Origin: Planctomycetota bacterium | GTDB lineage: Bacteria > Planctomycetota > UBA1135 > GCA-002686595 | Assembly: GCA_029212845.1 (NCBI GenBank) | Contig: JARGPD010000013.1 | Location: 13,802-46,995 of the forward strand | Length of the DNA stretch: 33,194 bases | Direction of reading: 5' to 3' | Shown here: positions 1-33,194 of the stretch, one piece after another | How the letters are laid out: the number at the start of each line of letters is the position of its first letter | Position numbering within the stretch: the first letter of the stretch is position 1 | Notes under the pieces: generated by a model | What the model was told of the DNA's origin: nothing | The model's database searches: none | The model's input: only the letters and a program-made list of their open reading frames with translations | Program-made: the position numbers and the translations under genes

Positions 1-153
1 TTCGTCGTCGAGCTCGGCGACCAGCTCCTCGTCCTCTTCGAGCTCAGCCGCTTCGTCGTCGTCCTCGTCGTCCTCCTCGTCCTCGTCTTCGTCGTCTTCG
101 TCGTCGAGCTCGGCGACCTGCTCCTCGTCCTCTTCGAGCTCAGCGGCTTCGTC
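1..153 (-). repeat. 57-bp near-identical direct repeat inside the acidic linker
   Basis: Bases 1-57 and 97-153 are the same 57-mer with two mismatches, 96 bp (32 codons) apart. Each copy encodes a module of the type AAELEEDEExVAELDDE in the minus-strand protein. The repeat is in frame, so copy-number change would lengthen or shorten the linker without breaking it. Further copies may lie to the left of the window. Confidence 0.85.
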
Positions 154-1566
154 CTCGTCCTCGTCTTCGTCGGCAAGCTCGGCGGCTTCGGGCTCCTCGT
201 CGTCCTCGTCCTGAGCGTCGAAGAGACCCGGCTGCTCCCAGCTCGGGCGGGCGGGACCGGCTTCGACGACCTCGCTGTCGTCCTCGTCCAGTGCGTCCGC
301 CTCGGTGTCGGCGTCAAAGACTCCCAAGGGGTCGGCCAGGAGCTCGTCCGCTTCGTCGAGCTCGTCCGCTTCGTCGAGCTCGTCCGCTTCGTCGAGCTCG
401 TCCTCTTCGTCGAGCTCGGCGGCTTCGAACTCTTCCTCCTCTTCGTCGAGCTCGGCAGCTTCCTCCCCTTCGGGCTCTTCGTCCTCGTCGAGCTCAGCGA
501 CCTCTTCGGCCAGCTCCGGCTCTTCGTCGAGCGGCGCCTCGGCGACCTCGGGCTGCTGCTCGGCTTCGGGCTCCTCGACGACCGCGACCGGCTCCTCGGC
601 GACGGTGGCCTGGGGCTCCTCCTCGACATCACGCTCCCAGCTGGGGCGAAGTGGCGAGGCCTCCTCGATCGGGCGCACGCCATAGGGGCGCACGCCAGCA
701 TCGGTGGTCAGCTCGGCCGAGTCGGCGGGGCGAACCCAGACACCGTCTTGGAGTCCGGTGTCCTCGCCGACTTCGGCTTCTCGCTCGAGCGGCTTGGCGG
801 CAGCGGCTTGAGCCAGATCTGCGCCAAGTGGCTTGGCGAGGCCGGTCCCGCCGGTAACCCTGACGGGGACCGGCGCAGGTGAACCGTGATCTTGGGATTG
901 CTTGGCTTCATCGGTGGGTTGGGAGCCGAGGACCTGGACTCCCTCGGGCAGCTCGCCGCGGGACCGCAGCTCGAACTCGCGCACCCCTGGGGCCGGCTTG
1001 ACATCGGCCGGGATCTCGGGGAACAGCGCTTCGGCTTCGGCGGAGGTCACTCCGTCTTGCTCTACCTCCCTCAAAGCGGCCGCAACAGGGTTCTCCTGAT
1101 CCGCTTTCTTGGAATTCCGCGGCATCGGGGCACCGATCGCCGCCCAGACCGCCACTGCGGCCACCAGCAAGGCCACTACCACACCGACGATTCCGCCGAG
1201 GATCGCCCCCATGGCGCCGGGCAGGAAGCCCCCGACCGAGCCGCCCCAGCCGCCGATGGCGCCGAACAGCAGGCTCGCCGCGAAGCCCAGGCCGAACAGC
1301 AGCCCGAGCGGCAGCGCCAGGGGCAGCGGCGCCGGGCGCATGAACATCACTGCGCCGACGATCGCCGACGCGACCGCGAACCCGAGGAAGGGGACCGTCC
1401 CGAAGGCCGCGATCAGACCCGTCAGGGCCTCGGTCGAGGTGTTGAGCGCCTCACCGCCGCTCTTCAGGGACATCAGCCCCGAGGCCGCCAGGAAGGCGCC
1501 GCCCAGGAACAGGACCAGCGCGAGGAGCTCGTAGCCCAGGTGTTTCTTGTTCTTCGTTTTACTCAT
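1..1566 (-). CDS. FtsK-like N-terminal membrane domain with long acidic linker (partial, runs off left edge)
   Basis: The reading frame is open from an ATG at 1566 to base 1, giving 522 residues with no stop, so the gene is incomplete; the ORF track omits it because it has no end. Residues 1-140 hold about four hydrophobic segments (the first reads GYELLALVLFLGGAFLAAS) in a layout resembling the four-helix membrane domain of FtsK/SpoIIIE. Residues from about 150 are soluble, and after about 330 they become extremely acidic (Asp/Glu with Ala, Leu, Val), with internal repeats and two copies of RPSWE. The start overlaps the ftsK stop by 8 nt (ATGAGTAA), so translation is probably coupled. Position directly after ftsK and the membrane topology suggest a second FtsK-type translocase with its motor beyond the edge. 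A membrane protein with only an acidic tail is the alternative. The reading frame is certain; the family is inference. Confidence 0.6.
   Translation of the reverse strand, partial: MSKTKNKKHLGYELLALVLFLGGAFLAASGLMSLKSGGEALNTSTEALTGLIAAFGTVPFLGFAVASAIVGAVMFMRPAPLPLALPLGLLFGLGFAASLLFGAIGGWGGSVGGFLPGAMGAILGGIVGVVVALLVAAVAVWAAIGAPMPRNSKKADQENPVAAALREVEQDGVTSAEAEALFPEIPADVKPAPGVREFELRSRGELPEGVQVLGSQPTDEAKQSQDHGSPAPVPVRVTGGTGLAKPLGADLAQAAAAKPLEREAEVGEDTGLQDGVWVRPADSAELTTDAGVRPYGVRPIEEASPLRPSWERDVEEEPQATVAEEPVAVVEEPEAEQQPEVAEAPLDEEPELAEEVAELDEDEEPEGEEAAELDEEEEEFEAAELDEEDELDEADELDEADELDEADELLADPLGVFDADTEADALDEDDSEVVEAGPARPSWEQPGLFDAQDEDDEEPEAAELADEDEDEDEAAELEEDEEQVAELDDEDDEDEDEEDDEDDDEAAELEEDEELVAELDDE
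340..411 (-). repeat. 18-bp tandem repeat, four copies (DELDEA coding)
   Basis: The unit gagctcgtccgcttcgtc occurs three times exactly (340-357, 358-375, 376-393) and a fourth time with one change (394-411). On the minus strand it encodes repeated DELDEA-type hexapeptides in the acidic linker. It is a coding microsatellite-like repeat, not a CRISPR, because there are no spacers. Confidence 0.9.
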
Positions 1567-4126
1567 CACCATCTCCAGTGGTCACGCCATGCAAGGCGTC
1601 CCAGTCTTTGAGGCTCATGTTGACCTCGCGGGCCTTGGATCCCTTGTGGGCGCCAACGATCCCCTCCTCTTCCATCATCTCCAGCAGCCTCGTGCCACGG
1701 GTGTAGCCGATGCCCAGCGCACGCTGCAGCAGACTCGCGGAGCCGCGCTTGGACTTCAGGATCACACGAACGGCTTCATCCCACAACTCGTCCCTCTCGG
1801 AAGGATCCTTGTCGGAGGGCATGCCGGGCTTGGCCGTGCCCGTCGCCGCCTGGACGAGCTCCTGATTGAAGCTGGCCGCCGAGTCCTGCTTGACGAAGTC
1901 CACGATGTCCTGGAGCTCTTCGTCCGTGGCCCACGCACCCTGCACGCGCATGACGTGCGAGACGCCGGGCGGGGTGTACAGCATGTCGCCACCGCCGAGC
2001 AGCTTCTCGGCGCCGCCGGTGTCGAGGATCACGCGGCTGTCGATCTTGCTGGCGACCTGGAACGCGATGCGCGTCGGCAGGTTGCCCTTGAGCACGCCGG
2101 TGATCACGTCGGTCGACGGACGCTGGGTCGCGACGATCACGTGGATGCCAACGGCCCGTGACTTCTGGGCGAGGCGCGTGATCGCCTGCTCGGCCTCCTT
2201 CTTGGAGACCATCATCAGGTCGGCGAGCTCGTCGATCACGATCACGATGTAGGGCACCGCGCGCGGGGTGCGCTCCTCGCTGAACTGCTCGCCCAGCTTC
2301 TCGCGCAGCTTGTCCTCGCCGAGGGCGTTGTAGCCCTTGATGTTCTTGACGCCGGCATCCTTGAAGAGCTCGTAGCGGCCCTCCATCTTCTCGCAGGCCC
2401 ACAGCAGCACGTTGGTGGCCTGCTTGGCGTCGGTCACCACGGGCACCATCATGTGCGGCACGCTGGTGAACATCTGCAGCTCGACCATCTTGGGGTCGAT
2501 CAGCACCCACTGGACCTCGTGCGGCGAGCGCGTGAGCAGCATCGAGGCCAGGATCGTGTTGATGCAGACCGACTTGCCCGAGCCCGTCGTTCCTGCGATC
2601 AACAGGTGCGGCATCTTGGCCAGGTCGGCCACGATCGGCGTGCCCTCGGCGTCCATGCCCAGGAACAGGGGCAGGGCGTACTTGCGCTTGTCGTAGGCCT
2701 CCTGGCGCACGAGCGAGCGCAGGGTCACGGTCGCCCGCTGCTTGTTCGGGATCTCGATGCCGATGGTCGAGCGACCGGGGATCGGCGCGATGATGCGCAC
2801 GCTCTTGGCGAGCAGCGCACCGGCGATCTCCTGGGAAAGCTGGGTGACCTTGTTCATGCGCGTGCCCTGGGCGACCTCGAGCTCGAAGAGCGTGATCGCG
2901 GGGCCGACGCGCGCGCCGACGACATGGGCGTCGACCTTGAACGAGGCCAGGGCGTTCTCGAGCTTGGTCGCGGCCTCCTCGAGGTCCTTCTCGCTGGCCG
3001 AGGTCCCGGCGACGGACTCGTTGAGCAGGGTCAAGGGCGGCAGCTTCCAGGGGCCCGCGGGCGGGGTGACTGGCTCGAGGTCGCGGATGCTGGTGGTGGT
3101 GCTGGCCGAGAGGTCGGGCTTCTTGCGCGCGACCTTGGCCGGGGTCACCACGACCTCTTCCTCCTCTTCCTCTTCGTCTTCCTCGTCCTCGTACTCCCAC
3201 TCCTCCTCGTCGTCCTCGGGCTCCTCTTCGTCCTCGTCGACCTCCTCGTACTCCCACTCCTCGTCGTCCTCGAGCTCCTCCTCTTCCTCCTCCTCGTAGA
3301 GCTCCTCCACCGGCGCGGCCTTCTTGGCCGGCTTCTTCTTCGCGGGCTTCTTCGCCGCCGCCTTCTTCTTGGCCGGCTTCTTCGCCTGCCCCTCTGCGAG
3401 GTCGGCCCCGCGCACGAAGTTCCACAGGCCCAGGAAGAGCCCCTTGAGCCAGACACCCAGGGCCTTCACGGGCCCCTCGCCGCTCGTGCTGGCGCGCTCG
3501 GCGAACCAGTCCCGCATGGCGCCGATGGCCGGCAGGAAGGCCATCTCCGTGGCCAGCATGAACGAGACCAACGAGACCAACGACAGGACCAGCCAGAGGC
3601 CCGGCCCCCCGAACTTGTCGACCAGCCCGGAGGTCGTCTCCAGGGCCAGGTAGCCGCCGGGCCCGTAGGGCGAGACGCTCGAGACGCCGTACTCGGCGCC
3701 GAAGGCCAGCTGGAAGAGGTAGGCGCTCGAGATCAGGAAGCACAGCCCCCCGAAGACCCGCAGGACCGGCAGGGTCAGCTGCTTGCGGGTCGTGATCAGC
3801 ATGCCCCAGGTGCCCGCCAGGAAGCACAGCATGTAGCCGCTCCAGCCGACCGCCGCGAAGGCCTGGGCCGCGAGGTAGTAGCCCGCCTGGCCGCCCCAGT
3901 TCTTGCCCTCGGCCCCGTTGATCGGCTTGTAGAAGCTGATCATCGACACGAACAGGAACAGGGCGAAGCCGATCAACAAGAGACCCTTGATCTCCTGCAG
4001 GTGCTCGGAGACCTCCTCCTCGCCCTTCTTGGCGCGTACCGGCTTCTCAGCCGGCGTGAACCAGGCCTTCACCCGGTCCAGCACGCCCTCGGACTGGGCC
4101 TTCTTCTTGGACTTCTTCTTCGCCAC
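1559..4126 (-). CDS. ftsK: DNA translocase FtsK/SpoIIIE
   Basis: This is a membrane-anchored hexameric DNA pump that moves chromosome termini through the division septum. The 855-residue protein has four N-terminal membrane helices (about residues 50-210), then a Lys/Ala-rich stretch (KKPAKKKAAAKKP) followed by an acidic linker to about 345. The RecA-type motor has Walker A GTTGSGKS near 510, Walker B VIVIDELADLMM near 627, and the family motifs ATQRPSTDVITG and DTGGAEKLLGGGDML. A winged-helix gamma domain occupies about 775-840, so DNA orientation by KOPS-like sites is expected. The start is GTG at 4126 (MAKKKSKKK), with a weak purine-rich site (AGAGG) about 10 nt upstream and 20 nt after coaB. 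It is complete and average in length for short-linker FtsK proteins. The adjacent acidic and basic linker segments are unusual. Confidence 0.97.
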   Translation of the reverse strand: MAKKKSKKKAQSEGVLDRVKAWFTPAEKPVRAKKGEEEVSEHLQEIKGLLLIGFALFLFVSMISFYKPINGAEGKNWGGQAGYYLAAQAFAAVGWSGYMLCFLAGTWGMLITTRKQLTLPVLRVFGGLCFLISSAYLFQLAFGAEYGVSSVSPYGPGGYLALETTSGLVDKFGGPGLWLVLSLVSLVSFMLATEMAFLPAIGAMRDWFAERASTSGEGPVKALGVWLKGLFLGLWNFVRGADLAEGQAKKPAKKKAAAKKPAKKKPAKKAAPVEELYEEEEEEELEDDEEWEYEEVDEDEEEPEDDEEEWEYEDEEDEEEEEEEVVVTPAKVARKKPDLSASTTTSIRDLEPVTPPAGPWKLPPLTLLNESVAGTSASEKDLEEAATKLENALASFKVDAHVVGARVGPAITLFELEVAQGTRMNKVTQLSQEIAGALLAKSVRIIAPIPGRSTIGIEIPNKQRATVTLRSLVRQEAYDKRKYALPLFLGMDAEGTPIVADLAKMPHLLIAGTTGSGKSVCINTILASMLLTRSPHEVQWVLIDPKMVELQMFTSVPHMMVPVVTDAKQATNVLLWACEKMEGRYELFKDAGVKNIKGYNALGEDKLREKLGEQFSEERTPRAVPYIVIVIDELADLMMVSKKEAEQAITRLAQKSRAVGIHVIVATQRPSTDVITGVLKGNLPTRIAFQVASKIDSRVILDTGGAEKLLGGGDMLYTPPGVSHVMRVQGAWATDEELQDIVDFVKQDSAASFNQELVQAATGTAKPGMPSDKDPSERDELWDEAVRVILKSKRGSASLLQRALGIGYTRGTRLLEMMEEEGIVGAHKGSKAREVNMSLKDWDALHGVTTGDGDE

Positions 4127-4146
4127 GTGTGTTGGACCTCTGGAGC

Positions 4147-4821
4147 TCAGCCTCGCCCGAGGGCGACGAGAGCTTCGGCGACGGCGCGCTTGGACTTGTT
4201 CTTGAGCTCGACCTTGCTGCCGTCACGGCCGATCAGGGTCACGCTGGTGCGCGCTCCCCCGAGGGCCGTTGGATCGTTGAGCGCGATGTAGTCCGCGCCC
4301 TTCCTTACTAATTTACGGCGCGCCCGGACCAGGCCGTCCCCGGTCTCGAGGGCGAAGCCCACGACCAGGCGGTCCTGCTTGCGCGCGCCGACAGTCGCCA
4401 GAATATCGGGGTTCTTGACCAACTCCAAGGTTGCGACTTCGTCCCCGCCATCCTTCGCACGCCACTTGCCCGCCCGGCGGCGCTTGGGACGCCAGTCCCC
4501 CACGGCGGCGGCCATGAACAGGGCGTCTGCGCCGGACCTGCCAAAGTGGGCCCTGGAGCGTCCCTCGGCCCCTAGGAAGGCCGCCTGCACGGCCGCCAGC
4601 ATGTCCCGGGCGCTGGTCACATCGACCCGCGTCACCCCCTCGGGCGTCGCTTGATGAACCGGTCCCGCAATCAGGATCACGCGGGCGCCCGCGCGCGCCG
4701 CGGCGGCGGCCAGCTCGAAGCCCATGCGTCCGCTGGACTCGTTCGAGATGTAGCGCACCGGGTCCACATGCTCGCGCGTGGGACCTGCGGTGACGACGAC
4801 CTTGCGGCGAGCCAGGCTCAC
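4147..4821 (-). CDS. coaB: Phosphopantothenate-cysteine ligase (CoaB half of CoaBC), stand-alone
   Basis: CoaB joins cysteine to 4'-phosphopantothenate, the second dedicated step of coenzyme A synthesis. The 224-residue protein matches the C-terminal half of bacterial CoaBC: VTAGPTREHVDPVRYISN with SSGRMGF near the N-terminus, AAAVGDW in the middle, LVKNPDIL, then VGFALETGD and ALNDPTALGG. The start is taken as GTG at 4821, which overlaps the coaC stop by 4 nt (GTGA); the longer ORF in the track (M at 4977) lies inside coaC and is not used. In most bacteria the two activities form one polypeptide, so this locus is split. The split lies exactly between the two domains, and the overlapping start argues against a simple sequencing frameshift, though that remains possible. 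Confidence 0.92.
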   Translation of the reverse strand: MSLARRKVVVTAGPTREHVDPVRYISNESSGRMGFELAAAAARAGARVILIAGPVHQATPEGVTRVDVTSARDMLAAVQAAFLGAEGRSRAHFGRSGADALFMAAAVGDWRPKRRRAGKWRAKDGGDEVATLELVKNPDILATVGARKQDRLVVGFALETGDGLVRARRKLVRKGADYIALNDPTALGGARTSVTLIGRDGSKVELKNKSKRAVAEALVALGRG

Positions 4822-5354
4822 AGGAGGTCCGCCAGGCGCTGCAGCAGGTCGGCGGTCTCGGGGAAGCGGCCCGGGCCCACGTCCCCGCAGGCCATCTCGC
4901 CGGTCTCGGGCTGGAGCACGCGCCAGCCATCGCCGGCTAGGGTCGCGAGGTTGCGGCCCACGGCCGGCTGGGCCCACATGTGCGGGTTCATCGCCGGCAC
5001 GATCACGCGCGGCACCGAGGCCGGGATCGCGAGGGCCATGGTCGTCAAGAGGTCCGTCGCCAGGCCATGGGCCAGGCGCCCGACCAGGTCGGCGGTGGCC
5101 GGCGCGACGAGCAGCAGCTCGCTGCCCTGGGCCAGGCTGATGTGGTCCATGGCCGTCATGCGCCCTTCGCCGAACTCGTGCACCAGGGCCGGGTGCCCGG
5201 TCAGGGCCTCGAACAGCTGGGCCGAGACGAGCCGGTCGGCGTTCGGGGTCAGGACCGCGTGGACCTCGTGGCCGGCGCCCTTGAGCTTGCTGGCGAGGTC
5301 GGCGGCCTTGTGGAGGGCCGCCGAGGCGCCGCAGCCGAGCAGGATGCGAGTCAT
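4818..5354 (-). CDS. coaC: Phosphopantothenoylcysteine decarboxylase (CoaC half of CoaBC), stand-alone
   Basis: CoaC is a flavin (FMN) enzyme that decarboxylates phosphopantothenoylcysteine to 4'-phosphopantetheine. The 178-residue protein has the HFCD flavoprotein signatures: GCGASAALHKAADL at the N-terminus, a histidine in MDHISLAQ near residue 70, LLVAPATADLVGRLAHGLA, the PAMNPHMW clamp motif, and ACGDVGPGR carrying the catalytic cysteine. The ATG at 5354 is preceded by GGAGGAGG at a good Shine-Dalgarno distance, one of the few clear sites in the window. It overlaps gmk by 4 nt (ATGA) and coaB by 4 nt. The length fits a single-domain decarboxylase such as those of streptococci, and its product should act directly with CoaB. 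Confidence 0.93.
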   Translation of the reverse strand: MTRILLGCGASAALHKAADLASKLKGAGHEVHAVLTPNADRLVSAQLFEALTGHPALVHEFGEGRMTAMDHISLAQGSELLLVAPATADLVGRLAHGLATDLLTTMALAIPASVPRVIVPAMNPHMWAQPAVGRNLATLAGDGWRVLQPETGEMACGDVGPGRFPETADLLQRLADLL

Positions 5355-5938
5355 GGGCGGGCCTCCTCCGAGGGGGATGCGGCCGGGTCGCCGAGGCCGG
5401 CGAGCTCGCGCAGCTCGGCGAAGGCGGTGTCGAGGTCCTCGTTCACGATCACGTGGTGGTAGCGGTGCTGCTCCTCCATCTCGCCGGCGGCCTTCTTCAG
5501 GCGCCGCTCGATGACCTCCGGGTCGTCGGTGCCGCGGCCCACCAGGCGCTCGCGCAGGACCTCGGCCGAGGGGGGCGCGATGAAGACGAAGGTCGCTTCG
5601 ACGCCCAGTCCCATCAGCTGCAGGGCGCCCTGCACGTCGATCTCGATCAGGTAGACCTTGCCGGACGCGACCGAGGCCTCGATCGGCCCGCGCAGGGTGC
5701 CGTAGAGGTTGCCGTAGACCTCGGCGTGCTCGAGGAAGTCGCCGGACTCGATCCGGGTGCGGAACTCGGGCACCGTCAGGAAGTGGTAGTCGCGGCCGTC
5801 GACCTCGCCGGGACGCGGGGCGCGGGTGGTGGCCGAGACCGAGAACTCCACGCGCGGATCCTTCAAGAGGCGGCGGCACAGGGTGCTCTTGCCGCAGCCG
5901 GAGGGGCCCGAGACGACCAGGACGCGACCGGCGCTCAT
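5351..5938 (-). CDS. gmk: Guanylate kinase
   Basis: This cytosolic enzyme phosphorylates GMP to GDP with ATP in purine nucleotide synthesis and salvage. The 195-residue protein starts at ATG 5938 (MSAGRVLVVSG), overlapping the yicC stop by 4 nt; the track's longer ORF extends into yicC. The P-loop GPSGCGKS is at residues 11-18, followed by the GMP-binding SATTRAPRPGEVDGRDYHF segment, the EHAEVYGNLYGT segment, and VYLIEIDVQGA. The lid region RLVGRGTDDPEVIERRL is intact. Length and motifs are normal for the family. It sits between yicC and coaC; rpoZ, often found just after gmk in other bacteria, is not present here. Confidence 0.97.
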   Translation of the reverse strand: MSAGRVLVVSGPSGCGKSTLCRRLLKDPRVEFSVSATTRAPRPGEVDGRDYHFLTVPEFRTRIESGDFLEHAEVYGNLYGTLRGPIEASVASGKVYLIEIDVQGALQLMGLGVEATFVFIAPPSAEVLRERLVGRGTDDPEVIERRLKKAAGEMEEQHRYHHVIVNEDLDTAFAELRELAGLGDPAASPSEEARP

Positions 5939-6861
5939 TCGATGTTCTGCACCTGCTCGCGCAGGCGCTCCACGGCGTTCTTCATGTCGACGACCCAGTG
6001 GGCGACCGTCGCGTCGTTGCACTTGCTGCCGATCGTGTTGACCTCGCGCAGGGTCTCCTGGATCAGGAAGTCCAGCTTGCGACCCACGCCGGGGATCGGG
6101 CCGTCGCCCTGGGGCGCCGGACGCTCGCCGGTCAGCTGCTCGACGAGCTGCACCAGGTGGCTGCCCAGGCGCGAGACCTCCTCGGAGACATCGAGCCGGT
6201 CGGCCAGCAGCGCCATCTCCCGGGCAAGGTCCTTTTCGTCGACGCGGCGCCCGCCTCCGAGCAGCTCCTCGACGCGCCGCTGGAGGCCGGCGTGGTGCTC
6301 GGCGACCAGCTCGGGCATGCGTCCTTCGACCATGCTGACCAGCTTGGCCAGGCGCGCGCAGTTGCGCTGGAGGTCCTCGGCCATGGCCCTGCCCTCGCGC
6401 TCGCGCATCACGACCAGGTCGTCGATCGCGGCCTCGGCGGCCTCGAGGGCCAGGGCCTTGGCCACGCCCTCCCACTCGTTCGAGCTGTCCTCGCCACCGA
6501 CCACGCCGGGCAGGGACAGCAGCCGATCGAGGCTGACCCGCTCACGGCCGAGCTCATCGGCCAGACCGTCCAGCTTCTCCGCGTAGCGCGTGAGCAGCTC
6601 GGCGTTGATGCTGGCCGCGGTGGACTCCTCGCTGCGCTCGAGGCGCAGGAAGACGGTCACCGAGCCGCGCGCCAGGCGGCGCTTGATGCGCTGCTCGAGC
6701 TCGATGTCCAGCCCCGCGAGCTCGCTCGGCCCCTTGACCCGCACGACCAGGTGCCGGTTGTTGACCGAGCGCACCTCCGCCGTCATGCCCACACCGTCGC
6801 GCTCGAGGGTTGCCGCCCCGAAGCCGGTCATCGAGCGCAGGGTCGAGGCCGCCAAGGTCAC
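5935..6861 (-). CDS. yicC: YicC/YloC-family endoribonuclease
   Basis: YicC proteins are ring-forming endoribonucleases tied to small-RNA turnover; the family is very often found beside gmk. The 308-residue protein opens with the diagnostic SMTGFGAA and VRSVNNRHLVV motifs of the N-terminal domain, and ends with the DUF1732 signature LDFLIQETLREVNTIGSKCND. The start is taken as GTG at 6861, overlapping the pyrE stop by 4 nt (GTGA); many homologues start a few residues before MTGF, so an internal start at residue 11 is possible. Length is typical. No inactivating change is visible. Co-transcription with pyrE and gmk is almost certain given the overlaps on both sides. Confidence 0.94.
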   Translation of the reverse strand: MTLAASTLRSMTGFGAATLERDGVGMTAEVRSVNNRHLVVRVKGPSELAGLDIELEQRIKRRLARGSVTVFLRLERSEESTAASINAELLTRYAEKLDGLADELGRERVSLDRLLSLPGVVGGEDSSNEWEGVAKALALEAAEAAIDDLVVMREREGRAMAEDLQRNCARLAKLVSMVEGRMPELVAEHHAGLQRRVEELLGGGRRVDEKDLAREMALLADRLDVSEEVSRLGSHLVQLVEQLTGERPAPQGDGPIPGVGRKLDFLIQETLREVNTIGSKCNDATVAHWVVDMKNAVERLREQVQNIE

Positions 6862-7463
6862 GCCTTGCCGCTCTCGGAGACCTGCCCAGGGCGCGAGCCC
6901 GGCTTGACCGCGACGTCGCCGCCCTTGCAGAGCGGGCAGTCGGCCGGGTTCCAGACGCGCGCCTGCACGTCGGCCAGGGCCACGAGCGGGATGTCCATGT
7001 CCTCGAACGGGTTGCCGCCCGAGCGGTTGACCAGACAGGCCGCCGCGACGACCTTGCCGCCGAGCTCCTGGATGACGCGGATCACTTCGCGGGCGCTGCC
7101 GCCGGTGGTCAAGACGTCCTCGACGACCAGCACGCGCTCACCGGGTTCGATCCGGAAGCCGCGGCGCAGGGTCATCATGCCTTCCTTGCGCTCTGTGAAG
7201 ATCGCGCGGGTGCCGCAGGCGCGCCCGACCTCGTAGCTGAAGGTCACCGCGCCCATGGCCGGGCCGACGACGACCTCGATCTCGCGGTCGCGCAGCAGGC
7301 GAGCCAAGGTCTCGGCAGCAGCGCCGGCCTCGGTCGGGTGCTGCAGGAAGAGCGCGCACTGGAAGTAGCGGTCGCTGTGCAAGCCCGAGGAGAGCTCGAA
7401 GTGACCCTCGAGCAGCGCCTCCTTGGCGCGCATCGACTCGAGCAGGCCGGAGGAATCGAGCAT
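6858..7463 (-). CDS. pyrE: Orotate phosphoribosyltransferase
   Basis: This enzyme transfers phosphoribosyl from PRPP to orotate to form OMP, the fifth step of pyrimidine synthesis. The 201-residue protein contains the substrate-facing SSGLHSDRYFQCALF segment, a conserved VGPAMGAVTFSYEV, the flexible loop TERKEGMMTLRRGF, and the PRPP-binding motif VLVVEDVLTTGGSA near residues 110-123. The C-terminus carries a CPLCKGG tail seen in a subset of bacterial and archaeal PyrE proteins. The ATG at 7463 shares its A with the secG stop (TGATG). The track's longer ORF reads into secG and is rejected. It is the only pyrimidine gene in the cluster, so the grouping is probably for growth-rate co-expression and not a pathway operon. 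Confidence 0.95.
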   Translation of the reverse strand: MLDSSGLLESMRAKEALLEGHFELSSGLHSDRYFQCALFLQHPTEAGAAAETLARLLRDREIEVVVGPAMGAVTFSYEVGRACGTRAIFTERKEGMMTLRRGFRIEPGERVLVVEDVLTTGGSAREVIRVIQELGGKVVAAACLVNRSGGNPFEDMDIPLVALADVQARVWNPADCPLCKGGDVAVKPGSRPGQVSESGKA

Positions 7464-7786
7464 CACTCGTTCCCGCCGTTGCCGGCGTCCGGTGCCGTCT
7501 CGGCCGGGGCGTTGAGCATGCTGCCGCCGACGCCGTCGAGCACCGAGGTCGAGGTGGCGCGACGGTTGAGCACGTGGATGCCGAGGGCGGTGACCAGGAA
7601 GACGACCGCGACCCAACCGGTGAAGCGGTTGATGCCGGAGGTGCCCACGCCGAAGGTCGCCTGGCCGTGGCCGCCGAGGGCCTCGCCGAAGCCGCCGCCC
7701 TTGCCCTCTTGGAGCAGGACGACCACGATCAGCACGATCGCCGCGAGGACGAAGACGATGTAGAGCAGAGTGAGGAGCAGGGACAT
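7463..7786 (-). CDS. secG: Preprotein translocase subunit SecG
   Basis: SecG is the small non-essential membrane subunit of the SecYEG export channel. The 107-residue protein has two hydrophobic segments (about residues 3-26 and 55-74) separated by the family signature VLLQEGKGGGFGEALGG, and a polar C-terminal tail rich in Ala, Gly and Asn. The ATG at 7786 lies 8 nt after the tpiA stop and no strong ribosome-binding site is visible, so translation probably depends on coupling. The order tpiA-secG is common in many bacterial phyla. The C-terminal extension after the second helix is longer than in E. coli SecG. Confidence 0.93.
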   Translation of the reverse strand: MSLLLTLLYIVFVLAAIVLIVVVLLQEGKGGGFGEALGGHGQATFGVGTSGINRFTGWVAVVFLVTALGIHVLNRRATSTSVLDGVGGSMLNAPAETAPDAGNGGNE

Positions 7787-7794
7787 GAGCTTGT

Positions 7795-8550
7795 TTAGTT
7801 CTGGAACTCGATGATCGCGGTGAAGGAGTCGCCGTCCAGGCTGGCCCCGCCGACGAGGGCGCCGTCGATGCTGTCGACGGCCATCAACTCGGAGACGTTG
7901 CTGGGCTTGACGCTGCCGCCGTACTGGATGCGGGTGGCGTTGGCGACGGCCTCGTCGAAGAGGCCGGCGAGCACGCCGCGCAGGTAGTCATGGACTGCCC
8001 CGGCTTGCTCGGAGGTTGCGGTGAGGCCCGTGCCGATGGCCCAGACCGGCTCGTAGGCGATCGTGACCTTGGACATTTCAGCGGCCGAGACGCTGGCGAG
8101 GCCGGCGACGAGCTGGCGCTTGACGACCTCTTCGGTGCGGCCGTCCTCGCGCTCCTCGATCGTCTCACCGACGCAGAGGATCGGGTCGATGCCGGCCTCG
8201 AGGGCCTTCCTGACCTTGGCGCCGACGAGCTGGGCGCGCGCGCCGAAGCCGTGCCGGCGCGCGGGGTGGCCCAGGGAGTCGCTCTCGCAGCCGACGGGCG
8301 TGAGCCTCGCCGCCGAGACCGCGCCGGTGAAGGCGCCGGAGTCCTCGTGGCACATGTCCTGGGCGCCCAGGCGCACGCGCGAACCGGCCAGGGCCCGGGC
8401 GACCTCGTCGAGGTAGACGTAGGACGGGAAGACGGCCACGTCGACGTCAGCGCGGCGGTCCGCGGCGGCGCGGACCTGGTTGACGAGGTCGAGGGCGGAC
8501 CGGCGGTCCAGGTTCATCTTCCAGTTGCCGGCGAGGAACGGGCGTCTCAT
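7795..8550 (-). CDS. tpiA: Triosephosphate isomerase with an altered loop 4 (GHSERR replaced by GHPARR)
   Basis: TIM interconverts dihydroxyacetone phosphate and glyceraldehyde 3-phosphate. The 251-residue protein has normal length, the N-terminal AGNWKMN with catalytic Lys11, AYEPVWAIGTG with catalytic Glu near 167, and the phosphate-binding segments YGGSVKPSN and DGALVGGASL. The strand-4/loop-4 region is abnormal: where the family reads a hydrophobic strand and GHSERR, this protein reads SDSLGHPARR. The catalytic His of GH is kept, but the conserved Ser and Glu (Glu97 in usual numbering) become Pro and Ala, and the buried strand is polar. Alignment to E. coli TIM needs no gaps, and neither alternative frame restores the motif. 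The start is ATG 8550, 2 nt after the DAHP synthase gene. The enzyme may be weak or the sequence may contain errors. Confidence 0.93.
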   Translation of the reverse strand: MRRPFLAGNWKMNLDRRSALDLVNQVRAAADRRADVDVAVFPSYVYLDEVARALAGSRVRLGAQDMCHEDSGAFTGAVSAARLTPVGCESDSLGHPARRHGFGARAQLVGAKVRKALEAGIDPILCVGETIEEREDGRTEEVVKRQLVAGLASVSAAEMSKVTIAYEPVWAIGTGLTATSEQAGAVHDYLRGVLAGLFDEAVANATRIQYGGSVKPSNVSELMAVDSIDGALVGGASLDGDSFTAIIEFQN

Positions 8551-8552
8551 GG

Positions 8553-9620
8553 CTAGATCGCGGTGGGCGCTTTGGACAAGGGGGAGGAGCTCGGCTCCGA
8601 GAGGCGGCGGCCGTCGAGGGCCAAGAGGCGCCGGGTGTCGTCGGCGATGGCCGCGAACTCCTCGGGCAGGATCGCCTGCTCCGCGTCGGAGAGGGCGTGG
8701 GCGGGGTCCGAGTGGACCTCGATGATCAGGCCGTCGGCGCCCACGGCGATGCCGCTCTTGGCGAGCGGGCGCACCAGGTCGGCGCGGCCACAGGCGTGGG
8801 AAGGGTCGACGATCACGGGCAGGTGCGTGACCTGCTTCAGGTACGCCACGGTCCCGACGTCGAGCACGTTGCGGGTCGCCTTGTCGAAGCCGCGGATGCC
8901 GCGCTCGCAGAGGACGACGTTGGCGTTGCCACCCGCGAGCAGGTACTCGGCGGCCAAGAGGAACTCGCGCGCGGTCGCGGACATGCCGCGCTTGAGCAGC
9001 ACCGGCACGCCGCTCTTGGCGACCTCGCGCAGGAGCGGGGTATTGGCCATGTTGCGCGAGCCGATCTGGAACATGTCGCACAGGCCGACCATGGGCTCGA
9101 CGTCGCCGGGCTCGAGCACCTCGGTGACGGTCGCGAGGCCGACCTCGCGGCCCACGCGGCCGAGCAGCTCGAGCCCCGGCAGGCCCAGGCCTTGGAAGGA
9201 GTAGGGCGAGCTGCGCGGCTTGCACACGCCGCCCCGCAAGAGGGTCGCCCCGGCGGCGCGCACCTTGACGGCGACCTCGCGCAGGAGCTCCTCGGTCTCG
9301 ACCGCACAGGGCCCAGCGATCAGCACCGCGCTGCCCCCGCCGAAGACCGCATCGCCGACCCGCACCACGGTCTCGGCGCGCTCCGCCGAGCGCTGGTGCA
9401 GCTCGTGGGCCCCGAGGCCGCCGACGATCGCCGCCACCGCGAAGTGGTCCTCGAGGCGCGAGCGCACCTCAGGCCCGGCCGTGACACCTTCCTTGGGACG
9501 CAGCTCGAGCAGCGCCTGGTCGGTCTCGACGGTCCGCGTCTCGAAGCCCAACAGCTCGCAGGATTGGACCAATTCGGCCAGATCCCGGGGGTTGAGATCG
9601 CTCTTGAGGCGCAGCAGCAT
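8553..9620 (-). CDS. aroF: 3-deoxy-7-phosphoheptulonate (DAHP) synthase, class I-beta with N-terminal regulatory domain
   Basis: This enzyme condenses phosphoenolpyruvate and erythrose 4-phosphate, the first step of the shikimate pathway. The 355-residue protein has an N-terminal ferredoxin-like regulatory domain (about residues 1-70), as in the Thermotoga maritima type, which normally mediates feedback inhibition by aromatic amino acids. The TIM-barrel part has AGPCAVE, KPRSSPYSFQGLG, the metal and substrate segment IGSRNMAN, LLKRGMSAT, and PVIVDPSHACGRADLV, with the usual metal ligands. The ATG at 9620 is the first start after the promoter near 9720; no Shine-Dalgarno is visible. As the leading gene of the operon it may put the downstream genes under its control. 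Use of aroF as the symbol is by family, not by demonstrated inhibitor specificity. Confidence 0.95.
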   Translation of the reverse strand: MLLRLKSDLNPRDLAELVQSCELLGFETRTVETDQALLELRPKEGVTAGPEVRSRLEDHFAVAAIVGGLGAHELHQRSAERAETVVRVGDAVFGGGSAVLIAGPCAVETEELLREVAVKVRAAGATLLRGGVCKPRSSPYSFQGLGLPGLELLGRVGREVGLATVTEVLEPGDVEPMVGLCDMFQIGSRNMANTPLLREVAKSGVPVLLKRGMSATAREFLLAAEYLLAGGNANVVLCERGIRGFDKATRNVLDVGTVAYLKQVTHLPVIVDPSHACGRADLVRPLAKSGIAVGADGLIIEVHSDPAHALSDAEQAILPEEFAAIADDTRRLLALDGRRLSEPSSSPLSKAPTAI

Positions 9621-9701
9621 CGTCTTGGGTGGAGAGGGGAAGGGCCTGATGGCGGGGCACCCGGCCGACGGCTATCCTGCAGGAAGCAGCCCCGGATCGG
9701 A

Positions 9702-9748
9702 CCCCATTTTGGGGGCAAGATTATAGGTGAGAGGGCCGTGGGGAGAGC
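9702..9748 (-). promoter_or_regulatory. Candidate promoter and operator of the aroF-tpiA-secG operon
   Basis: On the minus strand a perfect TATAAT (+ strand attata, 9720-9725) stands about 100 nt before the aroF start. The hexamer 17 bp further upstream, GGCTCT, is a poor -35. Just downstream of the -10, overlapping the expected start of transcription, is CCCCA-TTT-TGGGG (9702-9714), a perfect 5-bp inverted repeat that could bind a repressor or form the 5' end of the leader. Inference from sequence only. Confidence 0.45.
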
Positions 9749-9793
9749 CGGGAACCCGAGCCTTTGCGCCGGCCCATCGGGATTCGAGCCGGT

Positions 9794-9799
9794 TAGCAT
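9794..9799 (+). promoter_or_regulatory. -10-like box TAGCAT close to the HD gene start
   Basis: TAGCAT matches the TANNNT pattern and ends 9 nt before the ATG at 9809. If used, transcription would start at or within a few bases of the start codon, giving a leaderless or near-leaderless mRNA. No Shine-Dalgarno precedes the gene. Confidence 0.35.
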
Positions 9800-9808
9800 C
9801 ACGCCACG

Positions 9809-10390
9809 ATGAGCGCACCCGAAGACAGCCCCAGGCTCGCGGCCCTGCTGGGCCTCGCCCCCTTGGCCGACCTCCCACGCACCGGCTGGCTGCAGGCCGG
9901 CCTCGCCCCGGGCCTGGCCGTCGAGAGCGTCGCCGCCCACGCGCACCTGACCACACTGCTCGCGATGGCCCTGGCCCCGGCGGTCGAGCCGCCCCTGGAC
10001 CTCGGCCGCTGCCTGGCCCTCTGCACGGTCCACGACCTGGCCGAGGCCGGACTCGGCGACCTGCCCCGGGCCGGCTCCCGAGCCCTGCCGCCCGGCGCCA
10101 AGGCCTCGGCCGAGGCCCAGCTGGTGCTCGAGCTGACCGAAGGCCTAGGCCCCGGAGCCGCCGTCCTGCGCCAGCACTTCGAGGACTACGCCGCCGCCGG
10201 CTCCCGCGAGGCGCGCTTCACCAAGCTCTGCGACAAGCTGCAGATGGGCCTGCGGGCCCTGGTCCTGGCCCGGGCCGGGCACCGCGGCATGGGGGCCTTC
10301 GGCGCGTCCGTGGCGGCCCTCGACTGCAGCGAGTTCCCGCCCTGCGATGCCCTCCGGGGCGAAATAGAACAGCAATTAGCAAGCAAATAG
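9809..10390 (+). CDS. HD-domain hydrolase of the YfbR/HDDC2 (5'-deoxynucleotidase) type
   Basis: Proteins of this HD subgroup dephosphorylate deoxynucleoside monophosphates with a divalent metal. The 193-residue protein shows the subgroup layout: ESVAAHAHLTTLLA (first metal-binding His, near residue 45), VHDLAEAGLGDLP (the HD motif with the following Glu and Asp), and FTKLCDKLQMGLRAL near residue 145 carrying the distal Asp. This spacing matches HDDC2/YfbR proteins better than tRNA nucleotidyltransferase or RelA-type HD domains. It stands alone, divergent from the aroF operon, with a GC-rich hairpin downstream. No transmembrane or signal segment is seen. The exact substrate cannot be told from sequence, although nucleotide pool cleaning is the likely role. 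Confidence 0.8.
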   Translation: MSAPEDSPRLAALLGLAPLADLPRTGWLQAGLAPGLAVESVAAHAHLTTLLAMALAPAVEPPLDLGRCLALCTVHDLAEAGLGDLPRAGSRALPPGAKASAEAQLVLELTEGLGPGAAVLRQHFEDYAAAGSREARFTKLCDKLQMGLRALVLARAGHRGMGAFGASVAALDCSEFPPCDALRGEIEQQLASK

Positions 10391-10443
10391 AGCCTACAAA
10401 ACCCCTCGGGACCAGTCCCATGTAACGGGTCGGTCGATGCGCC

Positions 10444-10470
10444 GGCCCGGGGCGCGCGCCGAGCCGGGCC
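10444..10470 (+). terminator. GC-rich hairpin after the HD gene
   Basis: GGCCCGG (10444-10450) pairs with CCGGGCC (10464-10470), and the loop contains the self-complementary GGCGCGCGCC. It lies between the HD gene stop and the next promoter-like box. There is no T-run, so it is a possible factor-dependent terminator. Confidence 0.4.
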
Positions 10471-10476
10471 CGGGGT

Positions 10477-10482
10477 TATGCT
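10477..10482 (+). promoter_or_regulatory. -10-like box TATGCT before the large beta-sandwich protein
   Basis: TATGCT ends 11 nt before the ATG at 10494, a spacing that would leave a leader of only a few bases. No clear -35 is present because the upstream bases form the GC-rich hairpin. Confidence 0.3.
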
Positions 10483-10493
10483 GTCACCTATCT

Positions 10494-13211
10494 ATGGGAA
10501 GGAACGCAAGCTTGCTGATCGTGCTCGCCGCGCTGGTCGCCGGGATCTTCTTCTGGCTGCTGGGCGATTCGGGTGAGGTCGGCGCCGTCGGCGGCCCGGC
10601 CACCGGGAGCTCGGAGCTCGTCGACCTGCCCTCGGGGGCCGAGCTCGACGAACAAGGCTCCTCGACCGGCGCCCCGACCGGCGAGGCCGAGCGCATCCCG
10701 GTGCCGCTCGAGCCGCCGCCCGCCGACCCCTTCGCCGGCCGCCTCGCCTTCCACGAGTCCCGCATCGTCGGGCGCCTGGTCGACCCTGGCGGCGCCCCCC
10801 TCCCCGGCCGCACGGTCGAGCTCCTGATCAGCACCTCCCGTGAGGCCAGCGCAGAGCGCGCCCGGACCCTCGGCACCGTGCGCACCGAGCGCGAGGCCAC
10901 CACCGACTCGGACGGCCGCTTCGAGTTCGACGCCTTCCAAGCGATCCGCTCCTGGCTCTTTGTCGAGGCCAAGCACCCCAGCTGGCCGACCCTGCGCCTG
11001 GTCGCCCTCGAGCCCTACCCCGGCCAGGTCCACGACCTGGGCGACCTCCAGTTCGCCCCCGCCGCGAGCATCCCGCTGCGCGTCATGGACACCGACAGCC
11101 TAGGCATCCTAGGGGCCGAGGTCCTCCTGGCAGCCCTGCCCACCGGTGGCGGCCGGCGTGGCGGCTCCCCGGGCATCGCCGAGCCCGTCGGCACGACCGG
11201 GGCCGACGGCACCTTCGTCATCGAGGGCCTCGGACCGGGCCGCTACGTGGTCGGCGCCCGGGCCCGCGACCACAGCCTGACCTGGTCGAGCACGATCGAC
11301 CTGCCCGAGGACACGGCCGAGGTCACCCTCACCCTCGGTCCCGGCCATGCCCTCCAGGGCCGGGTCCTCGACCGGGACACAGGCGCCAACATCGCCGGAG
11401 CCGAGCTGCTGATCAACGACCGCAACCGCGGCCAGGTGCCCTACGTGCGCCTGGTGAGCGGCCCCGCCGGTGAGTTCACCTTCGAAGGCTCCAGCACCAA
11501 CGTCAACCTGCGCTACGCCGCCACCGCCGAGGGCTACCTCAGGACCTGGGGCAACCTGCGCGAGGAGCGCAACACCGCCGGGATGATGGTGCTCGAGGTG
11601 CGTCTTGCAGGGGCCAACGAGACCGAGGTGCTGGTCCTCGACGACGCGACCGGCGAGCCGATCGAGGACGCGCGCCTGTTCGAGTCCAGCAGCGGCTGGA
11701 GCCCGACCTCGAACATCGAGAACATGGGCCTCGGCGCTGCCGAAGGTGAGAACCCCGGCGGCGCGCCGGACCTCGCCCGCAGCGACGCCGCGGGGCTCGC
11801 CAGGGTCCCCACGCCGAGCAGCGACCGGTACCTGCTCGCCTCGGCCGCTGGCTACCTGACCCGCTCGGTCGACCTGCCGCGCGATCGCGGCACGGCCTCG
11901 AGTGCGCCCGTCGAGGTGCGCCTCGTGCGCGGCTCCGCGGTCGAGGTCCAGGTCACCCACGCCGGCCAGCCCGCAGCGGGCGCCGTGGTCGAGCTCTGCC
12001 TCGTCTCCCAGAGGGCCGACGAGGGCCTCGAGACCACCCAGGCCAGCAACCGCGGCTGGCGCCGCCAGCCCAGCGTGTCGGTCTCGGGCCTCGCCTGGCG
12101 CGACGAGGCGCGCCTCATGCCGGCAGCCCAGGCCGTCGCCAACGACGAGGGCATCGCGCGCTTCGACTCCCTTCCGACGGGCTTCTACCGCGCGGTCGCG
12201 AGCCGCAGCGACACCTGCCGCACCGTTGGCGAGCCGATCCGCGTGCGCGACTCCAAGGAGGACCACTGGGTCGAGCTCGAGCTCTTCCCGCCGGCCACGA
12301 TCCAAGGTCGCACCCTGCTGCGCGGCAAGCCCGAGCCCGGCCAGCGCGTGGTCGCCATGCGCAACCTCGGAACGCCCACCGACCGCTCGATGCCGTCCGA
12401 GGCCGAGCTGCACTCGACGCGCTCCCTCGCGGACGGCAGCTTCGAGCTCACCGGCCTCGGCCCCGGCTCCTGGCGGCTGTTCGCCCTGCGCCCCGGCCAG
12501 GCCATGGACCCCGGAGCGGCGGTCCACAGCGGCAGCGTCATCGGCCGGCACATCGAGAAGACCGAGGTCCTGCTCGACCTCGTCGCCGGCGACCAGCGCA
12601 CGGCCGACCTCGTCGCCCAGGGCCCCGGCGCGCGCCTGACCGGGCGCGTGCTCTTGAACCACCAGCCCGCTGCGGGCCTCGTCCTGCGCCTGCGCTTCCA
12701 GGACCCCGACGGCTCACGCCAGGGGTCGGTCACCGCGCGCACGGACTCGGCCGGCGGCTACGCCTTCGAGGGCTTGATCGAGGGTGAGTGGAGCATCACC
12801 CTGACGCGCCAGATCGCCCGCCGGGGTGGCAACCTGTTCACCGACGGGGTGACCCTGCTCGCGGACCGGCTGAGGATCCCCGACACCGAGCTCGTCGAGC
12901 GCGACTTCCGCTTCGAGGTCGGCGGCGTGCTCCTGAACATCACGGCCCCGGACCTGCCGCCCGATCCCAAGCGCCGCCAGGACAAGATCTCGTGGGTCGC
13001 CCTGAGGGCGGCACCGAGCTCCGGAGGCGACCCGGTGATGAACGCGTGGTTCCGGGCGGGCTCGCCGGTCGAGCTGGTCGACCTGCCCGTCGGCAGCTAC
13101 GACCTGACGATCACCGAGGACAACGTGCTGCCCCTGACGCTGCCCGTCGAGGTCGACGCCGGCATCCGGAGCGAGCTCGAGGGCACCCTCGAGCTCAAGC
13201 CCAAGGACTGA
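10494..13211 (+). CDS. Large membrane-anchored protein with carboxypeptidase-regulatory-like/Cna-B-like modules
   Basis: The 905-residue protein begins MGRNASLLIVLAALVAGIFFWLLG, a short N-terminal membrane anchor, followed by a low-complexity Gly/Ser/Pro/Glu linker to about residue 85. The rest is a chain of beta-sandwich modules of the carboxypeptidase-regulatory-like type, each with a G-R-V/L start, a hydrophobic-turn-A-G-A core and a D-G-x-F/Y-x-F/I end. Examples are SRIVGRLVDPGGAPLPG (near 88), TTGADGTFVIEGLGPGRYVV (near 240), ALQGRVLDRDTGANIAGAEL (near 285), TIQGRTLLRGK (near 600) and RLTGRVLLNHQPAAG (near 713). Such proteins are abundant in Planctomycetota and face the periplasm or cell surface. 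There is no enzyme motif. The start at 10494 is chosen over the track's M at 10437 because it puts the membrane segment at the N-terminus. Its stop overlaps the acyltransferase start by 1 nt. Confidence 0.8.
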   Translation: MGRNASLLIVLAALVAGIFFWLLGDSGEVGAVGGPATGSSELVDLPSGAELDEQGSSTGAPTGEAERIPVPLEPPPADPFAGRLAFHESRIVGRLVDPGGAPLPGRTVELLISTSREASAERARTLGTVRTEREATTDSDGRFEFDAFQAIRSWLFVEAKHPSWPTLRLVALEPYPGQVHDLGDLQFAPAASIPLRVMDTDSLGILGAEVLLAALPTGGGRRGGSPGIAEPVGTTGADGTFVIEGLGPGRYVVGARARDHSLTWSSTIDLPEDTAEVTLTLGPGHALQGRVLDRDTGANIAGAELLINDRNRGQVPYVRLVSGPAGEFTFEGSSTNVNLRYAATAEGYLRTWGNLREERNTAGMMVLEVRLAGANETEVLVLDDATGEPIEDARLFESSSGWSPTSNIENMGLGAAEGENPGGAPDLARSDAAGLARVPTPSSDRYLLASAAGYLTRSVDLPRDRGTASSAPVEVRLVRGSAVEVQVTHAGQPAAGAVVELCLVSQRADEGLETTQASNRGWRRQPSVSVSGLAWRDEARLMPAAQAVANDEGIARFDSLPTGFYRAVASRSDTCRTVGEPIRVRDSKEDHWVELELFPPATIQGRTLLRGKPEPGQRVVAMRNLGTPTDRSMPSEAELHSTRSLADGSFELTGLGPGSWRLFALRPGQAMDPGAAVHSGSVIGRHIEKTEVLLDLVAGDQRTADLVAQGPGARLTGRVLLNHQPAAGLVLRLRFQDPDGSRQGSVTARTDSAGGYAFEGLIEGEWSITLTRQIARRGGNLFTDGVTLLADRLRIPDTELVERDFRFEVGGVLLNITAPDLPPDPKRRQDKISWVALRAAPSSGGDPVMNAWFRAGSPVELVDLPVGSYDLTITEDNVLPLTLPVEVDAGIRSELEGTLELKPKD

Positions 13212-14277
13212 TGCTCGCGTACGTTCGCAGCCTCGACAAGCTGCGCGGCATCGCCGTCCTCCTGGTCCTGTTCATCCACACGCCGAACGTGCTCAAGCCC
13301 CTCTGGGCGATGCGCTTCCAGGCCTATGCGGATCCGGGCTACCTGGGCGTCGACCTGTTCTTCGCCCTGTCGGGCTTCCTGATCACGCGCATCCTGCTCG
13401 AGGACCGACGCCGCGGAGCGGCGATGCGCGGCATCGGATCCGGCGCGCGATCCGCATCTTCCCGGCCTGCTACCTCCTGGTCGCGATCGTCTGGATCCTG
13501 CGGCCGGGGCCCGAGCTGCCCTGGGTCGCCGCCTACGTCTCCAACTTCTACTTCCTCGGCGACGTGCCCGCCTCGCCCCTGGCCCACACCTGGTCCCTGG
13601 CCGTCGAGGAGCACTTCTACCTGGTCTGGCCCCTGCTGGTGCTCGGCCTCACCGGCGGCCGCGCCCAGGCCGTGATCCTCTTCGGCCTGATCCCGCTCGC
13701 CCTAGCGACCGGCTGGTACGTCGCGACCGAGGACCCCGCCAACCAGCTCGAGGTGCTCGGCCACATCACGCCCGCGCGCATCCTGACCCTGGCCCTCGGC
13801 AGCCTGCTGGCTTTCCACGAACCGTCCCTGCACCGACGCCCGTGGACCTGGGCCCTCGCCGGACTCCTGGTCGCCGCCCTCGGCTACGCCTGGGCCTTCG
13901 CCGGCCTGACCCTGCCCGCCCTGCGCCCCTACGCCGGCCTGCACCGCCTGGGCGGCTTCGCCTTGCTCTCCACCGCGGTCGTGTTGATCTGGATCGAGGC
14001 CGACCGCCTGCCCCTGCCCCGGGCCAGCGCGATCCTCGGCACGCCCCTCGCCCTGGTCGGCCGCATCAGCTACGGGCTCTACCTCTACCACCTGCCGGTC
14101 TTCTTCGCCCTCGACGTCCAGGGCCACGCCGCTCGCGGGACCCTCGGCTGGCCGCGCATGGTGCTGGCGATCGGGCTGAGCTTCCTGGCCGCGGGCGCCT
14201 CCTACCGCTTCTTCGAGCGACCGCTCCTGCGCTGGGGCGCGCGCTTCCGCGACCCCGGGCACGCGCCAGGGGTCTGA
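13211..14277 (+). pseudogene. Acyltransferase family 3 (OafA/YrhL-like), interrupted by a frameshift
   Basis: Acyltransferase-3 proteins are membrane enzymes with about ten helices that O-acylate surface sugars or other envelope substrates. The N-terminal part (from ATG 13211, sharing an A with the previous stop) reads SLDKLRGIAVLLVLFIHT and GVDLFFALSGFLITRILLEDRR, the family hallmark. Around 13425-13441 the frame shifts: continuing matches are found one frame over as RRAIRIFPACYLLVAIVWIL and then HTWSLAVEEHFYLVWPLLV to a TGA at 14275. One missing base in that interval would restore a normal protein of about 355 residues. No slippery heptamer is seen, so a sequencing or assembly indel, or a recent inactivating mutation, is more likely than programmed frameshifting. 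The rest of the sequence shows no decay. Coupling to the beta-sandwich gene suggests a shared envelope role. Confidence 0.85.
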
Positions 14278-14355
14278 CCGCCCGCGTCGCGCAACTTCTT
14301 CGGGGCTCGACCACGCGCCCCCCGCGAGCGCGTCGCAAGTCCACGGCCCGCGCGT

Positions 14356-14361
14356 TAGAGT
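14356..14361 (+). promoter_or_regulatory. -10-like box TAGAGT near a GTG start
   Basis: TAGAGT ends 7 nt before the GTG at 14369, the spacing expected for a leaderless transcript. There is no Shine-Dalgarno between them. Confidence 0.4.
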
Positions 14362-14368
14362 CGGGTCG

Positions 14369-15400
14369 GTGAGACACTTCCTCCTGCTCCTGGCCGTCCT
14401 CGTGCTCGCGCTCCTCGCGGCCTGGGTCAGCGTGCTGCGCCAGGGTCCCGGCGACATCGCGATGTACGAGCCGCGGCCTTGGCCGAAGGCCCTCGAAGCC
14501 CTCGCGGCCCAGCCGGTGGGCGCCAGCCTCGACGGACGCATCCAGCGCGCCGACCGCGCCCCCGCGGCCGAGGCCCTGGTGCAGACGACGGTCGCCACCG
14601 ACGACCAGGGCGGCCGGGCCGTGCGCTGGGCCTGGACCGACAGCCTGGGGCGCTTTCACCTGGACGGCCTGAGCTCGGACCAGCCCCTGGTCCTGGTGGT
14701 GCTGGCGGCCGACCACATGCCGGCCAGCTTCGACGTCGAGCTCGGCCCCGGCGTGCCGGCCGAGGAGCTGGTCTGGAGCTTGCCGGCCCCGATCGACGAG
14801 GTCGAGGTCCTGCCCGCGCTCGAGTTCGGCGACCTCCAAGGCCGCGTGCGCAGGCCCCTGGGCGAGCGCGGCACAGCTAGGCTCGAAGTGCTCCTGCGGC
14901 CCCTCGAGGTCGGCGCTCCCACACCCGGCGACGCCCAGGCGATGGCCTTCCTGGCGGGGCGCATCGAGCGCCGGGCCACGGTCGACGCCGCCGGCGGCTA
15001 CACCGTGCCGGCCCTCGCCGCGGGCTTCTACGAGGTCCTGGTGCTGCCCGACTGGGCCCGCGGCGGGACCTGGCCGGTGCTGGGTCGCGGGTCGGTGGAC
15101 CACGCCCCCGGCTCCACCCAGCCCCAGTTCCCCGTGGTGCTCGAGGACGCGACCGTGTCCGGGATCGTGACCGACGCCGGAGGCCAGCCGGTGGTCGGGG
15201 CCTTGCTCCTGGCCAGCCGCGACGATCGCGTCTGGCCGCCGGTCCAGAGCGGTGCCGATGGCAGCTACCAGCTGGTCGATCTGGATGCCGGGCCCCTGCA
15301 TGTCGAGGTCCTGGCAGGATCCGCAAGCGCCTCGCTGGACCTGACCCTAGGCCCCGGCGAAGGGCGCGAGCTCCCGGTGACCCTGCCACCGCTCGACTGA
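14369..15400 (+). CDS. Membrane-anchored carboxypeptidase-regulatory-like protein
   Basis: The 343-residue protein starts at GTG 14369 with MRHFLLLLAVLVLALLAAWVS, an N-terminal signal anchor, so the bulk should lie outside the cytoplasm. Three beta-sandwich-like segments can be seen: SLDGRIQRADRAPAAEA ending TDSLGRFHLDGL (near 53-110), LQGRVRRPLGERGTARL ending DAAGGYTVPALAAGFYEV (near 155-230), and VSGIVTDAGGQPVVGALLL ending GADGSYQLVDLDAGPLHV (near 258-315). It resembles the 905-residue protein two genes upstream, on the other side of the broken acyltransferase, and the two may be paralogues working in one envelope process. No enzymatic motif is seen. The 91-nt gap before it shows no other feature. 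Confidence 0.75.
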   Translation: MRHFLLLLAVLVLALLAAWVSVLRQGPGDIAMYEPRPWPKALEALAAQPVGASLDGRIQRADRAPAAEALVQTTVATDDQGGRAVRWAWTDSLGRFHLDGLSSDQPLVLVVLAADHMPASFDVELGPGVPAEELVWSLPAPIDEVEVLPALEFGDLQGRVRRPLGERGTARLEVLLRPLEVGAPTPGDAQAMAFLAGRIERRATVDAAGGYTVPALAAGFYEVLVLPDWARGGTWPVLGRGSVDHAPGSTQPQFPVVLEDATVSGIVTDAGGQPVVGALLLASRDDRVWPPVQSGADGSYQLVDLDAGPLHVEVLAGSASASLDLTLGPGEGRELPVTLPPLD

Positions 15401-15483
15401 GCGGCCCGGGCGGGAACTCCCCGAGCGGCCGGAGCGTCGGGACCCGGGTGCCGAGGGGATCCTGTGCGCGCGCGAGCCCCGCC

Positions 15484-16680
15484 ATGACGATCCTCTACCT
15501 CGACCACGCCGCCACCACCCGCGTCTCGGACCCCGTACGCGCCGCCATGGCTGCGGCCCTGGACGCGGACTTCGGCAACCCCTCGTCCCGGCACCCCCTC
15601 GGTGCCGCGGCGGGCGAGGCCCTAGAGGCGGCGCGGCGTACGGTCGCGCGGGCCGTCGGCGCCGACGCGGCCGGGGTCGTGTTCACCTCGGGCGGCACCG
15701 AGGCCAACAACCTGGCGCTGTTCGGCCTCACGCCGAAGGCGGCGAGCGGGCGCGGCGCCGACGTCCTGGTCGGCCCCACCGAGCACCCGTCGGTGCGCGT
15801 GCCCGCCGAGGACCTCGCGGGGATCGGCCTCGACGTGCGCACCCTCGCGCTCGACGCCAGCGGTGGCCTCGACCTCGTGGCAGCCGCGGATGCGATCGAC
15901 ACCTCGACCGCGCTCGTCGCCCAGATGCTGGTCAACAACGAGTTCGGCACCCACTACGACGTCGCGCGCCTCGCCCGTGCCGTGCGCGCGCGCGGTGGCG
16001 AGGCTACGCACCTGCACGTCGACGCGGTGCAGGCGCTCGGCAAGCTGCCGCTCGACATGGGCAGCCTGTTCGACGGCCTGTGTGGCAGCCTAGCCCTGTC
16101 CGGACACAAGGTCCACGGGCCTAAGGGCGTCGGCGCCCTGGTGCTCTCGCGCGCGGCGCTCGCCAAGGGGCGCCTGCCGCGGCCGATGATCCGCGGCGGC
16201 GGGCAGCAGAGCGACCTGCGCCCGGGCACGGAGAACGTGCCCGGCATCCTGGGCTTCGCGCGCGCGGTCGAGCTCGCCGCCGAAGGGGTCGCCGGCGCCC
16301 GGGCCGCCACCCTCGCCGCCCGCATCGCCTTCGAAGAGGCCCTCGCCGCGAGCCCGCTCGCCGCCCTCGGCGCGCGCGTCCTGGTGCCCTGGAGCGACGA
16401 CGGCCGCCAGGCGCCGCACGTGCTCTCGCTGCTGGTGCCCGGCGCGCCGAGCGAGGTCTGGCTGCACCACCTCGAGGAACGCTCGGTCTACGCCAGCGCC
16501 GGCAGCGCCTGCCAGGCCAAGAAGAAGGACCTCTCGCCGGCGCTGCTCGCGCTCGGCCTGCACGCGGACGAGGCGCGGCGCGTCCTGCGCTTCAGCTTCT
16601 CCGCCGAGACCACCCCCGCCGAGTGCCGCGCCGCGATCGACGCCCTTGCCGCCGTGGCCCAGAGCCTGGCCCACCTGTGA
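15484..16680 (+). CDS. Cysteine desulfurase (NifS/IscS type)
   Basis: This PLP enzyme removes sulfur from cysteine and holds it as a persulfide for transfer to acceptors. The 398-residue protein begins MTILYLDHAATTRV, the usual N-terminus of the family; the track's start 12 codons upstream is not needed. It has TSGGTEANNLALFG, HLHVDAVQALGKL, the PLP lysine in SGHKVHGPKG near residue 208, and the persulfide cysteine in YASAGSACQAKKKDLSPAL near 342. The sequence around that cysteine fits class I (IscS/NifS) enzymes. The stop overlaps the thiI start by 1 nt, so the likely sulfur acceptor is ThiI, giving 4-thiouridine in tRNA. Iron-sulfur cluster scaffold genes are not adjacent, so a dedicated NifZ-like role is more likely than general IscS, though that is inference. 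Confidence 0.93.
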   Translation: MTILYLDHAATTRVSDPVRAAMAAALDADFGNPSSRHPLGAAAGEALEAARRTVARAVGADAAGVVFTSGGTEANNLALFGLTPKAASGRGADVLVGPTEHPSVRVPAEDLAGIGLDVRTLALDASGGLDLVAAADAIDTSTALVAQMLVNNEFGTHYDVARLARAVRARGGEATHLHVDAVQALGKLPLDMGSLFDGLCGSLALSGHKVHGPKGVGALVLSRAALAKGRLPRPMIRGGGQQSDLRPGTENVPGILGFARAVELAAEGVAGARAATLAARIAFEEALAASPLAALGARVLVPWSDDGRQAPHVLSLLVPGAPSEVWLHHLEERSVYASAGSACQAKKKDLSPALLALGLHADEARRVLRFSFSAETTPAECRAAIDALAAVAQSLAHL

Positions 16681-17912
16681 TGAACGACCTCCCACGCCCC
16701 GAGCTGATCCTGGTCCGCTACGGCGAGCTCGCCCTCAAGGGCAAGAACCGCAGCGCGTTCGAGCGCAAGCTCGTCGAGAACATGAGCGCGGCCACCGCCG
16801 CCATCGCGCCGGTGCGCTACGAGCGCAGCCGCGGTCGCATCACCGCCGCGCTCAAGCGGCCCGAGGAGCAGGCCGATGCGCCCGCGACCCTGCAGCGCAT
16901 CGCACGGCGCCTGCAGGAGGTGCCCGGCCTCTCGTCCGTCTCCGTCTGCATCGGCGTCCCGAAGGACCCCGCGGTGATCTCCGCGGTCGTCAACGCCGAG
17001 CTCGCCGAGCGGCTCGAGTTCGAGCGCGGACCGGTGACCTTCCGGGTCTCCTCGCGGCGCGCCGACAAGGCCTTCGAGCTGACCTCGGTCGAGCTCGACC
17101 GCTACGTCGCCGAGCGCATCCCGCCCGAGCTGTGGGACAAGCTCGAGGCCAAGCTCAAGGGCGCCGAGCTCGAGATCGGGATCGAGGTACGCCCCGAGCG
17201 CGCCTTCGTCTACCTCGGTCGCCACGCGGGCATCGGCGGCCTGCCCGTCGGCAGCCTCGGGCGCGCGGTCTGCCTGCTGTCGGGCGGCATCGACTCGCCG
17301 GTCGCGGCCTACTACGCGATGAAGCGCGGCTGCCGCACGGACCTCCTGTCGTTCCTCTCGCCCCCGTACATCGGCGCGTCGACGCGCGCCAAGCTGATCG
17401 ACCTCGCGCGCAGCATCGCGCGCTTCCAGCCGCGCACGCGCCTCTACCTCGCGCCCTTCGCCGAGATCCAGGAAGCGATCCGCGACCTGTGTCCGGCGCC
17501 CTACCGCACGATCCTCTACCGCCGCTTCATGCAGCGCATCGGCTCGAAGGTGGCCAAGCGCAACCGCGGTCGCGCGCTCGTGACCGGCGAGTCGATCGGC
17601 CAGGTCGCCAGCCAGACGCTCGAGAACATCGCCTGCATCGAGGCCGCCTCCGCCCTGCCCGTGCTGCGGCCGCTGATCGGCTTCGACAAGACCGAGACCA
17701 CCGACGTGGCGCGCCGCATCGGGACCCTCGAGCTCTCGAACCGACCCGAGCCCGACTGCTGCACGGTCTTCATGCCGGACTCTCCGATGATCTTCGGCAA
17801 GCTCGAGGACTGCCTCGCCGCCGAGGAGGCGCTCGACATCCAGGGCCTCTTGATGCGCTCGCTCAAGGGCATCGAGGTGATCGAGTTCGAGGCGGGACAG
17901 GAGCGTGCCTGA
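16680..17912 (+). CDS. thiI: tRNA 4-thiouridine synthase ThiI (no rhodanese domain)
   Basis: ThiI adenylates U8 of tRNA and inserts sulfur; in some bacteria it also serves thiazole synthesis. The 410-residue protein has the N-terminal ferredoxin-like segment LVRYGELALKGKNRSAFERKL, a THUMP domain (about 70-170), and the PP-loop LLSGGIDSPVA near residue 200. The ATPase part continues with TGESIGQVASQTLENI and ends with PDCCTVFMP. It lacks the C-terminal rhodanese domain of the E. coli protein, like the Bacillus type, which takes sulfur from a dedicated cysteine desulfurase; that partner is encoded immediately upstream with a 1-nt overlap. The stop overlaps the next gene by 8 nt. The start is ATG 16680 and not the upstream M in the track, which lies inside the desulfurase. 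Confidence 0.95.
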   Translation: MNDLPRPELILVRYGELALKGKNRSAFERKLVENMSAATAAIAPVRYERSRGRITAALKRPEEQADAPATLQRIARRLQEVPGLSSVSVCIGVPKDPAVISAVVNAELAERLEFERGPVTFRVSSRRADKAFELTSVELDRYVAERIPPELWDKLEAKLKGAELEIGIEVRPERAFVYLGRHAGIGGLPVGSLGRAVCLLSGGIDSPVAAYYAMKRGCRTDLLSFLSPPYIGASTRAKLIDLARSIARFQPRTRLYLAPFAEIQEAIRDLCPAPYRTILYRRFMQRIGSKVAKRNRGRALVTGESIGQVASQTLENIACIEAASALPVLRPLIGFDKTETTDVARRIGTLELSNRPEPDCCTVFMPDSPMIFGKLEDCLAAEEALDIQGLLMRSLKGIEVIEFEAGQERA

Positions 17913-18960
17913 GCCGCAGCTCCAGCACCGCGCGCTGGTCGTCTCCCCCTTCCCGGTCGAGACGGCACGCGGCAACGCCACCACCGCCCTGCGCACCCAG
18001 CATCGGCTCGAGTCCCGCGGCGCTGTGGTCCGGCTCGTCACCCCCGGCGAGCTGCAGGCGGCCATCGCGGACTTCGCGCCGCACGTGATCCACGGCATCC
18101 ACGCGGGTCACTTCGCCCTGGCCCTCGAGCGGGTAGGTCCGCTCGAGAACGTCGACTGCGCCCTGGTGCTGACCATCGGCGGCAACGACCTGTACGAGCA
18201 CCTCGACCTCGCTACGGGCTCAGGTCCGGGCGCCCACGACGATGCAGCCTGGGACCTGGTCGTGCGCGCCGACGCGATCATCACCAACACCGGGGCCCAG
18301 CACGCGGCCCTGGTCGAGCGCCACCCGCGGCGCGCGGACATCTTCCTGGCCCACAAGTATCCCGAGGTCGGCCACGCCCGGGTCGCTGGCCTCGACAGCC
18401 GCATCGGTGGCCGCCGGCCGGTGGTCGGCTGGTGTGGGGCCCTGCGCCACCAGAAGCGCCCCGAGTGGCTGCTGCCGATCCACCGGGCGCTGCGCACCAC
18501 CTTCCCCGACCTGGTCACCCTGGCCGCCGGTCCGCCGCCCACGGACCCCGCCGGCGCCGAGCTCGAGAACGCCATGGTCGCCGAGCCAGGGGTGCTGCGC
18601 ATCGCGCCCTTCGCTAGCGGGACCGCCGGCGCGATCGGCACCCTGCTCGGCCGCTGCGACCTGGTGCTCAACACCTCGCGCACCGAGGGCGTCGCGAACT
18701 TCCTGCTCGAGGCCCTGCACGAGCGCGTGCCCGTGCTCGCCGCGCGCACGCCGGGCAACCGGGACTGGATCGCGGACCAGGCGTGGCTCTTCGACAGTCG
18801 CGACGAGGCCATCGAGCTCGCCCGGAAGCTGCTGGCCGACGAGACCCTACGGACCGAGCTCGGCTCCCGCGGCCGCGCCTGGCTCGACGAGCACGCCGAC
18901 CCCGAGCTGGAGGCCGACGTGCTCGCCGCAGCCCATCGCCGCGCGCTGCAGCGGCGCTAG
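17905..18960 (+). CDS. GT4-type glycosyltransferase, GLT1D1/SenB-like
   Basis: This 351-residue GT-B glycosyltransferase starts at GTG 17905, 8 nt inside thiI. Its N-terminus (ALVVSPFPVETARGNATTALR) and the LTIGGNDLYEHL motif resemble a subgroup that includes GLT1D1 and the selenosugar synthase SenB, whose members read GN-x-x-TA near the start and TGTDLY at this place. The C-terminal nucleotide-sugar site reads LNTSRTEGVANFLLEALHERVPVLAARTPGN, the usual GT4 S-x-x-EG-x-x-N-x-x-x-EA pattern. There is no membrane segment. The donor and acceptor cannot be told. The overlap with thiI and the cysteine desulfurase raises the question of a sulfur-linked sugar reaction, but simple co-location is equally likely. 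It ends convergently with the PDZ gene, the two stops sharing one CTAG. Confidence 0.8.
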   Translation: MPEPQLQHRALVVSPFPVETARGNATTALRTQHRLESRGAVVRLVTPGELQAAIADFAPHVIHGIHAGHFALALERVGPLENVDCALVLTIGGNDLYEHLDLATGSGPGAHDDAAWDLVVRADAIITNTGAQHAALVERHPRRADIFLAHKYPEVGHARVAGLDSRIGGRRPVVGWCGALRHQKRPEWLLPIHRALRTTFPDLVTLAAGPPPTDPAGAELENAMVAEPGVLRIAPFASGTAGAIGTLLGRCDLVLNTSRTEGVANFLLEALHERVPVLAARTPGNRDWIADQAWLFDSRDEAIELARKLLADETLRTELGSRGRAWLDEHADPELEADVLAAAHRRALQRR

Positions 18961-20075
18961 CGCGGCGTCCAGGTGCCGCTCTCGAGGGTGCCCTGGTCGT
19001 CGACCCAGCGCACCTGCACCGGCGCGTCGGCGGCGCGCTTGGCGAGCACGTCGCTGACCTCGGCCGCGCTGCCGACCCGGGTCCCCCCGAGCTCGATCAC
19101 CAGGTCGCCGGGCTCGAGCCCGACGTGGGCGGCGATCGTGCCCGGGACCACCCTCGCGACGAGCAGGCCGTCGGTGGCGTCCTGAGCGCGGTCACCGGGC
19201 GAGCTGGCCACCATCACCCCGAGCACGTCGGTGCGCGTCACCGCCCCGCCGACCTCGACCGGCACGGGGCTCAAGGTCCCCGGCTTGCGCGGCCCGGTCG
19301 GCGACGGGATCAGGCGCGAGTCCGGCGGCAAGAGGCGCAGACCGCCGCCGAAGGGCGAGTCCCCTTGCTGGGCATCGAAGCCCTCGAGCGCGCCGCCGGC
19401 CTCGAACAGCTCGGGGGACTCGGCCCGCAGGGCCTCGAGGCTCTCGGCCTGGAACTCCTGGACCTCGGTGCCGTCGGGCCCGCTCACCTCCACACGGATG
19501 GTCACGCCGTCGGGCCCGATCGAGAGCTGCTGACTGCGGCCGGCAGCGCCGTCCGGCAAGCTCGGGAAGAGCTGGATGTCGAAGTCCTCGGGCAGGAGCC
19601 CGAAGGGGTCGCTGCCGAAGGCGTCCCAGAGGCCCTCGCCGAAGGGGCTCGGGATGCTGAGCCCGGGCGCCTGGATGAAGGGGTTGTAGGAGCCCTCGGG
19701 GATGCCGTGGGGCGGGGACCAGAAGGGACTGCTCGGAACCTCCTCGGGCAGCTGGAGCTGGGCGCCGTCGGCCTGGCGCAGGACCAGGTAGGCGGTCCAA
19801 GCCAGCTCGCCCTGGCTGCGGTCGGCGGCCCAAGCCTCGATCGTGTGCCGGAACTCGGGGTCCTTGGTGACCAGGTTGGCGGCGTCGTCGAGGGCGCTGG
19901 CGCGGACTCCGAAGTCGGGGTCGGTCAGCTGGTCGCGCCATGCCTGGTCGCTGGGCGCAGCCCCCGGAGGCAGGGGGGCACCGGGCGCCAGTGGCGCGAC
20001 GGGCACGAGGCCGGGGTCCTGGATCGTGAACGTAGCGGCGGCCAGGGCGGCCGCGAGGGAGAGCAGTCTCTGCAT
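18957..20075 (-). CDS. Secreted PDZ-domain protein
   Basis: The 372-residue protein opens with MQRLLSLAAALAAATF, a probable Sec signal peptide. A helical segment (about 45-105) contains DPDFGVRASALDDAANLV, reminiscent of HEAT-like repeats. The centre is Pro/Gly/Phe-rich and of low complexity. The C-terminal 95 residues form a PDZ domain: GLLVARVVPGTIAAHVGLEPGDLVIELGGTRVGSAAEVSDVLAKR, followed by a last strand VQVRWVDDQG. There is no Ser-protease triad, so it is not a DegP-type protease but may be an adaptor or regulator of envelope proteolysis. The start is ATG 20075, preceded at 10 nt by CCGAACC instead of a Shine-Dalgarno. The gene converges on the glycosyltransferase gene, overlapping it by 4 nt. 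Confidence 0.8.
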   Translation of the reverse strand: MQRLLSLAAALAAATFTIQDPGLVPVAPLAPGAPLPPGAAPSDQAWRDQLTDPDFGVRASALDDAANLVTKDPEFRHTIEAWAADRSQGELAWTAYLVLRQADGAQLQLPEEVPSSPFWSPPHGIPEGSYNPFIQAPGLSIPSPFGEGLWDAFGSDPFGLLPEDFDIQLFPSLPDGAAGRSQQLSIGPDGVTIRVEVSGPDGTEVQEFQAESLEALRAESPELFEAGGALEGFDAQQGDSPFGGGLRLLPPDSRLIPSPTGPRKPGTLSPVPVEVGGAVTRTDVLGVMVASSPGDRAQDATDGLLVARVVPGTIAAHVGLEPGDLVIELGGTRVGSAAEVSDVLAKRAADAPVQVRWVDDQGTLESGTWTPR

Positions 20076-20085
20076 GGCGATGGTG

Positions 20086-20092
20086 GGTTCGG
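20086..20092 (-). promoter_or_regulatory. CCGAACC motif 10 nt before the PDZ gene start
   Basis: On the minus strand GCCCCCGAACCCA is followed by ten bases after CCGAACC and then the ATG. The same motif at the same spacing precedes ATG 20825 in the next gene and, at 8 nt, the TPR gene at 31706. A leader element for translation or regulation is possible. Confidence 0.35.
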
Positions 20093-20189
20093 GGGCGCCG
20101 CCCCATGCGGCGTCCAGTGGAACTACGTCAACGCCGCCGGGCCTGTTGGCAGATCCGTGCCGCCGGGGAGGAGCAGCCTGGCGCCCGGC

Positions 20190-20852
20190 CTAGGGCTCGA
20201 GCACCGGCAGCCCTAGCAGCAGGGTGCGGCCCCTGCCGCCGGGGTGCGAGCGCACGCGGATGCGGCCCCCGAGGCTGGCGGCGAGGGCAAAGGCCCGGGC
20301 GTCGGGCTCGACCGCGCCCAGGGGCTGGCTGTCCGTCGTGGTCGTCGTGACCAGCAGGCCGACGCGCTCCCCCAGCTCGACGGCGCGGATGCGGGCGACC
20401 CCGTCCCAGCGCTCCCCGTTCGGACCCGGCCGCACCTGGGAGACGAGCAGCCCCAGCACCAGCAGCTGCAGGGCCACGCCGTCGCCGCGCACGAGGGCCA
20501 TGCCCGAAGACTCGACCGGGGCGACCTCGAAGCCGCCGGCCTTGGCCACCGACGAGAAGAGCTGCTCGGCGCCCATCACCAAGTGGCGCAGGTCCTGGGC
20601 GCGAACGGGCTCGCTCCCGGAGCGGGCATGGGCCCCGAGGGCGCGCACCAGCTCGGTGGCCTCACGCGCGCTGGTCGTGACCGACTCGAGCTGCTCCCGG
20701 CGCTCGGGATCCTTGTCGAGTAGGGCCAACAGGTCGGACGTGCCGAGGATCACGGTCAGCTGGTTGCCGAGCCGGTGCACCGCGTGGGGCACGAGCTCGA
20801 CCAAGAGGTCATCGCGCCAGGACATGGCGTCGTTGGGTTCGGGGGCTTCCAT
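20190..20852 (-). CDS. Histidine-kinase-like protein with DHp domain and degenerate ATPase domain
   Basis: The 220-residue soluble protein has a dimerization/phosphoacceptor-like helix with VPHAVHRLGNQLTVILG, where His26 followed by R-L-G-N resembles the H-box of HisKA-type kinases (H-x-x-x-N). The second half is where the ATP-binding domain should be: VRGDGVALQLLVLGLLVSQ occupies the N-box position, but the conserved asparagines are missing, and no DxGxG or G2 box can be found. It should therefore not bind ATP normally and resembles phosphotransfer proteins such as ChpT or Spo0B. The start may be ATG 20852 or the internal ATG 20825 (MSWRDD), which is preceded at 10 nt by the CCGAACC motif. 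It could pass phosphate to the receiver-domain regulator at 23255-25108, the only receiver in the window. Confidence 0.65.
   Translation of the reverse strand: MEAPEPNDAMSWRDDLLVELVPHAVHRLGNQLTVILGTSDLLALLDKDPERREQLESVTTSAREATELVRALGAHARSGSEPVRAQDLRHLVMGAEQLFSSVAKAGGFEVAPVESSGMALVRGDGVALQLLVLGLLVSQVRPGPNGERWDGVARIRAVELGERVGLLVTTTTTDSQPLGAVEPDARAFALAASLGGRIRVRSHPGGRGRTLLLGLPVLEP
20836..20842 (-). promoter_or_regulatory. CCGAACC motif 10 nt before the internal ATG 20825
   Basis: GCCCCCGAACCCA followed by CGCCATG repeats the arrangement seen at 20086-20092 almost base for base (about 21 of 24 positions). If this marks real starts, the protein begins at MSWRDD and is 211 residues long. Confidence 0.3.
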
Positions 20853-20862
20853 GGACCCACAG

Positions 20863-20890
20863 ATACTAGTCGCACACGAAGATCCCCCAA
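20863..20890 (-). promoter_or_regulatory. Candidate promoter of the kinase-like gene
   Basis: On the minus strand TTGGGG (20885-20890), 16 bp, then TAGTAT (20863-20868), ending 10 nt before ATG 20852. It is the better of the two promoters in this divergent region. If ATG 20825 is used, the leader would be about 30 nt. Confidence 0.4.
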
Positions 20891-20938
20891 CCCATCATTG
20901 GCCCGCAGAATTGCCCTCCTTGCCCCGACTCCTCGACC

Positions 20939-20944
20939 TACCCT
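20939..20944 (+). promoter_or_regulatory. -10-like box TACCCT before the GT-C gene
   Basis: TACCCT ends 7 nt before ATG 20952, again in a leaderless position. No -35 at a proper distance is seen. Confidence 0.3.
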
Positions 20945-20951
20945 GGGCCCC

Positions 20952-22937
20952 ATGAACCGGACCACGGTCCTGATCCTGGCACTGGTGCTCTTCCTGGCCC
21001 ACATCCTGGCCCTGCACCACGACCAGGTGGGCGCCTTCGCGCTGCCCAGCGACATCGCGCATGTGAACTTCCAGATCGGCCGCAACCTGGTCCATGGGCA
21101 GGGCACGGTGTGGAGTCCTGGCGGCTCGCCGGCGGCGATCCTGGAGGAGGGCGGCACCTCGCTCCTGTGGGGCCTCGTCGCCGCGGGTGCGGAGCTGTTC
21201 GCCTGGTCCCCCGTGCGCACCACCGCGCTGCTCGGCATCGTCGCCGCGCTGCTGGCGATGGCCTTCACCGCGCGCCTCTCCCGGGAGCGGCTGGTCGGCA
21301 TGACCGCCATGGTGCTGCTGGTGGTCAGCGGCTCCTTCGCCTCGACCGCTGCCGACGGCTCGGAGACGGCGCTCTTCACGATGCTGGTCGCCCTGGCCTT
21401 CCTGGCCCTCGAGCGCCGGCGCGCGACCTGGCTAGGGATCTCGCTCGGACTGCTGGTCCTGACCGGCAGCCTCGGCTTCGTGCTGGTGCTCGGCTTCCTC
21501 GGGGCGGCCCTCATGGGTCGCGGCAAGGAGGACGAGCCCCTGCCGCTGCTGCCCGCCTTCGCGCCGCCCCTGGCCGCCTTCGCCGCCCTAGTGGTCGGTC
21601 GCCTGGCCCATGGCGCGCCGGGCCTGACGCCCAACCTCGCCCTCTTGCTGGAGTTCGACCTGGACGCCGTGCGCCTGGGCCTGTGGTCGGTCGAGGGCAT
21701 GGTGCGCGGCACCGTCGCGCCGGTCCTGGTGCTGCTCCCGATCATCCAGGTCCTGCGCTGGCGCCTCTCCGGCACCGGCACGCGCGCCCTCGGACTGGGC
21801 CTGCTCTGGGTGCTGGTCGTCGTCCTGACCGGTGGCGACGCCCGGCCGATGCACGCCGCCTTCGTGCCCGCCCTCCCGCTCCTGTTCACCGCGGTCCAAG
21901 AGGCCATCGTCGGCGGCCTCGACCGGCGCCCGCGCAACGAGTGGCTGGCCTGGGCCAGCCTGGCCGTCGCCTGCCTCGGCTCGGTGATGGCCAGCAAGAT
22001 CCCCGGCGACCTGGGCCCCGTGCGCAGCGGCCCGGTGCTGATGGCCATGGCCCGGAACCGCCCCGCGGTGGCCGAGGCCTGGGGCTCGGAGTGGAACGGC
22101 CGCTTCGCCCTGACCGAGGACCTGCGCTCCTCCGAGCGCTTGCGCGCGGTCGGCATCTTCCTGCGCGACCAGGTCCCCGCCGAGGCCAGCATCGTCACGC
22201 CCTGGCCTGGGGCCATCGGCTACCTCTCCCGCAAGCGCGTGGTCGACCTGCTCGGACGCGCCGGCCGGCTGGGCGGCGAGCCCACCCGTAGCTGGCGCGG
22301 CCGGGTCCGCACCGACGTCGTAGCGGTGCTCGAGGCGCGCCCGGACTACGTGGTGCCGATGCTCGCCGGGCGCATGCGGCCGCCCAGCCACGCCGAGCTG
22401 ATCGAGGCCTGGCTCGTGGCCTACGACGAGGTCGGCGACACGCCCGAGCGGCGCGCCGCCATGGCTGCTGCCCTCGAACCCTACGAGCTCGTCGCCGTGC
22501 CCGTGCCCGAACGCGAGGAAGAGCTGACCAGGCCCTCGGCCGCGCCCGGCTTCCTGCTGCGCCTGCGCAGCCTGGACCTGGGTCCGCGCCTGTCCCTGGT
22601 GCCCGATGGCACCGAGGTCGGCGTGCTCGTCGAGCATGGCGGCCACCACCAGATCGCCGAGCTCGAGCTGACCGCCGAGACCCCCGCCGGCGCCCTGCTC
22701 TACCTGCGCCCCAACGGCAGCTTCAGCAGCACGCCAGCCCGCGCGCGCACGGAGACCCTCTTGTTCCCCACCGGCACCCGCCGGGTCGAGCTGACCCACA
22801 TGCGGCTCCCCGCGAGCCTGCTCGAGGACGGCCACCCCCTGCCCGGCCTGCTCCTCACCGCGCGCCTCTTGACCCCCTTCAGCGACTCCGCCGACCCCCT
22901 GGCCGCAGCCTGCGAGCCGGTCACCCTCGCGTACTAG
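20952..22937 (+). CDS. GT-C-type membrane glycosyltransferase, arabinofuranosyltransferase (AftB)-like
   Basis: The 661-residue protein is a multi-pass membrane protein with about nine to ten hydrophobic segments in the first 400 residues (the first is TVLILALVLFLAHILAL) and a soluble C-terminal domain of about 250 residues. The first extracytoplasmic loop reads SDIAHVNFQIGRNLVHGQGTVWSPGG followed by a GTSLLWGL helix start, the layout of GT-C enzymes that use lipid-linked sugars, where an acidic residue in this loop is catalytic. Related proteins include mycobacterial AftB-type transferases and Bacteroidetes/Planctomycetes GT39-like proteins. It probably adds sugars to envelope glycans at the outer face of the membrane. 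The start at 20952 is preferred over the track's M at 20775, which lies in the opposite-strand gene. Its stop shares a CTAG with the convergent small gene. Confidence 0.75.
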   Translation: MNRTTVLILALVLFLAHILALHHDQVGAFALPSDIAHVNFQIGRNLVHGQGTVWSPGGSPAAILEEGGTSLLWGLVAAGAELFAWSPVRTTALLGIVAALLAMAFTARLSRERLVGMTAMVLLVVSGSFASTAADGSETALFTMLVALAFLALERRRATWLGISLGLLVLTGSLGFVLVLGFLGAALMGRGKEDEPLPLLPAFAPPLAAFAALVVGRLAHGAPGLTPNLALLLEFDLDAVRLGLWSVEGMVRGTVAPVLVLLPIIQVLRWRLSGTGTRALGLGLLWVLVVVLTGGDARPMHAAFVPALPLLFTAVQEAIVGGLDRRPRNEWLAWASLAVACLGSVMASKIPGDLGPVRSGPVLMAMARNRPAVAEAWGSEWNGRFALTEDLRSSERLRAVGIFLRDQVPAEASIVTPWPGAIGYLSRKRVVDLLGRAGRLGGEPTRSWRGRVRTDVVAVLEARPDYVVPMLAGRMRPPSHAELIEAWLVAYDEVGDTPERRAAMAAALEPYELVAVPVPEREEELTRPSAAPGFLLRLRSLDLGPRLSLVPDGTEVGVLVEHGGHHQIAELELTAETPAGALLYLRPNGSFSSTPARARTETLLFPTGTRRVELTHMRLPASLLEDGHPLPGLLLTARLLTPFSDSADPLAAACEPVTLAY

Positions 22938-23152
22938 CCCGCGCGGGACTCGCTCTCTTCGGCGAGCTCTTCGGTGCGCAGGGCGACGGCGAGGCTCTCG
23001 ACGTCGTCGTAGGCCCGGGAGCGGACGATCCACGACAGGAGGCGGTTCACCTTCGCCGCGCCGTGCACCTGGATCGTGATCTCGTAGCTGCCGCCTTCGG
23101 TCTCCGCGGGCGGAGGCGTGGGGATGAATTCCTGGGGGTCGTAGGGGCTCAT
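22934..23152 (-). CDS. Small protein of unknown function (72 aa)
   Basis: I do not recognise this protein. It has an N-terminal Pro-rich segment (PQEFIPTPPPAE), then a regular-looking domain with a beta strand (SYEITIQVHG) and two helices (AAKVNRLLSWIVRSRAYDD, VESLAVALRTEELAEESE), so it is probably folded and cytoplasmic. No signal peptide, membrane segment, Cys pair or known DNA-binding motif is seen. A CATAGT box (+ strand 23162-23167) ends 9 nt before the ATG. It lies between the GT-C gene, which it overlaps tail to tail by 4 nt, and the degenerate regulator, with which it is co-directional. That position and a coding-like codon pattern support a real gene, but it could be spurious. Confidence 0.55.
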   Translation of the reverse strand: MSPYDPQEFIPTPPPAETEGGSYEITIQVHGAAKVNRLLSWIVRSRAYDDVESLAVALRTEELAEESESRAG

Positions 23153-23161
23153 GACTGCCCC

Positions 23162-23167
23162 ACTATG
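23162..23167 (-). promoter_or_regulatory. -10-like box CATAGT before the 72-aa gene
   Basis: CATAGT on the minus strand (actatg on +) ends 9 nt before ATG 23152. No clear -35. Confidence 0.25.
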
Positions 23168-23189
23168 GAGGTCGCCCGGGGCTCGATCA

Positions 23190-23233
23190 CGCCCAAAGGT
23201 GGTCCGACCCCTTCCGAGTCCCGAATTTGGGCG
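23190..23233 (-). terminator. Inverted repeat after the degenerate NtrC-like gene
   Basis: CGCCCAAA (23190-23197) and TTTGGGCG (23226-23233) are perfect 8-bp arms around a 28-nt loop that has its own small hairpin (AAGGtGGT/ACCCCTT). It sits 22 nt past the regulator stop at 23255 and before the small gene, so it could end the regulator transcript or be an operator. Confidence 0.35.
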
Positions 23234-23254
23234 CTCCGGCGGGTGGAATGCCGC

Positions 23255-25108
23255 TCAGGAAAGCCCATGGCGCTTGAGTTTCCGATAAAGCGTGCTCTTA
23301 CCGACTTTCAGCAGCCGGGCCGCGGCCAGCTTGTCGCCTTCGGACTCCTCGAGGGCCCGCTCGAGGGCCAGGCGCTCGTAGAGGTCGAGGCTGACCGGTT
23401 CGTCTGCGGCACCCGCGGCTGAGCCGGTGGCCTCCACGCGGGGCATGGGCTGCAGCTCGCCGTGGCCCGATCCGACCGGGATGCGCTCCTGGTTCGCTGC
23501 GCTGTGACCGCGCTCGCGCAGGACCTCGGGCAGGGACCCGAGGCCGGACTCGTCCCCGAGGGCGGCCGCACAGAGGATCTCGACGCAGTCCTCGAGCTCG
23601 CGCACGTTGCGGGGCCAGTCGTGCTTCTCGAGGCTCGCGATGTCCTGGGGCGTCAGCAGCACGCCGCCGCTCGAGATCGAAGCCGCCATCTCGCGGGCCA
23701 GGGGACCGATGTCCTCGGGGCGCTCCTTGAGGGGCGCGATCTCGATGCGATGGGGCCCGAAGAGCGCCAGGAAGTCCAGGCTGAGGCTGCCGGCCCGGTC
23801 GAGCTCGTCCAAGGGCCGGCGACTCGACGCCACCAGCCGCAGGCCGAGGCGCTCGATGCCGGTGTCGGTCTTCAGCTCGCCGCGCTCGACCAGCTGGAGC
23901 AGGCTGGCCTGGATCTCGGCCGGCAGGGCCTCGACGTTGCTCAGGAAGAGCGTGCCCTGGTCCGCCGCGTGCACGAGGCCCTTGGTCTTGGCCTTGCCGA
24001 AGAGCTCGGTGGCCAAGGCCTTCTGGGACACGGACTCGACGTCCAGGTGGATGAAGCGACCGCTGCGCTCGCCGCCGAAGTGCAGGGTGCGCGCGTAGTA
24101 GGTCTTGCCCGCGCCCTCCGGCCCGGAGAGCAGGACGGAGCCGGTGCCGTGCAAGGCCCGCTCGAGGGCCTCGCGGCACTGGATCACCGGCAGGCTCGAG
24201 CCGACGATCGAGCTCGTGCGGTAGATCCGCCGGGCGGCCTCCACCAGCGGGAGGTCGTAGTTGGAGCTCGCCATCGAGAAGCCAGCGTCGCTGCTCGAAC
24301 CGGAGCGGGCGACGTCGTGGAAGGCGACGGCCTTGAGGCCACTGAGGTCGCTGCCGCCACGCGGCATCGTCGGCGTCACCGAGACCAGGAGGCTGCGGTT
24401 GGCGCGGCCGGCGCGCGCGGGCAGGTCCAGGCGGAAGCCGACCCGGGACTCGATGCGCGCGTCGCGCACGAAGGCCTCGAGGCCTCGCGAGGGGGCCAGC
24501 ACCCCGAGGGAGCGCCCCTCGAGCCCGGCCCCGAACAGGTCGCGGGCGCCGCGGTCCGCGTGCATCACCAGCCCGTCGTGACCGACGAGCATCAGCCCCA
24601 CCGGGCGCTCGGGACCACGCCGCTCCCCGGGCGCCATGGACTCCTCCTCACCGGCAGGACGGTGGCGCATCTCCTCCTGCAGGCGCCGGTTCTGGCGCTC
24701 GAGCAGGTAGTTCTGCACCGCCAGGTCGTCCTTGAGGCTCTTGATGCGCAGCATCGCGCGCAGCACGTCCTCGAGCAGGGTCATGTTGCCCTTCATGAGG
24801 AAGGACTCGCAGCCGGCGTTGTAGCCGCGGTGCAGGTCCTCGCGGGTGGTGCTCTGGCCGCTGATCAGCACGACCGGGACGCCGTTGGTCTGGGGCACGG
24901 CCTTCAGGCGACGGCAGACCTCGAAGCCGTCGACCCCCGAGCCGAGCGCGATGTCGACCAGGAAGAGGTCGAACTCGTTCGACCGGGCTGCCATGAGGCC
25001 TTCGGCGCCGTTGGCTGCTAGGGTGACCCGATGACCGAGGTCCTCCAGGCGGCTCTTGAACAGCACCCTCGTGCTGGGTTCGTCGTCGATGACTAGGATG
25101 CGTCCCAT
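23255..25108 (-). CDS. NtrC-like response regulator with degenerate AAA+ domain
   Basis: The 617-residue protein has an N-terminal receiver domain (ILVIDDEPST, phospho-acceptor Asp52 in FLVDIALG, later LISGQS and the lysine of FLMKG), a coiled linker, a PAS-like middle (about 170-270), an AAA+ segment and a C-terminal Fis-type helix-turn-helix (KLAAARLLKVGKSTLYRKLKRHG). In the AAA+ part, Walker A survives as GPEGAGKT near 331, but the GAFTGA loop that contacts sigma-54 is missing: ELFGKAKTKGLVHAADQGTLFLSNV runs straight through. Walker B is LFLSNV in place of LFLDEI, losing both acidic residues. ATP hydrolysis and sigma-54 activation are thus unlikely, and it probably acts as a plain DNA-binding regulator. 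The start is ATG 25108, with GGAG 9 nt upstream. Confidence 0.88.
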   Translation of the reverse strand: MGRILVIDDEPSTRVLFKSRLEDLGHRVTLAANGAEGLMAARSNEFDLFLVDIALGSGVDGFEVCRRLKAVPQTNGVPVVLISGQSTTREDLHRGYNAGCESFLMKGNMTLLEDVLRAMLRIKSLKDDLAVQNYLLERQNRRLQEEMRHRPAGEEESMAPGERRGPERPVGLMLVGHDGLVMHADRGARDLFGAGLEGRSLGVLAPSRGLEAFVRDARIESRVGFRLDLPARAGRANRSLLVSVTPTMPRGGSDLSGLKAVAFHDVARSGSSSDAGFSMASSNYDLPLVEAARRIYRTSSIVGSSLPVIQCREALERALHGTGSVLLSGPEGAGKTYYARTLHFGGERSGRFIHLDVESVSQKALATELFGKAKTKGLVHAADQGTLFLSNVEALPAEIQASLLQLVERGELKTDTGIERLGLRLVASSRRPLDELDRAGSLSLDFLALFGPHRIEIAPLKERPEDIGPLAREMAASISSGGVLLTPQDIASLEKHDWPRNVRELEDCVEILCAAALGDESGLGSLPEVLRERGHSAANQERIPVGSGHGELQPMPRVEATGSAAGAADEPVSLDLYERLALERALEESEGDKLAAARLLKVGKSTLYRKLKRHGLS

Positions 25109-25219
25109 GGCGGGCTCCGATCAGGGGAACGGGGATGAGGAAATGCGGGCGGGTCGAGGTCGGCCAAGTTCAGATAGGCGAACCTCCCACATAGGAGAAC
25201 GGGACAACGACGAACCGAT

Positions 25220-26506
25220 GTGACTTCATCCCCAACCAACCCCCAAGTATTCCCGATTCTGGGATCTGCGGCCCAAATTCTGGCCTCGATCGACCTCCCC
25301 AAGGACCCACTTCGAGCCCGCAAGGCCCTCGAGGGACGCGTCACGGCCGAGGTCGCCCTGGCCGCTGTCGAGCTGGCCGACCTGCGCCGCCGGGCCGCGC
25401 CCAAGTTCCGAGACCCCGACCGTATGCTCTTGACCCGTAAGGGCTTGGAGCAGGCGACCCACCTCCTGGTGGCCTCTTGGCGGGCCGCCGAAGTCCTCCG
25501 CCTGGCCCCGGGATGCACGATCTGGGACCAGACCGCTGGGCTGGGGGCCGACGCCCTGGCCCTGGCCCTGGCCGGGCTGACGCTCGAGGTCTCCGAGCAG
25601 GACCCCCTGCACGCGGCCTGCTGCGAAGCCAACCTGGCGGCGCTCGGGTTCGAGGTCCGCGTGCGGGTCGGCGATTCCCGACAGCAGGACGTTGTCGCAG
25701 ACCTGATCCTGCTCGACCCCGACCGGCGTGCGGATTCTGGGACAGGGACCCGCGGGGGACAGGGCGGCGGTCGCCGCCGCCTGGATCCCAGCAGCTTCTC
25801 CCCACCCGTCGAGGACTGGCGCGCGGCCCTCGAGGCCCACGCCGGGGGGGTCGTCAAGCTGCCCCCCGGCCTCGACCCGGCCGAGCTCGTGGGCCCCCTG
25901 GGCCTGGCCGACCTGCCCCACCGATGGACCTGGACCGAGGCCGGCGGCGCCCTGCGCGAGCTGACCCTCTGGACCGGCTGCCTAGCCCCGGCCGGGGAGC
26001 CCGGCCGCGCGGCCGTGCGCCTCTTCGACCGGCCAGCCGGTCACGTCGGCGCGGCGGTGCTGAGCGCTGGAACCTCGGCACCCCCGCGGCCTTTTGTCGA
26101 GCTCGACCCCGACGCCTTGACCCTGCTCGCCGAGCCGCGGCCGAGCGTGCTGGTCGCTGGCCTGGCCGAACGGGCCGGCGAGGAGCTGGCGCTCGAAGCC
26201 CTCGACCCGGCCTCGGCCTACCTGGCCAGCGACCGCCCGGACCTGCCCGAGGAGTCCGGGCCCTTCCTCGACCTGTTCCGGGTGGTCGGCAGCTCGCCGC
26301 TGGATCGCAAGCGGGTCCGCAAGCTGCTCGGGCAGCACGGAATCGGTCCCCTGACGGTCAAGAAGCGCGGTGTTGACGAGACCTCGGACCAGCTCGCGGC
26401 CAAGTTCGGCCAGAAGCGCGGCCAGCTCGGCCTCGCGATCGTGTCGCCGACCCCGGCCGGCCGGCGCCTTTACCTGGTCGAGCGGCTGCCCCGCGGCGCC
26501 GGCTGA
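25220..26506 (+). CDS. THUMP-like-domain class I SAM-dependent methyltransferase
   Basis: The 428-residue protein belongs to the family of class I methyltransferases with a C-terminal THUMP-like domain, whose substrate is not established as far as I know. The SAM site is WDQTAGLGADALALALAG near residue 105, followed by an acidic residue in LEVSEQDPLHAA. The family's catalytic-site motif reads LLDPDRRA, then the usual DPSSFSPPVEDW and VVKLPPGLD. The C-terminal part (about 350-428) contains VRKLLGQHGIGPLTVKKRGVD, typical of the family, where RNA binding has been proposed. The start is GTG at 25220. It is divergent from the regulator gene across 111 bp in which a TATCTG box (minus strand, 25173-25178) is the only candidate promoter I see. 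A Gly/Arg-rich insert near residues 170-190 is unusual. Confidence 0.85.
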   Translation: MTSSPTNPQVFPILGSAAQILASIDLPKDPLRARKALEGRVTAEVALAAVELADLRRRAAPKFRDPDRMLLTRKGLEQATHLLVASWRAAEVLRLAPGCTIWDQTAGLGADALALALAGLTLEVSEQDPLHAACCEANLAALGFEVRVRVGDSRQQDVVADLILLDPDRRADSGTGTRGGQGGGRRRLDPSSFSPPVEDWRAALEAHAGGVVKLPPGLDPAELVGPLGLADLPHRWTWTEAGGALRELTLWTGCLAPAGEPGRAAVRLFDRPAGHVGAAVLSAGTSAPPRPFVELDPDALTLLAEPRPSVLVAGLAERAGEELALEALDPASAYLASDRPDLPEESGPFLDLFRVVGSSPLDRKRVRKLLGQHGIGPLTVKKRGVDETSDQLAAKFGQKRGQLGLAIVSPTPAGRRLYLVERLPRGAG

Positions 26507-26541
26507 GGCGCCCGGGGATTCCCGACGGAAATGCCCCCATT

Positions 26542-26557
26542 GGCCCTAAGGGGGGCC
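26542..26557. terminator. Hairpin between the methyltransferase gene and tRNA-Val
   Basis: GGCCC-taaggg-GGGCC forms a 5-bp stem 36 nt past the methyltransferase stop and 5 nt past the 3' end of the convergent tRNA. There is no T-run on either side, so it is a weak candidate for both transcripts. Confidence 0.35.
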
Positions 26558-26561
26558 GGCT

Positions 26562-26638
26562 TGGTGGGCGATGAGGGATTCGAACCCCCGGCCTCTTCCG
26601 TGTAAAGGAAGCACTCTGACCAGCTGAGTTAATCGCCC
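26562..26638 (-). tRNA. tRNA-Val, anticodon UAC, CCA encoded
   Basis: Read on the minus strand the 77 nt fold into a full cloverleaf: acceptor GGGCGAT/ATCGCCC, D-stem ACTC/GAGT with AGCTGGTCA loop, anticodon stem CTTCC/GGAAG around TTTACAC (anticodon TAC at + 26602-26604), variable loop AGGCC, T-stem GGGGG/CCCTC (one G-U) with TTCGAAT, discriminator A, and an encoded CCA. It decodes GUA and, with a modified first base, other valine codons. It has U8, the target of the ThiI encoded in this window. It lies between convergent and divergent protein genes, alone. Confidence 0.97.
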
Positions 26639-26660
26639 TGTCCCAAGGGTGCCGGATCTT

Positions 26661-26670
26661 AGGGTATCCT
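26661..26670. promoter_or_regulatory. Overlapping back-to-back -10 boxes for tRNA-Val and ugd
   Basis: On the minus strand TACCCT (+ agggta, 26661-26666) would start transcription about 15 nt before tRNA-Val. On the plus strand TATCCT (26665-26670) would start the ugd leader near 26677. The two boxes overlap by 2 bp, so polymerase could bind for only one gene at a time. Neither has a clear -35. Confidence 0.35.
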
Positions 26671-26680
26671 TTTCGCCCCT

Positions 26681-26701
26681 CAGCACCACTTCTAGGTGCT
26701 G
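26681..26701 (+). promoter_or_regulatory. Hairpin in the ugd leader
   Basis: CAGCACC-ACTTCTA-GGTGCTG is a perfect 7-bp stem with a 7-nt loop. If ugd transcription starts near 26677, it forms the 5' end of a leader of about 75 nt, where it could protect the mRNA or bind a regulator. It also lies in the -35 region of the minus-strand tRNA promoter, so it may instead be a DNA operator. Confidence 0.4.
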
Positions 26702-26753
26702 TCGAACGACCACCCGGGCGCCCCTGGCTCCCCAAGAACCCCCTCAAGACACC

Positions 26754-28055
26754 ATGCGAATCGCTGTCGTCGGCACCGGCTATGTTGGCCTCGTCGCCGG
26801 AACCTGCTTTGCGGAGAGCGGCAACACCGTGACCTGCATCGACATCGACGAACGGAAGATCGAGCGCCTCAAGCAGGGCATCCTCCCGATCTATGAACCC
26901 GGTCTCGAAGAGCTCCTCAAGCGCAACGTCCAGGACGGGCGCCTGCACTTCACGACCCAGTACGTGGACTGCATCGGAGACGCCCAGGTCGTCTTCATCG
27001 CCGTCGGCACGCCTCCCGGCGAGGACGGCAGCGCCGACCTGCAGTACGTGATCGCGGCGGCCGAGGAGGTCGCCCGCAACATGAAGGCCTACACGGTCAT
27101 CGTGGACAAGTCGACCGTGCCCGTCGGCACCGCCGACAAGGTCAAGGCTGCGATCGCCGCCAACACCGAGTGCGAGTTCGACGTGGTCTCCAACCCCGAG
27201 TTCCTGAAGGAGGGCGCCGCGATCGACGACTTCCTGAAGCCCGACCGGGTCGTCATCGGCTCCGCCACCGAGCGCGCCGCCGGCATCATGGACGAGCTCT
27301 ACGCTCCGTTCGTGCGCACCGGCAACCCGATCATCCACATGGACGTGCGCTCGGCCGAGCTCACCAAGTACGCCGCCAACGCCATGCTCGCCACGCGCAT
27401 CTCGTTCATGAACGAGATCGCCAACATCTGCATGCGCGTGGGTGCCAACGTCGACCAGGTGCGACGCGGCATCGGCTCGGACGTGCGCATCGGCTCGAAA
27501 TTCCTGTTCGCGGGACTCGGCTACGGTGGCTCCTGCTTTCCGAAGGACGTTCAGGCCGTCGTCAAGACCGCGGAGCAGTACGGCTACCCCTTCCGCATCC
27601 TCAAGGCGGTCGAGGCCGTCAACGAGACGCAGAAGAAGCTCCTGTTCGACATGGTCACCGAGCACTACGGCGACGACCTCGCGGGCAAGCACTTCGCCGT
27701 CTGGGGTCTGTCGTTCAAGCCGAACACCGACGACATGCGCGAGGCGCCGGCCGTCGTCGTGATCGAGCACCTGCTCGCGGCGGGTGCGACGGTCACGGCC
27801 TTCGATCCCGAGGCCGTCGAAGAGTGCAAGGAGTGGCACCTCGGTGACCGCATCCAGTACTCGGAGAATCCGATGGACGCCCTCGACCGCGCGGACGCGA
27901 TGATCCTCATCACCGAGTGGAACGAGTTCCGTCGCCCCGACTTCGACGAGGTCAAGCGCCGCCTCAAGGCGCCCGTCATCTTCGACGGCCGCAACATCTA
28001 CACGCGCAAGACGCTCGAAGCCCTGGGGTTCCAGTACTTCGGCATGGGCACCTGA
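26754..28055 (+). CDS. ugd: UDP-glucose 6-dehydrogenase
   Basis: This NAD-dependent enzyme oxidises UDP-glucose twice to UDP-glucuronate, a precursor for capsule, exopolysaccharide and LPS-type sugars. The 433-residue protein starts MRIAVVGTGYVGLVAGTCFAESG (dinucleotide fold), then VGTPPGEDGSADL, STVPVGT, NPEFLKEGAAIDDFLKPDRVVIG, the AELTKYAANAMLATRISFMNEI helix, the catalytic cysteine in GYGGSCFPKD near residue 261, and WGLSFKPNTDDMREAP. All key residues are present and the length is typical. The start ATG 26754 is preceded by GAACCCCCTCAAGACACC and no Shine-Dalgarno. The leader hairpin at 26681-26701 and the two strong downstream hairpins suggest a single-gene transcript. Its product could feed the glycosyltransferases nearby, but no linkage is shown. 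Confidence 0.97.
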   Translation: MRIAVVGTGYVGLVAGTCFAESGNTVTCIDIDERKIERLKQGILPIYEPGLEELLKRNVQDGRLHFTTQYVDCIGDAQVVFIAVGTPPGEDGSADLQYVIAAAEEVARNMKAYTVIVDKSTVPVGTADKVKAAIAANTECEFDVVSNPEFLKEGAAIDDFLKPDRVVIGSATERAAGIMDELYAPFVRTGNPIIHMDVRSAELTKYAANAMLATRISFMNEIANICMRVGANVDQVRRGIGSDVRIGSKFLFAGLGYGGSCFPKDVQAVVKTAEQYGYPFRILKAVEAVNETQKKLLFDMVTEHYGDDLAGKHFAVWGLSFKPNTDDMREAPAVVVIEHLLAAGATVTAFDPEAVEECKEWHLGDRIQYSENPMDALDRADAMILITEWNEFRRPDFDEVKRRLKAPVIFDGRNIYTRKTLEALGFQYFGMGT

Positions 28056-28098
28056 TCGGCCCGAAAGCGTAGGTTCGAGCCCGAACTCGGACCTCTAC

Positions 28099-28130
28099 GG
28101 GGCGCCCACCTTCAGCGAGGTGGGCGCCCC
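28099..28130 (+). terminator. Strong hairpin after ugd
   Basis: GGGGCGCCCACCT-tcagcg-AGGTGGGCGCCCC is a perfect 13-bp stem with a 6-nt loop, 44 nt past the ugd stop. No T-run follows, so it is either a hairpin-only terminator or a 3'-end stabiliser. Confidence 0.7.
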
Positions 28131-28157
28131 GTCGCATGCCCACTCCGCTGGAATTGA

Positions 28158-28200
28158 AATCCGGGCGAGCCCCTCCACAAGGGAGGTGCCCGCCCGGGTT
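28158..28200. terminator. Second hairpin after ugd, with a short T-run
   Basis: AATCCGGGCGAGCCCCTCC pairs with GGAGGTGCCCGCCCGGGTT around a short loop, a stem of about 19 pairs with two mismatches and one G-T. TTTGATG follows on the plus strand and an A-rich run precedes it, so it could stop transcription from either side. It bounds the gene-free region on its left. Confidence 0.6.
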
Positions 28201-29010
28201 TGATGTCGATCCGTGCTTCACCCGAGGGCTCCCCGCACAAACCATTTGTACGGAAGAAGAGCTGACTCGAGGTCTGCTCCAACAAAAGGCGGCATTTGGA
28301 GCGGCAAGTCAAGCGCACAAAGCATGGAAATCTTCGGCCCTGTTTCGCGCGCGTCGCGGCGGCGCGGCGCGACGTGCGGTGTCGCCACGCACAACGCCGC
28401 GCGCGATGGCTCGCTCCCGTCGCGATCCGGTCGCGTCTTCGGCGGCGAACGGCGCGCCTCTCACGCGTGGGATCGAAGGCTCGCGCGCGCTGCATGCCGA
28501 GGCGCGCAGCGCGTGCGACTCGACGCGCGCGCTCGTGCGGTGCAGCCCTCCGTCACGCGAAGGCGTGCGCACCACAGAGGGAACGCACGCAGGCGAACGC
28601 CGTAGGCTTTCGGCCAAGCCCTAGGAACTCGACATGCTGCTCGGGCACTCCCGCGCATGCGCCTCCTCGTCGCCGCAACGCCGAGCTTGTCCAAGGTCGT
28701 GCAGTGCGGTCGTCCATGGACTTCGCACGGTGCACCAAAGCACTGGACCGCACGCCGATGCAGCGAGCCCAAGCTCCGGACCGAGCCGTGCGAAGTGCGC
28801 GCCGTGTGGGTGCGAGGCGCGCAGCGACATCGGTGGCCGGTGAGTCCGGTCACGGCGAGCTCGGGGGGCGAACGACCTAGGTGGCGAGCAACCGCTGCAC
28901 GAAGGGTGCGAACCCAGGCCGTCGGCCCTGGCTGCGAAGCACGGCCGGCAGCGGGAGGCGCGCGCGTGGCTCGGCAAACCCCAGGTCGTGGCAGCGGTGT
29001 CGCGCACGAC
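28201..29010. other. Gene-free region of about 800 bp rich in inverted repeats
   Basis: ORFs listed here on both strands are Arg/Ala/Cys-rich, overlap one another in several frames, and show no recognisable motif, so I take none as a gene. The base usage differs from the neighbours: runs of alternating CG, few of the CTCGAG/CTCGAC codon pairs typical of coding here, and an AT-richer first 120 bp. Perfect or near-perfect inverted repeats include ACAAA-cca-TTTGT (28237-28249), CTGCTCCAA/TTGGAGCGG (28274-28304), CGCGCTGC/GCAGCGCG (28486-28513), CACGC-gaag-GCGTG (28554-28567), TAGGCTT/AAGCCCTA (28603-28623) and CCAGGCC/GGCCCTGG (near 28914-28930). It could hold one or more structured RNAs, a remnant of a lost gene, or a chromosomal site. 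No tRNA or rRNA match is seen. Confidence 0.6.
28683..28796. ncRNA. Candidate structured RNA with interlocked (pseudoknot-order) helices
   Basis: Three perfect complementary pairs overlap here: GAGCTTG (28683-28689) with CAAGCTC (28770-28776), GTGCGGTC (28704-28711) with GACCGCAC (28746-28753), and ACTTCGCACGG (28720-28730) with CCGTGCGAAGT (28786-28796). The last two are in A-B-A'-B' order, as in an H-type pseudoknot. Complementarity works for either strand, so the direction is unknown. No known RNA family is recognised, and the helices may partly be chance in GC-rich DNA, although an 11-bp perfect pair at this distance is uncommon. Confidence 0.3.
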
Positions 29011-29823
29011 TCAGCGGGTGAAGAGGCGCGCGCCGATCGCCGAGCGCAGCCGCGGTAGGCAGCGCAGGTCCTCGAGGGCCGAGCGCACCCGAGCGCCCCG
29101 GCGGGTCAGCTCCTTCGACGGACTCGCCACGGCCTGTTTGCATGCGGCCAGCCAGCCGCAGGCGCCCTCGAGCTCGCCACGTTCCACCAGGATCAGGATC
29201 AGCTCATCGTGGACGCGTACCAGGGTCAGGGGGTCGGCGACCTCCCCGACCAGGCGGCGCAGGCACAGCTCGGCGCCGTCCCGGTCACCGAGCTCGAGGC
29301 GGGTCTTGGCCGTCCAGAGTCCGGCCAGGTCCCGCCGGTACGCCTCGGCACCCGGGTCGGCCGCCACCGAGGCGTAGGCCTCGAGGGCCTCGGCATGGCG
29401 CCCCTCCCTGCGGTGCACGTGCCCGGCCTCATAGCGGGCCCGGGCCCCGAGGGGCGTCCCGCGCCCCAGGCGTGCGGCCTGCTCGAAGGCCTCCAGGGCC
29501 CCCTCGGCGTCGCCTGCCGCCCGCAGCAGCTCGGCCGCCCGGAAGGCCGCCTCGGCCCCCTCGGGCTCGTCGGGCCAGGCGTGGGCCACCGCGAGGTGCG
29601 CCTCGACCACGGCCCCACGCAGGAGCACCTGCCCCGGCACCTGGTGGGTCCCCCGCCGCAGGCCCCTCGCGGCCGCGAGGGCCACGGCTGCGGGGCTCGC
29701 CGGTGGCGTCGTGGAGTCCTGCCACGTGGTCGCGCCCCGCTCCGGGACGCGCCAGCCGCCCGGCACGGCCGCACGCGCCGCGCAGAACAAGCCGAGGGCC
29801 AGGACCAACGGCAGGGCCCTCAC
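29011..29823 (-). CDS. Secreted TPR-repeat protein coupled to the ECF sigma factor
   Basis: The 270-residue protein starts at GTG 29823, overlapping the sigma-factor stop by 4 nt (GTGA). Its N-terminus VRALPLVLALGLFCAARAAV looks like a signal peptide; the Cys does not sit in a convincing lipobox. Residues from about 60 onward form helical pairs of TPR type: AEAAFRAAELLRAAGDAEGALEAFEQAARLG, ARYEAGHVHRREGRHAEALEAYASVA, and LGDRDGAELCLRRLVGEV. TPR proteins of this type scaffold other envelope proteins. The tight coupling to an ECF sigma gene is where an anti-sigma factor usually lies, but there is no anti-sigma zinc motif or membrane-spanning anti-sigma layout, so its link to the sigma factor is open. 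The track's longer ORF runs into the sigma gene and is not used. Confidence 0.75.
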   Translation of the reverse strand: MRALPLVLALGLFCAARAAVPGGWRVPERGATTWQDSTTPPASPAAVALAAARGLRRGTHQVPGQVLLRGAVVEAHLAVAHAWPDEPEGAEAAFRAAELLRAAGDAEGALEAFEQAARLGRGTPLGARARYEAGHVHRREGRHAEALEAYASVAADPGAEAYRRDLAGLWTAKTRLELGDRDGAELCLRRLVGEVADPLTLVRVHDELILILVERGELEGACGWLAACKQAVASPSKELTRRGARVRSALEDLRCLPRLRSAIGARLFTR

Positions 29824-30377
29824 TGCGCGCTGCCCTCGAGCGAGCGCGTACGCCCCATGCGCAGGGTCACCATGTCCTGCAGCCGCCGGCGCGCGCGGAA
29901 CAGGTGCACCTTGACGAGGTCCGGGCGCATGCCGCAGTCCGAGGCCGTCTCCCGGCAGCTGCCAGCCCCGCCGTAGTAGCTGTCGATCAGCCGGCGATCG
30001 CGCTCGCGCAGGTCCGCGAGGGCATCGGTGAGCACGGCCAGGACCTCCTCCCGCAGCTCGGGCACGCCGCCGACCCGAATCCGGCGCAGGTCCTCCTCGC
30101 CGTGGGGGCAAGGCAGGGTGGGCAGCAGCTCCTCCCCGTCGACGATCGTGTGCAGCCGGCCCTCCCGGCGCACCCGGTCGGTCAGCACGTTGACGCCGAT
30201 GCGGAAGGCCCAGGAGCGCAGCTTGTCGGGGTCGGTCAGGTTCGCGCGGTGTCTGGCCGCGCGGCAGAGGGTCTCCTGGACGACGTCGTCCAGCTCGTTG
30301 TCGTCGCGACAGCGCTCGGCGAGGAAGCGGCGGAGAGAAGGGATGATGTCATCGAGCGAATTCCAGGTCGGTTCCAA
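29820..30377 (-). CDS. ECF-type RNA polymerase sigma factor
   Basis: The 185-residue protein has sigma region 2 (about residues 15-85) with NELDDVVQETLCRAARH and LRSWAFRIGVNVLTDRVRRE, the core-binding and -10 recognition helices, and region 4 (about 120-170) with LADLRERDRRLIDSYYGG, then ETASDCGMRPDLVKVHLFRARRRLQ, a helix-turn-helix for the -35. Regions 1, 3 and a C-terminal SnoaL domain are absent, as in standard ECF factors. The start in the track is TTG at 30377 (LEPTWNSLDDI); no better start exists downstream that keeps region 2 complete. The factor probably directs transcription of itself and the coupled TPR gene. A perfect palindrome, CCCCTAGGGG, lies 57 bp upstream. No anti-sigma gene is seen in the window. 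Confidence 0.88.
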   Translation of the reverse strand: MEPTWNSLDDIIPSLRRFLAERCRDDNELDDVVQETLCRAARHRANLTDPDKLRSWAFRIGVNVLTDRVRREGRLHTIVDGEELLPTLPCPHGEEDLRRIRVGGVPELREEVLAVLTDALADLRERDRRLIDSYYGGAGSCRETASDCGMRPDLVKVHLFRARRRLQDMVTLRMGRTRSLEGSAQ

Positions 30378-30434
30378 GGGCAGAGGGCTCCGGCAAGGGG
30401 CGAGGGGGAGGCCGGGTCGACCACCGTCCCGGCA

Positions 30435-30444
30435 CCCCTAGGGG
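30435..30444. promoter_or_regulatory. Palindrome CCCCTAGGGG upstream of the ECF sigma gene
   Basis: A perfect 10-bp palindrome 57 bp before the sigma start, inside the 222-bp gap to the next gene. It could be an operator; a TTGCAA hexamer (minus strand) lies just upstream. No good -10 is visible. Confidence 0.25.
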
Positions 30445-30540
30445 ACGCTCGCTTGCAACTTCGATGACACTGGGCACGCGCTGTGGAGGCGCGCGTCCCC
30501 CCCGGAGCCCTTGGGAATCCCGAATTTCGCCCCGCCCAAG

Positions 30541-30581
30541 CGAAGAGGCGGCCGTCCCCTGCCGGGACGGCCGCCTCTTCG
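30541..30581 (-). terminator. Very strong hairpin after the TPR gene
   Basis: CGAAGAGGCGGCCGTCCC pairs without mismatch with GGGACGGCCGCCTCTTCG over 18 bp around a 5-nt loop (CTGCC). It lies 18 nt past the stop of the minus-strand TPR gene and 163 bp before the sigma-factor gene. No T-run follows. It insulates the sigma operon from the upstream gene. Confidence 0.75.
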
Positions 30582-30599
30582 GTCGGAATTTCGGAAGTC

Positions 30600-31706
30600 C
30601 TAGCGCCTGCTGAACTTCTTGGCCTCTTCGGACCAGCGCGTGCCCGGATAGAGGAAGTAGACCTGGCCGTACAGCTGCTGGGCGCGGTCGCGGCTCTCCT
30701 CGTCATCGAGCAGGTCGAAGCAGCGCGCGGCGTAGAAGAGGCAGCGCGGGACGTAGCGGCTCTGCTCGGAATAGACCGCGGCGACGCGCAGGTAGGACAG
30801 CAGCGCTTCCTTCAGCTTGGGGATGTCCTGGCTGGGCGCGGCGGTCTGGAAGAGGCAGTCGCCCTTGCCGGTGTAGGCGCCGGCGAGGGTCGCCTCCTTG
30901 GCGCGCGGGTCGGCGATGACCTGCTCGAAGAGCTCGAGCGCGCTGGCCACGTACTCGGAAGCCTTGGACGTGTCCGCGAGGGCGTCCTCGAGGAAGCTCT
31001 CGCCCATGGCGACGAGGGCGGTGTTCTTGACGGTGCCGAACTTGGCGCCGGCCTTCTTGGCGACCTTCTCCAGGGCCGCGCGGCGCTTGCCACCGGTCAG
31101 CTCGGCGTCGGTGGTCACCAGCGCGAGCTCGGTCTCGATGCCCCAACGCTCGGACAGGGCGCGGCTGGCGATCACGCCCTGGAAGTCGCGCAGGGTCGCC
31201 TGGGCGGTGGCCGCGTCGCCGGCGAGGTGCGCGGCCTCGGCCTTGGCCATGTAGGCCTCGGGCAGGTAGCGCGAGTCGGGGAAGTTGGTGATCACGATCG
31301 CGGCCGCGCCGATGGCGCCGGTCAGGTCCCCCATCGAGGTGCGCAGCTCGACGACCTTCCACGCCGCGTGGGCCGGGGCCCACTTGTGGCGGCGCTCGGG
31401 GTTGCCGCCGAGCACGCCGCCGACGTAGTCCTCGAGCACCAGCGCGGCGGTCTCGGTGTCGCCCTCGGAGAGCGCGGCGAAGGCGTCGCTCAGCTGGCGC
31501 GGCATCTCCTCGAACTCCACGTGCATCACGTCCTGGGAGTCGACCTGGCGATCGTTGCGACCGTCCTTGTAGGTGAGCTTCGACAAGCCCTCCTCGACGA
31601 TCTTGACGTCGGTGATCGTCTTGCCGTCGGAGGTGTAGATCTTGTCGGCCGTGGCCGGAGCGGAGGCGGCCAGGATGGCGGCGAGGACGAGGAGCGGAGT
31701 GCGCAT
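30600..31706 (-). CDS. Secreted TPR-type protein
   Basis: The 368-residue protein begins MRTPLLVLAAILAASAPATADKIY, a clear Sec signal peptide with likely cleavage after ATA. The mature N-terminus KIYTSDGKTITDVKIVEEGLSKLTYKDG resembles a small beta domain found at the start of many planctomycetal secreted proteins. The remainder is helical repeats of TPR type, for example AIGAAAIVITNFPDSRYLPEAYMAKAEAAHLAGD, AYTGKGDCLFQ, and a C-terminal QLYGQVYFLYPGTRWSEEAKKF like that of TolA-associated YbgF and BamD families. It may act in envelope assembly or as an adaptor. It has the best promoter in the window (TTGACG-17-TATGCT) and a leader of about 115 nt, with CCGAACC 8 nt before the ATG. No enzymatic motif is visible. 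Confidence 0.82.
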   Translation of the reverse strand: MRTPLLVLAAILAASAPATADKIYTSDGKTITDVKIVEEGLSKLTYKDGRNDRQVDSQDVMHVEFEEMPRQLSDAFAALSEGDTETAALVLEDYVGGVLGGNPERRHKWAPAHAAWKVVELRTSMGDLTGAIGAAAIVITNFPDSRYLPEAYMAKAEAAHLAGDAATAQATLRDFQGVIASRALSERWGIETELALVTTDAELTGGKRRAALEKVAKKAGAKFGTVKNTALVAMGESFLEDALADTSKASEYVASALELFEQVIADPRAKEATLAGAYTGKGDCLFQTAAPSQDIPKLKEALLSYLRVAAVYSEQSRYVPRCLFYAARCFDLLDDEESRDRAQQLYGQVYFLYPGTRWSEEAKKFSRR

Positions 31707-31714
31707 GTCGGGAC

Positions 31715-31721
31715 GGTTCGG
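31715..31721 (-). promoter_or_regulatory. CCGAACC motif 8 nt before the TPR gene start
   Basis: GACCCGAACC, then GTCCCGAC, then ATG. This is the third copy of the motif near a start codon. The gene has no Shine-Dalgarno, so the element may be used in translation initiation. Confidence 0.3.
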
Positions 31722-31828
31722 GTCGACAGGGGGGGAGAAGGTCCGGTCTCTACCCGGTCCTTGGGGGCCGGTTACCGTCGGCCGGGAGGCGCGAGCGGCG
31801 GGAAGAGTAGGGGCAAGAGCGGGGGCAA

Positions 31829-31857
31829 AGCATATAAGGAGGGGCCCGGACCGTCAA
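31829..31857 (-). promoter_or_regulatory. Sigma-70-type promoter of the secreted TPR gene
   Basis: On the minus strand TTGACG (31852-31857), 17 bp, then TATGCT (31829-31834). The first hexamer differs from consensus at one base and the second at two. It would give a leader of about 115 nt. This is the clearest two-box promoter in the window. Confidence 0.65.
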
Positions 31858-31861
31858 CGCG

Positions 31862-31877
31862 GCCCGGGGACCCGGGC
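31862..31877 (-). terminator. Hairpin at the xdhC stop
   Basis: GCCCGGG-GA-CCCGGGC, a perfect palindrome-like 7-bp stem, begins on the last base of the xdhC stop codon and ends just before the TPR promoter. It probably separates the two transcripts. Confidence 0.4.
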
Positions 31878-32677
31878 TAGCTGCCGCGGCGCAGCTGGAT
31901 CAGCTCGGCGACCACGCTGACGGCGATCTCCTCGTGGGTCCGGGCGCCGATGTCGAGGCCCATGGGCGTCCGGACGGCCTCCAGGAAGGCCGCCGGAATG
32001 CCGGCCGCGGTCAGGCTCTTGAAGATCGTCGCCCGCTTGGCGCGGCTGCCGATCATGCCCACGTAGCGCGGCCTAGGACCGTCCCCGACGCGCTCGGCGA
32101 GGCCCCGCAGGATGTCCTCGTCGTCCTGGTGCCCGCGGGTGGCGACCACGATGTAGCGCTGGGCGAGGCCCCCGGGTCCGGCCTCGAGGGCCGCCTCGAC
32201 GGCCTCGTCCCAGGGCCCGCACAGGGTCGCGGCCGCGTCGGGGTGGCGCTCACCACTGGCGAAGACCGGCCGGTCGTCGGCCACGGTGACGTGGAAGCCG
32301 ACCAGGCTGGCGATGCGGGTGAGGGCCTCGGAGACGTGACCGCCTCCGAAGACGAACAGCCTTGGTTCGACGATTGGTTCCACGTAGATCTCCAGGCGGC
32401 CGCCACAGACGAGGCCGCTGTCGGGGTAATCGCGCTCGTTCAGCGCGAAGCTGAGGGTGCACGGGCGGTCGGTCGCCATGGCCTCGAGGGCGGCCTCGAG
32501 CACCTCGGCCTCCAGGCAGCCACCGCCGACCGTGCCCAGGAAGCTGCCGTCGGCGCGCACCAGCATCTTCATCGCCTGCTTGCCCGGGGTCGAGCCCTGG
32601 GTCTTGACGATCGTGCACAGGGCCGCGGGCTCGCCGCACTCCCCGAGCCGAATCAGCTCCTGCCAGATCGCTTGCAT
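31877..32677 (-). CDS. xdhC: XdhC/CoxI-family protein (molybdenum cofactor insertion/maturation)
   Basis: XdhC and CoxI proteins bind molybdenum cofactor, promote its sulfuration and hand it to xanthine dehydrogenase or CO dehydrogenase-type enzymes. The 266-residue protein has the N-terminal XdhC_CoxI domain with ALCTIVKTQGSTPGKQAMKMLV and FLGTVGGGCLEAEV, the central SGLVCGGRLEIYVEP, and a C-terminal Rossmann domain with LFVFGGGHVSEALTRIASLVGF, then YIVVATRGHQDDE and YVGMIGSRAKRATIF, ending TPMGLDIGARTHEEIAVSVVAE. Both conserved domains are complete. The start ATG 32677 is 6 nt after a TACCAT box, a leaderless layout. No molybdenum enzyme genes lie in the window, so its target is not local. 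The upstream neighbour is a methyltransferase. Confidence 0.92.
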   Translation of the reverse strand: MQAIWQELIRLGECGEPAALCTIVKTQGSTPGKQAMKMLVRADGSFLGTVGGGCLEAEVLEAALEAMATDRPCTLSFALNERDYPDSGLVCGGRLEIYVEPIVEPRLFVFGGGHVSEALTRIASLVGFHVTVADDRPVFASGERHPDAAATLCGPWDEAVEAALEAGPGGLAQRYIVVATRGHQDDEDILRGLAERVGDGPRPRYVGMIGSRAKRATIFKSLTAAGIPAAFLEAVRTPMGLDIGARTHEEIAVSVVAELIQLRRGS

Positions 32678-32683
32678 GGGGGG

Positions 32684-32689
32684 ATGGTA
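32684..32689 (-). promoter_or_regulatory. -10-like box TACCAT 6 nt before the xdhC start
   Basis: TACCAT on the minus strand, then six C residues, then ATG. Transcription from this box would begin at the start codon. It lies in the 26-bp gap after the methyltransferase gene. Confidence 0.35.
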
Positions 32690-32703
32690 ACCGGGACGCG
32701 CGC

Positions 32704-33194
32704 CTAGGGCTCGCTTCGGGGCGCCACGACCAGGCGGTAGCCGAGGTCGAGCTGCTCGAGCTCCAGGACCTCGCCGTAGCGCTCCCGCCAGGCGCCCGTG
32801 GCCAGGTCGCTCGCCAGCCGCGCGAGCCCGGGCGCGGGGTCGGCCAGCTTGTGGAAGGTCGAGATCGCGGCGCGGACCGCGGCCTCGAGGTACGCCTCCG
32901 GGCGCCGCCAGTAGGCGCCGAGAAAGCCGTCGGTGCAGTCAGCGGGGATCGGCACGCTGCGGACCTCGAGCGGGCCGAGGTGGCGCTCGAGCTCGGCCAG
33001 GCTCGGGAAGATCCGGCGGTCGATGTCCAAAAGGTCGGGGAAGTAGTCGGTCAGCCAGAAGCCGGGCGCCGCCGGGTCCCAGGTCCAGAGCACGACCGGG
33101 CCGCGGGCCACCCGGCGCAGCTCGTCGAGGCCGCGGCCGCGGTCGGGCCAGTGGTGCACGGTCAGGATCGCGAGGGCGGCGTCGAAGCTGCCGG
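32704..33194 (-). CDS. Class I SAM-dependent methyltransferase (partial, N-terminal part missing)
   Basis: The reading frame is open to the right edge of the window, so the 5' part with the SAM-binding G-x-G-x-G motif is missing; the track's M at 33159 is only an internal codon. The visible 163 residues start GSFDAALAILTVHHWPDRGRGLDELRRVARGPVVLWTWDP, which matches motifs IV to VI of Methyltransf_11-type enzymes (FD-A-x-x-x-x-x-x-HHW, then R-V-x-R-G). The C-terminal part (FLGAYWRRPEAYL, ELEQLDLGYRLVVA) fits the cyclopropane synthase/UbiE-like family in general, but no substrate can be assigned. It lies 26 bp upstream of xdhC in the same direction, so the two may be co-expressed. Confidence 0.8.
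   Translation of the reverse strand, partial: GSFDAALAILTVHHWPDRGRGLDELRRVARGPVVLWTWDPAAPGFWLTDYFPDLLDIDRRIFPSLAELERHLGPLEVRSVPIPADCTDGFLGAYWRRPEAYLEAAVRAAISTFHKLADPAPGLARLASDLATGAWRERYGEVLELEQLDLGYRLVVAPRSEP

Follow-up and report, generated by a model that had tools for sequence, protein, structure and literature searches.

Among described systems, the bacterial intergenic small RNAs most resemble the putative RNA reported here: they share a length of about 100–150 nt, promoter-like sequence upstream, a stem-loop, a conserved segment adjoining a Rho-independent terminator, and conservation at the level of a family. The present RNA differs from them in matching no Rfam family and in being known from genome sequence alone. 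With 6S RNA (RF00013) it shares a rod-like imperfect hairpin, but it differs by having a terminator hairpin of its own. No match to RF00013 was listed at the locus, and identity with 6S RNA was rejected, a separate 6S-like candidate being present elsewhere in the genome. That candidate, a probable 6S RNA at C90:11062–11220 of the host genome (G000), scores 37.8 bits, below the cut-off of 46.4; similar sub-threshold matches in other family members suggest that the 6S model may cover this family poorly.

The window is the whole stretch of DNA that was analysed, 33,194 nucleotides of contig JARGPD010000013.1 from a Planctomycetota bacterium (assembly GCA_029212845.1). An earlier note on this DNA had drawn attention to about 800 bp without genes, rich in inverted repeats and distinct in composition. 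Here, we describe a comparison of this region with its relatives, which points to one small RNA gene at its left edge.

Results

The gene-free gap extends from 28056 to 29010, between convergent genes for UDP-glucose 6-dehydrogenase and a TPR protein. The dehydrogenase gene on the left flank (26754–28055, plus strand; Pfam PF03721/PF00984/PF03720), which is convergent with the RNA, is followed by a perfect 15-bp hairpin at 28097–28132 (plus strand, folding z −5.1), probably its terminator. A tRNA gene lies upstream of it (26565–26638, minus strand), and many relatives have a tRNA in the equivalent position. The TPR gene on the right flank (29011–29820, minus strand) has a frame that stays open to 30111, and relatives match from about 29011. 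Upstream of it is a gene for an ECF-type sigma factor (29820–30377, minus strand; PF04542 6.5e-12, TIGR02937 above cut-off). The host genome assembly comprises 4.68 Mb in 263 contigs and is 88% complete; its nearest relatives, judged by the dehydrogenase, are uncultured Planctomycetota metagenome assemblies. Dehydrogenase orthologues were found in 56 of 61 genomes, and throughout the family the gene keeps its convergent arrangement with the TPR gene, the two being separated by 32 to about 2000 bp.

The gap reported previously is real, but its true start is at 28056 rather than at 28201, a boundary that cuts through the conserved RNA element. The statement that it holds no plausible reading frame was borne out over 28056–29010. 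GC content by codon position is flat over 28051–28950 (range 0.02–0.11, compared to 0.3–0.6 in the flanking genes), and the reading frames of the gap gave zero matches when tested against Pfam and NCBIfam; a hidden protein was rejected on these grounds.

At the left edge of the gap there is very probably an independent gene for a small non-coding RNA on the minus strand. Its approximate limits, 28279 down to 28156 (~125 nt), are based on a covariance model and on similarity to the closest relative, L135, whose dehydrogenase is 84% identical. This similarity spans 28157–28314 of the window (102 of 162 positions, E 2e-8) and stops at a TTGAC box. Read 5′ to 3′, the predicted RNA consists of a rod-like imperfect hairpin found by folding (ACCTCGAG ... 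CTCGGGT, 28273–28220), with an apical stem-loop CCGTACAAATGGTTTGTGCGG (28253–28233) whose stem covaries; a conserved core, (CCA)CGACATCA at 28208–28201, with the family consensus CCACGACATCA and an invariant GACATC in 14 genomes; and an intrinsic terminator hairpin at 28198–28161, followed in this genome by the short T-tail GATTTC. The terminator, whose stem covaries in 14 genomes and whose strand was taken from G-U counts, may also serve the plus strand. The same arrangement appears in the gaps of many relatives as a GC-rich hairpin adjoining GATGTCG, which on the opposite strand reads as CCACGACATCA followed by an intrinsic terminator. A search of the host genome for the pattern GCCGCC..GATGTCG was uninformative.

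A candidate promoter occupies 28312–28282 on the minus strand, with a −35 box TTGACT (28312–28307) and a weak −10 box near 28289–28282. In many genomes, promoter-like sequences of the form TTGACA/TTCCCA/TTGCAA-N15-19-TANNNT recur at roughly 70–92 nt 5′ of the core. When scored across genomes, the promoters exceed shuffles only modestly (mean z 0.88, versus 0.02 for the antisense strand), and the −10 box is poor here.

The covariance model represents the 3′ part of the RNA only and was built from 14 genomes. It matches its own locus at 28155–28217 (minus strand) with E 3.5e-7. Applied to 61 genomes, the model gave in most family members a best match adjoining the dehydrogenase gene, the TPR gene or both, and genomes outside the training set were matched in the same way (G027, E 3e-9; G002, 8e-8; G003, 3e-7; G004, 1e-6; G021, 2e-6). 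At E ≤ 1e-3, 55 of the 81 family genomes searched contain the element, in most cases as a single copy, and about a third give no match. In four genomes (G007, G023, G033 and G009) a longer or displaced terminator was missed by the model and seen by eye; in G008 the motif lies 166 bp from the TPR gene, and some convergent gaps (32–115 bp) are too short to contain the RNA. In a class-wide sample of 151 genomes, all 45 positives at E ≤ 1e-4 fell within the family.

Weaker second matches at G001 C535:4011 and C305:4086 and at G095 C1:4898391 may represent either paralogues of the RNA or terminators that resemble it. Two contigs of G006 each carry the element close to their start (C54:51–114 and C94:51–114) with identical scores, probably as a result of assembly overlap. 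Above the gathering cut-off, Rfam 15 reported only tRNA in the window and in the loci of 13 relatives, and a lax search gave only sub-threshold matches. No description of such an RNA was found in the literature searched, which is a weak negative.

Among 14 genomes, 11 of the 12 pairs in the terminator stem have undergone double changes, a count equalled in 0 of 500 shuffles; since the covariation shuffles leave relatedness in, such counts are not probabilities. Upstream of the core, the sequence folds into a long imperfect rod in most of the 23 genomes compared. Over an 85-nt window the mean z of these rods was −2.63, with 18 of the 23 below −2, compared to 0.09 for an upstream control; the downstream control averaged −1.28 (median −0.01), and 5 of its 22 stretches contain strong hairpins. 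Taken by itself, the rod of the host genome falls short of significance (z −0.5 to −2.0). Sequence alignment of the rods across many genera gave no usable structure, and they were therefore tested by shuffles, within one genus and by the apical stem. A mixed-genus alignment (A5), in which the pairs only partly follow the single-sequence folds, was left unused. Within one genus, a sequence-based alignment of eight sequences gave a rod (RNAalifold) of 19 pairs, 9 of which carried double changes, a count that 0 of 500 shuffles reached, the structure being derived from the same alignment on which it was tested, which favours it; slid controls dropped to 1–3 pairs. Covariation of the apical stem was seen over a set of ten relatives that includes the host genome. 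The covariation check proposed earlier thus yielded compensatory changes in the terminator and rod stems of the left-edge element. In some relatives, the GACA of the core pairs with the 3′ tail of the terminator.

In the terminator, 19 G-U cells stand against 3 A-C cells, and the folding energy of the rod is lower on the minus strand in 22 of 23 genomes. Because of this G-U excess and the better folding of the rods, the RNA is placed on the minus strand, and a plus-strand reading (hairpin, then GATGTCG) was rejected.

The remaining ~700 bp of the gap (28313–29010) are CpG- and GpC-rich and are probably lineage-specific, unconserved filler. They show no similarity to L135, no match in the host genome, plasmids or phages, and no codon periodicity. 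The claim of a distinct composition held up in a dinucleotide scan of the gap (CpG 1.31, GpC 1.28, CC 0.68; other long gaps are mostly near 1): among gaps of at least 500 bp in the 656 kb of the host genome used for comparing composition and gap length, this one ranks first for both CpG and GpC and last for CC. It is also the longest gene-free stretch in these 656 kb, with the exception of one in L217 that contains atypical low-GC ORFs. Elsewhere in the host genome, a gene-free contig end of ~800 bp (C53:18737–19537, L246 8737–9537) has a probable terminator followed by degenerate repeats resembling GCTCTGCTGCCGCTAGGCAAG.

The strong hairpins that had been noticed on the left are present at 28097–28132 and 28161–28198. 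The earlier count of at least six good inverted repeats is weakly supported: there are seven with 8-bp arms, compared to about 2.3–2.5 in dinucleotide shuffles (P about 0.01–0.02). This mild enrichment is confined to arms of 8–9 bp and is not seen for arms of 6, 7 or 10 bp, and folding of the interior is ordinary, with z about 0 in shuffle comparisons over 230–300 bp. The single exception, at 28461–28580 (z −3.3), is similar in size to a value reached inside a neighbouring gene.

Discussion

A single large RNA or a cluster of small RNAs filling all 800 bp would account for the seven 8-bp-arm repeats in excess of shuffles, but the interior z-scores near 0, the lack of similarity even in the closest relative and the lack of any Rfam match make this very improbable. 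What survives of the proposed cluster is one small RNA at the left edge (28279–28156, minus strand). An outlying composition might also mark a dispersed chromosomal repeat or the remnant of a mobile element. Apart from the locus itself, however, nothing in the host genome scored above 39 bits against the gap (at 88% completeness, the missing part could hold a second copy), and no homologous copies were found in 60 relatives or in plasmids or phages; those short matches in relatives that were inspected seem to fall within coding sequence and were taken as compositional. We therefore abandoned the repeat, which we consider the least probable of all the readings, and rejected a plasmid or phage origin of the gap.

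Two further alternatives concern the left edge itself. The conserved element could be only a terminator, possibly bidirectional, that has a motif beside it and is used by both convergent genes, without an RNA gene. The 3′ part is indeed the best conserved, T-runs flank the hairpin on both sides in several relatives, and the promoter evidence is modest. Against this, 23 genomes have structure reaching some 85 nt beyond the core on its 5′ side, and within one genus that structure covaries; the similarity to L135 continues to the TTGAC box, and the dehydrogenase gene has a separate hairpin of its own at 28097–28132. The flanking genes also vary. The gene 5′ of the RNA, which encodes the TPR protein here, reads as glutamate dehydrogenase in L135, and in G036 a glutaredoxin gene lies about 1.1 kb from the RNA, both names coming from reading of the sequence rather than from a database match. 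In G030, G027 and G004 the RNA adjoins the TPR gene while the dehydrogenase is on another contig, although contig breaks limit the firmness of this observation. Since its neighbours vary in this way, the RNA is not simply the 3′ UTR of one gene. Alternatively, the mRNA of the sigma/TPR operon could end in a structured 3′ untranslated region that comprises the element and may be processed into an RNA: in most genomes examined the element follows the TPR gene on the same strand. In L135 and G036, however, it follows the dehydrogenase without an adjoining TPR gene, and here it lies about 700 bp away from the TPR stop codon. We regard both the terminator and the untranslated region as unlikely, to a similar degree.

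The reading that we prefer is an independent small RNA gene. Comparison between genomes shows a conserved element, its strand, covariation of its stems, its mostly single copy and its restriction to one family; beyond this, we infer its transcription, promoter use, exact ends and function. RNA polymerase would start at the sigma-70-like candidate promoter at about 28312–28282, and the resulting RNA of roughly 125 nt would fold into a long imperfect rod-like hairpin, leaving the conserved CCACGACATCA-type segment largely unpaired, before transcription stopped at the GC-rich intrinsic terminator (28198–28161).

As to function, we lean slightly towards a trans-acting regulatory RNA, or a protein-binding RNA, that would act through the conserved core. 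Families that lack the RNA contain perfect 11-base complements of the core about as often, and mRNA targets perfectly complementary to it are not commoner in genomes that have the RNA. Such complements are therefore no mark of RNA-bearing genomes, and base-pairing targets are unsupported by them.

The odds appear about even that this is a new regulatory RNA spread throughout an uncultured Planctomycetota family, in which a variable rod is joined to a fixed CCACGACATCA segment and whose dedicated task would be regulation, exerted by base-pairing or by means of a bound protein. The locus shows how the impression of a gene-free, structured region can conceal a small conserved RNA beside unconserved filler. 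For this family, it would provide a family-wide, mostly single-copy RNA with comparative support, at a concrete locus and strand, with a candidate promoter, a terminator and a usable covariance model.
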